Shown: positions 1 to 64,000 of the stretch, piece by piece
Numbering within the stretch: the first letter of the stretch is position 1
Layout: every line of letters starts with the position of its first letter
DNA from: Bacteroidia bacterium
Lineage (GTDB): Bacteria > Bacteroidota > Bacteroidia > 2-12-FULL-35-15
Assembly: GCA_030654175.1 (NCBI GenBank)
Contig: JAURXZ010000030.1
Coordinates: 310,001 to 374,000 of the forward strand
Direction of reading: 5' to 3'
DNA length: 64,000 bases
Made by a program: the position numbers and the translations under genes
Notes under the pieces: generated by a model
What the model was told of the DNA's origin: nothing
What the model saw: the letters and a program-made list of their open reading frames with translations, nothing else
Databases searched by the model: none

Positions 1-750
1 TTCACAAGAGTTGGAGCTTCTGATAATATTTCATCAGGTGAATCAACCTTTATGGTGGAAATGAACGAAACTGCAAGCATCTTAAATAATTTATCCAACC
101 GCAGTTTAATTTTACTGGACGAAATTGGTCGCGGAACCAGCACCTATGACGGGATCTCCATTGCCTGGGCTATCGCTGAATATATCCATGAAAATCCTTC
201 TGTAAAAGCTAAAACATTATTTGCCACCCACTATCATGAGCTGAATGAAATGACAAATTCCATGCATCGTGTGAAAAACTTCAATGTTTCGGTGAAGGAG
301 GTAGGTAACAAAGTGTTATTTACCCGCAAGCTGGTACCCGGTGGAAGCGAGCATAGTTTTGGTATCCATGTTGCAAAAATGGCAGGAATGCCCAAAAAAG
401 TATTGGACAGGGCAAATCAAATTCTTGCCCAATTGGAAGGCGAAAGAGAAGGAAAAGAATCCGGAATAGGCGGATCGGAACGGAAGATAAACCTGAAACT
501 TGGAGGAGAGAAAAAGAATCAAGGGTTAAGGATAGAGAACCAAGAATCAAGAATCAAGAATCAAGAGGTTTTTGTGGAGGCGATCAACAAACAACCATCA
601 GCAGAAAATTTGCAGCTAAGCTTTTTTCAATTGAACGACCCTGTTTTAGAGAATATAAAGGATGAACTTCAAAAAACAGATATTAATACCTTAACTCCTA
701 TTGAGGCCCTAATGAAATTAAATGAAATAAAAAAAATGATAGGAGGTTAA
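1..750 (+). CDS. mutS: DNA mismatch repair protein MutS, C-terminal part (5' end outside window)
   Basis: MutS binds mismatched bases and uses ATP to recruit MutL. The reading frame is open from base 1, so the gene begins upstream; about 249 codons are visible. The ATPase end is clear: a Walker B segment [16 protein letters not shown], then the conserved FATHYHEL, then the helix-turn-helix region around [14 protein letters not shown]. After this comes a charged linker partly encoded by a 7-bp tandem array (516-564). The tail contains QLSFFQL, which resembles the beta-clamp binding motif of MutS, and a terminal tetramerisation-like segment. The next gene is convergent, so the 58-bp gap holds both 3' ends. 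Identity is near certain; only the linker is unusual. Confidence 0.97.
516..564 (+). repeat. Heptanucleotide tandem array inside mutS (7 units)
   Basis: Seven consecutive 7-bp units: gaatcaa, gggttaa, ggataga, gaaccaa, then three perfect gaatcaa. The unit is not a multiple of three, so gaining or losing one unit shifts the mutS frame. It encodes the repetitive linker [10 protein letters not shown]. The last three units are identical, which is where slippage would be expected. Confidence 0.85.
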
Positions 751-808
751 GGAATATTTTCAATTTTTGTTTTCCCGAAAATCCCTGAAGTCCTTAAGGT
801 ATTTGCGT

Positions 809-1819
809 CTATTTTGTAACTTCTTTAACAGTTTCCACTCTTTCCACCTTTTCCAATTTGTGAAATTTAATTCCGATCATGAACTCATGGGTACCTGTGC
901 TGTACTTCCTTATGTTTGAAGTAGTAAAATCGTAGGAATAAGCAAAGGTCAGGTTTTCCTGCATTGTATAGCCAACCATTACTGAAACAGCATCCAGATT
1001 CCTATATGCTGTCCCTAACCACATTTTTTCGCGGTATACGGCACGCACACCAAGATCGAACTGAACAGGGGCTGGTTTTACAAATTTAATTAAGGCCGAT
1101 GGTTCTAGGTTAAAATTTTCGTTTAATTTATATTTGTATCCACCGGTAATATAAAAATGCGTAGCTAATTTGCTTAATGATGAGGTAGCTGTTTCAAAAA
1201 AGTTTATCCTATTCTGCAATATTTGCGGCATACTTGCCCCTGCATACCATTTCTTATCAGATGAATACGCATATACTCCCACTCCAAAATCAGGTGCTAT
1301 AACAGACTGCAAACCCGTGCTGATGACCTGATCAGTAGGATCTCTTAATGTAATTTTAGAAGCATCAACCATAAATTGAAGAACACCGCCTGATAAACCG
1401 AAGGATACCTTTACTTTTTCTGCAACTTTGATATGATAGGCATAGGAAAGATAAAAACCAGTCCTGCGCGTTGGTCCTACAATATCAGTGAATAGTATCC
1501 CGCCTAAGCCCACGTTTAATGATTTGGTTGGACCATTCACGCTTAATATATAGGTACGCGGTGCATCTGTGATCCCGATCCATTGATAACGATTATTGGA
1601 TAAGCCTTCAAAATAAGGATTACTTCCTGCAACTGCAGGATTCATCACAAAGTTATTAAGCATATAATTACTATAATGAGGCAACTGCTGTGCATGTAAA
1701 GAGGCCCCACCCCACCCCTCAGCAAAAGAGAGGCTGAATAAAAAAAGAAAGAGGCCCATCCCTAACCTCCCCAAAGGAGGCAGATGGCGATCGTAAAAAT
1801 TATCTTTTATCTTTTTCAT
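809..1819 (-). CDS. PorP/SprF family type IX secretion outer-membrane protein
   Basis: 336 residues, a typical PorP/SprF length. These outer-membrane beta-barrels assist secretion or attachment of T9SS adhesins; SprF of Flavobacterium johnsoniae is needed for SprB export. After the signal peptide the protein begins AQQLPHYSNYMLNNFVMNPA, the family hallmark (a Q..SQY or SNY..N.....NPA pattern), followed by alternating strands such as GLGGILFTDIVGPTRRTGFY. It lies 70 bp downstream of the giant SprB-like adhesin on the same strand, the usual adhesin-SprF order. Oddity: residues 12-39, including the hydrophobic core of the signal peptide, are encoded by a repeat-like GC-richer insert (1701-1786). 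The precise partner is inferred from position. Confidence 0.92.
   Translation of the reverse strand: MKKIKDNFYDRHLPPLGRLGMGLFLFLFSLSFAEGWGGASLHAQQLPHYSNYMLNNFVMNPAVAGSNPYFEGLSNNRYQWIGITDAPRTYILSVNGPTKSLNVGLGGILFTDIVGPTRRTGFYLSYAYHIKVAEKVKVSFGLSGGVLQFMVDASKITLRDPTDQVISTGLQSVIAPDFGVGVYAYSSDKKWYAGASMPQILQNRINFFETATSSLSKLATHFYITGGYKYKLNENFNLEPSALIKFVKPAPVQFDLGVRAVYREKMWLGTAYRNLDAVSVMVGYTMQENLTFAYSYDFTTSNIRKYSTGTHEFMIGIKFHKLEKVERVETVKEVTK
1701..1786. repeat. GC-rich palindromic repeat element inserted in the porP/sprF signal-peptide codons
   Basis: This block is much richer in C and G than its surroundings. It holds cctccccaaaggagg (1766-1780, arms CCTCC/GGAGG), a TCAGC/GCTGA stem (1719-1737) and two gaggccc direct repeats (1701 and 1751). 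Similar blocks of this composition are common between genes in Bacteroidota. Here it is read in frame as part of a signal peptide. That it is a dispersed family is recalled, not shown, since only one copy is in the window. Confidence 0.55.
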
Positions 1820-1889
1820 ACGTATCTTTTTATCTTTTCTTGCTTTGTTGACTCCAAATCTTTCGGAGAGAAAATAAGTAAGAATCGCT

Positions 1890-4800
1890 TTATCTCAAAA
1901 TTGTAATTGGCCCTGTCAATACATCCGGGAAAAACGGATCATTCAAATTAATAATGTAATAATATGTTCCAACAGGTAATAATTTACCTTTGAATATGCC
2001 TTTCCATTTCTCGGTATATCCGGTTGATTGGAATAACAACTCACCCCATCGGTTATAAACTTCCACCACAGATTTAGGGAATAGTTCAATGTTATCGATA
2101 ATCCATTCGTCATTTGCCCCATCCGCATTAGGCGAAATACCATTTGCAAATGTAATGTTGGCAACCACAGTTACTATCACAATATCAGTTGAGGTACAAC
2201 CTTCGGCAGATGTAACTGTTACAGTATAAGTAGTAGTTACTGTAGGATTAGCAACAGGATTTGAATTTGTTCCATTATCTAATCCAAGTATCGGATCCCA
2301 TGAATAGGTAGCTCCAACAGGACCTGTAGGATTTCCTCCAAGTACAGTGGTGGTAGTTGCCAATATAGTAACATCAGCACCTGCATTTGCAACAGGTAAT
2401 GCATTTACCGTAACTGAAATTGTATCATTGTGCGCGCATCCTGCACCGTTATCAACTATCACATAATAGTCTGTTGTGCCTAATGGAGGTGTTACCGAAA
2501 CATCCATAACACTTCCAATCAGTGTATTTGCCGGAATCTGGAACCATTGATAATTGATAACGTTAGCACTGCTTCCTGTGGCACTTAACAACATGGTACC
2601 CGGTTCACAGAAAGCTGTATCATTTCCAGCCACAGCGTTAACTGTAACAGTTGATGTTATAATGATATTATCTGTAATAGTACAACCATTTGTATCAGTA
2701 ACTGTGATATCATAAGATCCTATTAAAATTCCGGCTAGATCCTGTGTAGTTAATGCAGAACCTCCACTCCATTGATATGTATAACCAGGTGTGCCACCGC
2801 CAACTGTAACATCAATTGCACCGTCCGCAATGGTATTACAACTTGCAGGTGTTGGAACATTTGAAATTGTTAATGAATCAGGATCAACCAGTGTATTTGA
2901 TTGTGAGGAAGTACAACCATTCGCATCGGTTACTGTTACAGTATAAATACCTGCCGCAAGGCCTGATGCAGTATCACTAACGCTGCCACTTCCTGTCCAG
3001 GAGAATGTATATGGAAGTGTTCCTCCAAACGGTATAACTGCAACAGAACCATTGCTATTTCCATTACACAAAGGATCAACTGAATTTGCTAAAGAAAATC
3101 CAATCGGGGCTGGATCAGTTATTTCAACCGAAGCGAATGAAACACAGCCACCACCTGTAACCTGCACAAAATAAGTACCTGCACAAAGTGCTGTTGCCAC
3201 ATCTGTTGTTTGGGCACCCGGATCATTCCACAAATAGGTATAAGGCAATATTCCTCCTGCTGCTACAACGGTTGCAGTTGCATTACAAGCTGCATTACAT
3301 AAAAGAGGAACAGATGATGTAGTAAGTGTTGGCGCATTCAAACTGTTTAGTGGCATCACTATACTTTGCGAGCATCCTACAAAATCAGTAATTTGAACTG
3401 AATAAAAGCCAGGGCATAAACTGCTTATTGTATCCAATACAGAACCCGTATTCCAAACAACAGTGTATGGTGCAGCACCTCCACTTGGAGCCACAGAAAG
3501 ACTTCCATCACAAGCACCACAAGTTGCCGCAGTAATAAACTGGTTAACAACCACCTGAGTAGGCTCAGTAATAATTACAGAATCAATTAAAGAACATCCA
3601 ATGCTATCTGCTATTTGAACATAATAAACACCTGCACCTAAATTGCTTAATGTTGGAGTGGTTTGTCCGCCCTGAATCCAAAGGTAAGAATAAGGAGGTG
3701 TTCCTCCGGCAGGTGTCACCGCAGTTACGCTTCCATCAGATAAACCGAAACAACTGATATTGGTAGAAGTAATGGCTGCACTTGTTGGTCCACCCGGATT
3801 ACTAATTGGTATTGAATAGCTTGAACTACAACCTGCACTATCAGTAATATTAACAGAATATAAGCCGGCACATAAATTTGTTTCTGTATCACTTGTTTGA
3901 CCGCTGCCCCATAAAAAAGTATATGGAGAAATTCCACCTGACGGGGACAATACTACCTGACCATCACATAAACCGCAAGTAGCATTTGTAATTATTGCAT
4001 TTGACAGAACAGTAGCCGCCTGCACAATAGTATCAGGTAATGAAATAGTACAACCAAATGAGTCAGTAACTATTACTGTATAGGTTCCAGGACAAAGGTC
4101 AGTGATCAAGGTATCAACTGATCCTGTATTCCATGCGAATGTATATGGAGCTGTTCCACCGGTAGGAGATGATTCTGATAAACCATCACAAACACCCAAA
4201 CAAGAAATATTACCAGTTGTAATATTTGGAACAATCTGAGTAGGTTGTGTGAGTGTTATTGAATCTGTATCAGGGCAACCATTCGCATCCGTTACAGTTA
4301 CAGTGTATCCTGAAATACACAATCCCGTGATGGTATCTGTGGCAGCAGTTTTTGTTAGGCTTGGACCCGATGACCAAACATAAGTAAAGTCTGGAGTGCC
4401 GCCAACCACAGTTGCAATTGCACTACCATTACAAACATTAAAACATGTAAGGTTTATCCCTGTTGCTGTAACATCAGGGCTGGAGTTTACGGTAACAACA
4501 ACTGCTGTTGTATCGGTGCATCCTGCTGATGTTGCACCTACAATATAATAGGTTCCTGCAACAGCTGTTGCAGGAGTTAAATATGATGTTGTAGCTATTG
4601 CATCTGTAAAATAAGTATAAGATAAACTAGCTGTTGAACCTAGTGTAACTGCTGCTGCTGTAATATCTACAGTTGCCGGAGAGCAAACCGCTGCAGGGTT
4701 ATTGATAACTACTGTTGGAAATACATTAAATGTAATGGTTACACTGTCCATAGAAACGCAAGGAGCATTTGTAATTGTCCACCTTAAAACATAGGTACTT

Positions 4801-7800
4801 CCTGCTGTACCACTAAATAGGGTGGTAGGATCAGATGCAAGAACAAAACTTCCTCCCACTCCGCTAGAAACACTCCAGCTTCCTGTTCCGATTATTGGAG
4901 AATTCGCTGAAAGGGTTACCGAAGTTAAGCCGCAAGTAAAAGAACCTGTTTGGTCTGGCCCGGCAGTAGCAGTTGTAGGAGCTTGATTAAATTTAATTGT
5001 TACACTGTCGGTCGAAGCTGTACAAGGAGCATTTGAAATTGTCCATACTAAAACATAAGTATTTCCTGCTGTTCCGCTAAACACTGTAGTAGGATCAGTT
5101 GCAAGAACAAAACTGCCCCCAACTCCACTAAAAATGCTCCAGTTACCTGTTCCTATAATTGGCGCATTTGCTGCAAGAGTAACCGAAGTTAATCCGCAGG
5201 TAGCAGAACTCGTTTGGTCTAATCCGGCAGCAGCAGTTGTAGGAACCTGATTAAATTTAATTGTTACACTGTCGGTAGATGCTGTACAAGGGGCATTTGA
5301 AATGGTCCATATCAAAACGTAGGTATTTCCAGCTACTCCATTAAATATGGTAGTTGGATCAGTTGCAAGAGTAAAACTTCCTCCTGCTCCACTGAAAATA
5401 CTCCAACTTCCAGTTCCTATTATTGGTGCATTTGCTGCAAGGTTAGCAGAGGTCAATCCACAGGTAGCTGTATTAATTTGGTCCGGCCCAGCGGCTGATA
5501 TCGTAGGTAAGTCATTAATAGTAACAGAATTTATCGCGAAAGCTGCGGGGCAACCTCCAGATGCAGCAATAGTATTAGTTACAACATATGTTCCAGGTGT
5601 ACTTGCAGAAAGGTCTATTTGGCCGGTTGCCGCATTAATAAAGATGAGACCAGGTGTAGAACTAAAAGTTCCTGCACTTGACCCGAGAGGGAAAGTTGGA
5701 GACGGGTCAGGACTTCCACCCAGGCAATAAGGTCCCAAATAACTAAATGTGGCTGATGGGGATAAAGTAATGGTAATATTAAAAACACCGGTATTCGGAC
5801 AAGGTCCGCTGGTAGTGTATGTTATAATATAGGTCCCTAAAACACTTCCTGCTAAATCAATCTCACCTGTATTTGCATCAACAAATACTAATCCTATTGT
5901 TGAACTAAATGTTCCTCCGGGCAAACCTGTAACTATTGGCGTAGGATTGATCCCTGCTTGACAAAAAGTGGATAAAGAATAAGTAAAAGATGCATCATCA
6001 ATGGCATTAATTGTTAATGGGAATGTTGCAGAATTTGCAGAGCAACCTCCAGATGCAGCAATGAAATTAGTAATTGTATATACCCCCGGAGCGCTCGCTA
6101 CAATATCGATTTCACCTGTATTGGCATCTGCAAATACTAGGCCTGCCGGTAGAGCTGAAAAAGCTCCTGCACTTGATCCAAGAGGAAATACAGGCAAAGG
6201 ATTTGAACCTATTCCCTGGCAATAAGATGGTGCAGCGTAACTAAATGTTGCGTCAGGCAATAAAGTAATGGTTACAATAAAAATACCTGTATTTGGACAT
6301 GGTCCATTAGTAGTGTAAGTTATAGTGTATGTACCCAACGTACTTCCAGCCAAATCTATTTCTCCGGTAAGTGCACTAACAAAAACCAAACCTGGTGTGG
6401 AACTATAAGTTCCTCCGGCTAATCCCGTTACAATTGGTGTTGGATTGGCTCCTGTTTGACAAAAAGTTGATAGGGGATAACTGAAGGTTGCATCATCCAA
6501 AGTATTAATAGTTATTGTTGATGTTGCAGTTACAATAGGACAGCCATTTGTGGCAACGATTGTATTAGTTACAGTATAAGTCCCTGAAATACTTGCAGCC
6601 AGATCTACTTCCCCTGTAGATGCACTGACAAAAGACAAACCTGCTGTGGAACTAAATGTACCTGCTACCCCACCTCCACTGAATGTTGGAAATGGATTAA
6701 TACCATTTGGGCAATAAGGTGTTCCTGTATAGCTGAAAGTGGCTACAGGCAGTGCGGTTATCGTTATCGGGGAAGTGGCTGTTACAATGCCACAACCTGC
6801 TGAAGCTGCTATGGTATTGGTTATCGTATAAGTTCCTGCCGTGCTTAATGCCAGATTAACTTCTCCGGTTACTGCACTTACAAATACCAATCCTACGGTG
6901 GAGCTGAATGTGCCTGCGACTCCACCACCATTGAACGTTGGGAAAGGATTGACTCCATTCTGACAATAAGGAGTGCCGGTATAGCTAAAAGTAGCTACAG
7001 GCAGGGCCGTTATCGTTATTGGGGAAGTGGCTGTTACAATGCCACAACCTGCTGAAGCTGCTATAGTATTGGTTATCGTGTAAGTTCCTGCTGTGCTTAA
7101 TGTCAGATTAACTTCTCCGGTTGATGTACTTACAAATACCAATCCTGCGGTAGAACTGAAAGTACCAGCATTTGATCCAAGAGGGAATGTTGGAGAAGGG
7201 TTAGCAGCATCCTGGCAATAAGGTGTTCCTGTATAGCTGAAGGTGGCTAAAGGCAGTGCGGTTATCGTTATTGGGGAAGTGGCTGTTACAATACCACAAC
7301 CTGCTGAAGCTGCTATGCTGTTGGTTATTGTGTAAGTTCCAGCGGTGCTTAATGCCAAATTAACTTCTCCGGTTGCTGTACTTACAAATACCAATCCTGC
7401 GGTGGAGCTAAATGTGCCAGCCACTCCGCCACCACTAAATGTTGGGAAGGGATTAACTCCATTCTGACAATAAGGGGTGCCGGTATAGCTAAATGTTGCT
7501 ACTGGCAATGCTGTAATGGTAAATGGTGACGTGGCGGTAACTAAAGGACAAGCACCAGAAGCCGCAATGGTATTGGTTACCGTGTAAGTTCCAGCCGTGC
7601 TTGCAGCAAGATCAATTTCCCCGGTTACTGTACTTACAAATACCAATCCTACAGTGGAACTGAAAGTACCAGCACTTGACCCAAGGGGAAATGTTGGAGA
7701 AGGATTAGCAGCATCCTGGCAATAAGGTGTTCCGGTATAACTAAATGTTGCCGAAGGTGCAGTTGTTATAGTTACATCAAAAGTAGAGTTATTAGGACAC

Positions 7801-10800
7801 AGGCCATTAGAGGTATACGTTACAGTGTATGTTCCAAGAGTACTTAATGCTAAATCTATCTGACCTGTTGCGGTGCTTACAAAAACCAACCCTACCGTTG
7901 AACTAAATATACCACCCGGTAGTCCAGTTACTATTGGGGTAGGATTAGCGGGATCCGTTTGGCAATAAGTGGATAATGCGTACGTGAAAGATGCATCATC
8001 TAACGGGTTAACAGTTAATGACTGTTGAGCAGTTTGTATTCCGCCACATCCTCCGTTTATGGTAAATATGATATCACAAGTACCTGCCCCTACACCTGTT
8101 ACCAAGCCTGTTGTTGCATCAACAGTAGCAACTAATATATCGCTGCTGCTCCACGAGCCCACTCCACCAGCAAGCACCACTGAATTAGCAGTATAGGTGG
8201 TCGTACCGATTACACAAAGTGGTGTTGTTCCGGTTACAGAAACTATACTTGCATTCGGAGTTATGGTTAATATCTGTTGAGCAGTTTTTATTCCACCACA
8301 TCCTCCGTTTATGGTAAAAATGATATTGCAGGTGCCTGCAGCTATACCTGTAACTAAGCCCGTACCATCAACAGTGGCAACTAAGATGTCGCTGCTGCTC
8401 CATGACCCAACCCCGCCACCAAGCACCACAGAGTTAGCTAAATATGTGGCTGTTCCACCAATACAAAGCGGTGTTGTTCCTGTTACAGAAGCAATGCTCG
8501 CATCTGGAATTATAGTTAATGATTGCTGTGCACTTTGTAGTCCATTACATCCACCGGTTATGGTATGTATAATATTACAAGTACCCGCAGCTATACCCGT
8601 TACCAGGCCGGCTCCATCTACAGTGGCAACTAAAATATCGCTGCTGCTCCATGCGGCAACTCCGCCACCAAGAACCACTGAATTAGCAGTATAAGTATCC
8701 GTTCCACCAATACAAAGCGGTGTAGTTCCGGTTACAGAAACAATGCTCGCATTTGGAGTTATGGTTAGCGACTGTTGTGCGGTTTGTATTCCATTACATC
8801 CTCCATTAACAGTATATATAATATCGCAAGTGCCTGCCCCTACCCCCGTCACTAAACCTGCTCCATCTACAGTGGCTATTAATACATTACTGCTGGTCCA
8901 GCTTCCACCTGAATCACCATCACTGGAGTAATTAGCAGTTGCGCCAATACAAAGAGGTGAGGTACCGGTTACAGTACCCGCATTAGCACCGGGGTCAAGC
9001 GTAACCAACACTGGGGTTGTATCAGTACAACCGCCTGGTGTTGAACCTACAATATAATAGGTCCCAACAGGCACCGCTGTCTCATCCGGAACGGAAATTG
9101 TTGCGATGCTATTTGTAAAGTAGGTAAATGTTAGTCCACCAGTAGATCCGGCTGTTACACCTGGCAAAGTAAGATCAGTAGTAACTGAAGGGGAGCATAT
9201 TGACTGCGGTACCGTAACCACCGTAGGTATTGCATCGGAAATCACATTTACTGCAGTTGTATCAGAACATCCAGCCAATGTAACCCCTACAATATAATAA
9301 GTAGCTGCAACAGCTGCTGCAGGAGTCGGATAAACTGTTGTAGCTCCGGCATCTGAATAGTAAGAAAAAGATAAACCACCGGTTGAACCAAATGTTACCG
9401 CAGCTAAAGTAATATCAGCAGTTGCAGGTGAACAAATTGGTGCAGGATCATTGGTAATTACAGTCGGTTTAGGATTTACAGTAACTGTTATCCCTGTGGT
9501 GTCATAACAGCCGGCCGTAGACTGACCAACAATATAATATGTACCAGCTCCGGCAACTGTAGGAGTCCCAAACGTTATTGTTGCAGCGGCATCCGTAAAA
9601 TAAGTAAATGTTAATAAAGGTGTAGAACCAAACGTAGCAGCCGGCTGGGTAATGTCAACTGTTAATAATGGTGTGCATATTGGTTGAGGCACTGTAATTA
9701 CTGTTGGTTTAGGACTAACCGTAACAACAACAGAAGCAGTATCGGAGCAGCCTTGTGGTGTTGCACCAACAATATAATAAGTTCCGGCAGTTGCAACCGT
9801 AGGTGTAGCATAAGGTGATGTGGCGCCAGGGTCAGTAAAATAAGTATAGCTTAATCCTCCTCCGGATGTAACAGCAGGCAAGGTAAGATCGGCTGTTGTT
9901 GCAGGTGTACACACATTTTGGGGTACTGTAACTAAGTCTGGTTTTGGATCAATAGTAACAACTACCGCAGTGGTATCAGAGCATCCAGCTCCAGTGGAAC
10001 CAACAATATAATATGTACCAGTACCAGCAGTTGTTGGTGTTGCAAAGGTTATTGTTGCCGGGGCATCAGTAAAGTAAGTAAAAATCAATCCTCCTGTTGA
10101 ACCGGCTGTTACTGCCGGTAAAGTAATATCAATTGTACCAGGCGAGCATATCGATTGAGGAACTGTATTTACTGTCGGCTTTGGATTTACAGTATAAGTT
10201 AATCCGTCAACAGTAGAACACCCTCCCGGTATGGTACCCTTAATATAATAGGTTCCGGCTGTGGCTACTGTAGGTGTTAAATAAGCTATTGTAGCTCCGG
10301 GGTCTGTAAAATAAGTAAAAGTCAAGCCTGGGTCAGAACCAGCAGTAACAGCGGCCAATGTTAAGTCAATGGTAGTAATTGGGGAACAAGTTGCCTGATT
10401 TAATGCCACTACTATAGGTTGTGCATCTATAGTAACCAATACGGAAGCAGTATCGGTACATCCGAAAACAGTTGAACCTACTATATAATAGGTACCCGCA
10501 CTTGCCGTTGTTGGTGTTCCATAAACAATAGTTGCAGCTGCATTTGTAAAATAAGAATAACTCAAACCGGCAGTAGAACCAGCAGTAACCGCTGCCGCAG
10601 TAAGATCCACTGTTGCAGGTGCACATACGTCCTGAGCTACGGTAATTACATCTGGTTTTGGATTTACTGTAAAATCTACAGCGGTAGTATCAGCACAGCC
10701 ATCAGGAGTAGTACCAACAATGTAATAAGTTCCGGCAACTGCGGCTGTCGGATCAGGAACGGCAATTGTTGCAGCTGCATCAGTAAAATAAGTATAAATC

Positions 10801-13800
10801 AAACCAGGAGTAGAACCTGCTGTTACAGCTGCTAAAGTCAAATCAGTTGTTGTGGTGGGTAAACAAGCGGCCTGATCAGTAGTAAGAACCACCGGGGCTA
10901 ATGTAACATCAACTGATGTTATATTGGAACATCCTGTTGCCGGCACAGTACCAACAATATAATATGTTCCTGCACCAACTGCTGTTGGGTCTGCAACAGG
11001 AATAGTTGCTCCCGGATCGGTAAAGTAAGTAAAGTTCAGACCTGGTGTGGATCCCGTTGTTACTGAATCGGCAGTAAGATTCGCTGAAAGACTTAAGCAG
11101 AGCGATAAAGGAATAGCAACTACAGTTGGTTGTGGATTGATTGTTACAGTTACAGGTTCAATATCAGAACAGCTGCCCAATGTGCCCACAATATAATAAG
11201 TACCACTGGCTGATACAGCTGAAGGGCTTGGGTTCGGCATTGTTAGTCCGGCATCTAAAAAGTAAGTTAAAACCCCAAGGCCGGTAGACCCGGCAGTAAC
11301 CGCAGGTAAAGTAAGGTCAACAGTTGCTGGTGCACATACTGCTGCAGGAGGGGTGATAATTACATCAGGGGTTGGATTAATTGTAACCGTAACCGCTGTG
11401 GTATCGGAGCAGCCGCCAACTGTAGAACCAACAATGTAATAAGTTCCTGTTCCCACTGCCGTAGGAACCCCAACAGGAGTTGTTGCCCCGGCATCTGTAA
11501 AGTAAGTAAACGATAAGCCACCGGTTGATCCAGCAGTAACTCCACCTAAAGTGAGGTTCACTGTTGAAGGCGAACAAGCTGTTTGTGGAACGGTTACAAC
11601 TGTTGGTTTAGGGGTAATCGTTACTATTACGGCTGCTGTATCTGTACATCCTGACCCCGGATTTACTGTACCAACAATATAATAGGTACCTGAAGTTGCT
11701 GTTGTTGGTGTTGGATATGAAATTGTAGCAGCGGCATCTGTAAAGTATGTGAATGTTAAACCTGCTGTAGAACCAGCAGTAACGGCAGCCAATGTAAGAT
11801 CCACTGTTGCAGGAGCACATACTGTAGCAGGATTATTGGTAACTAAGTCCGGTTTAGGATTGATGGTAACTGTTACAGCAGTGGTATCTGAACATCCACC
11901 AATTGTACCGACAATATAGTAGGTACCTGTTGTTGCTAACGTAGGTGTAATATGCGCAATGGTTGCCCCTGCATCCATCCAATACGTAAAACTTAAACCG
12001 GGTGTTGAACCTGCAGTTACACCAGCCAATGTAAGATTAACTTTTGCGGGTGAACAAGCTGCCTGTGGGACTGTAATTACTGTTGGAGTTGTGTTAACAG
12101 TCACGGTAACAGCACTTGTATCACGACAACCTTCCGGTGTTAAACCCACAATATAATAGGTTCCGGCTGGTGCAACTGTAGGTGTGCCGTAAACCAATGT
12201 TGCACCGGCATCTGTAAAATAAGTAAATGTCAAACCTCCGGTAGAACCAAGCGTTATAGCTGGGGCAGTAAGGTCAACTGTTGCTGGTGAGCATACCGTT
12301 TGGTTATTCGTAACCACATTTGGCGAAGGGTTAACAGTAACATCTACAGCTGTTGTATCCGAGCAAAAACCTCCAAGTGTACCAACAATATAATAAGTGC
12401 CTGCCGTTGCTGCTGCCGGAGTTCCATATACCAATGTTGCGCCTGCATCTGTAAAATAAGTAAAAACCAGCCCCGGAGTTGAACCTGCGGTAACAGAAGG
12501 ATCTGTGAGGTCGGCAGTAGTTGCTGGTGAACATACAGTTTGAGGTACGGTAATCAGATCTGGTTTTGTATTTACCGTTACCGTTACTGCTGCGGTATCA
12601 GCACAACCACCCACAGCTGTGCCAACAATATAATAAGTCCCAGCTGTTGCTACTGTTGGAGTAGCGTAAGCCAAAGTTGCACCGGCATCTGTAAAATAAG
12701 TAAAAGTGAGTCCGCCTGTAGAACCTGCTGTAACTGCGGGATCCGTAAGGTCAGCTGTTGCCGGTGAACATAAAGCAACAGGATCAGTAATAACTAAGAT
12801 TGGAGATGCATTTACGGTAACTGTTTTTATTGCAGTGTTTACACAACCGCCAATAGTAACTGAATAAGTAATATCAGATGTTCCAACAGAAACAGCAGTA
12901 ACTAAACCAGATGCGGCACCAACGGTGGCTACCCCGGGAGTTGCACTGCTCCATGTTCCTCCAGGAGAGGTGCTGGTCCAGGTGGCTGTTGCACCAACGC
13001 AAAGAGGTGATGTGCCGGTTATTACCTGAGGTGTTGGGTTAGAAACTGTTACTGTCTTAATTGCTGTATTCACGCACCCCCCAATAGTTACTGAATAGGT
13101 GATGTCGGATGTGCCGGCTGAAATACCTGTTACCAGACCAGAGGCTGCACCAACCGTTGCTACTCCAGGAGTAGCACTAGACCAAGAACCGCCACCTGTA
13201 GTACTGGTCCAAACAACTGCATCACCAACACAAATTGGTGAGGTGCCTGTTATTACCTGAGGGGTAGATGCTGTGATAGTAACTGTTTTTATTGCCGTAT
13301 TTACACAGCCTCCAATGGTTACTGAATAAGTTATGTCAGAAGTGCCAGCTGCAATACCAGTTACAATACCTGAGGCGGCACCAACAGTAGCAACCCCTGG
13401 CGTTGCGCTGCTCCAGGTTCCACCAGGAGAAGTACTGGTCCAGGTGGCGGTAGCTCCCACACAAATCGGTGTTGTGCCTGAAATTACCTGGGGAGTGGGT
13501 GCTGAAACTGTTACAGTTATTGGGTAAGAGGCGCCCGGACAACCATTAATTGTATTATTTACAGACAAAACAGCATTGTAAACACCAACAGCAGCTCCTC
13601 CGGGAACAACCAAAACGATAGGACTTGCAGGCAATACCTGATTTACTACATCTACAAACCCCTGCCCTTCGGCTGTTGCATCAAAATTAACGCTGTATTG
13701 ATTTGGGCTTCCACCCGTAGAACTATAGGTAAGGTTAGCAGTAAGGGTTCCCACACAAACTTCAGGATTAGCACCTAAAGTAAGTGCCGGTAGTTGTCTG

Positions 13801-14456
13801 ATGGTAACCTTGGTGTTTATAGGCTCTCCTATACAACCGTCTGCCGTTGGAATTATATTATATGTAGCAATACCGGAAGATGGCCCTGTAGTATTTAATG
13901 TTTGAGAAATTAAACTTCCGGCACCTGGAGATGCGCCAGACACGCCTGCCTGAATAACGGTCCAGGCAAAAGTGGTACCAACAACATCACTTGTTATTGC
14001 AACAGAAGATGTGGCCCCAGAACAGATAGTTGAATTTGAGGCAATAGCTAAGGGAATAGGGTTAACAGTAATGTTGATAACAATCGGAGTCCCACCTGCA
14101 GGGCAACCAGCTGTAAAAGGTGTAACTGTATAAGCCACAGTGCCAGGAAAAACCTCTACGGCAGTTAAAGTGTCCCCAATAGTGGACCCACAACCAGTGG
14201 AGCAGTCACTAGAACCTACAACATCGGTTTGAACAGCAGTCCAGGTATATGTAGTCCCCCCAAGATCACTTGTTAAAGCAATTGCTGTAATTGTTCCGGA
14301 ACAAATGGTTGTTGCAGCAACGGGATTGGCAACGGGACATTGAGCCCTCCCTTTTTGAAAGGAAATTAAAAAGAATAGAACAAAAGCAAGCTGCAAAGAT
14401 CTTTGCAGCCTGAATATCTGAGCTTTATTCAAAATGTAATATGTAAAGCTATGCAT
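1890..14456 (-). CDS. Giant SprB-like secreted adhesin, 4188 residues, T9SS type B sorting domain
   Basis: Predicted cell-surface adhesin exported by T9SS. Order of parts: signal peptide ending GRA/QC near residue 39; two PKD-like repeats (40-225); one unique domain; three Big_2-like repeats (about 321-545); sixteen tandem repeats of about 80 residues with the signature FTYFTDAGAT...GTYYIVG (about 547-1819); four further Big_2-like repeats; ten repeats with FSYTGTPYC (about 2149-2982); three PKD-like repeats with TCGLTSVTLAANAPIIGTG; one more FTYFTDA repeat; eight SprB repeats with GGT.PY.Y.W and TVTVTD.NGC (about 3327-3935); two Ig/PKD-like domains; and a gliding-motility-associated C-terminal domain from about 4100, beginning NGISPNADGANDEW. 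That domain is the type B sorting signal. The PorP/SprF gene follows. Adhesion or gliding is inferred; the substrate is unknown. Confidence 0.93.
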   Translation of the reverse strand: MHSFTYYILNKAQIFRLQRSLQLAFVLFFLISFQKGRAQCPVANPVAATTICSGTITAIALTSDLGGTTYTWTAVQTDVVGSSDCSTGCGSTIGDTLTAVEVFPGTVAYTVTPFTAGCPAGGTPIVINITVNPIPLAIASNSTICSGATSSVAITSDVVGTTFAWTVIQAGVSGASPGAGSLISQTLNTTGPSSGIATYNIIPTADGCIGEPINTKVTIRQLPALTLGANPEVCVGTLTANLTYSSTGGSPNQYSVNFDATAEGQGFVDVVNQVLPASPIVLVVPGGAAVGVYNAVLSVNNTINGCPGASYPITVTVSAPTPQVISGTTPICVGATATWTSTSPGGTWSSATPGVATVGAASGIVTGIAAGTSDITYSVTIGGCVNTAIKTVTITASTPQVITGTSPICVGDAVVWTSTTGGGSWSSATPGVATVGAASGLVTGISAGTSDITYSVTIGGCVNTAIKTVTVSNPTPQVITGTSPLCVGATATWTSTSPGGTWSSATPGVATVGAASGLVTAVSVGTSDITYSVTIGGCVNTAIKTVTVNASPILVITDPVALCSPATADLTDPAVTAGSTGGLTFTYFTDAGATLAYATPTVATAGTYYIVGTAVGGCADTAAVTVTVNTKPDLITVPQTVCSPATTADLTDPSVTAGSTPGLVFTYFTDAGATLVYGTPAAATAGTYYIVGTLGGFCSDTTAVDVTVNPSPNVVTNNQTVCSPATVDLTAPAITLGSTGGLTFTYFTDAGATLVYGTPTVAPAGTYYIVGLTPEGCRDTSAVTVTVNTTPTVITVPQAACSPAKVNLTLAGVTAGSTPGLSFTYWMDAGATIAHITPTLATTGTYYIVGTIGGCSDTTAVTVTINPKPDLVTNNPATVCAPATVDLTLAAVTAGSTAGLTFTYFTDAAATISYPTPTTATSGTYYIVGTVNPGSGCTDTAAVIVTITPKPTVVTVPQTACSPSTVNLTLGGVTAGSTGGLSFTYFTDAGATTPVGVPTAVGTGTYYIVGSTVGGCSDTTAVTVTINPTPDVIITPPAAVCAPATVDLTLPAVTAGSTGLGVLTYFLDAGLTMPNPSPSAVSASGTYYIVGTLGSCSDIEPVTVTINPQPTVVAIPLSLCLSLSANLTADSVTTGSTPGLNFTYFTDPGATIPVADPTAVGAGTYYIVGTVPATGCSNITSVDVTLAPVVLTTDQAACLPTTTTDLTLAAVTAGSTPGLIYTYFTDAAATIAVPDPTAAVAGTYYIVGTTPDGCADTTAVDFTVNPKPDVITVAQDVCAPATVDLTAAAVTAGSTAGLSYSYFTNAAATIVYGTPTTASAGTYYIVGSTVFGCTDTASVLVTIDAQPIVVALNQATCSPITTIDLTLAAVTAGSDPGLTFTYFTDPGATIAYLTPTVATAGTYYIKGTIPGGCSTVDGLTYTVNPKPTVNTVPQSICSPGTIDITLPAVTAGSTGGLIFTYFTDAPATITFATPTTAGTGTYYIVGSTGAGCSDTTAVVVTIDPKPDLVTVPQNVCTPATTADLTLPAVTSGGGLSYTYFTDPGATSPYATPTVATAGTYYIVGATPQGCSDTASVVVTVSPKPTVITVPQPICTPLLTVDITQPAATFGSTPLLTFTYFTDAAATITFGTPTVAGAGTYYIVGQSTAGCYDTTGITVTVNPKPTVITNDPAPICSPATADITLAAVTFGSTGGLSFSYYSDAGATTVYPTPAAAVAATYYIVGVTLAGCSDTTAVNVISDAIPTVVTVPQSICSPSVTTDLTLPGVTAGSTGGLTFTYFTNSIATISVPDETAVPVGTYYIVGSTPGGCTDTTPVLVTLDPGANAGTVTGTSPLCIGATANYSSDGDSGGSWTSSNVLIATVDGAGLVTGVGAGTCDIIYTVNGGCNGIQTAQQSLTITPNASIVSVTGTTPLCIGGTDTYTANSVVLGGGVAAWSSSDILVATVDGAGLVTGIAAGTCNIIHTITGGCNGLQSAQQSLTIIPDASIASVTGTTPLCIGGTATYLANSVVLGGGVGSWSSSDILVATVDGTGLVTGIAAGTCNIIFTINGGCGGIKTAQQILTITPNASIVSVTGTTPLCVIGTTTYTANSVVLAGGVGSWSSSDILVATVDATTGLVTGVGAGTCDIIFTINGGCGGIQTAQQSLTVNPLDDASFTYALSTYCQTDPANPTPIVTGLPGGIFSSTVGLVFVSTATGQIDLALSTLGTYTVTYTSNGLCPNNSTFDVTITTAPSATFSYTGTPYCQDAANPSPTFPLGSSAGTFSSTVGLVFVSTVTGEIDLAASTAGTYTVTNTIAASGACPLVTATSPFTITALPVATFSYTGTPYCQNGVNPFPTFSGGGVAGTFSSTAGLVFVSTATGEVNLALSTAGTYTITNSIAASAGCGIVTATSPITITALPLATFSYTGTPYCQDAANPSPTFPLGSNAGTFSSTAGLVFVSTSTGEVNLTLSTAGTYTITNTIAASAGCGIVTATSPITITALPVATFSYTGTPYCQNGVNPFPTFNGGGVAGTFSSTVGLVFVSAVTGEVNLALSTAGTYTITNTIAASAGCGIVTATSPITITALPVATFSYTGTPYCPNGINPFPTFSGGGVAGTFSSTAGLSFVSASTGEVDLAASISGTYTVTNTIVATNGCPIVTATSTITINTLDDATFSYPLSTFCQTGANPTPIVTGLAGGTYSSTPGLVFVSALTGEIDLAGSTLGTYTITYTTNGPCPNTGIFIVTITLLPDATFSYAAPSYCQGIGSNPLPVFPLGSSAGAFSALPAGLVFADANTGEIDIVASAPGVYTITNFIAASGGCSANSATFPLTINAIDDASFTYSLSTFCQAGINPTPIVTGLPGGTFSSTIGLVFVDANTGEIDLAGSVLGTYIITYTTSGPCPNTGVFNITITLSPSATFSYLGPYCLGGSPDPSPTFPLGSSAGTFSSTPGLIFINAATGQIDLSASTPGTYVVTNTIAASGGCPAAFAINSVTINDLPTISAAGPDQINTATCGLTSANLAANAPIIGTGSWSIFSGAGGSFTLATDPTTIFNGVAGNTYVLIWTISNAPCTASTDSVTIKFNQVPTTAAAGLDQTSSATCGLTSVTLAANAPIIGTGNWSIFSGVGGSFVLATDPTTVFSGTAGNTYVLVWTISNAPCTASTDSVTIKFNQAPTTATAGPDQTGSFTCGLTSVTLSANSPIIGTGSWSVSSGVGGSFVLASDPTTLFSGTAGSTYVLRWTITNAPCVSMDSVTITFNVFPTVVINNPAAVCSPATVDITAAAVTLGSTASLSYTYFTDAIATTSYLTPATAVAGTYYIVGATSAGCTDTTAVVVTVNSSPDVTATGINLTCFNVCNGSAIATVVGGTPDFTYVWSSGPSLTKTAATDTITGLCISGYTVTVTDANGCPDTDSITLTQPTQIVPNITTGNISCLGVCDGLSESSPTGGTAPYTFAWNTGSVDTLITDLCPGTYTVIVTDSFGCTISLPDTIVQAATVLSNAIITNATCGLCDGQVVLSPSGGISPYTFLWGSGQTSDTETNLCAGLYSVNITDSAGCSSSYSIPISNPGGPTSAAITSTNISCFGLSDGSVTAVTPAGGTPPYSYLWIQGGQTTPTLSNLGAGVYYVQIADSIGCSLIDSVIITEPTQVVVNQFITAATCGACDGSLSVAPSGGAAPYTVVWNTGSVLDTISSLCPGFYSVQITDFVGCSQSIVMPLNSLNAPTLTTSSVPLLCNAACNATATVVAAGGILPYTYLWNDPGAQTTDVATALCAGTYFVQVTGGGCVSFASVEITDPAPIGFSLANSVDPLCNGNSNGSVAVIPFGGTLPYTFSWTGSGSVSDTASGLAAGIYTVTVTDANGCTSSQSNTLVDPDSLTISNVPTPASCNTIADGAIDVTVGGGTPGYTYQWSGGSALTTQDLAGILIGSYDITVTDTNGCTITDNIIITSTVTVNAVAGNDTAFCEPGTMLLSATGSSANVINYQWFQIPANTLIGSVMDVSVTPPLGTTDYYVIVDNGAGCAHNDTISVTVNALPVANAGADVTILATTTTVLGGNPTGPVGATYSWDPILGLDNGTNSNPVANPTVTTTYTVTVTSAEGCTSTDIVIVTVVANITFANGISPNADGANDEWIIDNIELFPKSVVEVYNRWGELLFQSTGYTEKWKGIFKGKLLPVGTYYYIINLNDPFFPDVLTGPITILR
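6740..7740. repeat. Near-identical tandem repeats of about 250 bp within the adhesin gene
   Basis: Within the FSYTGTPYC block, units beginning near 6740, 6990, 7245 and 7490 share long near-identical DNA stretches (for example ggggaagtggctgttacaat recurs at about 6769, 7021 and 7273). Other repeats in the same gene have diverged at third positions. This shows recent duplication or gene conversion in this part of the array. Confidence 0.75.
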
Positions 14457-14538
14457 GTTTTTTAGTTTGAAATTTGATAAATTTCACTGTATTTTCTAAG
14501 AAAGTATTCAAAATAATATTACCAACCGTATGTTATGA

Positions 14539-15195
14539 TCACCTCTTAACAATCACCTTTGCATTTATAGGTTCCCCTGCACAGCCCTTAAAATCAGGAG
14601 TAATACGATAGGTTACGATTCCCTTTTCAGCATTTGCTGTTAAAACCTGGTTGATCACAGAGCCGGACCCGGCTATTGCTCCATCTATTCCAGATCGTAT
14701 AACTGTCCATGAAAATGCTGTTTCTGCTGCATCGCTTGTTAGTACTATTGATACCGCACTATTTGAGGGAATTGTTGAAGTTAATGGAGTTGCGGTAATA
14801 CCCGGAATTGGATTGACTGTTATTTTAACAGAAGAAGATGCGCCTCTACAACCATTTGCAAGGGGTGTAATTGTATAAACAACAGAGCCAGCTGCCGCGT
14901 CAGTTGCGGTTAATGTCTGGGCTATGAGGGAACCTGCTCCATCAGCTGCACCAACAATACCATCCTGAACAATTGTCCAGGAATAGGTTGTTCCAATTTG
15001 ATTAGCAGATAATGCAATGGATGCAATGGTACCGGAACAAATAGTGGTAAGTGATGCTTCGGCAGAAGCTATCGGACATTGTGCCCGAGCATTAAAAATG
15101 ATCGTTGAAAAGAAAACAATAAATAAGACCCGAAACAGCCAATGCAGTTTGAGATCCTGAGCTTTGAGAGTAGTTGATAAATAACTTTTTTTCAT
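14539..15195 (-). CDS. Short secreted paralogue of the adhesin N-terminus
   Basis: 218 residues: an N-terminal signal peptide ending near NARA/QCP, then two PKD-like repeats. It aligns along its length with the first 225 or so residues of the giant adhesin next door (shared TTICSGTI.SIAL, TYSWTIVQ, GSLI.QTL, NPIP, GCAGEPINAKV). It stops where the large protein continues into further repeats, so it has no sorting domain of either T9SS type and no obvious anchor. It is the promoter-proximal gene of the apparent operon, 82 bp before the giant gene. It may be a real small secreted protein, or the leftover N-terminus of a second adhesin that lost its 3' part. The coding call is strong; function is unknown. 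Confidence 0.8.
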   Translation of the reverse strand: MKKSYLSTTLKAQDLKLHWLFRVLFIVFFSTIIFNARAQCPIASAEASLTTICSGTIASIALSANQIGTTYSWTIVQDGIVGAADGAGSLIAQTLTATDAAAGSVVYTITPLANGCRGASSSVKITVNPIPGITATPLTSTIPSNSAVSIVLTSDAAETAFSWTVIRSGIDGAIAGSGSVINQVLTANAEKGIVTYRITPDFKGCAGEPINAKVIVKR

Positions 15196-15710
15196 TCCTA
15201 TTGTTTGAGAGTGGTCAGGGTCACAAAATAGTTTTATCGCAAATCAGAAAAAATTAAAAATTAAAGGTATTATTTTATTTTTAAAACTGTCAAATATTTT
15301 ACTTTATCTTGATTTATTTTCTAAATAAGAACTCATCGGAAAGGGGGAAATGACAAAAAATCGATTTTTCCACGCTTTTATTGAACTAAGCCTTCAATTT
15401 CTTTGATTTATATGGTAGACGTGAAAAAATATAAAAAGGTTGCAAATGCGAAAGATCCATAATTGTGTTAGGAGAAAAATTGGCCAATGAAATCACCATT
15501 TTTTTTCGCCCTTTGGGGATTGGAAACACCATGGGATTTTTATTTCTAATACGATTATACTGCTCCCGGAAAATAGGTCTAAACCCTTGTAAATCCGTAG
15601 CTGCGGGGGGGGGCAAACTCAGAAACAAACACAATTCCAATAATATATGCCTCAGACAAAAAGAAGAAGAATTCAAAAAAATATAAAATTTCAAAAAAAT
15701 AAAAACCCGG
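15196..15710. other. Non-coding gap upstream of the adhesin operon
   Basis: About 515 bp without a convincing gene. It holds the predicted adhesin promoter and a run of nine G (15605-15613), unusual in this AT-rich sequence. Open frames of 73 and 102 codons cross the run on opposite strands, but neither resembles a protein family. Confidence 0.6.
15262..15293 (-). promoter_or_regulatory. Predicted promoter of the adhesin operon
   Basis: Read on the minus strand: TTG (15291-15293), a 21-bp spacer, then TACCTTTA (15262-15269), one mismatch from the Bacteroidota -7 consensus TAnnTTTG. It lies 67 bp upstream of the short secreted paralogue. Confidence 0.4.
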
Positions 15711-16652
15711 TTATGCGGTCTCTAAATTAAAAACATCCTTCACTTCTTTATAAACGCTTGAGATTCCTTCTTCTAAATTAATTTTATGCTTCCATCCGAA
15801 AGAGTGTAATTTGCTTACATCCATTAATTTTCGGGGTGTTCCATCGGGCTTGGTTGTATCAAATTTTAATTCCCCTTCGTAATTAACGATCTTCTTCACC
15901 AGTAATGCAAGATCCTTGATGCTTATATCTTCACCTACTCCAATATTAATCAGACCTGGTTCATTATAATTTTGCATCAGCGTAAAGCATGCATCAGCAA
16001 GATCATCCACGTGCAGGAATTCACGCATTGGTGTACCTGTACCCCAAATTTCAACGCTTGATAATTTTTGAGTTTTTGCAGTATGGAATTTACGAATAAG
16101 CGCAGGAAGAACATGAGAATTATTCAAATCATAATTATCATTTGGTCCATAAAGATTTGTAGGCATTACGGCAATAAAATTACAACCATACTGACTGCGG
16201 TAAGCATCACACATTTTAATCCCGGCAATTTTTGCAATCGCATAAGGTTCATTTGTGGATTCTAAAATCCCGGTTAATAAATAGTCTTCTTTCAATGGCT
16301 GGGGAGCCATTTTAGGGTAAATACAAGAGGAACCCAAAAACAGTAATTTTTTAACGTTATTCAAATAAGAGCTATGGATAATATTACTTTGAATCATAAT
16401 ATTATCGTATATAAATTCAGCACGATATGTATTATTAGCAACGATACCGCCAACTTTAGCGGCAGCTAAAAAAACAAAATCGGGCTTTTCTGATGCAAAA
16501 AAATCAGCAACCGCTTGCTGATTAATTAAATTCAACTCTTTTGAAGTACGGGTTACTATATTTGTAAATCCATCCTTTTTAAGTCGTCTAATAATGGCAG
16601 AACCTACCATCCCGCGATGACCTGCAATATATATTTTTGAATTTTTTTCCAT
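15711..16652 (-). CDS. fcl: GDP-L-fucose synthase
   Basis: Cytoplasmic NADPH-dependent 3,5-epimerase and 4-reductase that turns GDP-4-keto-6-deoxy-D-mannose into GDP-L-fucose, the donor for fucosylated surface sugars. 313 residues, normal for the family. The N-terminal Rossmann motif reads [10 protein letters not shown]; the catalytic short-chain-dehydrogenase pair is in YAIAK, preceded by LGSSCIYP with the catalytic Ser. It lies 142 bp downstream of gmd on the same strand, so the two consecutive steps of the pathway are probably cotranscribed. The intervening gap contains a short repeat-like sequence (16744-16766). Confidence 0.96.
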
Positions 16653-16743
16653 TCAATGCTTTTTCCAGAAGTCTGTTAAAAAATATTAATTTCCCTGCTC
16701 AATAATTGAGAGAAGCCGGAGCATCCTGCTAATCAATAAAAAG

Positions 16744-16766
16744 ATTTCTCGACTCCGCTCGAAATG
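16744..16766. repeat. Short dispersed-repeat-like sequence between gmd and fcl
   Basis: The stretch has the form TCGActccgcTCGA within gatttctcgactccgctc and resembles short intergenic repeats often seen in Bacteroidota. A related-looking sequence (cttcgacaggctcagtatga) is at 62715-62734. Family membership is recalled, not shown. Confidence 0.4.
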
Positions 16767-16794
16767 AATGAATGAAAAACCTTTTCTTTATAAA

Positions 16795-17883
16795 TTACTC
16801 ATGAAAATTCATGACATCATGTCCACCATCCAATAAATATTTATCTCTTTCGAATAATTTCACATCACTTTCTACCATCTCTTTTACTAATTGTTCTAAG
16901 GTATATTTAGGCTCCCAACCTAAATCTTTTTTTGCTTTTGAGGCATCACCAATTAATAATTCAACTTCGGTAGGGCGGAAATAACGCGGATCGATTTCAA
17001 CAAGTAAATTCCCGGTTGCAACATCAGTTCCTTTTTCATCCACTCCTTTACCTTCCCACTTCAAAGTAATACCCACCTCTGCAAAAGCCAATTCAACAAA
17101 CTTACGAACGGTTATTTTTTTACCAGTAGCCAACACATAATCATCAGCAACCTTTTGCTGCATCATCAACCACATACCCTCTACATAATCTTTTGCATGT
17201 CCCCAATCGCGCTCTGAATCAAGATTACCAAGAAATAATTTTGTCTGTAATTTTAAATGAATTTTAGCAACAGCTCTTGTAATTTTGCGGGTTACGAATG
17301 TTTCTCCACGAATAGGACTTTCGTGATTAAACAAAATTCCATTACAGGCATAAATGTTATATGCTTCACGATAATTTTTAGTGATCCAATATGCGTAAAC
17401 TTTTGCAACACCATAAGGTGAACGTGGATAGAAAGGAGTTGTTTCCTTTTGAGGGATCTCCTGAACATAACCATACATCTCTGATGTAGAGGCTTGATAA
17501 AAACGAGTTTTGTTTTCGAGTTTCAAAATACGGATAGCTTCCAAAATCCGCAATGGTCCGATCGCATCGGCATTAGCGGTATATTCAGGGGAATCGAAAG
17601 ATACTTTTACGTGCGACTGTGCCGCAAGATTGTATATTTCATCCGGTTGCGTTTCCTGAATAATACGGATAAGATTTGTAGAATCTGTTAAATCGCCATA
17701 ATGCAAAAAGAATTTCACTTTTGTTTCATGCTGATCTTTATACAAATGATCAATACGCCCGGTATTAAACATGGAGCTTCTTCTTTTAAGACCATGTACT
17801 GTATAACCTTTAGACAGCAACAGTTCAGCTAAATAAGCTCCATCCTGACCTGTAACTCCTGTTATTAATGCGACTTTACCCAT
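16795..17883 (-). CDS. gmd: GDP-mannose 4,6-dehydratase
   Basis: Cytoplasmic NADP-dependent dehydratase converting GDP-D-mannose to GDP-4-keto-6-deoxy-D-mannose. 362 residues, typical. Visible motifs: the nucleotide-binding start [18 protein letters not shown], the Gmd segment [19 protein letters not shown], the catalytic region STSEMYG with the YGVAK Tyr/Lys pair, and [19 protein letters not shown]. It stands first in a two-gene unit with fcl. Together they supply GDP-L-fucose for capsule, LPS or glycoprotein sugars; Bacteroidota also put fucose on secreted proteins, so a link to the neighbouring adhesins is possible but only inferred. Confidence 0.98.
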
Positions 17884-18156
17884 TCGGTTTTATTTTAAAT
17901 TTAAATGCAATTATACGGTTTTTTTGTTGAAATAAAAGGGTAAAAAGTCGTTAATTTATATTATTACTCAAGATCCTTCCAAACTTTACAACAAATTTCG
18001 CAAAAAGACCTGTCTGTTTGATTTTTCAAGAAGTTTTATGTCCGAATTAATTTCAATTTTAAAGAATAGATCTTAAGTTCTGTATGGTAATAAAGCAGTC
18101 TTAGAAAGAAGAATTCGCTTACCAAATGGACTACAAAAAAAAAGCAAAAAATTGAC

Positions 18157-18164
18157 TACCTTTG
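18157..18164 (+). promoter_or_regulatory. Predicted -7 element of uvrA
   Basis: TACCTTTG matches TAnnTTTG and would start transcription only about 10 nt before the uvrA ATG. No clear TTG is seen at the -33 position, so the call is weak. Confidence 0.35.
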
Positions 18165-18181
18165 TTAACCAATAAAAATGC

Positions 18182-21163
18182 ATGACCACATCAAATAACA
18201 TAGAAGATTTAAGTTCGAAAGAATACATTATTATAAAAGGTGCCCGTGTTCATAATTTAAAAAATGTGGATGTTGCAATTCCTCGTAATAAACTGGTTGT
18301 TATTACAGGTCTGTCCGGTTCCGGAAAATCTTCGCTTGCTTTTGACACCTTGTATGCTGAAGGTCAAAGACGTTATGTAGAAAGCCTTTCGTCTTATGCA
18401 CGACAATTCCTTGGGAGGATAGATAAACCCGAGGTGGATTACATCAAAGGTATTTCACCTGCTATCGCAATTGAACAAAAAGTAAATTCCCGTAATCCAC
18501 GATCTACTGTTGGCACTTCAACCGAGATCTATGATTACCTGAAATTATTGTATGCACGAATAGGTAAAACATTTTCGCCCGCTTCAGGCGCCCCCGTAAA
18601 ACGTGATACTGTGCAGGATGTAACAGCATATATCAATTCATTGGAAGATGGATCAAAAATTATAATTCTTGCCCCTTTAAAAAAACAATCCGGCAAAACA
18701 ACAAAAGATCAGTTAGGGTTACTTCTACAACAAGGTTTTACCCGCATTCAATATCAAAAAGAAATTCATAAGATCGATGAATTTTTAGAAACATTTCTCC
18801 CCCGCCTGAATGGCAAGATCGGCAAGGAAGAAAAAACAGAAAAGGATCAATTCTTCATTGTAATTGACCGAATCACTGTAAAATCAGGTGATGAAGACAA
18901 TGATAACCGTATATCTGATTCAGTCCAAACTGCTTTTTTTGAAGGAGATGGTGAATGCACGATAGAAAATATCTCAGCGATTAATCCTCAATTAGAAGAA
19001 AAAGAAGAAACAAATGGTAAAAAACTAAAGAAAAAGACCACAAAGGCTTCAACGGCTTCAGACAGTGCCGGGCTCAGACATTTCTCAAATCGATTTGAAT
19101 TAGATGGGATGACTTTTGAAGAGCCGAGCGTTCATTTTTTTAGTTTTAACAATCCTGTAGGCGCTTGCAAACATTGCGAAGGTTTTGGAACTGTTATTGG
19201 CATTGATGAAGATCTGGTTATTCCAAATAAAAATTTATCGGTATACGAAGATGCCATTGTTTGCTGGAAAGGCGAAAAAATGAGTGAATGGAAAAATGTG
19301 TTGGTGATGAATGCTCATAAATTCGATTTTCCTGTCCACCGGCCCTATTATGATCTAACTGCAAAAGAACGCAAACTGATCTGGTCGGGAAATAAATATT
19401 TTGAAGGATTAACAAGTTTTTTCAAACATTTGGAAGAACAAGCTTATAAGATCCAGTATCGCGTTATGTTATCCCGCTACCGCGGAAAAACAGTTTGTCC
19501 GGAATGCAATGGAACACGATTACGCAAAGATGCCTCTTATGTGAAGGTTGACGGCCTATCTATCAATGATATTGTATTGATGCCGCTGAAAAACACTCTT
19601 GAATTTTTCACACATATTGAATTATCATCCTACGATACTGAAATAGCGAAACGTATTTTAATTGAAATCACGAATAGGTTGCAGTTTTTAGATGATGTAG
19701 GCTTGGGGTATCTCACTTTAAACAGGCTTTCAAACACTTTATCAGGAGGAGAATCTCAGCGTATCAACTTAGCTACATCACTTGGCAGCAGCCTTGTCGG
19801 GTCTATGTATATTTTAGATGAGCCAAGTATAGGTTTACATTCCCGTGATACAGAGCGATTGATAAAAGTACTTTACTCGCTGCGAGATATTGGTAATACC
19901 GTTATTGTTGTTGAACATGATGAGGAAATTATGCGTGCGGCCGATCAGATAATTGATATTGGACCACTGGCGGGCACTCATGGAGGGGAGTTGGTTTTCC
20001 AAGGGAATCACGAGGATCTGGAAACCGAAGAAAAAAGTCTTACAGCGCTTTATTTAACCGGAAAAGAAAAAATTGAGATTCCTAAACAAAGAAGAAAGTG
20101 GAATAATTTTATTGAAATAAAAGGTGCAAGAGAAAACAATTTAAAAGGTTTTGATGTTAAGTTCCCTCTCAATACTATGACTGTAGTGACAGGCGTTAGC
20201 GGTTCAGGAAAAACATCATTAGTAAAACGAGTTTTATATCCTGCACTCAAAAAAATTCATGGTGGTTTCGGGGAGCAAACAGGAAGCTTTGATAAATTGG
20301 GAGGTGATTTGAAGAATATTTCTGCGGTGGAAATGATCGACCAAAATCCAATCGGCAAATCATCACGCTCCAATCCGGTAACCTATGTAAAAGCATACGA
20401 TGAAATACGTGCATTGTTTGCAGATCAGCCATTGGCAAAAAACAGAGGTTATAAACCATCTCACTTCTCATTTAACGTAGATGGCGGACGATGTGAAGTA
20501 TGTGAAGGAGAAGGGGAAGTACAAATTGAAATGCAGTTTATGGCGGACATTCATTTGGTATGCGAGGCCTGCAATGGTAAACGTTTCAAACAAGATATTT
20601 TAGAAATCACCTACAACCCCTCACCTTTTACAGACGCTAAAAATATATCTGATATTTTAAGTATGACAGTGGAGGATGCTATCCATTTTTTTGATTCGCC
20701 ACAACGACCAACCAATCTGGAGAAAAAAATTGTTCAAAAACTAAAACCATTAGCAGATGTAGGTTTAGGATACGTTCATTTAGGGCAGCCCTCCAGCACC
20801 TTAAGCGGTGGTGAGGCTCAACGTATAAAGCTGGCATCTTTTCTTGGTGCCGGACAGAACAGCAACACGCCAACTTTATTTATTTTTGATGAGCCTACCA
20901 CAGGTTTACATTTTCATGACATTTCAAAACTGTTATTTGCTTTTAACGCCCTAATAAAACAAGGGCATTCATTGATTATTATTGAGCACAATGCAGAAAT
21001 AATTAAATGTGCAGACTGGGTTATTGACCTTGGCCCTGAAGGCGGAACAGAGGGAGGAAACATTGTTTTTGAGGGACTTCCGGAAGATCTTATAAAATGC
21101 AAAAAATCGTATACCGGTATTTATTTAAAGGACATACTTGGTAAAAAAACATTAAATGTTTAA
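18182..21163 (+). CDS. uvrA: Excinuclease ABC subunit A
   Basis: Damage-recognition ATPase of nucleotide excision repair; it loads UvrB onto lesions. 993 residues, slightly longer than the usual 940 or so, with the extra length in a charged stretch around residues 215-300 ([19 protein letters not shown]). Two ABC ATPase halves are present: first Walker [11 protein letters not shown] and signature LSGGESQRI, second Walker [11 protein letters not shown] and signature LSGGEAQRI. The zinc-binding Cys pairs are intact (CKHC with CPEC; CEVC with CEAC). The standard UvrA start [16 protein letters not shown] follows a short leader. The next gene is convergent, so it is probably transcribed alone. Confidence 0.98.
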
Positions 21164-21321
21164 ATTCAAAATAGCTATTTCATAAAAAAATAAAGTCTAC
21201 AATTAACTGTAATTACTTTTAATCCAATAAGCACTAAAAAGCCCTGCATAGCTTTCCCCACAACCATTTCCACAATTACTTTCCGGTATAAAACCATTGT
21301 CAAACCAAGTGCATAAAAAGC

Positions 21322-21373
21322 AAAAAAACTTCCTGCCAATCCATAGCATACGCTTATATTATCAGCAGGAAGC
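21322..21373 (-). terminator. Predicted terminator of the ebo operon
   Basis: On the minus strand, 33 bp after the second eboB stop, arms CTTCCTGC (21365-21372) and GCAGGAAG (21329-21336) enclose a 28-nt loop and are followed at once by TTTTTTTG. The loop is long for a classical terminator. Confidence 0.45.
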
Positions 21374-21404
21374 TTTCATTTCAATACATTTTCTTCAACT
21401 ATTT

Positions 21405-22415
21405 TTATTTAATTAAAACACTTTCCATTGTATTTTGTTGTTGCTTTTGAGGCTTCAAAATATTGTTTCTGTTATTTTTTATATCTTGATCAATGGCTTT
21501 TATTTTTTGAAAATCTCCTAAATAAATCTGACCACTTTGGCTGAATGCATCAATTGCATTTTGATACGTTACTTTTTTTATATCCTTGTCAGATATACCA
21601 TTCAACTTCATCAATGCCGCTGTTTTAGGAACTGCCATTGAATCAGAAATTCCGGAGTGGTTAGAGTTCAGCATTATTTTTTCAGAGCTATATTGTTGAA
21701 TCAATTCTACAATTTTTTTATTTCCTGTATTTGTGGAAGACCCGGCAGTAAACGATGCCCAAAAACCTTTATCTATTACGCTTTTAATGGTCTCTTCTGT
21801 ATTATGGTCGATAATTACCATAAAAGAATCTATGCCATGTTCATTACAGATATCCATGCTACGTTGAGTTGCATTTTTTTTATCACGATGAGGAGTGCGA
21901 ATTTGAACCGGCATTTTATTTTTTATTGCTAATTCAAGCTGCAAGCGAAAATACTTTTCTTCTGCTTTTGTTTGGTCTTCAAATCCAATATCCCCCACTC
22001 CCACTACACCTTCTTTACGGAGGTAAAGCGGCAAAACAGACATAACATGTTCAGCTAATTTCTCATTATTCGCATCTTTAGAATTTAACCCAACGGTACA
22101 ATAATGCCTAATGCCATATTGGGAAGACCTGAATCTTTCCCACCTACCAAGACTACCATTAGAATCTTTAAATGCCGCTAATCCGGTTAATGATTGTTCA
22201 AGACGGAAGGAAGGTTCTATAATTGCTACAACACCGGCTTCCGTCATTTTTTGATAGTCGATGGTAGTAAGAGAATCCATATGAATGTATGGATCGAAAA
22301 AGGTCATTCCTTTAATCAGTTCTTTATAATCGTTCCACTGCATTTCGTCATAAACATTTTCCAGGTTGTTCTTTTCTTCGGTTAATGGGCTTTTTACAAG
22401 CAAATTGTTTTTCAT
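21405..22415 (-). CDS. EboB-like TatD-family protein, second copy, degenerate metal site
   Basis: 336 residues, a divergent copy of the EboB at 28595-29608; the two align almost without gaps. EboB belongs to the TatD-like metal-dependent hydrolases. Of the six TatD-type ligand positions seen in the other copy (H43, H45, E142, H173, H204, D254), this copy has Y43 (FFDPYIHM), H45, D142 (GVGDIGFE), R173 (PVQIRTPH), H204 and, after a one-residue deletion, no Asp in LNSNHSGISD. A normal binuclear site seems impossible. The frame is otherwise intact and many surface segments are conserved, so it looks like a kept pseudoenzyme rather than decay. It follows the second eboA by 12 bp. The ligand assignment follows TatD knowledge. 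Confidence 0.88.
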   Translation of the reverse strand: MKNNLLVKSPLTEEKNNLENVYDEMQWNDYKELIKGMTFFDPYIHMDSLTTIDYQKMTEAGVVAIIEPSFRLEQSLTGLAAFKDSNGSLGRWERFRSSQYGIRHYCTVGLNSKDANNEKLAEHVMSVLPLYLRKEGVVGVGDIGFEDQTKAEEKYFRLQLELAIKNKMPVQIRTPHRDKKNATQRSMDICNEHGIDSFMVIIDHNTEETIKSVIDKGFWASFTAGSSTNTGNKKIVELIQQYSSEKIMLNSNHSGISDSMAVPKTAALMKLNGISDKDIKKVTYQNAIDAFSQSGQIYLGDFQKIKAIDQDIKNNRNNILKPQKQQQNTMESVLIK

Positions 22416-22427
22416 GATTTGAAAATT

Positions 22428-23261
22428 TTATTGATTTGAAAATTTAAATTCTGTACTGATAAAGGACTCGGAATATTTTTTTAAAAGATTTTTTGCGGGT
22501 TTAAAATCAGACTGTGTGCAGGATAATTTTGCAGCAAGTTGCTCCTGTTCATTTCCCGATTGAAATAGCTTCTCAATATCCTTAATGATCTGATTATCGA
22601 TATATGGAGTCACGAGTTCCCATACTTCAGGAGAAATGGTTTTCCCTGCTTCCCATCGTGTATGGGCAAAATCAGAAACCATATGAGCAAGTTTCTGATT
22701 TGCTCTCTCCTTCAAACCATAGATATTCTTAATGCTTTTTCCACAAAAAATTGTTTTTAATACTAACAGGTTCCATGCAGGTTCATCAAAATGAATGGAA
22801 GGGTAAGGATTATTAAATGCAATGGCATCAAAAACACACCCCACATTTGACCGAACAGCTTCTTTGGCCTGATTCAACCAATTCTGGGGATATGAAAACA
22901 AAGGTATAAATGAATTTAATGCGGCAAGTTCATTCATTTCTGCGGTTTCAAAAAGCTCGCTTAACCTTTTGACATAATTTATTTCGTTTTCGGTATTGAA
23001 ATGTAAAAGGATATAAGCCCTTGCGAACTTATCCAATGTCCATCCATCGGGTGAAAAATTCGAAGAAACAAGAAATTGATTTTTAATTTCCGGCTTAAGA
23101 ATTATTTCTGTTTTATTTATATACTTTGGCATTGCAATAAAAGCTGTTTGCAGAATCCTTTCATTTTCGCGACTTACAAAAATGATATTTTCTAGCCACA
23201 AATTCTCTTCAGTTGTAACATTTAATGCCAGAATTTCTTTTGTTAATTTAATGAAAGTCAT
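22428..23261 (-). CDS. EboA family protein, second copy
   Basis: 277 residues, clearly paralogous to the EboA at 29635-30453 (shared MTFIKLTKEILA, FSPDGW.LDK.ARA, FETAEMNELA.LNSFIPL.SYP, FNNPYPS.HFDE, FCGKSI.NIYGLKER). EboA is the first protein of the ebo cluster; its biochemical role is not established. No signal peptide or membrane segment is seen, so it is probably cytoplasmic. This copy has its own upstream region, which is itself a copy of the promoter region of the first eboA, and forms a two-gene unit with the degenerate eboB. Confidence 0.88.
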   Translation of the reverse strand: MTFIKLTKEILALNVTTEENLWLENIIFVSRENERILQTAFIAMPKYINKTEIILKPEIKNQFLVSSNFSPDGWTLDKFARAYILLHFNTENEINYVKRLSELFETAEMNELAALNSFIPLFSYPQNWLNQAKEAVRSNVGCVFDAIAFNNPYPSIHFDEPAWNLLVLKTIFCGKSIKNIYGLKERANQKLAHMVSDFAHTRWEAGKTISPEVWELVTPYIDNQIIKDIEKLFQSGNEQEQLAAKLSCTQSDFKPAKNLLKKYSESFISTEFKFSNQ

Positions 23262-23347
23262 GTTTGAAAAGTTTTATAAAAATTCAGGAATATGCCTGTA
23301 ATCAAATAATTCAGCACCAATATTAATTGGATCTTAAATTTCAAATA

Positions 23348-23398
23348 CAAATATACAGGCAACCTACTCCGACAAAAATTGGTATTCGTTAAATGAAT
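23348..23398 (-). promoter_or_regulatory. Predicted promoter and palindrome of the second eboA-eboB pair
   Basis: On the minus strand: TTG (23373-23375), a 17-bp spacer, TATATTTG (23348-23355). Just upstream is the near-palindrome attcgttaaatgaat (23384-23398). The same arrangement with identical spacing occurs before the first eboA (30536-30585). The shared block runs on to about 23425. Confidence 0.65.
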
Positions 23399-23450
23399 AT
23401 TTTTAATAGTTCAATTAACAGAATGGCCACTTGAGATTTTAGAGAAAAAA

Positions 23451-23882
23451 TTACGTTTTGCTGATTGGTTGAGTAATAGCGGAAGGAACATTTTTTGTTT
23501 GAATATAATCTTTTTTAATACCAATTCTCTTTTCCATTGCAAAAAAATAAATTGAATATGTAATAAAAGTAAAAACACAAATACATAACCCGGTTGCTTC
23601 ACGTGCTAATTCCTGGTTAATTGTTTTCATACTTATACCAGCTCCTTCGGTAAAAAAACCTTCATAATTTGTTATTTGTTGGAAAGAATTAATTGCATTC
23701 GCTAAATAAAGTATTGAAAGTATAATTAAAGATTCCTGTGAATATCTATTTCTAAATGTTCTAAACGAAACAGCGGCAGCAATAAGGTATAACGCCATCC
23801 ACCATATTGGATCAGGATCATTTATTTGCCAATAAGCAAACAATACGTAAACAAAAGAAAAGCAAAGGGCCATGTAGCGCAT
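23451..23882 (-). CDS. TMEM220-like small membrane protein
   Basis: 143 residues with about four hydrophobic helices. The start resembles the transmembrane 220 family: after the first helix comes YWQINDPDPIWWMALY, matching the family's Q.NDPD....W..Y pattern. The function of this family is unknown. It lies 19 bp after the phosphatase-like eboF and is probably the last gene of the main ebo operon, before the promoter of the duplicated pair. The start is ATG at 23882. A role in the same membrane process as the ebo genes is inferred from position only. Confidence 0.75.
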   Translation of the reverse strand: MRYMALCFSFVYVLFAYWQINDPDPIWWMALYLIAAAVSFRTFRNRYSQESLIILSILYLANAINSFQQITNYEGFFTEGAGISMKTINQELAREATGLCICVFTFITYSIYFFAMEKRIGIKKDYIQTKNVPSAITQPISKT

Positions 23883-23901
23883 GATAAAATAATTTTAATT
23901 C

Positions 23902-25266
23902 TTAATCAAATAAATGTTGCCAGATGATTGAATAAACATCTGGAGCTTCCACCACATCATTAGTGATGTAGTTTTTTGAAATTAAAACCGGATAATATTC
24001 TTTTGAGATATGGGGTGAACCATGTGAGCCTCTTACAAGTTGAGAATCTAAGGGAACCACATCCATCAAATATCTTAATCCTAGTTTTTTTCTTAAAAGT
24101 TTATATCCGGCTTTAACTTTAATAAATGGTTTTTGTTCCATGAACATTTCCAGAGGATCATAACCCGGTTTCTTATGTATATCAACGGTTTTGGCAAAAT
24201 CAGGTGCATGTTCGTCATCCTGCCAATAGTAATAGGAAAACCAATTTTCAGGTTCTGCGATAGCCACCAAATCACCACAGCGCTCATGGTTCAAACGATG
24301 AAGCTTTTTTTCGTGCTCATCCAGTACCTGTTTAATGCCTCTTGTTTTATTAAGAATATCTATAACTTTTTGCCTTACCGATGGATCGTTCAAATATACA
24401 TGTGCAATCTGGTGATCGGCTACAGCAAATGCTTTAGAAGCGCCCGGGTCAAGAAGTTCATAATTACGTTCCTTACGCACATTTAATAAACCTTCGTTTC
24501 TTAAAATACGATTTATGGGAATTGATTCTTTAACATTACAAATGCCATATTCGGATAATAAAATAATTTTTGCTCCTCTAGATTCATAAAACGAAATCAG
24601 ATCCTTGCAAAGCGTATCGATCTCTTTGAGATCATTTCCCACTTTATTAAAATCAATTCCATATTTCTGAAGACAGTAATCCAAATGTGGGAGATAAATA
24701 AGGGTTAGAGTAGGATCATGTTTTTCCTCAACGATCATTGAAGCATCTGCGATCCATTGGCTTGATTTTATACTGGTGCCGGGACCCCAGAAATTAAAAA
24801 GAGGAAAGGTACCTAACTGTTTTTGCAGATCGTCCCTAAGGTTTGCCGGATATGAATAACAATCAGCGGCTTTCCCTCCATCAGCATGATATTGAGGGCG
24901 GGGGGTTACAGAATAATCGGCCCCGGAATACATATTATACCACCAGAACATTTTAGAACAAGTAAAAGAAGGATCTACTTTTTTTGCCATTTCCCATATT
25001 TTATCAGCTTTTACGAGCTTATTAGATTGCTTCCAGAATTTAATTTCGCAATCATCTCTATCGTACCATCCATTCCCAACAATACCATGTTCATTGGGGT
25101 GCTTCCCGGTAACATAACAACTTTGCATTGTTGTTGTTACCGCAGGTGTTGCGGGTTTAATTAGTGTAAGTTCATTTTCTGAAATATACTTTTTCAGAAA
25201 AGGAGTATGGTCACCGATCACACTTTTACTCAATCCTGCAATATTTATAACAACAGTTTTATTCAT
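23902..25266 (-). CDS. eboF: EboF-type alkaline phosphatase / nucleotide pyrophosphatase superfamily protein
   Basis: 454 residues. The N-terminus places the catalytic Thr in PATPAVTTTMQSCYVTGKHP, as in nucleotide pyrophosphatase/phosphodiesterases, followed by HGIVGNGWYDRD. Later metal ligands are seen in YLPHLDYCLQKYG, LSEYG and the C-terminal RGSHGSP. No signal peptide is seen. It is the phosphodiesterase-like member of ebo clusters. Its ATG overlaps the end of eboE by 8 nt, so translation is likely coupled. The cluster is known to be needed for export of a scytonemin precursor to the periplasm in Nostoc, but the reaction of this protein is not established. Confidence 0.85.
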   Translation of the reverse strand: MNKTVVINIAGLSKSVIGDHTPFLKKYISENELTLIKPATPAVTTTMQSCYVTGKHPNEHGIVGNGWYDRDDCEIKFWKQSNKLVKADKIWEMAKKVDPSFTCSKMFWWYNMYSGADYSVTPRPQYHADGGKAADCYSYPANLRDDLQKQLGTFPLFNFWGPGTSIKSSQWIADASMIVEEKHDPTLTLIYLPHLDYCLQKYGIDFNKVGNDLKEIDTLCKDLISFYESRGAKIILLSEYGICNVKESIPINRILRNEGLLNVRKERNYELLDPGASKAFAVADHQIAHVYLNDPSVRQKVIDILNKTRGIKQVLDEHEKKLHRLNHERCGDLVAIAEPENWFSYYYWQDDEHAPDFAKTVDIHKKPGYDPLEMFMEQKPFIKVKAGYKLLRKKLGLRYLMDVVPLDSQLVRGSHGSPHISKEYYPVLISKNYITNDVVEAPDVYSIIWQHLFD

Positions 25267-26476
25267 AGTTAGTAGCAGTTGATTTCATTTTATCCAGCAC
25301 CCACTCAAGTTCTCTTGTAATGGATTCATTGATGGGCAATTGAAAATCAGGAGCTAAAATGTTCCAGGTGTATGTCTCCACTTCCCAATGATCACTAACC
25401 TTTTGCTTACAATGATTTAATAGTGTTTGCGAAATATTATCCTGAGTTGAAGAAAGAAGATCATAATTTTCAGAAAATACAGGCACATGAAAATGCACCC
25501 GGCATTCAATAAATTTTTTGTCATTTAATTGAATTAATGCATGAGAAAGATCCGGAAACTTATGTAACTTATTCTGATCATCTATTGCTATTACCTGATG
25601 TAAATAAAGCGGTTCATTGTAAGTACTTAAATTTTTAATTTTTTCATCACGGTTATTTACAAGGTTAATTTGGAGGGCCGAACTTATCTGAACCTTGCCT
25701 ATTAAAATGTTGTTTTTTTTTAATTCTTTAAATACAATATCTGCGTTTTCGTAGGCAATTGCACTATGGCAAACATCAAAACATAGTTGCAAATGTCTTC
25801 TAAGTGGTTCTGTTTTATCGCCAGTTATACCTGACCTTTTTTCTAAAAAATCTATTCCTAAAGGAATATAATATTTGTTGTACCAATCAATAAATTCGGA
25901 GGAATCCTCTATTAGCCCATCTGGTTCAGGTTCAATGTTTAAGTGTAGTACCTTCCCTGTATCTTCGTAAATTTTTATTAAATGACCTACGACTTCCAAA
26001 ATATTTAAGGTGCATTTTTCATAAGCTCTAATGGTCTCTTTTTTATTTCTGAACCAATGACGATAAGAAAGGGGAGCAGTAGAAATGCTGCCCTCCATGC
26101 CATCAGGTATTATTTCTTTTAGTATATCAAATAATTTCACCGTGTACTCTACTCTCTCCGGCATTGTCCAATCAGGTGAATACACCTGGTCTTTGACTGG
26201 ATCCTGATGAAAATCACCGAAAGGAAATCCATTGATCGTAAACACATAACAATTATTATTTTGAAGCCAATTTTTAAATTCCTGAAGATACAGACCTTGA
26301 GATAAGGCCATACAAGCGGCATTCGACAATCGCAAGCCGATTCCAAATGGAAGGTTAGGAGAAATTTTATTTTTAATAACCGGAACAGATTTTTTTATTT
26401 CAGCGAAATGTTCTTGCCAGCTTTCGCCCGGATGGATATTGGTGCAATAGGATAAATGTCCGAAAGGAGTGTGCAT
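25259..26476 (-). CDS. eboE: EboE, sugar-isomerase-like TIM-barrel protein
   Basis: 405 residues. Begins MHTPFGHLSYCTNIHPGESW, typical of the metabolite-traffic protein EboE, and shows TIM-barrel features of the xylose-isomerase-like superfamily: LHLNIEPEPDGLIED and LQLCFDVCHSAIAYE, both likely metal-binding strands (E, D/H), and ECRVHFHVPVF. It lies 5 bp after eboD and overlaps eboF, in a tightly packed operon. The substrate is unknown. Cytoplasmic location is likely since no export signal is seen. Confidence 0.88.
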   Translation of the reverse strand: MHTPFGHLSYCTNIHPGESWQEHFAEIKKSVPVIKNKISPNLPFGIGLRLSNAACMALSQGLYLQEFKNWLQNNNCYVFTINGFPFGDFHQDPVKDQVYSPDWTMPERVEYTVKLFDILKEIIPDGMEGSISTAPLSYRHWFRNKKETIRAYEKCTLNILEVVGHLIKIYEDTGKVLHLNIEPEPDGLIEDSSEFIDWYNKYYIPLGIDFLEKRSGITGDKTEPLRRHLQLCFDVCHSAIAYENADIVFKELKKNNILIGKVQISSALQINLVNNRDEKIKNLSTYNEPLYLHQVIAIDDQNKLHKFPDLSHALIQLNDKKFIECRVHFHVPVFSENYDLLSSTQDNISQTLLNHCKQKVSDHWEVETYTWNILAPDFQLPINESITRELEWVLDKMKSTATNYE

Positions 26477-26481
26477 ACAAC

Positions 26482-27705
26482 TTATTGAAATTTTTGGTTA
26501 ATACCGAAAGTAGGGGCAGGGAACGCTGATAACATACGTTGATTATGATTATCTGCCTGCATAATTTTCCATTCTTGAATTGTATCTATTGCCTTTTTCA
26601 GAAGCTCAAAATTCATTTCATTTACCTCTTTTCCTTTCCCAATACCCTCTAAGAGCATTATGGTCAATTGTCCACCTAAATGTTCCCGGAATTCATTTAA
26701 TCCATTCAGAATATTAATTTTATCTTTTTCGATCAGCGTTGGATGAAACAAATCAAAACCCAACTTTAAAAGCAGGTTGATGATTCTATCCAACTTTTTT
26801 TTTGGAAGAATGCCAATTAAATTTGAATACACACTATCCACGGCAATACCCACTGCAACAGCTTCTCCATGTCGAATTGAAAAACCTGAAAGGTGCTCGA
26901 GTTTATGAGCAAGCCAATGTCCAAAATCCAATGGCCTTGATGAACCGATCTCAAAAGGATCGCCTCCCGAAATATGTTGCAGATGAAGTTCTGCGCATCG
27001 GTATATAAGGTATTGCATAGCCTTTTTATTCTTTTGCATTAACAGAGTAGAATTTATCTCGATCCAGTCGAAAAAAACGGCATCCTTTATCAATGCTACT
27101 TTTACCGCCTCTGCCATTCCAGACCTCCAGTCGCGGTACTCCAATGTTTCTAGAAATTTATAATCATTGAATACAGCAACGGGTGGAGCAAAAGTGCCAA
27201 TAAAATTTTTTTTACCTCTAAAATTAATCCCGTTTTTAACGCCAACACCTGAATCGTTTTGCGATAAAACGGTGGTTGGAATTCTAATATGTTTTACCCC
27301 CCGATGTGAGATGGAAGCAGCATATCCAACAAGATCTAATATTGCGCCACCTCCTATAGCTGCCACAAATGAATGACGATCTATTCCATATTGATGTATT
27401 GCTTCAACTATTTTTTCGGTATGATTATCATTCTTCGCACCTTCTCCACCTGGTAATATGAGCAGATCCGGAATCAGCTCCACGCATTGGTTTTTTGAAA
27501 AATAGTTTGGAATATCAGACCTTAAATAATCATGACAATTTATAACCTGTTCATCAATAAGAAACAGTATTTTTTTTTTATAATTTTTTTGACCAAAGCC
27601 ATTAAAAAAATTAAATAAGGTAGGATTCTGCTCCTGAAAAAGAGTTTCAGTAAAAAACACGTTGTACTTATATTCAACTTGAAATGCTTGTGTTAATTGC
27701 TTCAT
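26482..27705 (-). CDS. eboD: EboD, 3-dehydroquinate synthase-like protein
   Basis: 407 residues from the ATG at 27705 (MKQLTQAFQVEYKY). A longer frame to 27807 would overlap eboC and adds residues unlike the family, so the shorter start is preferred; it leaves 5 bp after the eboC stop. It has the dehydroquinate synthase-like fold: LPGGEGAKND, the NAD-binding IGGGAILDLVGYAAS, RIPTTVLSQNDSGVGVKNGIN and metal-ligand His in FGHWLAHKLE and RHGEAVAVG. In ebo clusters this protein is thought to act on a cyclic metabolite rather than in aromatic amino acid synthesis; its product is unknown. Confidence 0.88.
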   Translation of the reverse strand: MKQLTQAFQVEYKYNVFFTETLFQEQNPTLFNFFNGFGQKNYKKKILFLIDEQVINCHDYLRSDIPNYFSKNQCVELIPDLLILPGGEGAKNDNHTEKIVEAIHQYGIDRHSFVAAIGGGAILDLVGYAASISHRGVKHIRIPTTVLSQNDSGVGVKNGINFRGKKNFIGTFAPPVAVFNDYKFLETLEYRDWRSGMAEAVKVALIKDAVFFDWIEINSTLLMQKNKKAMQYLIYRCAELHLQHISGGDPFEIGSSRPLDFGHWLAHKLEHLSGFSIRHGEAVAVGIAVDSVYSNLIGILPKKKLDRIINLLLKLGFDLFHPTLIEKDKINILNGLNEFREHLGGQLTIMLLEGIGKGKEVNEMNFELLKKAIDTIQEWKIMQADNHNQRMLSAFPAPTFGINQKFQ

Positions 27706-27710
27706 AAGAA

Positions 27711-28586
27711 TCAGGTAACTGCGAAATACTTTGACAAAAAAATTGAAACCGGCATTAATGAAATGGTAATTAAACCTAAAGTTGTATAACCAAATGCCAT
27801 GCACCATGCAGCATCCATAAGAATAAGGGCTATTACTCCAGCTTTCACAGCCTTACCAATATTAGGGCCAATGGGATCACTGATGGCTTTTATTAAAGGT
27901 TTGAATATAAAAAAACCAAAAACGAACAATAGAATGAGTGGAGCAAAGAGCTCCTGTGCAGCGCTGTAAGCAACATATACTTGTGCGAAAATAACAACAA
28001 GGTACAGCAAGCCCGCGGTATAAAGCGTTTTTGAATTACCTCCATTAACTTCTCCCCTGCTCACCATTGTTATTGCAGCAACATAAACAATTGATATAAT
28101 TGCAAGATGCGCCCAATTACTTATTATTTCCGGATTTGCGCTAATTCCTAAAAGCAAATTCCCTCCTCTGCACAAGCCCATATTTATCGGGCCGATAATA
28201 GAATTATTTTTTCCATACACATTGTATACAACTGCTAAAAAAGCAATGGAAATTGCAATTAAGCCACTTATGCTGTGATTATACCATGCTATAGCGCATC
28301 CGGCTATCAATAATAAAAAGCCTAAGACCTTTGCGTTATTTACTGAAACTTTTCCCGAAGGAATTGGTCGTTCAGGCCTTTCCACCGCATCAAGTTTTGC
28401 ATCAAAGGCATCATTAAGAACTACACCTCCTCCATACAAACCAATTGTAGCCAATATTAATGTCCAATTAAAAATATCAAACTCACGAAAATGGCTGAAA
28501 GCGATAGCGTAACCCGCCAATACATCAGCGATAGCCGTAACAATATTAGCGGGACGCATCAGTTGTATATAGGGTTTTATCTGCAA
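27711..28586 (-). CDS. eboC: EboC, UbiA-like prenyltransferase
   Basis: 291 residues, about eight or nine hydrophobic helices, in the inner membrane. The UbiA-type Asp-rich motif is NDAFDAKLDAVERPERPIPS. A second acidic motif in the later loop is weak (RGEVNGGNSK, KAISDPIGPN). The best start is a TTG at 28586 giving MQIKPYIQLMRPANIVTA, 8 bp after the eboB stop; the first ATG would be nine codons later and would cut into the conserved start. In ebo clusters this is the predicted membrane enzyme that joins a prenyl or related group to the exported metabolite. Confidence 0.88.
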   Translation of the reverse strand: MQIKPYIQLMRPANIVTAIADVLAGYAIAFSHFREFDIFNWTLILATIGLYGGGVVLNDAFDAKLDAVERPERPIPSGKVSVNNAKVLGFLLLIAGCAIAWYNHSISGLIAISIAFLAVVYNVYGKNNSIIGPINMGLCRGGNLLLGISANPEIISNWAHLAIISIVYVAAITMVSRGEVNGGNSKTLYTAGLLYLVVIFAQVYVAYSAAQELFAPLILLFVFGFFIFKPLIKAISDPIGPNIGKAVKAGVIALILMDAAWCMAFGYTTLGLITISLMPVSIFLSKYFAVT

Positions 28587-28594
28587 ACTATTTT

Positions 28595-29608
28595 CTATTT
28601 AATAAAAACACTTTCTCTTAGATTCTGAGGTTGTTGCCCTCCCCGTAACACACTGTTGCCATTGTAGGTTATACTTTGATCGACTGTATTTGTTTTTTGA
28701 AAATCCTGTAAATATATCTGACCACTTTGTCCGAATGCATCTATTGCATTTTGATACGTTACTTTTTTTATGTCCTGGTTAGAAAGACCTTTCATCTTCA
28801 TCAAAGCTGCTGTTTTAGGTACAGCCAGAGGATCAGAAATGCCCCAATCGGCAGCAGAGTTCAGCATTATTTTTTCAGAACCATATTGTTGAATCACGTT
28901 TACCATTCTTTCGTTCCCCATTTTAGTAGATGGATAAATTGTAAATGCAGCCCAGAAACCACCATCCAAAACCATTTTAGTGGTCTCTTCATTATTATGA
29001 TCAATGATTACCATATAAGAATCTATCCCATGCTCATTACAGATATCCATACTGCGCTGGGTGCCTCTTTTTTTATCACGATGCGGTGTATGAATCTGTA
29101 CGGGCAACTTTGCTTTTTTTGCTAATTCAAGTTGTAACCGAAAATATTTTTCTTCTGCTTTTGTCTGATCGTCAAATCCGATCTCTCCGATACCAACTAC
29201 TCCTTCTTTATGGATATAAAGAGGTAAAATTGCCATCACTTGTTCTGCCAGGTCCTCATTGTTTGCTTCTTTTGAATTTAATCCAATGGTGCAATAGTGC
29301 TTAATACCAAATTGTGATGATCTGAATCTTTCCCAACCAACTAAGCTGTTGTAATAATCTTTAAAAGTAGATATCCCCGTTCGCGGCTGCCCAAGCCAAA
29401 AGGCGGGCTCTATTATCGCTACAACTCCCGCCTCAGCCATTGCCTGATAATCATCGGTAGTTCTTGAAACCATGTGAATATGCGGATCAAAAAACGTCAT
29501 CCCTTTAATTAGTTCTTTAGCTTCCTTCCAGTTCATTTCGTTGCCGCCAAATTCTTCTTTATTTTCTTCCCAGTGTGATGGATTTTCTACTTGTAATTTA
29601 TTTTTCAT
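28595..29608 (-). CDS. eboB: EboB, TatD-family hydrolase, first copy with intact metal site
   Basis: 337 residues. All six TatD-type ligand positions are visible: H43 and H45 in FFDPHIHM, E142 in GIGEIGFD, H173 in PVQIHTPH, H204 in MVIIDHNNEE, D254 in LNSAADWGISDP. This supports a working metal-dependent hydrolase of the amidohydrolase superfamily. It lies 26 bp after the first eboA and 8 bp before eboC. Its substrate is unknown. The copy at 21405-22415 is its degenerate paralogue. Confidence 0.9.
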   Translation of the reverse strand: MKNKLQVENPSHWEENKEEFGGNEMNWKEAKELIKGMTFFDPHIHMVSRTTDDYQAMAEAGVVAIIEPAFWLGQPRTGISTFKDYYNSLVGWERFRSSQFGIKHYCTIGLNSKEANNEDLAEQVMAILPLYIHKEGVVGIGEIGFDDQTKAEEKYFRLQLELAKKAKLPVQIHTPHRDKKRGTQRSMDICNEHGIDSYMVIIDHNNEETTKMVLDGGFWAAFTIYPSTKMGNERMVNVIQQYGSEKIMLNSAADWGISDPLAVPKTAALMKMKGLSNQDIKKVTYQNAIDAFGQSGQIYLQDFQKTNTVDQSITYNGNSVLRGGQQPQNLRESVFIK

Positions 29609-29634
29609 GATAAGATTTTTATAGATTGGTATTT

Positions 29635-30453
29635 TTAAAATTCTTGATTGATCAATGAATCAGCATATTTTTTCAAAAGATCTTTTGTCGGTTTGAAATC
29701 AGATTGCATGCATGCTTTTTTTGCTATGGACTGATCCTGTTTATTTTCTGATTGAAATAATTTTTCAATATCATTAATTAAAAGATCATCGATAAACGGA
29801 GCAACCAATTCCCAAACTTCCGAAGAAAGGGTTCTTCCTGCGGCCCAACGCTCATGGGCAAAATCAGAGATCATGTAGGCGAGTTCTTTGTTTGTCCGTT
29901 CTTTTAATCCATAGATGTTCTGAATACTTTTCCCACAAAAAATTGTTTTCAATACTAACTGGTTCCAGGCAGCTTCATCAAAATAGGTAGATGGGTATGG
30001 GTTGTTAAATGCAATAGCATCAAACACAGGCCCCATATTTGACCGGACTGCATCTTTTGCATAGGGCAACCAATTGTTGGGATAAGAAAGTAATGGTATA
30101 AATGAATTTAAGGTTGCAAGCTCATTCATTTCAGCAGTTTCGAAAAGCTCTTTCAATCCTTTAACATAGTTTTTTTCGCTTTCCGGATTGAAATGTAAAA
30201 TGATAAAAGCTCTTGCAAGTTTATCCAATGACCATCCATCGGGTGAAAAATTAACCGAATCGAGAAACCGGCTTTTAATTCCCCCATTAAGGACTATTTC
30301 TGTTCTTTTAATATACTTCGGCATTGCAATAAAAGCGGTTTGTAAAATCTTTTCATTGTCACGACTTATAAAAATGATATTATCCAGCCATAAATTCTCT
30401 TCAGTTGAAACATGTGTCGCCAGAATTTCTTTTGTCAGTTTAATAAATGTCAT
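29635..30453 (-). CDS. eboA: EboA family protein, first copy
   Basis: 272 residues, first gene of the ebo operon. No catalytic motif is recognised; the family is defined by its place in ebo clusters. No signal peptide or transmembrane segment. Upstream are a good promoter and a near-palindrome shared with the second eboA. The ATG at 30453 gives MTFIKLTKEILA, matching the paralogue's start. Identification rests on family resemblance and the complete eboBCDEF context. Confidence 0.88.
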   Translation of the reverse strand: MTFIKLTKEILATHVSTEENLWLDNIIFISRDNEKILQTAFIAMPKYIKRTEIVLNGGIKSRFLDSVNFSPDGWSLDKLARAFIILHFNPESEKNYVKGLKELFETAEMNELATLNSFIPLLSYPNNWLPYAKDAVRSNMGPVFDAIAFNNPYPSTYFDEAAWNQLVLKTIFCGKSIQNIYGLKERTNKELAYMISDFAHERWAAGRTLSSEVWELVAPFIDDLLINDIEKLFQSENKQDQSIAKKACMQSDFKPTKDLLKKYADSLINQEF

Positions 30454-30857
30454 TGTTTGAAAATTTTTAAATATTTACAAATAGGCCTGTAATCAATCAA
30501 TTCACCTTGGTTTGGATGGCTCTAAATTTCAAACGCAAATATACCAGCAACATACTTAGACAATATTTGTATTCGTTAAATGAATATTTTTAATAGTTCA
30601 AATAACGGAATGGTTGTTTGGGGTTTAATTTTAAAAATAAATCAGGCTATTCTTGTCAGCTTGACGGAAGGATTTTGGCAAAAAAATGGCAGGGATAACA
30701 ATGGTGATATTATTTGCAAAAAATAATGGTTGGTGAAGTAATTCAAAAAAACTTGTGATGCTTCAAATCATCGTGGCAATGGCACATTTATCTGCCACAA
30801 GAATTACGTTAAATTGTTTTCAGACAACTTATTAGAAAATCAGGTTATCAGGTTCCT
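30454..30857. other. Gap holding the ebo promoter region
   Basis: Bases 30454-30615 are the eboA leader and promoter, duplicated at 23262-23425. The remaining 240 bases show no gene; a small stem GTGGCA/TGCCAC near 30773-30798 is the only structure seen. Confidence 0.6.
30536..30585 (-). promoter_or_regulatory. Predicted promoter and palindrome of the main ebo operon
   Basis: On the minus strand: TTG (30561-30563), a 17-bp spacer, TATATTTG (30536-30543), with the near-palindrome attcgttaaatgaat (30571-30585) immediately upstream. Spacer length and palindrome are the same as before the second eboA. The palindrome may be a regulator site. Confidence 0.65.
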
Positions 30858-32972
30858 TTATTCAGGATGATATGTTCTTTCAGAAAAGATATCTGAAATT
30901 TTATTTGAAAAGGCCATTTTCTTTACCTTCTGATTTGAGAAAAGTTCCATCTGGTCGGTATAATGTTTGCTTTCAGGTCGGGCAGAATTTCCATAAGGCA
31001 ATAAAGTTTCAATCTGCTCAGGACCATTTTTAGAAAATGAAACGAAATGTGTGTAGGATTCGCCAACGTATCCGGTACTTCTTCCGTTCTTGAAAGGACG
31101 TGTATAAGTGGCAGCCAATACATCGGGAAAACCGGGCAGTGCATATTCGGTATCACCTCTTACATGCCTCTGAAGTTCGCCTAAGCGTACATCCGTTTTT
31201 CCAAAATGCTTCAAAAAATGTTTTTTGGCAAATGTAATTGCAGGAACAAAATCGGCTGAATCTATCTGCGCTCCAGCAAAAAAAGTACCATAGCCGTACC
31301 CGTTTTTCTTAAAAATATATTCCACGGCAATTGCCATGTATGCAGCACCAATACTGCTTGATGCTGCAACCTTATCCCAATTTTTCAAATAATTTATTTC
31401 TAAAGCAATTTCGGGATATTTTTCAGGGTCAAGATTAAATATCCCGGCAATGGATTTCATTATGGGTGAATTATTAGAAAATGTTTTATCAAATTTTATT
31501 TTTTTAAACCCTTCGAAATCCAGTTTATCCTTTGCTTGAATAAGTTCCATAAAACGTGTACTCCTGTTACTGTTAGTGTACTTTAAGCCCATTGCCTTGG
31601 GGAACATTTTATAATTGGTTGAATCCAGATTATTGCCCGAACCTGTACAATTAAAAGGCGTGTTGTTCATATTAAAAACATATCCGCATTCAGGATTTTT
31701 TATTTGTGGCAACTCTTCCTCTCTGTATATGTCCTTCCACAATGTTTTAGATGTATTGCCCGGAATAATTCCGGTCCAGTCATAGTCACCGGTTCTTTTT
31801 GGCACCCTTCCATTGTCAATAAAAAAGATATTGCCTTCCTTATCAGCATACACGATATTAAAGCGAGGAAAACCTTGTAATTGAAGGGCTTTGTAAAACT
31901 CATCAAAATTGGTTGCTTTATTTGCATAATAAAATTGTTCAGCGAAACCGCAGGACATATTAGCAGAAGTTCGGATCGAATAAAAATCTTTTTTTGATTT
32001 CGACACTAATGTTGTTCCATAAACGCTCCAGTAAGTGGTTTTTGAAACAGCTATTTTTAAAGGCCCTGCCAGTTTTACTTTCAATTTTATTTTTCTCTCC
32101 TCCAGTTCTTTCCATTCTCCATCAAATTCATACGTTAATTTTTTTGTAGGGTGCATTTTTAATTTATAGGTGTCAACAAGGTCATACTCATTAAACGTCA
32201 TGCCCCATCCAAGATGCTCGTTATTACCCATAAAAATGGAGGTGCCTACAGGAAAAAAAGCACCAATGATGTTAAGTCCTTCTTCGCTGCACAAATGTGC
32301 TTCATGAAATGAAAAAGGGCCTTCAAGTGGTTGATGCGGATTGATGGCAAGGTAAGTGCGGCCATCAGCGGTTTTTAAAGAATTCATTGCATAGGCATTG
32401 GAGCCCACAGGAGCAGTTTCCTCATCATATTTGCCATCCATAATATTTTTTACAGGTTTATCAATATGCGCTAAAAAGCAACTGATTAGTGTATACGTTC
32501 TTAAAATATCCTTCGATGTAACAGGAAATATCCCTTTTAATATTATTTCATTTTTATGTGATTCAGCATAAGCGTTTATGCCCTGGCAATAACCATCGAG
32601 GTATTTTAAAAATACAGGTGTCAGTGATTGGGAGTATTTATCAACAGCTTCTTTTATCCCAAGTGAATGATTCAAATAATCTTTACCTGCCCCTTTTTTG
32701 CCTTCATAAATTCCTGATAATCCTTTTCCCATTATTAACGTTTCCTGCATGGTTTTAAAATTATTTTCGGCATTTGACCATGCGAAACCATACGCAACCT
32801 GGGCATCTGTTTTTGCAAAAATATGCGCCACTCCAAATGTATCTCTCACAATAGTGATAGCTTCAGGTTGAATTGGAGGGTATATCACACTTTCCTGGGA
32901 AAAACTATTTCCATGAAAGATAAGTGTTAGAGCAAGTAAAAAACAATTCAGGTAGTTCATTTTAATTAGCAT
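30858..32972 (-). CDS. Penicillin acylase family protein (Ntn hydrolase)
   Basis: 704 residues with a signal peptide (LALTLIFHGNSFSQ). Family members are exported, cut themselves into two chains and hydrolyse amide bonds of penicillins, acyl-homoserine lactones or other amides. The chain boundary is visible: APVG/SNAYAM puts the nucleophilic Ser at residue 191 after Gly190. Other family features: ITIVRDTFGVAHIFAKTDAQ near the start, INPHQPLEGPFSFHEAHL, and GWGMTFNEYDLVDTYKL. It starts 6 bp after the GH67-like gene (an alternative ATG is at 32960), so the two are probably cotranscribed. Substrate cannot be read from the sequence; quorum-signal cleavage is only one option. Confidence 0.9.
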   Translation of the reverse strand: MLIKMNYLNCFLLALTLIFHGNSFSQESVIYPPIQPEAITIVRDTFGVAHIFAKTDAQVAYGFAWSNAENNFKTMQETLIMGKGLSGIYEGKKGAGKDYLNHSLGIKEAVDKYSQSLTPVFLKYLDGYCQGINAYAESHKNEIILKGIFPVTSKDILRTYTLISCFLAHIDKPVKNIMDGKYDEETAPVGSNAYAMNSLKTADGRTYLAINPHQPLEGPFSFHEAHLCSEEGLNIIGAFFPVGTSIFMGNNEHLGWGMTFNEYDLVDTYKLKMHPTKKLTYEFDGEWKELEERKIKLKVKLAGPLKIAVSKTTYWSVYGTTLVSKSKKDFYSIRTSANMSCGFAEQFYYANKATNFDEFYKALQLQGFPRFNIVYADKEGNIFFIDNGRVPKRTGDYDWTGIIPGNTSKTLWKDIYREEELPQIKNPECGYVFNMNNTPFNCTGSGNNLDSTNYKMFPKAMGLKYTNSNRSTRFMELIQAKDKLDFEGFKKIKFDKTFSNNSPIMKSIAGIFNLDPEKYPEIALEINYLKNWDKVAASSSIGAAYMAIAVEYIFKKNGYGYGTFFAGAQIDSADFVPAITFAKKHFLKHFGKTDVRLGELQRHVRGDTEYALPGFPDVLAATYTRPFKNGRSTGYVGESYTHFVSFSKNGPEQIETLLPYGNSARPESKHYTDQMELFSNQKVKKMAFSNKISDIFSERTYHPE

Positions 32973-32978
32973 ATTGAT

Positions 32979-35687
32979 CTATAAATTTTGATTATTAGAG
33001 CCATGTAATTTTCTTTCAATTAAGAGTAAAACAAATCCTACCAGAGCAAGAAAAATCCCTATATACATTACCCATACAGGAAGCTGTACAGGAATATTCA
33101 GGTGGGTGGTTATGCCCAAAATGCGGGATAATCCCCCAGGCAATACCAGCATTTCATCGTTAAATATAGTTAATGTTTTTTCAAAACCTACAAATAGAAC
33201 AATAGCTGCTCCTACAATAAATTGTATACCCTGAATTAAAAAAAGGGTTAAAACGGCTCTGATACGGCTCATTTTAAAAGAGGAGACTGCGGTGCGAAAC
33301 AAAATTGTATACGTCCACAAAAAACAAAGAATAAAAATACTGAAGAAAAACAATCTGAAATATTCGGATGTCCAGAATAAATACCAGAATAACATAGGGC
33401 CTCTAACACAGGAAACTACAACTGGAAGAGCAATCAATAAGAGAGATGGAGCCAAAAGCAACAAACTATTTATTTTTTGTTTGCTCTTGTAAAACGTTAA
33501 TAACAGGGTTGTATAAAGAATTATTAACGCCAGTAGGAAAGAAAAAAACAGTGGTGCCGAAAAGCAGGTAAATGAGATCAGCCCACCAACAATGCTTAGA
33601 AGAAGCAGCGCAACAACCATTTGCTTATCAACTTTACCCAGTTGTTGCTGGCTTACAAAAGAAGGAGCCATAATTGTTAGCCATAATTGCTTCATTCCAT
33701 CGATCCCAAATCTTTTCCTTAGCAGCTCTTTTTTGATCATCAAAGGAAGAAGCATTGATGTGAGAATAAGCAGGACCAATAACCTGGATACCCAGGCAGA
33801 ATAGGTATTGCGTATTGAAACCACTACACCCACATTTGCTTCCCGGAAATTATAGGAAGGAAAATCAAGATTCGTTAAATAGAGTTCCTGGTGTTTTTTC
33901 TCCTGTACACGATAATTATTTAGCGACTCTTTCCAGGCATTTAAAGATCCTTCATCACCTGTATCTAACCAATGATAATAGTGCAAAAAGTAGCTGCGGT
34001 ACTCTTCCAGGACTGTAAACAGATTCTGCTGGTAATCAAGAGATGCGAGCAATTTGGTATAATCCGCTTGATTTTTCGAAGCCTTGCCAGAAGATGCCTC
34101 AACCAATATTTTCATTTTTTTTACACCCTCTATCGCTTCATATCCTTCGGCAACAGCAGCTTTAAGGTTGGGTTTACACACATAATAAATACTTCCCAGT
34201 GCAGAGCTGGATGCTCCAACCATATCCCATTCAAATATCCACATCATGGGTGGTGGTTCCAAACCAAGGGCACGTATATCATACTGCGCAAATTCGGTGA
34301 TGTATAAACCTTTCCGGGTAATATCATGCGACATCAGTAACATCTCTGTAATATTGTTCGCCAATAGTGAATCGTCACCAAAATAGAACCTTACCCATTC
34401 GTTTGTAATTTGTTGCAAGTCGGCAAAAGGATTTTGAGCAAGTTTTGCGGTAGCAAAAACATTGGCATCGGTAATTACATTAAATCCATGCAAAGGATAT
34501 ATGGATAATGGCCCTGCACGCAATGGCCCTCCTTCCTGCGACCATAGCCAAAAACCCTCGAAATGTTTGTTGTTAGCGGAAAACTGCTGTAGTGCCTGCT
34601 GATGCAAAGGAGCAAGATAATTTGGAAAAGCATTCAACCCTTCAAACTCCCTGCGGCATTGAAACTCCGTTATTCTCCGGTGTTTGCCCTGCGAAAGAGT
34701 GGGGTTAAACGGAAGCCAGCTGTAAAAATCACCACTGCAATATTTAGTTGAAACCACCAGGTTGTTTGAATGTATGGTATCAAGCACCCTGTGGTATGTT
34801 TCTGTATTGGTATGTAAATCCCCTGTTTGCCCCACTCCTACCGACCAGGTTCGGAAAATAATTAATTTATTATATTTTTCCGCCACTTCAATAAATGAAT
34901 TCAACATCATTTGAACACCTTTATCAGTAGTAACACTTAGCTCGCTGTAATAATCCCACCCCGGCCGGTTATAAACAGAGCCCGCTTCACCAATACGAAT
35001 GAGCAAACCATCAACACCCGGCATGGTTTCAAACAATTCTTTTGCTCCTGATTGATAAATTTCCCAGAATTCCTTATTTTCAGTATCTGTTTTGCCAATA
35101 TTTTTAAGAATATAATTTTTTAAAGGAGTAGTAAATGTGGCCATATCCGAACCCATATATACTTTTAATCCATTTTGATGGGCGACTTCAATCAGCTTTG
35201 AAAAATATTTCCTAAAAGCGGTATGTCGCAAACGGTAAATGTTATTTTGAGGATATATTTTAAAACCATTTCCTACCGAGTCAAAATTTACAAATTCAAG
35301 AAATCCAGGAAAAACAATTCCACTATAATTGAATTCTTTTATGCGGTTTACATATATGGTAAGTTCTTTTTCTATGCGGTCAAAAGCTGCTGTATCAATA
35401 AATGGAGAGGAATCCATGATCATGTCCTCAAAACGATGCACGTTATGCTCATAATTATTTCCCCAGTTAATAGTGTCAGGAATAATACCTACACCTCCCA
35501 TATCAATAAGCCTGATTCCTAAAGTTCTTGCAGAATCGTATTTGGAATGGATTGTGGAGTAAGTTCCGGATTCAGGAGTTTTTTTAGGGCTGTAAGTAAT
35601 TCCCAAAAATCCATTAATTTCAGTAGCAATGATAAAACCAATTGCTAAAAAAATGATAACCGGAAAATAATTTTTCAGAAACCTCAT
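32979..35687 (-). CDS. GH67-like (alpha-glucuronidase-like) protein fused to a multi-pass membrane domain
   Basis: 902 residues. An N-terminal hydrophobic helix (residues 8-28) is followed by a domain that resembles GH67 alpha-glucuronidases. Three acidic residues sit in segments like the GH67 catalytic ones: E234 (LLIRIGEAGS), D320 (STKYCSGDFYSW) and E341 (ITEFQCRREFEG, compare the family's EFQ.T.EYLG). From about residue 640 there are seven or so hydrophobic helices (LLVLLILTSMLLPLM onwards), ending in a short basic tail. GH67 enzymes remove glucuronic acid from xylan fragments and are usually soluble, so the membrane part is unusual. It is divergent from a GH10 xylanase and cotranscribed with the acylase-like gene. 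The activity is inferred; divergence from classic GH67 is considerable. Confidence 0.72.
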   Translation of the reverse strand: MRFLKNYFPVIIFLAIGFIIATEINGFLGITYSPKKTPESGTYSTIHSKYDSARTLGIRLIDMGGVGIIPDTINWGNNYEHNVHRFEDMIMDSSPFIDTAAFDRIEKELTIYVNRIKEFNYSGIVFPGFLEFVNFDSVGNGFKIYPQNNIYRLRHTAFRKYFSKLIEVAHQNGLKVYMGSDMATFTTPLKNYILKNIGKTDTENKEFWEIYQSGAKELFETMPGVDGLLIRIGEAGSVYNRPGWDYYSELSVTTDKGVQMMLNSFIEVAEKYNKLIIFRTWSVGVGQTGDLHTNTETYHRVLDTIHSNNLVVSTKYCSGDFYSWLPFNPTLSQGKHRRITEFQCRREFEGLNAFPNYLAPLHQQALQQFSANNKHFEGFWLWSQEGGPLRAGPLSIYPLHGFNVITDANVFATAKLAQNPFADLQQITNEWVRFYFGDDSLLANNITEMLLMSHDITRKGLYITEFAQYDIRALGLEPPPMMWIFEWDMVGASSSALGSIYYVCKPNLKAAVAEGYEAIEGVKKMKILVEASSGKASKNQADYTKLLASLDYQQNLFTVLEEYRSYFLHYYHWLDTGDEGSLNAWKESLNNYRVQEKKHQELYLTNLDFPSYNFREANVGVVVSIRNTYSAWVSRLLVLLILTSMLLPLMIKKELLRKRFGIDGMKQLWLTIMAPSFVSQQQLGKVDKQMVVALLLLSIVGGLISFTCFSAPLFFSFLLALIILYTTLLLTFYKSKQKINSLLLLAPSLLLIALPVVVSCVRGPMLFWYLFWTSEYFRLFFFSIFILCFLWTYTILFRTAVSSFKMSRIRAVLTLFLIQGIQFIVGAAIVLFVGFEKTLTIFNDEMLVLPGGLSRILGITTHLNIPVQLPVWVMYIGIFLALVGFVLLLIERKLHGSNNQNL

Positions 35688-35717
35688 TGAATGCTATATA
35701 AAACAAATAGATGAAGA

Positions 35718-35725
35718 CAAATATA
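35718..35725 (-). promoter_or_regulatory. Predicted -7 element for the GH67-like operon
   Basis: TATATTTG on the minus strand, 31 bp upstream of the ATG. No clear TTG at -33. Confidence 0.35.
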
Positions 35726-35848
35726 GTTAACATTTTTGAGCGGAAAAGAGCTTGGATTTTTCTGATCTCTGTAAAGACTTTCAATCACTAAGAACAAATT
35801 TTTAAATGAATTGGCATGTTATTTTGGTAGAGTCTATACACTACTTTT

Positions 35849-36961
35849 ATGAAAAAGTTTCTTCTCATATATATTATAATTCTTGTTGTCCATCCTATTT
35901 ATATGCTATCGTTCAGGGCTTCTATAACCGATGAGCCTTTTGCCCGAACTGAAATGAGCTTTGCAAACAAAAATTCACCAGCTAAATCTGATTGCGACAA
36001 GGTTCAACTTTTTGTAAAGGCCGATTTCCCGGTTGGAGTTGCTGTAAATTTTCAAAAGTTATTAAATGAAGAACGCTATAGAAACCTCATCCTTTCACAA
36101 TTTAACAGTATTACTTCAGAAAAAAGCATGAAGGCTCCTGTTATTCATCCTCAAAAAAATGTTTATAATTTTTCCGAGACTGATTACCTGATAAATTTTT
36201 GCCAAACACACAACAAGCGCCTGCATGGGCACACCTTGGTGTGGGATAAAGAAACCCCTCGCTGGATGGAAAAATTTAAAGGCGACAAAAATGCCTGGGA
36301 ACTGATGTTACAAGATCATATACAAACAATAGTACAACATTGTAAGAAGGGTGTAAAAAGCTGGGATGTATTAAATGAGGCGTTTAATGATAATGGATCT
36401 TTAAGAGAGAACCTATGGCTAAAGAATATAGGCGAAACTTATATTGAGAAATGTTATATGTACGCAGCCGAAGCGGATCCCACAGCGATCCTTTTTTACA
36501 ATGATTTTGATCTGGAATCCAAACCGGACAAACTTGGTGCAGTTTTAAAATTTTTCGCCAATCTGAAAACTAAAGGCGTTAAGATAGATGGAATAGGGAT
36601 GCAAATGCATATCAATATTATTGCACCGTATTTAAGTGATATAAGTCTGGCGACAATGGAAATTGAAGACCATGGTTTTTTAGTTCATTATTCTGAATTT
36701 GACATCTCATTAGTAAAAACCGGTAAATTATGGATGTTCAGCAGGCATTTGTTAACCCTCCAGGGACAACGGATGAAAGGAATTGTGGCCGGATACAGAA
36801 AATTGAACACCCAGAACCGATTTGGAATAACAATGTGGGGGCTATGTGATGACGACAGCTGGCTTGCAGCGAAAAATGGAAGTGACCGGCCATTATTATT
36901 TAATGCCTGGTATAAAGTGAAGCCCGCCTACTGCGGATTTTTAGACGGACTGGTGAATTAG
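35849..36961 (+). CDS. Endo-1,4-beta-xylanase, GH10 family
   Basis: 370 residues: a hydrophobic N-terminal segment (signal peptide or anchor, residues 4-21), then a GH10 barrel. The catalytic acid/base is E177 in SWDVLNEAF and the nucleophile E283 in VHYSEFDIS. Further GH10 marks are LHGHTLVWDKETPRWM, YNDFDLE and the late TMWGLCDDDSWL. It is somewhat short, with no carbohydrate-binding module or T9SS sorting domain, so it probably stays in the periplasm or is lipid-free and soluble. Transcribed away from the GH67-like gene; xylanase plus alpha-glucuronidase-like activity would fit use of glucuronoxylan oligomers, although no SusC/D pair is adjacent. Confidence 0.93.
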   Translation: MKKFLLIYIIILVVHPIYMLSFRASITDEPFARTEMSFANKNSPAKSDCDKVQLFVKADFPVGVAVNFQKLLNEERYRNLILSQFNSITSEKSMKAPVIHPQKNVYNFSETDYLINFCQTHNKRLHGHTLVWDKETPRWMEKFKGDKNAWELMLQDHIQTIVQHCKKGVKSWDVLNEAFNDNGSLRENLWLKNIGETYIEKCYMYAAEADPTAILFYNDFDLESKPDKLGAVLKFFANLKTKGVKIDGIGMQMHINIIAPYLSDISLATMEIEDHGFLVHYSEFDISLVKTGKLWMFSRHLLTLQGQRMKGIVAGYRKLNTQNRFGITMWGLCDDDSWLAAKNGSDRPLLFNAWYKVKPAYCGFLDGLVN

Positions 36962-37080
36962 TAGTGAAATTTGTGAAGATTAATAAAATTTTAAGATTTA
37001 CGCTTCTAGATTTCTAATAAAAGAATAAAGGTATGATGCTAAAAAAAGGGGAAATTGGGATTCAGAGATTTTAATAAATG

Positions 37081-37137
37081 AAAATCTCAATAAAATCAAT
37101 CTATTGAGGTTTGTTAGAGGTCCCAAGCAGATACTAA
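37081..37137 (-). repeat. Degenerate copy of the tRNA-Cys 3' end and its terminator (candidate att site)
   Basis: Bases 37081-37130 match 41311-41360 at 46 of 50 positions in the same orientation. The match covers the tRNA-Cys terminator hairpin, the acceptor strand and part of the T arm; it fades in the T loop. Only the 3' part is present, so this is not a functional tRNA. Together with the real tRNA-Cys it frames the restriction-modification genes as a direct repeat. Confidence 0.8.
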
Positions 37138-37272
37138 ACTAATCTCTAAACCATCTATATACAAAGGAGTTTAACAAAACTACCAACGAAATTGGGAACT
37201 AATTGTGAACTTGATACTATTATTCGTGTGACTAAAAATAAAAAAATAATAGTTTAGTAAGTTAGTTTTATT

Positions 37273-37464
37273 TTATTGATTACCTGTTGTTGATGAATAA
37301 ACCATTAGCGTTGTTGGTCCAACAAATTCTATTGATGTGTTGTTTTCAAAAAAAGCGAAGGGAGGAACTTCTATGAATGTATGCTTTTTATTACCTTCCC
37401 AACTTCTCCAAAAGTACATATATTTTCGGGTTGGTATAAGTTGAATCGAGAAAGTAAAAAAAGG
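37273..37464 (-). pseudogene. Open remnant in frame after the nuclease stop codon
   Basis: Directly after the TAA of the downstream nuclease gene the same frame stays open for 63 codons, reading for instance MYFWRSWEGNKKHTF and EVPPFAFFENNTSIEF, then ends in TAA at 37273-37275. The composition looks protein-like. It could be the decayed C-terminus of the nuclease, or of an older gene cut by the island. No family is recognised. Confidence 0.3.
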
Positions 37465-38088
37465 TTAATTGACTTTAACCCAAAAATGATGCAGTAAAAC
37501 ATTGGCATTGCTAATACGGGTATGCAAAGACTTTAATCTTCCGATCTTATCAAAATAAATCTTTTCGAGTTTCTCCGACTCACTCCAAGTAGCATCAACG
37601 ACCCACTGATTCACCTGACTATACCAATAATCGAAATCTTTTTCTTTTACATAACCGATTAACCCGTTTTCAGGTAACAGATAATTGGAATTATCCACCC
37701 CATGCTTTTCGTCTTTAAAACGCTGAATACCGGCCCCATGACCATAAACATATTCATGTTTATTACGTGGCTTCGTTTTTGTTCCTTTTGGAGTAGGAAA
37801 TAGTTTTGCTTCGATTGTAAAGATTAAATTGCTACCTAAATACACCCCAATGTCTATCGTACTGGAGCCCTTCTGCGCATTTTCCCTCATGAAATAATAT
37901 TTAGAAAAGCTTTTATTGGTCATAAATAAACAAAATGCTGCGGAATGCTGATTTTCATTTTTTTTCTCTTGTAGCAAAACGTTAAATTCTTCTGAAGAAG
38001 GAAAATCAATCATCCCATTTTCAATATATAAAAGCAGGTCTTCAATATTACTACTCTTTTCAAGCACTTTAAATTCTATATGTCCCAT
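37465..38088 (-). CDS. Predicted PD-(D/E)XK nuclease subunit of a restriction system
   Basis: 207 residues. The segment STIDIGVYL..., then FTIEAKLFPTP, gives D79 and E93-A-K95, the spacing and strand pattern of a PD-(D/E)XK nuclease core. No other domain is recognised. It starts 3 bp after the stop of the DNA methyltransferase gene, so the two are translated from one message. The likely role is DNA cleavage paired with the methylase, making a restriction-modification or related defence pair; DNA specificity cannot be read. The C-terminus may be shortened, because the same frame continues after the stop. Confidence 0.65.
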   Translation of the reverse strand: MGHIEFKVLEKSSNIEDLLLYIENGMIDFPSSEEFNVLLQEKKNENQHSAAFCLFMTNKSFSKYYFMRENAQKGSSTIDIGVYLGSNLIFTIEAKLFPTPKGTKTKPRNKHEYVYGHGAGIQRFKDEKHGVDNSNYLLPENGLIGYVKEKDFDYWYSQVNQWVVDATWSESEKLEKIYFDKIGRLKSLHTRISNANVLLHHFWVKVN

Positions 38089-38091
38089 ATA

Positions 38092-41055
38092 TCAAAAGCC
38101 TGCTCTTTTTAGGTCTATAAATGTATCATCTGCATCATGCAAAGCAATTGAATTTAGCCAGTAGCGTTTTGAATTAGGCTTGATCAGATACACACAATCG
38201 TAACCCTCAATATGCTTGTAAATTCTTATAACCTTTGTATAAATAGCACCGCTGTTAGAAATTTTATCTTGGATAAATGAAGGACTCACTTCGTTTTCGT
38301 CATTCGTATAACTATATTCCATCCCGTTGTTTTTACCAAATCCAAATTGACAAATAGTAAACATGGCAGTTTGATAAACGGATCCTAAATGCCATTTTTT
38401 GTCACTTTTTGCATAGGTTACATTTAAAATATTACAAAAAACTTCACCAAAAGATAGTAGTTGATCCTTAACAACTTTTTCTTGTAGTATTCTCCCTGCA
38501 CCATTTTCGCTAATAGCCTTTGCTAAATGGACGTAATAATTTAATATGTCATTTTGAAGTATTTTTTCAGTATAAGATAATTTTAAAAATTCTTTTTTGG
38601 TTGGATAAGGAATATCTAATATTTCAGATTTATTGACATCTGTTTCTGTTAATATCATACTACTACTGCTGTTTGCTAAGACAAAAAGTTTGAAATTTAG
38701 ATAGTTCTCATCTTTCTTATTATAAAATGAGTTATAAATGTCTTTTAGAAAGTTTTCATCTTCTTCAGGAACACTTATTCCTATAAAATCACGATTGTAA
38801 AATAATATCTTCTTAGAAGTGTATTCATTTTTTTTAGGGATGAAACAAGTTGGTATATTACATTCACCCAAAACTTGGTCAATAATCATGAACGGTGGTT
38901 CATACATGTAATCGTCTTTTAAAAAGCTTGTTTTAATAGAAACGTTTTTAGCTATTTCCGGTTCTCCATTTTTTTTAATTCCAACAATTCTATCCTGATT
39001 TTCAAGTGTAATTCCCTCTCCTCCTTCAAATCCTCTAATCTCTTTCCAAGTATTTTTAGATGCGATAAAATCATTCAACGTAGGTAATAACTTTAACCGA
39101 TAAATAAGATGAAATAGGCGACCACCTCCAAGTAGATTCGTTTTCCAAACAAACTGTTTTTTTTCATCAATAGCCCAGTCCCATTTAACAAGATGAACAT
39201 CATAATGATCTATTTCAAATCTAATTTTCTTTTCAGTTGAATTTAATCGCTTGATAACAATATGTTCAATAGCTTCTTGATTTGATGGTTTGTTTTCACC
39301 AACAATTGCAACAACGGGCGTATCAGCCGTTTTGTGGAAAAGACCGCGTCTTAAATGAGTAAAATCGAAGATTGTTTTAATTGTGAAATCACTGAAAACC
39401 TGTTTACGATATTTCAGTGCAGGACTGCTGTTGTTATAAAGAATAACATTTGATGGAATAATTAAACACACATTCTTTGCCAAAGACATCGAGCCCTCAA
39501 AAAAGTGAAGAGCAAAATTGTTATTTGGAATTTTTTTATGCTTAAAATCAATTAATGTGATAAATTCCGGGTTTAGTATTTCTTCTTTATTTTTACCTGT
39601 TTCTATATTAAATGGTGGATTCCCGACAATTAGATCAAATTGAATATTTGCTAATTTTGCTTTTGAGGCCCATTTGAAAAAGTCACTGTTAATAATATTT
39701 TGTTGACTTAAATCGTGAAATTTAAAATTATTCCAAATTTCTTTAGGGGTAAGCTTGTCTAAAAGAGCTGTTGTAAGGCCAAAAATGCTAACCAGAGTAG
39801 CTGTTTCTTTTACATCAATTCCAAAAATATTATTTTGTAATATTTCTTTTGCTTTTTCTCTTTGAGGATAGCAAATTTCTCCAATTGAACTATTATTAAT
39901 TGCCCACCACTGTAAAAGTCGTTTAAATGCAGCCACTAAAAAAACACCAGAGCCACAAGCCGGATCAAGTATTGTAAAGCGTTCGTTCAAAAACAAGTCA
40001 GGTTTGTTTAAGGGCATAGCCTCATCGATAAGGAAATTAACCAAATGAATTGGTGTATATACCACGCCCTTCTCTGTTTCTCCGGTTAATCTTAACGATT
40101 CTGCTTGGATGAAATTTTCATATATTGCACTTATAACTTCAGCTGGCAAATGTTTAAAGCTATATTGATTCCACAAAAACAGCTGTCTGCTAGTTAAATT
40201 AATATTTGCAAGTAAAAAGTCTGCCAACAAACTCAAATCTGTTCCTTGAATTGCTTCTTTTTCTTCAAATGAAAATTTATTAAAAATCTGACCATTAAAC
40301 TCATCAGACAGGTCATTTAATATTGTAACACAGAGATTATTATCTTTAGTTAGGGCATCTGAAAAGCTATTAATATTATATATACTATATATTATCCTAA
40401 GCGTATGTTTTCCTTCGTCATCTTTTATTTCTTCCAAAAATTTAATTAGAATACAAATAACAAGGAGCTTATCAAGAGTTTCTGGCTTTAAATTAATTTT
40501 ATTTGAATTCAGAAAACTTTTTCTGACAGTCATTAAATAATCTAATAAATAAATATATGGACTGTTTTTTTCATCTAATTGATCTTCGAACTCTGATTGT
40601 TCCCAAAAAGTTCCACTGGTAAATAAATGAGCTGAAAATTGATTATTATTATATTCATCTATAAAATCGGAACTTGCCATCACCAAATTCTCTAAACTTA
40701 ATTCATTTTTTCCAATAACTTCAGCCGGCTTTCTTGCATTAATTATCTCAATACGTGTTTTACTATGAATTATGTAAACTTCATTTTTAGTGGAACTCCA
40801 AATAGCAGCGTGTAATTTTAAATGCTCCTCGCTTTTAAAAAAAACATTTTCCTTTTTAAAAATACAAACAGCAGGTTCGGAATGGTATGGCTTAGCAACA
40901 TTCTCTTTATAAAATCGTCTAAAAAAAACAGCGCTTGCTCCAAGCTTTTTCGCTTCATTTAGATATAGCAATTCAGCATTGTTTTGAGCATCAATAATAT
41001 TGTTGCACAAAACAAGACCATTTTTTGTAGTAAAATCTAGGATTTTTAATGACAT
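38092..41055 (-). CDS. N6-adenine DNA methyltransferase, Eco57I/TaqI-like
   Basis: 987 residues. The central part is a gamma-class adenine methylase: motif I DPACGSGVFL (residues 364-373) for S-adenosylmethionine, motif IV NPPF (479-482), preceded by the family's YTPIHLVNFLID. The C-terminal part resembles a TaqI/Eco57I specificity domain (IPYPTKKEFLKLS). The N-terminal 300 residues show no clear nuclease motif. The gene comes first in a two-gene unit, with a PD-(D/E)XK protein 3 bp downstream, so cleavage and methylation seem split between two chains. Both lie between tRNA-Cys 3'-end repeats, suggesting acquisition as an island. Methylase identity is firm; the system type is inferred. Confidence 0.88.
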   Translation of the reverse strand: MSLKILDFTTKNGLVLCNNIIDAQNNAELLYLNEAKKLGASAVFFRRFYKENVAKPYHSEPAVCIFKKENVFFKSEEHLKLHAAIWSSTKNEVYIIHSKTRIEIINARKPAEVIGKNELSLENLVMASSDFIDEYNNNQFSAHLFTSGTFWEQSEFEDQLDEKNSPYIYLLDYLMTVRKSFLNSNKINLKPETLDKLLVICILIKFLEEIKDDEGKHTLRIIYSIYNINSFSDALTKDNNLCVTILNDLSDEFNGQIFNKFSFEEKEAIQGTDLSLLADFLLANINLTSRQLFLWNQYSFKHLPAEVISAIYENFIQAESLRLTGETEKGVVYTPIHLVNFLIDEAMPLNKPDLFLNERFTILDPACGSGVFLVAAFKRLLQWWAINNSSIGEICYPQREKAKEILQNNIFGIDVKETATLVSIFGLTTALLDKLTPKEIWNNFKFHDLSQQNIINSDFFKWASKAKLANIQFDLIVGNPPFNIETGKNKEEILNPEFITLIDFKHKKIPNNNFALHFFEGSMSLAKNVCLIIPSNVILYNNSSPALKYRKQVFSDFTIKTIFDFTHLRRGLFHKTADTPVVAIVGENKPSNQEAIEHIVIKRLNSTEKKIRFEIDHYDVHLVKWDWAIDEKKQFVWKTNLLGGGRLFHLIYRLKLLPTLNDFIASKNTWKEIRGFEGGEGITLENQDRIVGIKKNGEPEIAKNVSIKTSFLKDDYMYEPPFMIIDQVLGECNIPTCFIPKKNEYTSKKILFYNRDFIGISVPEEDENFLKDIYNSFYNKKDENYLNFKLFVLANSSSSMILTETDVNKSEILDIPYPTKKEFLKLSYTEKILQNDILNYYVHLAKAISENGAGRILQEKVVKDQLLSFGEVFCNILNVTYAKSDKKWHLGSVYQTAMFTICQFGFGKNNGMEYSYTNDENEVSPSFIQDKISNSGAIYTKVIRIYKHIEGYDCVYLIKPNSKRYWLNSIALHDADDTFIDLKRAGF

Positions 41056-41076
41056 GAATTAATCGTTTTGACCCTC

Positions 41077-41107
41077 CAAACTTACTTAAAATTAGCAATC
41101 ATATCAA
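41077..41107 (-). promoter_or_regulatory. Predicted promoter of the methylase-nuclease pair
   Basis: On the minus strand: TTG (41105-41107), a 20-bp spacer, TAAGTTTG (41077-41084), 22 bp before the ATG. A perfect inverted repeat tgctaaa-gaa-tttagca lies upstream at 41154-41170 and might bind a regulator. Confidence 0.45.
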
Positions 41108-41312
41108 CCAAAAAAATTAAGAAATGCTAACTTCGTTATTAACAAATACGCTTTGCTAAAGAATTTAGCATATTAGGAAAAAATAATTTCGTGCAAGGTA
41201 AATTGATAGGTGCATTAGAAGAAATTTCCGTGAAACATATGTGAAAAATTTTTGAGCAGAAATGAGAGGAAATGAGCAAAAAAGTGCTTATCGGAGCGGT
41301 TTTAAAATGAAA

Positions 41313-41341
41313 AACCTCAATAGAATCAATCTATTGAGGTT
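41313..41341 (-). terminator. Terminator of tRNA-Cys
   Basis: Perfect 11-bp stem AACCTCAATAG/CTATTGAGGTT with a 7-nt loop, followed on the minus strand by a run of T. It begins 6 nt after the tRNA 3' end. Confidence 0.85.
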
Positions 41342-41347
41342 TGTTCG

Positions 41348-41418
41348 AGGTCCCGAGCAGATTCGAACTGCTGTAGCAGCTTTTGCAGAGCTGAGCCTAG
41401 CCACTCGGCCACAGGACC
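41348..41418 (-). tRNA. tRNA-Cys (anticodon GCA)
   Basis: 71 nt on the minus strand, starting GGTCCTG, which pairs with CGGGACC (one G-U), with T as discriminator. The D arm is GCC/GGC; the anticodon stem CAGCT/AGCTG encloses CTGCAAA, anticodon GCA; the T arm is AGCAG-TTCGAAT-CTGCT. CCA is not encoded. Its 3' end is duplicated 4.2 kb away. Confidence 0.95.
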
Positions 41419-41451
41419 TTTTAATTTAGAAATGCAAAAATACAATTTTTT

Positions 41452-41643
41452 TTATATAATTATTCCTTTTTCTTCTTTAATCTCATATTTCTTTAAACAA
41501 GTTGGACATAAACAGTTGTCATACTGCTTTTTTAATTCACTTAATGTACCCATATCTATAAAAATAGTTTCGCACCAACAGCCTGATGTTTCACAGGCAC
41601 AGTGAAAAAGTGTTGCACATTTCGAACAAATTTTGTTTGCCAT
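41452..41643 (-). CDS. Small cysteine-rich CWC family protein
   Basis: 63 residues with nine Cys, including KCATLFHCACE, the hallmark CWC and a final CLCPTCL. This matches the cysteine-rich CWC family, a probable small metal-binding protein of unknown role. It follows folB by 1 bp and is likely cotranscribed. Confidence 0.8.
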   Translation of the reverse strand: MANKICSKCATLFHCACETSGCWCETIFIDMGTLSELKKQYDNCLCPTCLKKYEIKEEKGIII

Positions 41644-41644
41644 T

Positions 41645-41995
41645 TTATTCTGTAATTATTACACTCACTTTCTCCACATTACCATTCATTGGCGGATTTA
41701 GTTTTGAAACCTTTACTTCCAGCCTTTTTAATGCTGGAAATTCCTTTTTTATCTCATTTACAATACGTTGGCCCACCTGCTCGATCAAATTTGAACGTAT
41801 TGCCATTTGTTTTTTTACAATATCATAAACAATAACATAGTCGATCGTTTTATTCAGATCATCGGTTAGGGCAGCTTCTGCAAAATCGGTTTCCATGGTA
41901 ACATCAACAATATAATTGCAGCCAATTAAACCTTCTTCTTTTAAACAACCGTGGTATGCGTATATTTTTATTCCTTCTACTACTATTTTATGCAT
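41645..41995 (-). CDS. folB: Dihydroneopterin aldolase
   Basis: 116 residues, the normal length. Cytoplasmic folate-pathway enzyme that splits dihydroneopterin into 6-hydroxymethyl-dihydropterin and glycolaldehyde. Family marks: YAYHGCLKEEGLIG with the conserved Glu, TIDYVIVYDIV with the conserved Tyr, and VSKLNPPM with the catalytic Lys. It is followed after 1 bp by the CWC-family gene. Confidence 0.95.
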   Translation of the reverse strand: MHKIVVEGIKIYAYHGCLKEEGLIGCNYIVDVTMETDFAEAALTDDLNKTIDYVIVYDIVKKQMAIRSNLIEQVGQRIVNEIKKEFPALKRLEVKVSKLNPPMNGNVEKVSVIITE

Positions 41996-42175
41996 TGCTA
42001 CGGTTTTTCAGGTTAGAAAAAGCACAAACGGCCATTTATTCAGCAGCAAAAATAAATAAAAATTAAACCGGCTTTCATTATAAATACAAAAATGCAATAA
42101 TTACCGGCTTCTAATTCCAATTTATGGAAGATAAAAAGCCGATATTTATTGCATTTAAGAGTGTTTCAAATTTGC

Positions 42176-42526
42176 TTACCCTCTGGCATGTCGGCTGCTA
42201 CCGTACCTTTTATCATAAGAACTATGATGGTGATGTTTCACAGCAGGAGGTCCCTGAATCGTATGATTACCTCCCTTTTTCTTTTTCAGTACGCTAAACA
42301 GTGCAATACCAATTACTGCCACAAAGCCAATTACCATGTACACATAACTCATAAACTCCTTGTGCGCATTGTTTTTTTGAGTTTCCAGCAACAGTTCTGC
42401 TGAGTTTTCATCACCTTGTGCCATAGTTTTTATGGCAAAAAGCAATATAAAGGAGAAAAGTAATGAGTAAGAACTCCAATTACTTTTTATACCCTTTTTT
42501 TCTGATTTTTTTGTTAACGTTTCCAT
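42176..42526 (-). CDS. Small membrane protein of unknown function
   Basis: 116 residues. An N-terminal hydrophobic stretch (SLLFSFILLFAIKTMAQ, probably a signal peptide) is followed by a short helical linker, a second transmembrane segment (VYMVIGFVAVIGIALFSVL), a lysine cluster and a His-rich tail (KHHHHSSYDKRYG). No family is recognised. It is divergent from the rimP operon. The coding call rests on good protein-like composition and an ATG start. Confidence 0.65.
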   Translation of the reverse strand: METLTKKSEKKGIKSNWSSYSLLFSFILLFAIKTMAQGDENSAELLLETQKNNAHKEFMSYVYMVIGFVAVIGIALFSVLKKKKGGNHTIQGPPAVKHHHHSSYDKRYGSSRHARG

Positions 42527-42662
42527 GATTTTTATTTTTAGTAAGATTTATCATTGGCAATTTCAAGAACTTCCCCATAAGTATACTAAAACGTTCGATT
42601 AATTAATATATTATACAGACAAAGATGATTAATGTTACAAAAAGGTTGCATGAAATTATTTT

Positions 42663-42692
42663 TTGTAAATCAGATTAATTAGTGTATATTTG
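42663..42692 (+). promoter_or_regulatory. Predicted promoter of the rimP-nusA-infB operon
   Basis: TTG (42663-42665), a 19-bp spacer, TATATTTG (42685-42692): a full Bacteroidota-type promoter. Transcription would begin near 42699. Confidence 0.65.
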
Positions 42693-42724
42693 CATTCTTA
42701 AACATTGAGAGAGAGAAAAACAGA

Positions 42725-42750
42725 AGGGGCGAATAGCCCCTCTTCTTTTG
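42725..42750 (+). promoter_or_regulatory. Leader hairpin of the rimP operon (attenuator-like)
   Basis: AGGGGC-GAATA-GCCCCT stem-loop (42725-42741) followed by the T-rich tcttcttttg, inside the untranslated leader about 25 nt after the predicted transcription start and before the rimP ATG. It looks like a factor-independent terminator at the head of an operon that encodes NusA. Confidence 0.6.
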
Positions 42751-42761
42751 CCAAAAATCGA

Positions 42762-43226
42762 ATGATAACTATAGATAAAATAAAAAATATTGCTGACCTT
42801 AAAATCGCTGAAGGCACTAATTTCATTGTAGATATAAGCGTTAAGCCGGGAAATAAGATCACTGTTCTGTTGGATAATGATGAAGGTGTTTCTATCAGCG
42901 ATTGTGTTGCAATGAGTCGTCATATAGAATTCAGCCTTGATCGCGAAAGTGAAGATTTTGAGTTGAATGTAATGTCGCCAGGATTAACCGAACCATTTAA
43001 AACACTTCGTCAATATCAAAAATATATTGAAAAACAGGTGGATGTAGTAACGAAGGAGAATAAAAAGATAAGTGGCAAACTGCTTTCGGTAAATAATGAA
43101 GGCATTGAATTGGAAACAAAGATCAAAGAAAAGACAGAAGGAAAAAAAGCAAAACAATTAATAATTAATAACATCAATTTAACGTTTAATCAAATTAAAC
43201 AAACTAAAGTTGTAATATCATTTTAA
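42762..43226 (+). CDS. rimP: Ribosome maturation factor RimP
   Basis: 154 residues from the ATG at 42762 (MITIDKIKNIADL). An upstream TTG at 42705 in the same frame would place the leader hairpin inside the gene and is rejected. RimP helps mature the 30S subunit. The family pattern is seen in ISDCVAMSRHIEFSLDRE and FELNVMSPGLTEPFKTLRQ, followed by the C-terminal Sm-like part (GKLLSVNNEGIELE). It is first in the classical rimP-nusA-infB order, 13 bp before nusA. Confidence 0.95.
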   Translation: MITIDKIKNIADLKIAEGTNFIVDISVKPGNKITVLLDNDEGVSISDCVAMSRHIEFSLDRESEDFELNVMSPGLTEPFKTLRQYQKYIEKQVDVVTKENKKISGKLLSVNNEGIELETKIKEKTEGKKAKQLIINNINLTFNQIKQTKVVISF

Positions 43227-43239
43227 TAAATTAAAAAAA

Positions 43240-44490
43240 ATGGAAAGTATCAATTTAATTGAATCGTTCTCTGAATTCAAAGAAGTAAAAAACATTGACA
43301 GAGCTACCTTGATGAGCATCATTGAAGATGTATTCCGCAGTATGCTAATTAAAAAATATGGCTCTGATGAGAATTTTGACATCATTGTGAACCCTGATCG
43401 TGGTGATATTGAGATCTGGCAAAATCGTGAGATCGTGGATGATGAATTTGCTGAAGACAGCTTTGATTATGATGAAGGAAAACATATTGGCTTATCCGAA
43501 GCACATAAAATTGAAGCCGATTTCGAAATCGGTGAAGAAGTTACCACTCCTGTAAAGCTACTAGATTTTGGAAGACGTGCTGTATTGGCTGTTCGTCAGA
43601 ATTTAATATCTAAAATTTTAGAACTTGAAAAAGACAGTCTTTATAAAAAATATAAAGAAAAAATTGGCGAAATAATGACTGGTGAGGTATATCAGATCTG
43701 GAAAAAGGAGTTGCTTATACTTGATGAAGATGGAAATGAGCTTATTTTACCTAAAACAGAGCAAATTTCATCCGATTTCTTTAAAAAAGGAGATCATATT
43801 CGTGCAGTAATTCAGCGCGTGGAAATGAAAAACAATACTCCTGTTATTATTTTATCACGTAGCTCAACCACCTTTTTGGAACGACTATTTGAATTGGAGG
43901 TTCCTGAAGTATTTGACGGACTTATCACTATCAAAAAGATTGTACGTGAACCGGGCGAAAGAGCTAAAGTTGCCGTGGAATCTTATGACGACAGAATTGA
44001 TCCGGTTGGAGCATGTGTTGGAATGAAAGGATCCCGTATTCATGGAATTGTTCGTGAATTACGTAACGAAAACATTGATGTTATCAATTATACGAGCAAT
44101 GCTTCTTTGTTTATCACTCGTGCGTTAAGTCCAGCGAAGATCACTTCAGTAAAAATTGATGAAGAAACAAAACGTGCCGAAGTGTTCTTAAAACCAGATC
44201 AGGTTTCTTTAGCAATTGGTAAAGGTGGCCACAACATTAAACTTGCCGGTAAATTAACCGGTTATGAAATTGATGTTTACCGTGATACTGATATTGATAC
44301 AGAGGATGTGGATCTTGAAGAATTTGCAGATGAAATTGAGGCTTGGGTTTTAGATGAACTTAAAAACATTGGTTGCGATACAGCAAAAAGTGTATTAGAG
44401 CTTTCAACTGAAGAACTTGTAAAACGTACCGATTTAGAAGAAGTAACAGTAAATGAAGTAAAAGCAATTTTACAGTCTGAATTCGAATAA
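43240..44490 (+). CDS. nusA: Transcription termination/antitermination factor NusA
   Basis: 416 residues. NusA binds RNA polymerase and nascent RNA, controls pausing and termination. Visible parts: N-terminal polymerase-binding domain (SFSEFKEVKNIDRATLMSI), an S1 domain (TGEVYQIWKKELLILDEDG), KH domains with VGACVGMKGSRI and LAIGKGGHNIKLA, and a short C-terminal helix-hairpin region (LVKRTDLEEVTVNEV). There are no extra acidic repeats. It lies in an operon with rimP and infB, and a terminator-like hairpin in the operon leader could be a site of NusA feedback. Confidence 0.97.
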   Translation: MESINLIESFSEFKEVKNIDRATLMSIIEDVFRSMLIKKYGSDENFDIIVNPDRGDIEIWQNREIVDDEFAEDSFDYDEGKHIGLSEAHKIEADFEIGEEVTTPVKLLDFGRRAVLAVRQNLISKILELEKDSLYKKYKEKIGEIMTGEVYQIWKKELLILDEDGNELILPKTEQISSDFFKKGDHIRAVIQRVEMKNNTPVIILSRSSTTFLERLFELEVPEVFDGLITIKKIVREPGERAKVAVESYDDRIDPVGACVGMKGSRIHGIVRELRNENIDVINYTSNASLFITRALSPAKITSVKIDEETKRAEVFLKPDQVSLAIGKGGHNIKLAGKLTGYEIDVYRDTDIDTEDVDLEEFADEIEAWVLDELKNIGCDTAKSVLELSTEELVKRTDLEEVTVNEVKAILQSEFE

Positions 44491-44758
44491 ATAATTGCAA
44501 TTGATCAATTTAACAATGTTGCAGTTGGCAATTAAGATCAATTAAACAATTAAACACTAGGCAATTTACGTAGGGTTGCGTTAGGGATTGCAGCGAAAAT
44601 CCTTCTCCTTCGCTTTTTGCGAAGGAGAAGATTGAAGGGGAAAGCCCGCCCTTTCTTGTTTAAGAAAGGGAACGCCAAAAGAATTAAAATTTGTAAAAAA
44701 AATAAAGATTTAGTAAAAAATAAAGTCCGAAACTTCAATAAGCAAGTAATAATAAAAT
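44491..44758. other. Long nusA-infB gap with AT-rich simple repeats and a structured element
   Basis: 268 bp, long for genes normally packed together. Bases 44491-44570 carry drifting copies of caattaa/caatttaa. Bases 44578-44676 are the two-hairpin element described separately. Infb could have its own promoter after the element, but no clear one is seen. Confidence 0.6.
44578..44676. repeat. Dispersed two-hairpin element, copy 1
   Basis: Ends GCGTT and AACGC can pair. After the conserved gcgttagggattgcagcg comes a perfect 11-bp stem TTCTCCTTCGC/GCGAAGGAGAA with a TTTTT loop, then the conserved gattgaaggggaaagccc and a second hairpin CCCTTTCTT/AAGAAAGGG. Copy 2 is at 62805-62897. Confidence 0.8.
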
Positions 44759-47743
44759 ATGTCAGAAAATACCGTTCAACGATTAAGTAAAGTAGCCAAG
44801 GAATTAAATGTTAGTGTATCCACTATCACCGAGTTTCTTAAAAGTAAAGGCCATATCATAGAAAACAATCCTATGGCTAAACTTCCTGATGCGCTTTATA
44901 CCCTGTTGTCTAAGGAATATCAATCAGAAAAAGCCGCTAAAGAAGAAGCGCAGCAAGTTACCAGTACTACAAATACACGTATTAAGAAAGAGAGTATTTC
45001 CTTAGATGTAGAATCTAAAAAACCGGAAATAAAAAAGATTGAAGAGGAAGAAGAGATCGTAATTAAAAATGTTCAGCCCGTTGCACCTCCCGAAAAGGTG
45101 GTTCCAAAGGTGGTTGAAGAAATTAAAAAGCCGGTAGAAGCAGTAATTCCGGTAGTAGCTGAAGAAGTTGTTGAAACAGAATCAGAAAAAGATGTTGTTA
45201 AATCGGACATTAAGTTTAAGATCGTTTCTAAAATTGATCTGGATGCCTTAAACAGCAAAACAAAGCCTGATAAAAAATCAAAAGCGGAGAAAGATAAAGA
45301 GAAAAAAGAAAAAGACATTGTTACCAAAGAAGAAGAGAAAAAAACAAAAACAACAAAGGATAAAGCGAAAGATAAAGAGAAGGAAGAAGATAAAAAAGAG
45401 GAACCTGTAATAGAAGAAAAAGCAATTGAAACACCTGTTGCTAAGGTTACTGAAGTTGTTGAAGAAATAAAAAATCCGGATGCGAATAAAGTAGATTTTT
45501 ACGAAACAAAAGTAGAAAAGCTGGAAGGCCCCAAAATTTTAGGTAGAATTGAATTACCTGTAAAAGAGGAGCGTAAAAAACCTGTTGCTTCTTCATCAGC
45601 GGCTAACAGCGCTAACAATAAGAAAAAAAGAAAACGTATCCGGAAAAATTTTGGAGGTGCCACCATCGGTGATGCCTGGGCTCCAAGAACTCCAGGTGCT
45701 CCGGGAACACAAACACCTTCTACACCAAGAACTCCGGGAACAGGAACTCCTTCAACCCCTGGAACAGGATCTGGCGTTGGAAGACCTAAATTTGATCCTA
45801 AAGCTCCAAGAACCAAATATGCAAGACCTTTAAAAGTTGAATTAACTCCTGAACAAATTCAGGCACAGATAAAAGAAACTCTTGCCCGCCTTAGTGGAGC
45901 AGGAAAATCCAAAGCATCAAAACATCGTAAATCAAAGCGTGATCTAATAAGTGAGCGTACTCAGGATGCTGCCGATCAGGTAGAAGCAGAAAAGAAAGTA
46001 ATTAAAGTTACGGAATTCGTATCGGCTAATCAATTAGCGCAGATGATGGAAGTTCCGGTAAACGAAATTATTTCCACGTGTATGAGCCTTGGCTTGTTCG
46101 TATCCATCAATCAGCGGTTAGATGCTGATACACTATCTATTGTTGCTGAAGAGTTTGGTTATCAATTAGAGTTTGTAAGTGTTGAGGTACAGGAAGCTAT
46201 TAAAGAAGAAGAAGACAGAGAGGAAGATCTTGTGGCTCGTTCTCCAATTGTAACCGTTATGGGTCACGTGGATCATGGAAAAACATCTCTTTTGGATTAT
46301 ATTCGTAAAGCCAACGTTATTGCAGGTGAAGCCGGTGGTATCACCCAGCACATTGGTGCTTACAACGTAAAACTTGATAATAACAAAACCATTACTTTCC
46401 TTGATACTCCCGGTCACGAAGCCTTTACAGCGATGCGTGCCCGTGGTGCTCAAATTACTGACATTGCAATTATTGTGGTTGCAGCGGATGACGGTATAAT
46501 GCCTCAATCCATTGAAGCTATTAACCATGCTCAGGCTGCCGGAGTTCCAATTGTAATTGCTATTAATAAAATTGATAAACCAGGCGCTAACCCTGATAAG
46601 ATTCGTGAAGGCCTTTCTCAATTGAACATTTTAGTTGAAGAGTGGGGTGGTAAAATTCAGTGCCAGGAAATTTCAGCAAAAAAAGGAACAAACATCGATT
46701 CATTGCTTGAAAAAGTATTGCTTGAAGCGGAAATGTTGAACCTAAAAGCAAATCCAAACAAAAATGCAACCGGAACAGTGGTTGAATCAGAGTTAGATAA
46801 AGGTCGTGGATATGTAAGTACTATCCTTGTTGAGGCAGGTACATTGCATGTTGGCGATATTGTATTAGCAGGTTGTTTCAGCGGTAAAGTAAAAGCATTA
46901 CACAATGAACGTGGACAAGTGGTAAAAGAAGCTGGTCCGGGAATACCGGTTGCCTTATTAGGTTTGAGCGGTGCGCCACAGGCAGGTGATAAATTTCACG
47001 TAATAAGTGATGAACGCGAAGCAAGAGAAATTGCAGCAAAACGTTTGCAATTGCAACGTGAGCAAGGTATCCGCACCAATAAACACATTACACTTGACGA
47101 GATCGGAAGACGATTGGCAATAGGAAATTTCCAGGAATTGAACGTGATCGTGAAAGGTGACGTGGATGGTTCGGTTGAAGCACTTGCCGATTCATTACAA
47201 AAACTTTCTACTGAAAAGGTTTCGGTAAAAATCATTCATAAATCGGTTGGTGCTATCAGCGAATCCGATGTATTGTTAGCATCAGCTTCCAATGCGATCA
47301 TTGTAGGATTCCAGGTTCGTCCATCGGGTGGTGCACGTAAACTTGCGGAAACAGAGCAAATTGATATTCGTTTATACTCCATTATTTACCAGGCGATCAA
47401 TGAAATTAAAGCTGCGATGGAAGGCTTGTTGGCTCCGGAATTTGAAGAGAAAATCGTTTGTAACATTGAAATACGTGAGGTATTTAATATCACCAAAGTG
47501 GGTAATATTGCAGGATGTTTTGTACTTGACGGTAAAGTAAACCGTAACACCAAAATACGTATTATCCGTGATGGTATTGTTGTTCACACAGGTGAACTTG
47601 GTTCATTAAAACGTTTTAAAGACGATGTAAAAGAAGTTAATAAAGGTTTTGAATGTGGACTAAACATCAAAAACTTTAACGATATGAAACCCGGAGATAT
47701 TATCGAAGGTTATGATATGGTAGAGATCAAAGCGAAGTTGTAA
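44759..47743 (+). CDS. infB: Translation initiation factor IF-2
   Basis: 994 residues. IF-2 is the GTPase that brings initiator tRNA to the 30S subunit. Parts: an N-terminal helix-turn-helix-like IF2N domain ([20 protein letters not shown]), a long low-complexity linker (Lys/Glu-rich to about residue 300, then a Pro/Thr/Gly repeat such as [17 protein letters not shown] near 317-340), a second IF2N domain, the G domain from about residue 500 ([22 protein letters not shown]), and domains II-IV. The long linker is usual for Bacteroidota. The G domain is intact. Third gene of the rimP operon, after a 268-bp gap. Confidence 0.98.
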
Positions 47744-47810
47744 AAGACCTCTCGCCTTATTCCATCTCCACATGAGAAGTGGGAAGCAAGACAATTGTTA
47801 CTTAGTAAAA

Positions 47811-47845
47811 AAAAGGATATTGAAAATTTTCAATATCCTTTTTTT
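47811..47845 (+). terminator. Terminator after infB
   Basis: Perfect inverted repeat aaaaggatattgaaaa/ttttcaatatcctttt followed by more T. It ends the rimP-nusA-infB operon 68 bp after the infB stop. Confidence 0.85.
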
Positions 47846-48097
47846 GTGTTCTGAAAAAACAAGGACTCAAGATTAGTATAAATGCGAAGGCTCATTATTT
47901 ATGGATTTAATTTTAGTAAAAACTGCAAATAAAATACCCCTATAAATTGGTTTACCTTCCACCTTAAAAACCAAAAAAACGTAAAAAAAACAAAAAAATC
48001 GATAAAAAAATGCAACTAATCGAAAATGTATTATCTTTGGCGAAATTTATTGAACATTAGAATCTCTTCAAATCAAACAATAAACTCTACAATCATA
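47846..48097. other. Gap upstream of the YadA-head-like gene
   Basis: AT-rich; contains TATCTTTG (48032-48039), a good -7 element, without a clear TTG partner. It overlaps the extended reading frame that starts at 48026, which argues that translation begins at 48098. Confidence 0.5.
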
Positions 48098-49486
48098 ATG
48101 AGAACAACAATTAAAATTTTACTATTAACTGTAACAAGTTTTTTATTTGCTGTAACTATGGCAATTGCGCAAACTTGTGGGACTTCTCAAGTTACTTATT
48201 CTGGATATACCTCAAGTTATCTGCCTAAGTGGAATGTAACGAGTGGGTGTATTAGCAACTCCTCCATTTTTGATAATGGCAATGTAGGTATTGGAACGGC
48301 AGCGCCAGGAAAGAAGTTCGATGTGAATGGCGATGCTCTTATTGGGGCAAGTAATAGGGCGGCAGGCCATGCATTTTTGTTTCTCGATGCGGGAACGGCT
48401 GCGGGAAATGAACCCCATTTTCGATTCTCCCAGAACACAATATTAAAGGCACAAATCAAGTGGTCATCAGACGCTGCTGGCGGCATTGATTTTTATACAG
48501 TAGGAACCGGGTCATTTGTGAGATTTACGAATGCTGGCAACGTGGGTATCGGAATAACAAGCCCTTTAGCTAAATTACATCTGAATAATGGAAGTGTTTT
48601 ATTTGATGGAACAACAGGAGCAACTCCCACAAGTGGTGCAGGAACAAGGATGATGTGGATTCCTGCTAAAGGGGCATTTAGAGCAGGTACAGCACTTTCT
48701 TCAGAATGGAATGATGCAAGTATCGGTACTAATTCAACCGCTTTTGGAAGTGGAACAACAGCTTCTGGTTCATACTCTTCAGCATTCGGAGGCGGTACAA
48801 TTGCTTCCGGTTACTTATCTTCTGCTTTTGGAAACGGTTCAGTTGCTTCCGGTCAAAATTCTACTGCTTTAGGGTCTAGTACAACTGCGTCCGGTGTGGG
48901 ATCTGTAGCTGCGGGTTCTGGCTCAGTTGCTTCTGGCGTTCTTTCAAATGTATTTGGTATTAGCCTAACTGCACAATCTTATGCTTCTTTTGTAATAGGA
49001 AGGTATAATACTATTTCAGGCACCACAGGCAGTTGGGTTGCTACAGACCCTTTGTTTGTGATTGGCAATGGAGCAAGTGCCGGAGCTGCAAGTAATGCAT
49101 TAACTGTTCTAAAAAACGGAAAAACTTTAATTGGGAATCCAACCTTAGCAGGCTTTATGGGTACTCCTGATGGATATTTACTATTTGTGCAGCAGGGAAT
49201 ATTAGCAGAAAAAGTAAAGGTAGCTGTAGCTACTACAGCTTATTGGTCAGATTATGTTTTTGATGAAAAATACAAATTAAAAAGTATTGAAGATTTAGAA
49301 TCATTTGTTAAAACCAATAAACATTTACCTAACATACCTTCTGCTGAGGAAGTAGTAAAGGATGGTATTGATATGGCAACTATAGATGCCAAGTTATTAG
49401 AAAAAATAGAGGAGCTGTCCTTATATATTATCCAACAAAACAAACGGATTGAAGCATTGGAAAAAAAAGCGCTATACAAAAAATAG
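48098..49486 (+). CDS. Secreted protein with YadA-head-like repeats and tail-fibre-like C-terminus
   Basis: 462 residues from the ATG at 48098 (MRTTIKILLL), chosen because the predicted -7 element covers the earlier ATG. Signal peptide ending IAQ. Two NGNVGIGT-type segments are followed by about eight short repeats of the form SAFG.GT.ASG.YS (residues about 205-285), the pattern of YadA head (hep/Hag) beta-rolls. The C-terminus (KLKSIEDLESFVKTNKHLP and a coiled coil EKIEELSLYIIQQNKRIEAL) is common in Bacteroidota proteins annotated as tail fibre-like. No T9SS sorting signal and no autotransporter barrel are seen, so how it reaches or stays on the surface is unclear. Confidence 0.85.
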   Translation: MRTTIKILLLTVTSFLFAVTMAIAQTCGTSQVTYSGYTSSYLPKWNVTSGCISNSSIFDNGNVGIGTAAPGKKFDVNGDALIGASNRAAGHAFLFLDAGTAAGNEPHFRFSQNTILKAQIKWSSDAAGGIDFYTVGTGSFVRFTNAGNVGIGITSPLAKLHLNNGSVLFDGTTGATPTSGAGTRMMWIPAKGAFRAGTALSSEWNDASIGTNSTAFGSGTTASGSYSSAFGGGTIASGYLSSAFGNGSVASGQNSTALGSSTTASGVGSVAAGSGSVASGVLSNVFGISLTAQSYASFVIGRYNTISGTTGSWVATDPLFVIGNGASAGAASNALTVLKNGKTLIGNPTLAGFMGTPDGYLLFVQQGILAEKVKVAVATTAYWSDYVFDEKYKLKSIEDLESFVKTNKHLPNIPSAEEVVKDGIDMATIDAKLLEKIEELSLYIIQQNKRIEALEKKALYKK

Positions 49487-49595
49487 GCTTATAGAGAGTT
49501 CGAAGATTACTTTTATATTTTTTCTTGATTATTGCTTCACAATGTGATTGCAAAAAATTGAAAAAAGAAATTTCAAACACACAAAAACTGTAATC

Positions 49596-50561
49596 ATGAA
49601 AAAAACGATACAAGAAATCCAATTAATTTATAAAAATTACAGTATTGTTTTTTTTATAATCATATTGTTCTTAATATCCTCAAATAATATTATTGCTCAA
49701 CAATGGAGCAATTCCATCACTTTTGATACCGCCTTTAGTAATTTATATATTGATACACTTCAAACCAATAATAGTTGGCAAATTGGGACTCCTAATAAAG
49801 TATTATTTGATTCCGCACGTACCAGACCCAACGCCATTGTAACAGATACTGTAAATTATTATCCTATTAATGATACCTCTTCATTTGTTTTAAAAATAAA
49901 CAGACCCACGGATGCTCCTTTCTGGGTGGAATGGGTACCCTATATTTCTGGGCCTACTCCTTTTGTTTCATTTATGAGTAAAATCGACACCGATAGTCTT
50001 TCAGATATTGGGTATGTTGAATATTCACTTGATAATGGGACCAATTGGCTGCCTGTAAATGAATATTTTTTTGTTGGAGATTATCATCCGCCATATTACG
50101 GACCGGGTACGCCTTTTTTCACGAGTACATGGAACGGTTGGTTTGAAACGTTTATATATTTAGGAGATAGTAATCCTGATCCGGGAATAGAAACGGTGGA
50201 TTCTGTTTTGTTTAAATTCACTTTTGTGAGTGATGGTATAAACACAAATAAAGAGGGATGGATTATTGATGATATAAGATTCGGAACAATAGCTTTAGTA
50301 GGTGTAAATGATATAGAAGAAAATAATAATTTTAATATCTATCCTAATCCTGTTAATAATGAATTTACTATAACTGCAACTGAAACAGGCAAAATATATT
50401 TTCAACTGAAAATATATAATATACTTGGTGAGATGGTATCTCAATCCATAATTGAAAATCCAAAATCCCAAATTAATATTAGCGACTTACCCAAAGGGGT
50501 TTATTTTGTAAAGTTGATTTCGGTCACTCAAATTCTAACTAAAAAAATAATTAAAGAATAA
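49596..50561 (+). CDS. Secreted protein with T9SS type A sorting domain
   Basis: 321 residues from the ATG at 49596 (MKKTIQEIQL); an in-frame start 48 bp earlier adds an unlikely basic leader. A hydrophobic signal segment ends IIAQQW. The body is a beta-rich domain with WIIDDIRFG, like the adhesin/MAM-like domains of secreted Bacteroidota proteins. The end is a type A sorting domain: NIYPNPVNNEFTI, YNILGEMV, ISDLPKGVYFVKL and a basic tail. It should be secreted by T9SS and attached to the cell surface. Function unknown. It lies 27 bp before the next secreted-protein gene and is probably cotranscribed with it. Confidence 0.85.
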   Translation: MKKTIQEIQLIYKNYSIVFFIIILFLISSNNIIAQQWSNSITFDTAFSNLYIDTLQTNNSWQIGTPNKVLFDSARTRPNAIVTDTVNYYPINDTSSFVLKINRPTDAPFWVEWVPYISGPTPFVSFMSKIDTDSLSDIGYVEYSLDNGTNWLPVNEYFFVGDYHPPYYGPGTPFFTSTWNGWFETFIYLGDSNPDPGIETVDSVLFKFTFVSDGINTNKEGWIIDDIRFGTIALVGVNDIEENNNFNIYPNPVNNEFTITATETGKIYFQLKIYNILGEMVSQSIIENPKSQINISDLPKGVYFVKLISVTQILTKKIIKE

Positions 50562-50588
50562 AATTATTTTTCAAATATTTCAGTTAAT

Positions 50589-53500
50589 ATGAAAACAAAT
50601 AACAGAAAAACATGCTTTACTATACTGTCTATTCTTATTTTATTGGGAATAGAAAAAAATTGTGAAGCGCAATTTATTAAATCAAGCGCTGACAGTAATT
50701 TTTATACTATTCAAGCAAATTTTTTAAGCTTAAACCTGCCACCCGATACGGTAGAAAGTGGTGTATACTACCAATATAAAACATTTGAAAATTTTTGGAA
50801 AGGGCGGTTGTCTCCACATGGAAATTTTAATATTGCAGCCAGAGCTTATTATAATTATGCCGCACAATATACTCCAATTCCGAATAATACCAGATCAACA
50901 GCTCCATGGACTTGTAACGGACCTTTCATAGAGTCAAGTCTACAATCTTCCAATGGTATGGGTCGAATACAGGCAATTGCTTTTGACCCCGATGATGCAA
51001 CTATAATATATGCAGGTTCTCCATTTGGTGGTGTTTTTCAATCAACGGACGGAGGCACTACCTGGCAAAATTTTTACACTGATGATCAGCTGCCATTTAC
51101 TGGTGTGTCGGATATTGTTGTTTGCAAGGACCCTAATACAAATAAAAAATTTGTTTTTGTTGCTACCGGTGATGGTGATGCCCTTAATACCTTTTCAATT
51201 GGCATTTATAGATTAGAAATTGGTGTTAATATCTGGACTCCAATCAATACAGGCTTATTTAGCACTTACCAGGATAAAAAGGCAATTTCAAAAATTTTAG
51301 TTAAACCCAGCGACCATAATATTATGTATGTCGGCACAACGGATGGGATATTCAAAACAACAGATGCTCTTTCAACAAGCCCAACGTGGGCAAATGTATT
51401 TCAGCCCACTAACTCTGATAATACCTATATAAAAGGATTGGAGTTCGACCCTAACGACAATACCTATAACCATATATTTGCTTCCGGGATAGATATTATT
51501 CAAACGTATAATGGAGGGAGTTTATGGTCTTCGGCAACGGGAAACTCATCTCCTTACGGTTATGCATTTAATGGGACGAAAACTCTCAATGAAGATATTC
51601 AGTTGATAAACATTTCAGCTTTCGGTGATTATCTATATGCTTATTTAATATCCTATAGTAATTCAGGCGCTGCATATACCTACCGAAAAATATACATTTT
51701 TAATTACAACATTACCTCTAATACCTGGAACACGAATCCGTACACTAATACAAATCCTGCCAGTAATGGTGCCTCCTATAGTGGTGCAAATGATATTAGT
51801 ATTTCAAGAATGCCAATTAAAGCATTATCCAATAATGTTGTTTGTTGGGGTTCTACTTATTTTTTTCACTCATCTAACTATGGGGTAAGTATAGATAATT
51901 CACTGAACTATTCTCAACCCAATTTACATCCCGATCAACATAAGTTTGTTGTAAACGGAACTAATTTGTATATTGGAAGTGATGGTGGTATAACAAAAGT
52001 TTCAAGTCCACTTGCTGCTTCACCATCGTTTGCAAACCTTAATGGTACTGGTTTAGCAGTTGGCACCATATATAGAATGAGTGATGCCAAGCATGAAACA
52101 AATGACATTACACTCATTGGAGAAATGGATAACGGAAGTCATAAAAAAGAGAATATCAACTGGCAAAAAATAGGAGGAAGTGATGGAGGGGAGCAATGTG
52201 TAAAAAATAATATAGACATGGTAAGTGCTGATTCATATAATAATACTATCAACTATACCTCCAATAATTGGTCATCAAGCACAGGTGTTGGAAAACCCTG
52301 CGCTTCTTGGGGTAGAGAATGGAATGCGCCTATCGAATATGAACCGATAAGTGATAAATATTATTTTGGGCATACGGATTTATTTATAAAAACAAATCCA
52401 AACAATAGTAATTGTACGTCTAGTTGGCAACAAATTTCAGATTTTGATTCTTATTTCTTTTACTCTTGTAGTCATGGTATAAAAACGTTCAAGATTGCCC
52501 CATCAAATAATAATTATATCTACGTTGGTATGAATCATGAAGGTACTGCTGGTCCAAATACCCCCCATTGTCCAACGCCCCCAACCCAAGCTTTTTTATT
52601 CAGAACCACCAGCGGAGGCTGCGGTCCTTATCCCATTGCCAATTGTTGGACGGACATTACTCCCTCTAACGACAGGCTCTGCGGTTCAATTAGTTCAATA
52701 GCAATAGACCCTGTAAATCCTGACAGGTTGTGGATTTCGGGTTCAGGTTTTATTAACGGCACGGAAACAAGCCACGTTATGTATAGCAATGATGGAGGCA
52801 CAACATGGTCAGATTTTTCAACAGGTTTACCAGATTTACCTGTATTATCCATTATTTATGAAAAGGGTACAAATGACCAACTATATGTTGGTACGGATGC
52901 AGGTGTTTATTATAGAAATCCTTACGTAAGTAGTTGGCAAAAATATGCAGGCCTTCCAAATGTTATTGTCAATGATTTAGAGATAAATATACCGAATAAT
53001 AAAATAGTTGCTGCAACTTTAGGGAGGGGGCTTTGGGAAGCGCCACTTGTATGTCCACCAACTGGCACTTTAACACTTTCTGGGAACGTAAGTTTAAATA
53101 AATTCGAGGAAGCAGATGGATTAATTACTTCCACTCAAACTTTTAATAGTGGCTTAAAAAACAATTATCGTTCAGCAACTGCAATAACATTGACGCCCGG
53201 CTTTATTGCAACCGCCACAACAGGCAGTAGCTTTGAAGCATTTATTCACGGCTGCGATGCACCCGGCAATAGTTTCCGCAAGCTAAACGCAAATAACAGC
53301 AATAACGCCATTTCACAATATACATCAATTGAAAAAAAAGAAAGTTTAACTAAAAACAATATAGGCATTGTCCCAAATCCAAACAATGGTAATTTCAGAA
53401 TTACTGTTACCAAAAATGACAATGCTGTTGTTGTCAAAGAAATACAAGTCTATGATATGATGGGAAAAGTAATTTGGGAGCAAATTACACCATTGAGCAA

Positions 53501-53603
53501 TACATTTGATGTTGATATTTCATCCTACTCACAAGGTATTTATTATGTAAGGGCCGTAAATGAATTGGGCGATATAGAAATGACAAAATTGCTGAAACAA
53601 TAA
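50589..53603 (+). CDS. Large secreted beta-propeller protein (Asp-box/sortilin-like) with T9SS type A sorting domain
   Basis: 1004 residues. Signal peptide ends near CEAQ. The body holds several propeller blades with Asp-box motifs (STDGGTTWQNF, SNDGGTTWSDF) and repeated IYAGS/MYVGTTDGIFK/LYVGTDAGVYY strands, like sortilin/GH74-type propellers. After the propeller comes a segment (SLNKFEEADG ... ALTPGF-type ITLTPGFIATATTGSSF) matching the three-coathanger-stack domain, then a type A sorting domain (GIVPNPNNGNFRI, VYDMMGKVIW, SSYSQGIYYVRA). No catalytic residues for a glycosidase are identified. Probably a T9SS-exported surface protein for binding. Confidence 0.85.
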   Translation: MKTNNRKTCFTILSILILLGIEKNCEAQFIKSSADSNFYTIQANFLSLNLPPDTVESGVYYQYKTFENFWKGRLSPHGNFNIAARAYYNYAAQYTPIPNNTRSTAPWTCNGPFIESSLQSSNGMGRIQAIAFDPDDATIIYAGSPFGGVFQSTDGGTTWQNFYTDDQLPFTGVSDIVVCKDPNTNKKFVFVATGDGDALNTFSIGIYRLEIGVNIWTPINTGLFSTYQDKKAISKILVKPSDHNIMYVGTTDGIFKTTDALSTSPTWANVFQPTNSDNTYIKGLEFDPNDNTYNHIFASGIDIIQTYNGGSLWSSATGNSSPYGYAFNGTKTLNEDIQLINISAFGDYLYAYLISYSNSGAAYTYRKIYIFNYNITSNTWNTNPYTNTNPASNGASYSGANDISISRMPIKALSNNVVCWGSTYFFHSSNYGVSIDNSLNYSQPNLHPDQHKFVVNGTNLYIGSDGGITKVSSPLAASPSFANLNGTGLAVGTIYRMSDAKHETNDITLIGEMDNGSHKKENINWQKIGGSDGGEQCVKNNIDMVSADSYNNTINYTSNNWSSSTGVGKPCASWGREWNAPIEYEPISDKYYFGHTDLFIKTNPNNSNCTSSWQQISDFDSYFFYSCSHGIKTFKIAPSNNNYIYVGMNHEGTAGPNTPHCPTPPTQAFLFRTTSGGCGPYPIANCWTDITPSNDRLCGSISSIAIDPVNPDRLWISGSGFINGTETSHVMYSNDGGTTWSDFSTGLPDLPVLSIIYEKGTNDQLYVGTDAGVYYRNPYVSSWQKYAGLPNVIVNDLEINIPNNKIVAATLGRGLWEAPLVCPPTGTLTLSGNVSLNKFEEADGLITSTQTFNSGLKNNYRSATAITLTPGFIATATTGSSFEAFIHGCDAPGNSFRKLNANNSNNAISQYTSIEKKESLTKNNIGIVPNPNNGNFRITVTKNDNAVVVKEIQVYDMMGKVIWEQITPLSNTFDVDISSYSQGIYYVRAVNELGDIEMTKLLKQ

Positions 53604-54017
53604 ACCACAAACTGAATAAATTTTGCTAATCTGTTGCCTTCCCTCAAAAATCAGCCACAATAGACAATAGCTGTCGCCTGGTGCATGGAGCATCAAGGTT
53701 TTAACTTTACCCTCAATTTGAATACTCTAAGATATCTCCTATTTGTTAGAAAGCCAAAATTCACAATAAAACTACTCACTTTTCGAATCCAATGTAAATT
53801 TTTCATTTCTTTTTCATTATCTGTTAATTACTATTTAAAAAGACTGCATTGCCAAATAAAAAATATAGATTACATTTGTACAACGATATCAAGAAGTGAA
53901 TATCCTATAAGACTACAATTTTCTGTTTATAGCAAATCTGCTAATTGAAGAACAAGTCCCAAGCCGCTTCCAATTAAAAAACCAATCAAAAAATATAACC
54001 TTTAAAAATTAAAAAAA
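53604..54017. other. Gap upstream of the lamin-tail gene with a strong promoter
   Basis: 414 bp. No convincing gene (an 87-codon frame is not protein-like). It carries the promoter at 53849-53878 and an untranslated leader of about 130 nt. Confidence 0.6.
53849..53878 (+). promoter_or_regulatory. Predicted promoter of the lamin-tail/TonB/endonuclease set
   Basis: TTG (53849-53851), a 19-bp spacer, TACATTTG (53871-53878): an exact fit to the Bacteroidota consensus. Transcription would begin near 53885. Confidence 0.65.
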
Positions 54018-54941
54018 ATGAAAAAACTTTTACTTTCTTTCGTTGCAATTTCTTCTTGTTTAGCTGCAAACGCACAGTGTAATGAGCTTTTTATTTCCGA
54101 GTATGTTGAAGGAACCGGAAACGATAAAGCGATAGAAATTTATAATCCAACCAATGGTGCTATCGATTTAACAGGATATTCAATTGCGCGTTACTCAAAT
54201 GGCTCAACTACATCTACAGCAGGTGGGGTGTTAAATTTAACCGGTACAATTGCCGCTCATGGCACATTTGTGATTGTGAACGGACAAACTACCGTACAAA
54301 GCGGTGGGACATCACCAGCCGTTAGCCCTGCTTTACAAGCCTATGCAACAACCCCTAATAATGGTCAATTAGATGGTATTTATCCTGCTCCAACTTATAT
54401 GAACGGAGATGATGCAATTACACTTGAAAAAAGTGGTGTAAAAGTAGATATTTTTGGTAAAATCGGTGAAGATCCGGGATCAAGCTGGTCAACAGCGTCA
54501 CCATTTAATGATGCCCAAGGAACATGGATCACAAAAGATTATACACTTAGAAGAAAAGCAACCGTTAATGGAGGAGTTACAGTGAATCCTCTATTATTTG
54601 AAGCGTTGGTTGAATACGACTCATTAGCTCAGGATACCTGGACAGGTTTAGGTACTCACACTTGCAGCTGCCCGGTAGGAATCAACGAAATTGATAACAG
54701 CGTTTCTGTGATCGTTTATCCAAACCCTTCTAACAATAATTTCTTCAATGTTTCTACTTCTGAAATAATTAAAGTGATTGAATTATATAATGTTGTAGGA
54801 CAACAGGTAATTCAAAAAGAAGGAAACAAAACTGACAAACAAATAAAAATTGAAACAGGAAATCTTGCAAAAGGTATTTATACTGTGAAGGTTTTATTTG
54901 CTAATAATAAAACTTCCATCGTAAAAATCTCTATCCAGTAA
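54018..54941 (+). CDS. Secreted lamin-tail-domain protein with T9SS type A sorting domain
   Basis: 307 residues. Signal peptide (LLLSFVAISSCLAANAQ). The lamin-tail domain begins LFISEYVEGTGNDKAIEIYN and continues through LTGYSIARYSNG, GDDAITLEKSGVKVDIFG. This domain is common in secreted nucleases and phosphatases of Bacteroidota and other bacteria, where it probably binds DNA or other polymers. The end is a type A sorting domain (VIVYPNPSNNNFFNV, YNVVGQQVI, NLAKGIYTVKV). No enzyme domain is present, so it may be a binding partner for a neighbouring enzyme. A TonB receptor and a secreted endonuclease follow. Confidence 0.9.
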   Translation: MKKLLLSFVAISSCLAANAQCNELFISEYVEGTGNDKAIEIYNPTNGAIDLTGYSIARYSNGSTTSTAGGVLNLTGTIAAHGTFVIVNGQTTVQSGGTSPAVSPALQAYATTPNNGQLDGIYPAPTYMNGDDAITLEKSGVKVDIFGKIGEDPGSSWSTASPFNDAQGTWITKDYTLRRKATVNGGVTVNPLLFEALVEYDSLAQDTWTGLGTHTCSCPVGINEIDNSVSVIVYPNPSNNNFFNVSTSEIIKVIELYNVVGQQVIQKEGNKTDKQIKIETGNLAKGIYTVKVLFANNKTSIVKISIQ

Positions 54942-54964
54942 TAAATCTAATTTGACAATTTGAT

Positions 54965-55012
54965 AATGTGCTAATTTGAAGATGACTTAAGTAATTTTCA
55001 AATTAGCACATT
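54965..55012. repeat. Perfect 16-bp inverted repeat between the lamin-tail and TonB genes
   Basis: Arms aatgtgctaatttgaa (54965-54980) and ttcaaattagcacatt (54997-55012) with a 16-nt loop. It has no T run that would mark a plain terminator and lies 29 bp before the TonB receptor ATG. AT-rich sequence of this type recurs in other gaps of the window. Confidence 0.75.
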
Positions 55013-55041
55013 TTACATTATTAAATCTATAAGATGTTTTC

Positions 55042-57801
55042 ATGAAACATATCCTACTAATTTTAGTTTTTGTTACCTGCTCCCATTTATCGTTTTCTCA
55101 AAAAGGAGAAATAAAAGGAACAGTAAAAGATGCTGCTACAGGTGAAACTATTATAGGCGCTACTATTTTAATTGCTGAAGGAAAAGGTACCGTTACTGAT
55201 ATTGATGGTAACTATAGCATTAAAGCCGATTCCGGACAATACACACTTTCTATATCCTATGTTGGTTATGAACCCCAAAAATTAAAAATAAAAGTTGGAA
55301 ACAAACCTTCTGTTTTTAATTTTTCGCTTCAAACACAAACATTAAATGAAGTAGAAGTTATTGCCGATGTGGCTAAAATACGCGAAACCCCTGTTGCTTT
55401 CTCTAATATTGGAGCCAAACAAATACAGGAAGAATTAGCCTCCAGGGATCTTCCAATGTTATTAAATTCCACTCCTGGAGCATACGCAACCGAACAAGGT
55501 GGAGGAAGTGGTGATGCACGTGTTACTATCAGGGGTTTTGATCAACGGAATGTTGCTGTGCTTGTGGATGGGGTTCCGGTAAACGACATGGAAAACGGAC
55601 AGGTGTATTGGAGCAATTGGGATGGATTGGGAGATGTTACAAGGAATGTACAGGTTCAGAGAGGACTTGGTGCATCTAAACTTGCTCTGGCGTCTATTGG
55701 CGGGACAATGAACATTATCACCAAAGGAATTGATTCTAAAAAAGAGATCAGTTTTAAACAAGAGGTGATGAGTGATCTGATTTACAAAACTTCAATAGGC
55801 TTTAACACGGGGCAATTAAAAGGCGGGTGGGGAATTACAGGAGCGTTTTCACGTAAAAAAGGAGATGGATACGTTGATGAAACATGGACAGATGCATATT
55901 CTTATTTCCTGAAAGTACAAAAAAGGATGGGAAAGCATTTAGTTAGTCTTAGTGGAAATGGGGCTCCTCAAAGCCACGGGCAGCGCAGTGAAAAATTACC
56001 CATTGCTATTTACGATAAAGCATTGGCGACAAAACTTGGCATTAATACGGATAGTGTTTATCAAAACAGCATGTTTTCAAATGCTGAAAGCGGAACAAGA
56101 GGAATTCGTTATAATCCTCATTGGGGTTTATTAAACGGAGATCCACTTAATGAGCGTAAAAATTATTTTCATAAGCCACAATTCAACCTTTCCGATTTCT
56201 GGAACATCAATAAAAAATTATATTTATCTACCGTTGCATATGCTTCCTTTGGAAAAGGTGGTGGAACAAAATTGTTAAACGCCCCGGGATCCAGTGACCG
56301 TGATCCCAATACCGGACAGTTGCTATTTGATAAATACTATACTGCAAACCAATCTTTAGTTGATGCATTATACAGTCCTACGCTGCACAAATCAAGTAAT
56401 ATCATTCAAAGTTCTATCAATAATCATCAATGGTATGGTATACTTTCTTCATTGAACTACCAGATAGACACAAATTTCTCTGCTATTTTTGGTGTTGACG
56501 GTCGCTACTACAAAGGCATCCATTACAAAGAAGTTTACGACCTTTTAGGTGGTGATTATTTTGAAAACCATACCGACCAAAACCAGCCGGGAGGAAAATT
56601 TGTTGGCGACCCTAATTTTCAGTATCAGATGAAACGTAAAGGCGATAAAATACTTACCAATTACGAAGGTTATGTTACCTGGGGTGGTGGATTTGCGCAA
56701 TTAGAATATAAAAAGAAGAACTGGAGCGCATTTGTTACTGCAAGTGTTTCAGAAACGGGTTACCAACGTAAAGATTTTTACCAAAATAAAGATCTGATCC
56801 TTTCGGATACAACTATACGACAAGCTGTTGGTTTTGGTGATACACTAACTCATAATGGGACTAAATACACCAATCAATCAGCCGAGGCTGAATTTTCAAC
56901 CACAAAACGTAAATGGTTTTTAGGTTATACCTTTAAAGGTGGAACCAACTATAATATTAACGAACATCAAAATGTATTTGTAAATATAGGTTACTTAAAA
57001 ATGGCACCCCGTTTTGCCTTAGTGTTTACTTCCACTAACCTTGAAAATACAAAAGCAAGAATGCAGGAAGTGGTTGCTTTTGAAGGTGGATATGGCTTAA
57101 AATATCCAAAATTTGCAACCAACGTGAATTTATATTACACCAACTGGAAAAACAAACCACTTTCGGAATTTCCAACGATCAGAATTGCAGGCGATGATTT
57201 TTATTATACCCTGAATGGTTTGAATGCAATACATAAAGGTATTGAGTTTGATTTTATTTACAAGCTGCTTAAAAACCTTGATGTGGAAGGTTTAGCTTCC
57301 TTTGGAGACTGGACATCAAGAACAGAAGACCAGGTATTTCTGTTTGATATCAATACTGACAGACCTACAGACACTATTAATTTCAGCGCTCAAGGGATAC
57401 ATGTTGGGGATGCTTCCCAGATTCAATTAGGCGGAAGCTTACGTTACGAGATCATTAAAAATTTATATATAAAAGCACGTTACACCTATTTTACAAAAAA
57501 CTATTCCAATTTCAATTTGCTTGATCTGGGTGTTACGTACAATAACAACGGAACCATAAAAACGGATAACCGTGATCGTGAGTCATGGAAAATGCCTGAT
57601 TATGGGCTATTGGATCTATATGCGGGATATGATTTCAAATATTCGAAATTGAAATTTACAATTACAGGTGGTTTAATAAATGCGTTGAACACCTTCTATA
57701 TCACGGATGCACAAAACGGATCAAACTTTGATGCCAATACAGCACTTGTTTATATGGGTATGGGCAGACGATTTAATTTAGGATTAAGGGTAACGTTTTA
57801 G
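55042..57801 (+). CDS. TonB-dependent receptor
   Basis: 919 residues. Signal peptide (ILLILVFVTCSHLSFSQ), an N-terminal carboxypeptidase-regulatory-like domain (GEIKGTVKDAATGETIIGAT, ISYVGYEPQKL; about 22-105), a plug domain (RETPVAFSNI, LVDGVPVNDMENG; about 120-230) and a 22-strand barrel ending in MGRRFNLGLRVTF with a terminal Phe. These receptors use TonB energy to import large or scarce nutrients across the outer membrane. The substrate is not readable; no SusD-type partner is adjacent. Its place between a lamin-tail protein and a secreted endonuclease suggests products of nucleic acid breakdown. Confidence 0.95.
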   Translation: MKHILLILVFVTCSHLSFSQKGEIKGTVKDAATGETIIGATILIAEGKGTVTDIDGNYSIKADSGQYTLSISYVGYEPQKLKIKVGNKPSVFNFSLQTQTLNEVEVIADVAKIRETPVAFSNIGAKQIQEELASRDLPMLLNSTPGAYATEQGGGSGDARVTIRGFDQRNVAVLVDGVPVNDMENGQVYWSNWDGLGDVTRNVQVQRGLGASKLALASIGGTMNIITKGIDSKKEISFKQEVMSDLIYKTSIGFNTGQLKGGWGITGAFSRKKGDGYVDETWTDAYSYFLKVQKRMGKHLVSLSGNGAPQSHGQRSEKLPIAIYDKALATKLGINTDSVYQNSMFSNAESGTRGIRYNPHWGLLNGDPLNERKNYFHKPQFNLSDFWNINKKLYLSTVAYASFGKGGGTKLLNAPGSSDRDPNTGQLLFDKYYTANQSLVDALYSPTLHKSSNIIQSSINNHQWYGILSSLNYQIDTNFSAIFGVDGRYYKGIHYKEVYDLLGGDYFENHTDQNQPGGKFVGDPNFQYQMKRKGDKILTNYEGYVTWGGGFAQLEYKKKNWSAFVTASVSETGYQRKDFYQNKDLILSDTTIRQAVGFGDTLTHNGTKYTNQSAEAEFSTTKRKWFLGYTFKGGTNYNINEHQNVFVNIGYLKMAPRFALVFTSTNLENTKARMQEVVAFEGGYGLKYPKFATNVNLYYTNWKNKPLSEFPTIRIAGDDFYYTLNGLNAIHKGIEFDFIYKLLKNLDVEGLASFGDWTSRTEDQVFLFDINTDRPTDTINFSAQGIHVGDASQIQLGGSLRYEIIKNLYIKARYTYFTKNYSNFNLLDLGVTYNNNGTIKTDNRDRESWKMPDYGLLDLYAGYDFKYSKLKFTITGGLINALNTFYITDAQNGSNFDANTALVYMGMGRRFNLGLRVTF

Positions 57802-57933
57802 CAATTTGATAGTAGGCAATTAAAGCAGTAGGCTATTTAACAATAGGTAATTAAGCAGTCAGGCAATTTAACAAACTAAATTCGTAATCGTTTGTTATCT
57901 GTAAGTAATTTAACAATAAAAACAAAAAAAACA
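57802..57933. repeat. AT-rich drifting repeats before the endonuclease gene
   Basis: Several imperfect copies of caatttaacaa/gcaattaaagcagtaggc in tandem (57802-57880). The same style of sequence is found at 44491-44570 and 54945-54980. No promoter is recognised, so the endonuclease may be read through from the TonB gene. Confidence 0.55.
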
Positions 57934-60147
57934 ATGAAAAAAATTCTTTACACTTTATCACTTATTGTAGCAGTAAATTTATCCGTATTTGCTCAGGCTG
58001 TATTGCCTACCGCATGGAGCTTTTTAAATACTACATTCCCTACAGGATGGTCAATTATTGACCCTACGCCTCTTTATTATACAGGATCGGGAAATACTCC
58101 ACCTGCTTATAAATTTGATGCCACAGGCGACCAAATGATCATATTTTTTGCAAGCAATCCAGGTAATGTTACCTATTACCTGGCTGGAAATTCTTTTACA
58201 GCAGGAGGAATATTTTTGGTTGAAGAATCTGTAAATGGAACAAGCTGGACAACCCTGCGTTCACACACAGCTCCAACAACTACTTATACTGCATTTACAG
58301 ATGTACCTGCCAGCGCAAGCCGTTATATCCGTTTTCACTACTCATTAAAGGTTGGCGGGAATATCGGATTAGATGACGTAGCCATCGCTGCAGGAGCTGC
58401 AGGCCCTGCACAGGAAATAAATATTAAACAAGGCACTACTACTATTGTTACAGGCGGTACCTATACACCAAATTCAAGCGTGGGTGTTAATACTCCAATA
58501 ACATTCATTGTAGAAAACCTGGGAACAGTTACTGCCCTTAATATCACATCGGCAACTATTTCCGGAACCAATGCAGCTGATTTTAACGTTTCAACCACCC
58601 CTGCAATGATTGCAGCTGCAAGTACAGGAAATTTAATAGTTGATTTTACACCGGCTGCCGCAGGTACACGCAATGCCATTTTAACCATTGTGAGTGACGA
58701 TGCCGATGAAAACCCTTATATCATTAACTTATACGGCATTGGTGGAACTTATGCTTCAGAACCTACAGCTCAGGCAACTAACCTTACATTTTCCAATATA
58801 AAATCGTACACGCTTAGTGCTTCATTTACAGCAGCATCAACGGCTCCGGAAGGGTATATTATTTTGCGTAAAAAAGGTTCAGCAATTACCGACAGCCCTG
58901 CAGATGGAAGTGTTTATCAACGTGGCGATATGATCGGCAGCTCAAAAGTGGTTTATAACGGAACAGCTACTTCATTTACTCCAAACAATATTGTTGCCGG
59001 CACGGATTATTACTTTGCTGTATTTACCTATAGCGGACCTGGTGCATACCGCAATTATTTGACAACAAGTCCGCTTACAGCAAATGTTACAAGTTTAAGC
59101 ACTATGCAGCCTGCCGGTTATTATACTGGAATTTCAACTGCAAGCGCAACATTCCTTGCCGACCTGCACACCAAAATATACCCACACACCCATTTGTTTT
59201 ACAGTAATTATGGACCGGCAGTGGTAACTCCTTTTGCTTCACGTGATACTACCGGAGATAACAGAGTTGTTACCTGCGTATATAGTGGTGAAAACAAGGT
59301 TTATACTGAACCTTTCGATTGGACAACAAACGGATTTAGCCGTGAGCATACGTATTGCCATAACTGGATGCCAACAGAGCCCGCACTTGGATTAGAAGAA
59401 TACGAAGATTATCATCATTTATTTCCTACCAACCAAAACAGTGCAAATGCTGTACGTAGTAATTACCCGTTAGGAGAAGTTGTAACTGCCACCTCTACTT
59501 ACTTAGAAGGTGAATTTGGATTAAATGCAAAAGGGGAAACAGTTTATGAACCCCGCGATTCACACAAAGGAGATGCTGCACGTGCAATTTTTTATGAAGC
59601 TACTTGTTATACCACTATTGGTGGTAATAGCTGGGCATTGCGTAATCCTATAAGCGGTACTATACCTTACGGGCAAAATCAAAACATCTTAAAAACATGG
59701 AATTTCCAGGATCAACCGGATGCATGGGAAATTGCACGTAATGATTTTATCGAATCTATCCAGGGAAACCGTAACCCATTTGTGGATAGCATTCAATTTG
59801 CCTGTTACATCGATTTCGCTACCATGACAAAACTTTCAGGTCCTAACGTGCCATGTAATGCTGAAGTTCTTGGAATAGCTGATGATCAAAAAAACAATGA
59901 TCAAATGCAAATTACTCCAAATCCAAACAATGGGAATTTTGTTGTAAACTACACATCTGCAAAAAATCAAAAAGTAAGTGTAAAATTAATTGACATGCTT
60001 GGCCAAGTGGTATACACCAATGAATTAAAGGTGATCAGCGGAATCAATCCAATTGAAATAAGCGTACAAAACTTAAAAAAAGGAATTTACCTTTTTGAGT
60101 ACGTAACTGAAAAAGGAAAACAAACCGAAAAATTGGTTATTGAGTAA
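57934..60147 (+). CDS. Secreted endonuclease I family protein with T9SS type A sorting domain
   Basis: 737 residues from the ATG at 57934 (MKKILYTLSL); an earlier in-frame ATG adds an unlikely leader. Signal peptide ends VFAQ. Order: a beta-rich N-terminal domain with GNIGLDDVAI, an Ig-like domain with NPYIINLYGIGG (around 180-240), a fibronectin-type-III-like domain, then the endonuclease I domain with FSREHTYCHNWMP and EDYHHLFPTNQNSANAVRSN, which carry the family's R-E-H and H-L-x-P-T metal and catalytic residues. A type A sorting domain ends the protein (QITPNPNNGNFVV, IDMLGQVVY, LKKGIYLFEYV). It should cut extracellular DNA or RNA at the surface. Confidence 0.93.
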   Translation: MKKILYTLSLIVAVNLSVFAQAVLPTAWSFLNTTFPTGWSIIDPTPLYYTGSGNTPPAYKFDATGDQMIIFFASNPGNVTYYLAGNSFTAGGIFLVEESVNGTSWTTLRSHTAPTTTYTAFTDVPASASRYIRFHYSLKVGGNIGLDDVAIAAGAAGPAQEINIKQGTTTIVTGGTYTPNSSVGVNTPITFIVENLGTVTALNITSATISGTNAADFNVSTTPAMIAAASTGNLIVDFTPAAAGTRNAILTIVSDDADENPYIINLYGIGGTYASEPTAQATNLTFSNIKSYTLSASFTAASTAPEGYIILRKKGSAITDSPADGSVYQRGDMIGSSKVVYNGTATSFTPNNIVAGTDYYFAVFTYSGPGAYRNYLTTSPLTANVTSLSTMQPAGYYTGISTASATFLADLHTKIYPHTHLFYSNYGPAVVTPFASRDTTGDNRVVTCVYSGENKVYTEPFDWTTNGFSREHTYCHNWMPTEPALGLEEYEDYHHLFPTNQNSANAVRSNYPLGEVVTATSTYLEGEFGLNAKGETVYEPRDSHKGDAARAIFYEATCYTTIGGNSWALRNPISGTIPYGQNQNILKTWNFQDQPDAWEIARNDFIESIQGNRNPFVDSIQFACYIDFATMTKLSGPNVPCNAEVLGIADDQKNNDQMQITPNPNNGNFVVNYTSAKNQKVSVKLIDMLGQVVYTNELKVISGINPIEISVQNLKKGIYLFEYVTEKGKQTEKLVIE

Positions 60148-60174
60148 TATTTTTGTTCGTTTGAATGTAATTTG

Positions 60175-60202
60175 AAAGCCCCCTATTTTAGGGGGCTTTT
60201 CG
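60175..60202. terminator. Bidirectional terminator between the endonuclease and meaB genes
   Basis: Stem AAGCCCCCTA/TAGGGGGCTT with a TTT loop, flanked by A on the left and T on the right, placed between two convergent genes. Confidence 0.85.
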
Positions 60203-60251
60203 TTTAATAACCAATCTTGTTTAAGGCCATGATTGCACTAATGCAAAACAA

Positions 60252-61154
60252 CTATTCTATTATGCTACTCACAAAACGATACAAATTAAAATCAGCTTTT
60301 TTTAATTCTACTTCTATTTGTTGCTGTAATATTTTTTTCGAAACACTTTTCATTTTAGCGTTCTGAATTAAACGGTATGCTTTTTCAGCCAATAGGTATG
60401 GGCGTTTTGTGTTTATGCCGGTAAGCTGATGTTTATCGATTGCTTCAATTAATTCATCAACACCTTCATATTTTATTGCAACAGCTTTAATTACAGGAAT
60501 GCTCCAATCGCTCAATGGTTTGGAATGAACCAATTGCTGAATATTTTTCATAAAAATGGATGCTCCTGCCCTATCAGATTTATTGATCACAAAAATATCA
60601 GCGATCTCCATTACACCCGATTTAAGGCTTTGCACCTCATCTCCTGATTCAGGAACTAAAACCAATACAGTGGTATCGGCTAAACCAACTATTTCCACTT
60701 CACTTTGTCCAACACCAACTGTTTCCACAACAATATAATCAAAAGCAAAGGCCCGCATTATATCTACCACTTCAATAATTGTAGCCGATAATCCACCTAA
60801 GGAGCCTCTGGTAGCCAATGACCTGATAAATACATTTTCATTTGTAAAATGCTCGGCCATGCGTAATCTATCACCAAGCAAAGAACCATAATTAAAAGGG
60901 GATGTAGGGTCTATAGCGATGATGCCAACCGATTTATTTTGATCAGTAAGTCTTTTGATGACTGCATTTATCAAGGTGCTTTTACCTGCACCGGGAGGAC
61001 CTGTAATACCAATAACAGGGGTGTTTTTATTAAATTTAAGAGATGTTAAAATTTCCTGGTAACCTTCCAACTCATTTTCAACAATGGTAATACAGCGTGC
61101 CAGGGCTTTTTTATCGCCTTGCTGTAATTGTTGAATAAGGGTTTTAGTGGACAT
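60252..61154 (-). CDS. meaB: MeaB/ArgK-type GTPase (methylmalonyl-CoA mutase chaperone)
   Basis: 300 residues, cytoplasmic G3E-family GTPase that loads and protects cobalamin in methylmalonyl-CoA mutase. Motifs: Walker A GITGPPGAGKSTLI, the family segment IAIDPTSPFNYGSLLGDRLRM, IIEVVDIMRAFAFDYIVVETVGVGQSE and NKSDRAG. The C-terminal helical dimerisation part is present. The mutase genes are not in the window. It lies 22 bp after asnS and may share its message. Confidence 0.93.
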   Translation of the reverse strand: MSTKTLIQQLQQGDKKALARCITIVENELEGYQEILTSLKFNKNTPVIGITGPPGAGKSTLINAVIKRLTDQNKSVGIIAIDPTSPFNYGSLLGDRLRMAEHFTNENVFIRSLATRGSLGGLSATIIEVVDIMRAFAFDYIVVETVGVGQSEVEIVGLADTTVLVLVPESGDEVQSLKSGVMEIADIFVINKSDRAGASIFMKNIQQLVHSKPLSDWSIPVIKAVAIKYEGVDELIEAIDKHQLTGINTKRPYLLAEKAYRLIQNAKMKSVSKKILQQQIEVELKKADFNLYRFVSSIIE

Positions 61155-61176
61155 CCTCTTTAGTAATGAATAATAT

Positions 61177-62610
61177 TTAAAACTCAGCCGTTTTAGGTGC
61201 TCTTGGGAATGGTATCACATCACGGATATTGGTCATGCCGGTTACAAATAATACCAAACGCTCAAAACCTAATCCAAATCCTGCATGTGGGGCAGTTCCA
61301 AATTTTCGTGTATCTAAATACCAGTATAATTCATCAGTTGGGATGTGCATTTCATTCATGCGTTTTTCTAAAAACTCCAAACGTTCTTCACGTTGCGAAC
61401 CTCCAATTATCTCACCAATACCGGGAAATAAAATATCCATTGCACGAACAGTCTTTCCATCTTCATTCAAACGCATATAAAACGATTTAATGTCTTTTGG
61501 ATAATCCGTTAAAATAACAGGCTTTTTAAAATGTTTCTCCACAAGGAAGCGCTCGTGCTCACTTTGCAGGTCGGCACCCCAGTTTTCGATAAGGTATTTG
61601 AATTTTTTCTTTTTATTCGGTGTAGAATTTTTTAATATTTCGATCGCTTCTGTATAGGTAAGTCTTTCGAATTCTGTTGATGAGCAGAAATGCAATTTTG
61701 TTAACAGATCCATTTCAGAACGCTCGTCCTGTGGTTTTAACTTTTCTTCGTCCAACAAACGGGTTTTCAAAAATTCCAATTCATCAGCACAATTATCAAG
61801 GGCGTATTTTATTGTATATTGTAATAGATCTTCGGCTAATTTCGCATTATCATTCAGATCAGCGAAAGCTACTTCGGGCTCTATCATCCAAAATTCGGCA
61901 AGGTGACGAGCGGTATTTGAATTTTCGGCACGGAATGTTGGGCCGAATGTATACACTTCGCCCAATGCCATTGCACCTAACTCCGCCTCCAATTGACCGG
62001 AAACAGTAAGGTTGGTAGATTTTCCGAAAAAATCCTGTTTGAAATCTACTTTTCCTTCTTCCGTGCGGGGCGGATTATCAAAATCCAAAGCCGTTACACG
62101 AAACATTTCTCCTGCACCCTCAGCATCAGAAGCCGTAATAACAGGTGTATGCAGGTAAACAAATCCGCGATCGTTAAAAAACTGATGTATAGCAAATGCT
62201 AATGCATGACGAACTTTGAATACCGCATTAAATGTATTGGTACGAAAACGCAAATGTGCGATCTCCCTTAAAAATTCCAAACTGTGTTTTTTAGGTTGAA
62301 GCGGAAATTTTTCTGCATCACTATCACCTAATATTTCCAGGTGTTTTACTTTCACCTCCACCTTTTGGCCTTTCCCTAAAGACTCTATCAGTTCACCTGT
62401 AACACTAATAGCGGCACCTGTTGTAAGGCGTTTCAACAATGCTTCATCTGCATTTTGGAAATCCACCACAGCTTGTATATTATTTATTGTTGAACCATCA
62501 TTCACTGCAATAAACTGATTGTTACGAAAGGTGCGTACCCAGCCTTTTAAGTTTACTTCAGTTCCATAGGCCGTTGAATTTAACAGCTCTTTTACTTTTG
62601 TTCTTTTCAC
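61177..62610 (-). CDS. asnS: Asparaginyl-tRNA synthetase
   Basis: 477 residues from a GTG at 62610 ([18 protein letters not shown] follows), a normal size. An ATG at 62655 in the same frame is rejected because a predicted -7 element (62644-62651) would lie over it. Class II synthetase: an N-terminal OB-fold anticodon-binding domain ([20 protein letters not shown]), motif 2 region ([20 protein letters not shown]) and motif 3 ([19 protein letters not shown]). It charges tRNA-Asn in the cytoplasm. meaB follows closely. Confidence 0.96.
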
Positions 62611-62927
62611 GATATTCGGGGGTATTAAAAATGTTTTGAGGTACAAAAATAACAATTAAGTAATTTGAAATTTTAGTATTGTGATATAATATCGTTTTAA
62701 AGCCTTGCACATACTTCGACAGGCTCAGTATGACCAACACGGCTTGGTTTCCGACCTATTATTTGCATAAGTAAGTAATCATAACCTCTTTCGATGCGAA
62801 TGCTGCGTTAGGGATTGCAACGTAAATCCTTTTTGTTCTTCTCAAAAAGATTGAAGTGGAAAGCCCACCCCTTTCTTTTTCAAGAAAGGGAACGCCCAAA
62901 TTAATTTAAAATTTACTCTTCAAAAAC
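62611..62927. other. Gap between asnS and the phosphatase gene
   Basis: 317 bp. Contains a -7-like element CAAAAATA (read TATTTTTG on the minus strand, 62644-62651) for asnS, a short repeat-like sequence (cttcgacaggctcagtatga, 62715-62734), and copy 2 of the two-hairpin element (62805-62897). Confidence 0.55.
62805..62897. repeat. Dispersed two-hairpin element, copy 2
   Basis: Same layout as 44578-44676: gcgttagggattgcaacg, a variable stem CTTTTTG/CAAAAAG (7 bp, loop TTCTTCT), gattgaagtggaaagccc, then CCCTTTCTT/AAGAAAGGG and AACGCC. The variable stem has a different sequence from copy 1 but still pairs, with the same one-base bulge at its base in both copies. Confidence 0.8.
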
Positions 62928-64000
62928 TCACACCCTCAGCCCAATCACCATTATATCATCAATTTGCGCTCTGTCGCCCCTCCAATCAGAAGCCACTTTT
63001 TCTAACTTTAGTTTTTGTTCTTCCATACTTAAAGCGTGAATCTCTACTAACAAATCTCTAAATGGTTGATAATAGAACTTTTCATTACCCGGGCCTCCAA
63101 ACTGATCCACAAAACCATCCGAAAAGATATAAATACAATCACCTTTTTCCAATACTATTGTGTGGTTAGTAAATTGAAATGAGTTTTGTGATGAAAAACC
63201 TATAGATGCTTTGTCTGCCTTGGTTTCGTGAAGCACTCCGTTCCTGATCAAATACAAGGAATTGTGAGCTCCGGCATACTCCAATTGATTATACAAAGGA
63301 GTTTGATCAACTTTTTCAAAACCGGAATTTTTATCATTCCTCATCAGGCTTATCAATGCGATCTCCATTCCGTCATTGACTTTCCCCCGCTGATCTTTTT
63401 GACGCAACGATTCTACCACTAATTTGCTCAACTCATTTAAAACCATTGCAGGCTGATGAACATGATTTTTTTTCACCACCTGTTCTAATAAGTTATAGCC
63501 CATCATGCTCATAAATGCCCCGGGAACACCATGTCCGGTGCAATCAACAGCTGCTATAAATAGTTTGGATTGCGGTGCGGAGAACTCGGAATTAGAAATC
63601 TGATGAAACCAATAAAAATCACCGCTTACAATATCTTTGGGTTGATACAGAACAAATGATTCGGGCAGGTGTTTTTTTATTTCACCTAATGGTGGAAGGA
63701 TGGATTCCTGAATTCGTTTGGCATAGTTAATACTATCCGTGATCTTTTCATTTTTTTCATCCAACAGCTGGTTGGCCTTTTGTTTTTGACGATATCCTCT
63801 GTATATAAAAAAAGCGAGTATAAGCACAAATGTAAAGCCCATGATAAAGGCATTGCGCAAGATGACCTGTTTTTCAGCTTCAGCTTGCTGAGTAGATATT
63901 TCTGCATCTTTTTTGATCAGTGCTTTGTCTTTTTTTTCAGATTCATATTTTGTATTCATCTCCGCTATTTGTCCGCTGGAGGCCTCATTCAATAGGGTGT
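62928..64000 (-). CDS. SpoIIE-type serine phosphatase, C-terminal part (5' end outside window)
   Basis: About 357 codons are visible; the frame is open to the window edge. Order: the end of a helical region (KYESEKKDKALIKKDAEIST, a typical coiled segment after TPR repeats), one transmembrane helix (AFIMGFTFVLILAFFIYRGY), a second coiled segment, and a PP2C/SpoIIE domain with KDIVSGDFYWFH, AVDCTGHGVPGAFMSMMG, FSDGFVDQFGG and IDDIMVIGLRV holding the metal-binding Asp residues. Such proteins act at the inner membrane and dephosphorylate anti-sigma-antagonist-type proteins or other partners. The partner here is unknown. Confidence 0.93.
   Translation of the reverse strand, partial: TLLNEASSGQIAEMNTKYESEKKDKALIKKDAEISTQQAEAEKQVILRNAFIMGFTFVLILAFFIYRGYRQKQKANQLLDEKNEKITDSINYAKRIQESILPPLGEIKKHLPESFVLYQPKDIVSGDFYWFHQISNSEFSAPQSKLFIAAVDCTGHGVPGAFMSMMGYNLLEQVVKKNHVHQPAMVLNELSKLVVESLRQKDQRGKVNDGMEIALISLMRNDKNSGFEKVDQTPLYNQLEYAGAHNSLYLIRNGVLHETKADKASIGFSSQNSFQFTNHTIVLEKGDCIYIFSDGFVDQFGGPGNEKFYYQPFRDLLVEIHALSMEEQKLKLEKVASDWRGDRAQIDDIMVIGLRV

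Follow-up and report, generated by a model that had tools for sequence, protein, structure and literature searches.

Correia, RUP and ERIC families are short non-autonomous intergenic repeats with strong folds, and Flavo-1 is alike in these respects. It can also be likened to the attC sites of integrons, folded strands in which structure counts for more than sequence in recognition and whose apical part varies; unlike attC cassette arrays, Flavo-1 lies in both orientations equally. Another comparison is with REP/BIME repeats and their RAYTs, described in the accessible text of PMC3733652, with which Flavo-1 shares its intergenic palindromes, more than 100 copies and both orientations. Set against that same text, it differs in being ~100 nt long, with two hairpins, a closing stem and a hypervariable stem, no GTAG, and no RAYT linkage in the genome studied here. 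Flavo-1 itself appears as one table line in the accessible part of Weinberg 2010 (PMC2864571). In Rfam its type is sRNA gene, function not given, and PMC9029176, in the portion available, ranks the family with the most abundant sRNAs of bacteria and states no function. The literature naming Flavo-1, mostly non-subscription and accessible in part, yielded no mention of its mobility.

The window, by which we mean the whole 64,000-nt stretch of DNA analysed, holds two copies. Both belong to Rfam Flavo-1 (RF01705), membership being defined as a covariance-model score at or above the gathering cut-off of 42 bits: copy 1 scores 54.9 bits at 44575–44655 and copy 2 scores 46.5 bits at 62811–62866, with E-values within the window of 3.7e-9 and 7.4e-7. 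Given these E-values and the 130 copies over the cut-off in the genome, the repeat of the two copies is beyond chance. A sequence-only reading had already delimited them, and its coordinates and shared pieces are right (GCGTT at 44578–44582 and AACGCC at 44671–44676; GCGTT at 62805–62809 and AACGCC at 62891–62896); the common boxes, hairpin 2 and extra C at the base of stem 1 that it described are present in both copies. Its first-stem length of 11 bp stands for copy 1, while the 7 bp claimed for copy 2 is 6–7 bp according to the choice of bulged C. It had seen neither the known Rfam family nor a covarying pair in the internal loop between the boxes. That dinucleotide pair is already in the Rfam consensus structure, whose model of 76 positions is without the closing stem and does not treat hairpin 2 as a hairpin. 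Our description of the same family has a three-way fold and the behaviour of a mobile repeat in place of an sRNA gene. We consider it likely that Flavo-1 is a small non-autonomous mobile folded DNA element of Bacteroidota and not a stand-alone RNA gene; the family is a known one, and its filing as an sRNA is probably mistaken. Features of the two copies, and of sites elsewhere that are discussed below, are collected in Table 1.

Table 1. Flavo-1 features in the window, compared sites and companion elements
Feature	Coordinates	Strand	Remarks
Flavo-1 copy 1	44578–44676	+	between nusA and infB, sense with the operon; Rfam RF01705 54.9 bits
Closing stem 5' strand GCGTT, copy 1	44578–44582	+	pairs with 44671–44675; covaries in other copies and genomes
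Box 1 (GGGATTGCAGCGAAAATCC), copy 1	44584–44602	+	covarying dinucleotide 44593–44594
Hairpin 1, copy 1	44603–44629	+	hypervariable stem, 11 bp
Box 2 (GATTGAAGGGGAAAGCCC), copy 1	44630–44647	+	partner dinucleotide 44637–44638; internal-loop pair, covarying in other copies, is mismatched here, GC opposite GG
Hairpin 2, copy 1	44648–44670	+	no hairpin at this place in the Rfam model
Closing stem 3' strand and end AACGCC, copy 1	44671–44676	+	
Flavo-1 copy 2	62805–62897	+	antisense to both adjoining open frames; Rfam RF01705 46.5 bits
Open frames flanking copy 2	61177–62655, 62928–63992	both -	
Hairpin 1, copy 2	62830–62848	+	
Box 2, copy 2	62849–62866	+	internal-loop pair intact, AC opposite GT
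Hairpin 2, copy 2	62867–62890	+	
Closing stem 3' strand and end AACGCC, copy 2	62891–62896	+	
Sites without the element in G017	C34:126154, C19:94801, C31:181878, C31:142526, C34:329513		
Sites with a remnant in G017	C51:194823, C34:373499, C31:196535		C34:373499 inverted; C31:196535 decayed
Sites sharing a copy with G017	C6:215763, C16:201791, C16:231745, C34:328456		
Companion element, G000	C6:251815–252035, C31:478341–478570, C31:221949–222179, C17:108040–108260, C17:51250–51477		

Extent and arrangement of the family were surveyed in the source genome (5.1 Mb in 51 contigs). It holds at least 130 Flavo-1 copies over the cut-off, among 150 matches listed; this is a lower bound, since interrupted copies (L444 and L449) fall outside the match list. 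The copies are dispersed, with 64 of the 130 on the plus strand and only three overlapping open frames of 80 codons or more. With flanking genes called by a simple open-frame caller, 39 copies were sense to both neighbours, 37 antisense, 36 between convergent genes and 15 between divergent ones; all told, these stretches have 431 gaps of 20 bp or longer, of which 285 are tandem, 69 convergent and 77 divergent. Adjacent copies were on the same strand in 49 of 114 cases. The replication-strand bias expected of lagging-strand transposition was not seen, the counts showing a weak tilt only (33 plus and 25 minus where skew was positive, 29 plus and 40 minus where negative); given the short draft stretches, the test is a weak one. 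Within the genus, 16 of 25 genomes (G000 included) had Flavo-1 matches and nine had none at E≤1e-7, and across a sample of the class 123 of 396 genomes had matches at E≤1e-5, 96 of them over the cut-off.

Flavo-1 elements also occur on five IMG/VR contigs classed as viral (L246, L248, L251, L256 and L257); 20 viral contigs matched the box pattern, of which these five were real elements by eye and the remainder looked like chance.

All 130 copies over the cut-off were taken into the fold parse. The sequence-only reading held that the fold would be coincidental if the variable stem did not stay paired in further copies. It does stay paired: stem 1 has 49 distinct sequences and is Watson-Crick without a mispair in 111 of 130 copies. 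The flanking boxes, with consensus GATTGnARYGnAAATCC for box 1 and GATTGnARYGnAAAGCCC for box 2, look like direct repeats, yet they pair antiparallel through one dinucleotide. That pair is GC/GC in 69 copies, AC/GT in 45, GT/AC in six and other combinations in ten, and AC/GT is found with short, middle and long hairpins alike. Mutual information was 0.777 for a2-b3 and 0.206 for a3-b2, each above all 2000 shuffles, the next value in the 6x6 matrix being 0.115; these cells count copies, not independent events. The positions on either side are kept non-Watson-Crick, as A.G at a1-b4 and G.A at a4-b1 (127/130 each). Copying of one box onto the other cannot produce an AC facing GT, since its outcome would be AC against AC. 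The pair varies elsewhere as well: in 66 elements from 36 other genomes or contigs we counted GC/GC 27 times, GT/AC 15, CT/AG five, AC/GT five and AT/AT four, making five Watson-Crick combinations, with eight wobble and two mismatched pairs. From this set, elements misfitting the pattern were dropped uncounted, and several members are near-duplicates within one genome.

The end pairing GCGTT/AACGC, which had been proposed as making a three-way fold, is present in 111 of the 130 copies; GCGTG/CACGC replaces it in seven and GCATG/CATGC in one, and the other 11 are incompletely paired. Full Watson-Crick pairing of this closing stem in 119/130 copies must be read with the parse in mind, as the 3' partner is the best-pairing of a few candidates and so leans towards pairing (C27:461881 is plainly misparsed). 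Among 32 long-form elements from 12 other genomes or contigs, 29 had a fully paired closing stem, in four versions that include GCGTA/TACGC. The loop pair and the closing stem both covary within and between genomes, and the maintained fold and paired ends of the earlier reading are supported. Hairpin 2 has 74 distinct stems and is mispair-free in 79 of 130 copies, less perfect than hairpin 1. By eye, the short form of Flavo-1 in other genomes appears to be closed by AGC/GCT and to be without most of hairpin 2.

Which strand folds is suggested by the mispairs in the two hairpins. G.T outnumbers A.C by 23 to 8 (p 0.011), an excess that points to folding of the modelled strand, be it RNA or single-stranded DNA. 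For both window copies, none of 200 dinucleotide shuffles folds as well as the plus strand (z -4.26 for copy 1 and -2.63 for copy 2), and folding of the minus strands is good as well (z -4.77 for copy 1 and -2.29 for copy 2).

Several copies depart from the standard layout. Hairpin 2 was parsed as longer than 40 nt in 13 of 130 copies, one of them a misparse; long forms in G000 (C17:33072, C27:109891 and C40:27332) carry a nested CCTCACCCC...GGGGTGAGG palindrome whose presence varies between sister species. Comparison of L206:2452 with L206:4433 shows one copy without hairpin 1 and one box, like a precise deletion between boxes. Another palindromic repeat, of the CTTCGACAAGCTCAG type, sits inside Flavo-1 boxes or hairpin 1 in the G017 orthologues of C34:328456 and C6:215763, in L440, L444 and L449 near 1500, and in L209. 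Such an insertion hides these Flavo-1 copies from the Rfam cut-off.

Occupancy was compared at orthologous sites. We searched 36 genomes of the genus for the nusA-infB site, and in all 26 that have both genes copy 1 is absent, with a gap of 44–166 bp vs 268 bp here; in an alignment with three congeners, copy 1 stands as an insert. None of the 79 gaps in more distant relatives with both genes (of 80 loci) holds Flavo-1. Of these, 78 measure 0–123 bp, and the one in L148 is 404 bp without a box; in L139 there is a loose box match, but its gap of 58 nt could not accommodate the element.

More sites could be compared with a sister species, G017, whose infB stretch is 91% identical and whose assembly is 83% complete in 790 contigs. 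When 23 site probes were matched to it, 10 gave two-sided matches that were aligned and 13 were one-sided or unmatched. Twelve sites occupied here could be aligned in G017: five lack the element, three have only a remnant and four share the copy. Other sequence occupies the sites of C31:142526 and C34:329513 in G017, so past replacement or loss is possible at these two. No target-site duplication could be established at the empty sites, whose flanks are too diverged; the cleanest of them, C31:181878, allows a 3-bp repeat. The reverse view started from 26 G017 elements (27 parse hits, two of them to one and the same element, from 29 Flavo-1-matching contigs, of which 25 parsed). Seventeen are shared, seven match nothing near copies here (which may also reflect diverged flanks), one lies where the source genome is free of copies for 2.1 kb around, and one corresponds to a remnant here. 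Fourteen of the shared pairs were matched on both flanks and three (L468, L483 and L496) on one flank. That 17 of 26 are shared means that movement is slow and that many copies are old. Gain and loss are polarised by a third species at nusA-infB only.

Flavo-1 is therefore present at some and absent from other orthologous sites of close relatives, which is the behaviour of a mobile element. The conserved genomic place that marks an sRNA gene is lacking, with copy 1 absent from 26/26 congeners and many sites polymorphic between sister species (17/26 shared). The dispersed mobile element proposed from sequence alone is borne out by the orientation counts, by the absence at nusA-infB and by site differences with G017 in both directions. 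G022 has an element where the source genome has none (345 vs 26 nt between aligned blocks); the flanks align poorly and this case was not counted.

These data bear on whether Flavo-1 could be a structured RNA, such as a UTR, a processing or stability element or an sRNA, that happens to spread and whose transcript selects for pairing. The Rfam sRNA filing speaks for this, as do the mispair asymmetry, which marks one strand as RNA would, and the sense placement of copy 1 within the nusA-infB operon. For F. psychrophilum, the accessible text of PMC9723704 adds that Flavo-1 hits fall on several of the transcribed 5' regions, and the same text reports that hits seem to be indistinctly sense or antisense, with many outside transcribed regions. 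This mixture, with the near-equal sense and antisense counts here and the site polymorphism, runs against a selected transcript, and we hold this explanation to be unlikely. If instead the element is truly mobile DNA, then counts of the Flavo-1 sRNA family would measure transposition, not regulation, and searches for RNA targets would be misdirected.

Comparison of orthologous copies also revealed change within the element. Hairpin 1 differs between the source genome and G017 in 10 of 17 orthologous pairs. In seven of the 17 it has been replaced wholesale and is paired in both species; on both-flank matches the figure is 4/14, as the three single-flank pairs are all among the seven. At C16:201791, for example, a 28-nt hairpin here stands against TTTTCTGTTTAGAAAA in G017. 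The loop dinucleotide has switched on both sides to another Watson-Crick combination in five of 17 pairs (4/14), and at C16:226995 (L484) both sides switched with hairpin 1 unchanged. Twice, at C34:328456 and C27:109891, a long nested palindrome in hairpin 2 here is absent in G017. Wholesale replacement of tips at fixed sites is a new and odd observation. It provides a natural record of palindrome rewriting in cells, traceable through the fixed sites and conserved boxes. The changes could reflect either conversion from one copy to another or a template switch within the hairpin.

Template switching at palindromes might also perfect stems without any selection, leaving pairing as a by-product. 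Stem 1 is nearly always perfect while tips vary freely, just as such a process would leave them. The same process should erase the A.G and G.A loop mismatches, which are instead conserved in 127/130 copies each, and at L484 both dinucleotide sides switched without a change in hairpin 1. We therefore regard pairing as a by-product as very improbable.

Returning to a mobile folded DNA element, the following scheme would account for the fold. Each copy of ~100 nt consists of a closing stem, a long hairpin formed by two antiparallel near-repeat boxes with a free apical stem, and hairpin 2. From this fold we infer that an enzyme acting in trans may read the folded single strand, using the closing stem, the internal loop (conserved mismatches and covarying dinucleotide pair) and the bulged C, and ignoring the apical sequence. 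Indifference to apical sequence would leave the tips free to change while remaining paired. Lineage-specific bursts may raise the copy number, and old copies may be eroded by deletions and by other palindromic repeats that insert into them. Tips would pass from copy to copy through conversion, or a template switch at the hairpin would rewrite them. A bolder version, which we think doubtful, makes Flavo-1 a class of element whose recognition and rejoining take place on a folded single DNA strand, through an enzyme outside both the RAYTs and the known IS transposases. Its tips would be exchangeable modules cut or copied between dispersed copies, each element staying in place while it receives an unrelated stem that is perfectly paired. 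A genome with 130 copies, alongside congeners with few or none, is a tractable setting for finding the enzyme.

The obvious candidate for that enzyme was a RAYT, a Y1 HUH transposase moving Flavo-1 as a REP element, and a linked RAYT gene had been suggested from the sequence. Flavo-1 is short, palindromic, intergenic, in both orientations and in more than 100 copies, all as this would have it. RAYT genes, sought with NF047646 over 396 genomes (Y1_Tnp was used over 41), are present in 86 of 123 genomes with Flavo-1 vs 130 of 273 without (p 5e-5, uncorrected for kinship or genome size). Among rich genomes, defined as those with at least 10 scored Flavo-1 matches where scoring ended at 11 per genome, 20 of 27 have a RAYT. 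The other seven have none at E≤1e-10, though they could have lost an earlier one, and one of these, G401, in a single contig, has 28 Flavo-1 copies over the cut-off. No linkage was found in the source genome: its two RAYT genes, which match NF047646 at 100.8 and 99.8 bits, are both flanked by repeats unlike Flavo-1 and without its boxes. Only one of 34 Y1-transposase loci (best matches, mostly of the IS200 kind) has a Flavo-1 box pair, ~1.4 kb off, and GTAG appears at neither end in the upstream or downstream consensus of the 130 copies. RAYT as the likely driver was rejected on adjacency in the source genome and on co-occurrence. A weak positive association remains, which is mild and probably confounded. 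The putative enzyme thus does not appear to be a RAYT, and movement of Flavo-1 by one is highly unlikely.

Each of the two RAYT genes has a repeat of its own beside it (L112:4771-4902 and L113:3986-4797): in one case the copies measure 66 nt and contain GCGGGTGTTTTACACCCG, in the other they measure 77 nt and end in CACTAAGCGCAGCTTAGCGCCTAC. An autonomous carrier between paired copies was sought in low-copy relatives, and none was recognised in 20 stretches, in two of which open frames were read. L194 (G009:C1:79000-89000) has two Flavo-1 copies amid repeated Rhs-like gene fragments, so named by eye, and a 217-codon open frame lies upstream of the pair.

Some copies have inverted-repeat ends, which raises the comparison with MITEs that have RNA-like folds (Correia, RUP, ERIC and others; accessible part of the review PMC2229807). 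A AACCTGAGTTCGAT-like motif, with up to three mismatches and in the right orientation, lies at one or both ends of 15 of 130 copies. Within 260-nt flanks the motif is found in the right orientation 11 times upstream and eight downstream and in the wrong orientation four and three times, and by this control some of the 15 would be chance matches. Over the whole genome the motif has 54 matches vs 12 for a control. At 13 loci the motif has no more than one mismatch: seven of them are at Flavo-1 copies (four over the cut-off, one at 31.2 bits and two interrupted), five are ends of four Flavo-1-free elements, and one is at neither. A profile of the upstream arm matched 23 of 130 copies at E≤0.01; 11 of these reach the motif, including seven that were its own seeds and a neighbouring MITE (C17:51138).

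Flavo-1 might accordingly be the core of a DDE-transposase MITE with AACCTGAGTTCGAT terminal inverted repeats, its ends mostly lost. The 15 copies with the motif, the excess over control and the seven of 13 near-exact loci at Flavo-1 all fit. Unlike in Correia/RUP/ERIC-type MITEs, the inverted-repeat ends are found in a minority of copies and outside the conserved core, and no partner transposase was found: an autonomous partner of 1–1.5 kb with a transposase was recognised at none of the 30 loci scanned among the 54 motif matches. Moreover, one insertion of Flavo-1 into a MITE would look identical. We rate a MITE core as rather improbable. The inverted repeats mark either one of the ways in which Flavo-1 spreads in this lineage or a single past landing of Flavo-1 in that MITE. 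The Flavo-1-free companion element is ~220–230 bp long and has AACCTGAGTTCGAT-like inverted-repeat ends, which some Flavo-1 copies have in common with it; its inner hairpins resemble AACCACGGTCTGAAGACCGTGGTT and ACCCACGTCTT/AAGACGTGGGT.

Elsewhere in the window, the minus strand carries a single open frame of 4188 codons at 1890–14456.
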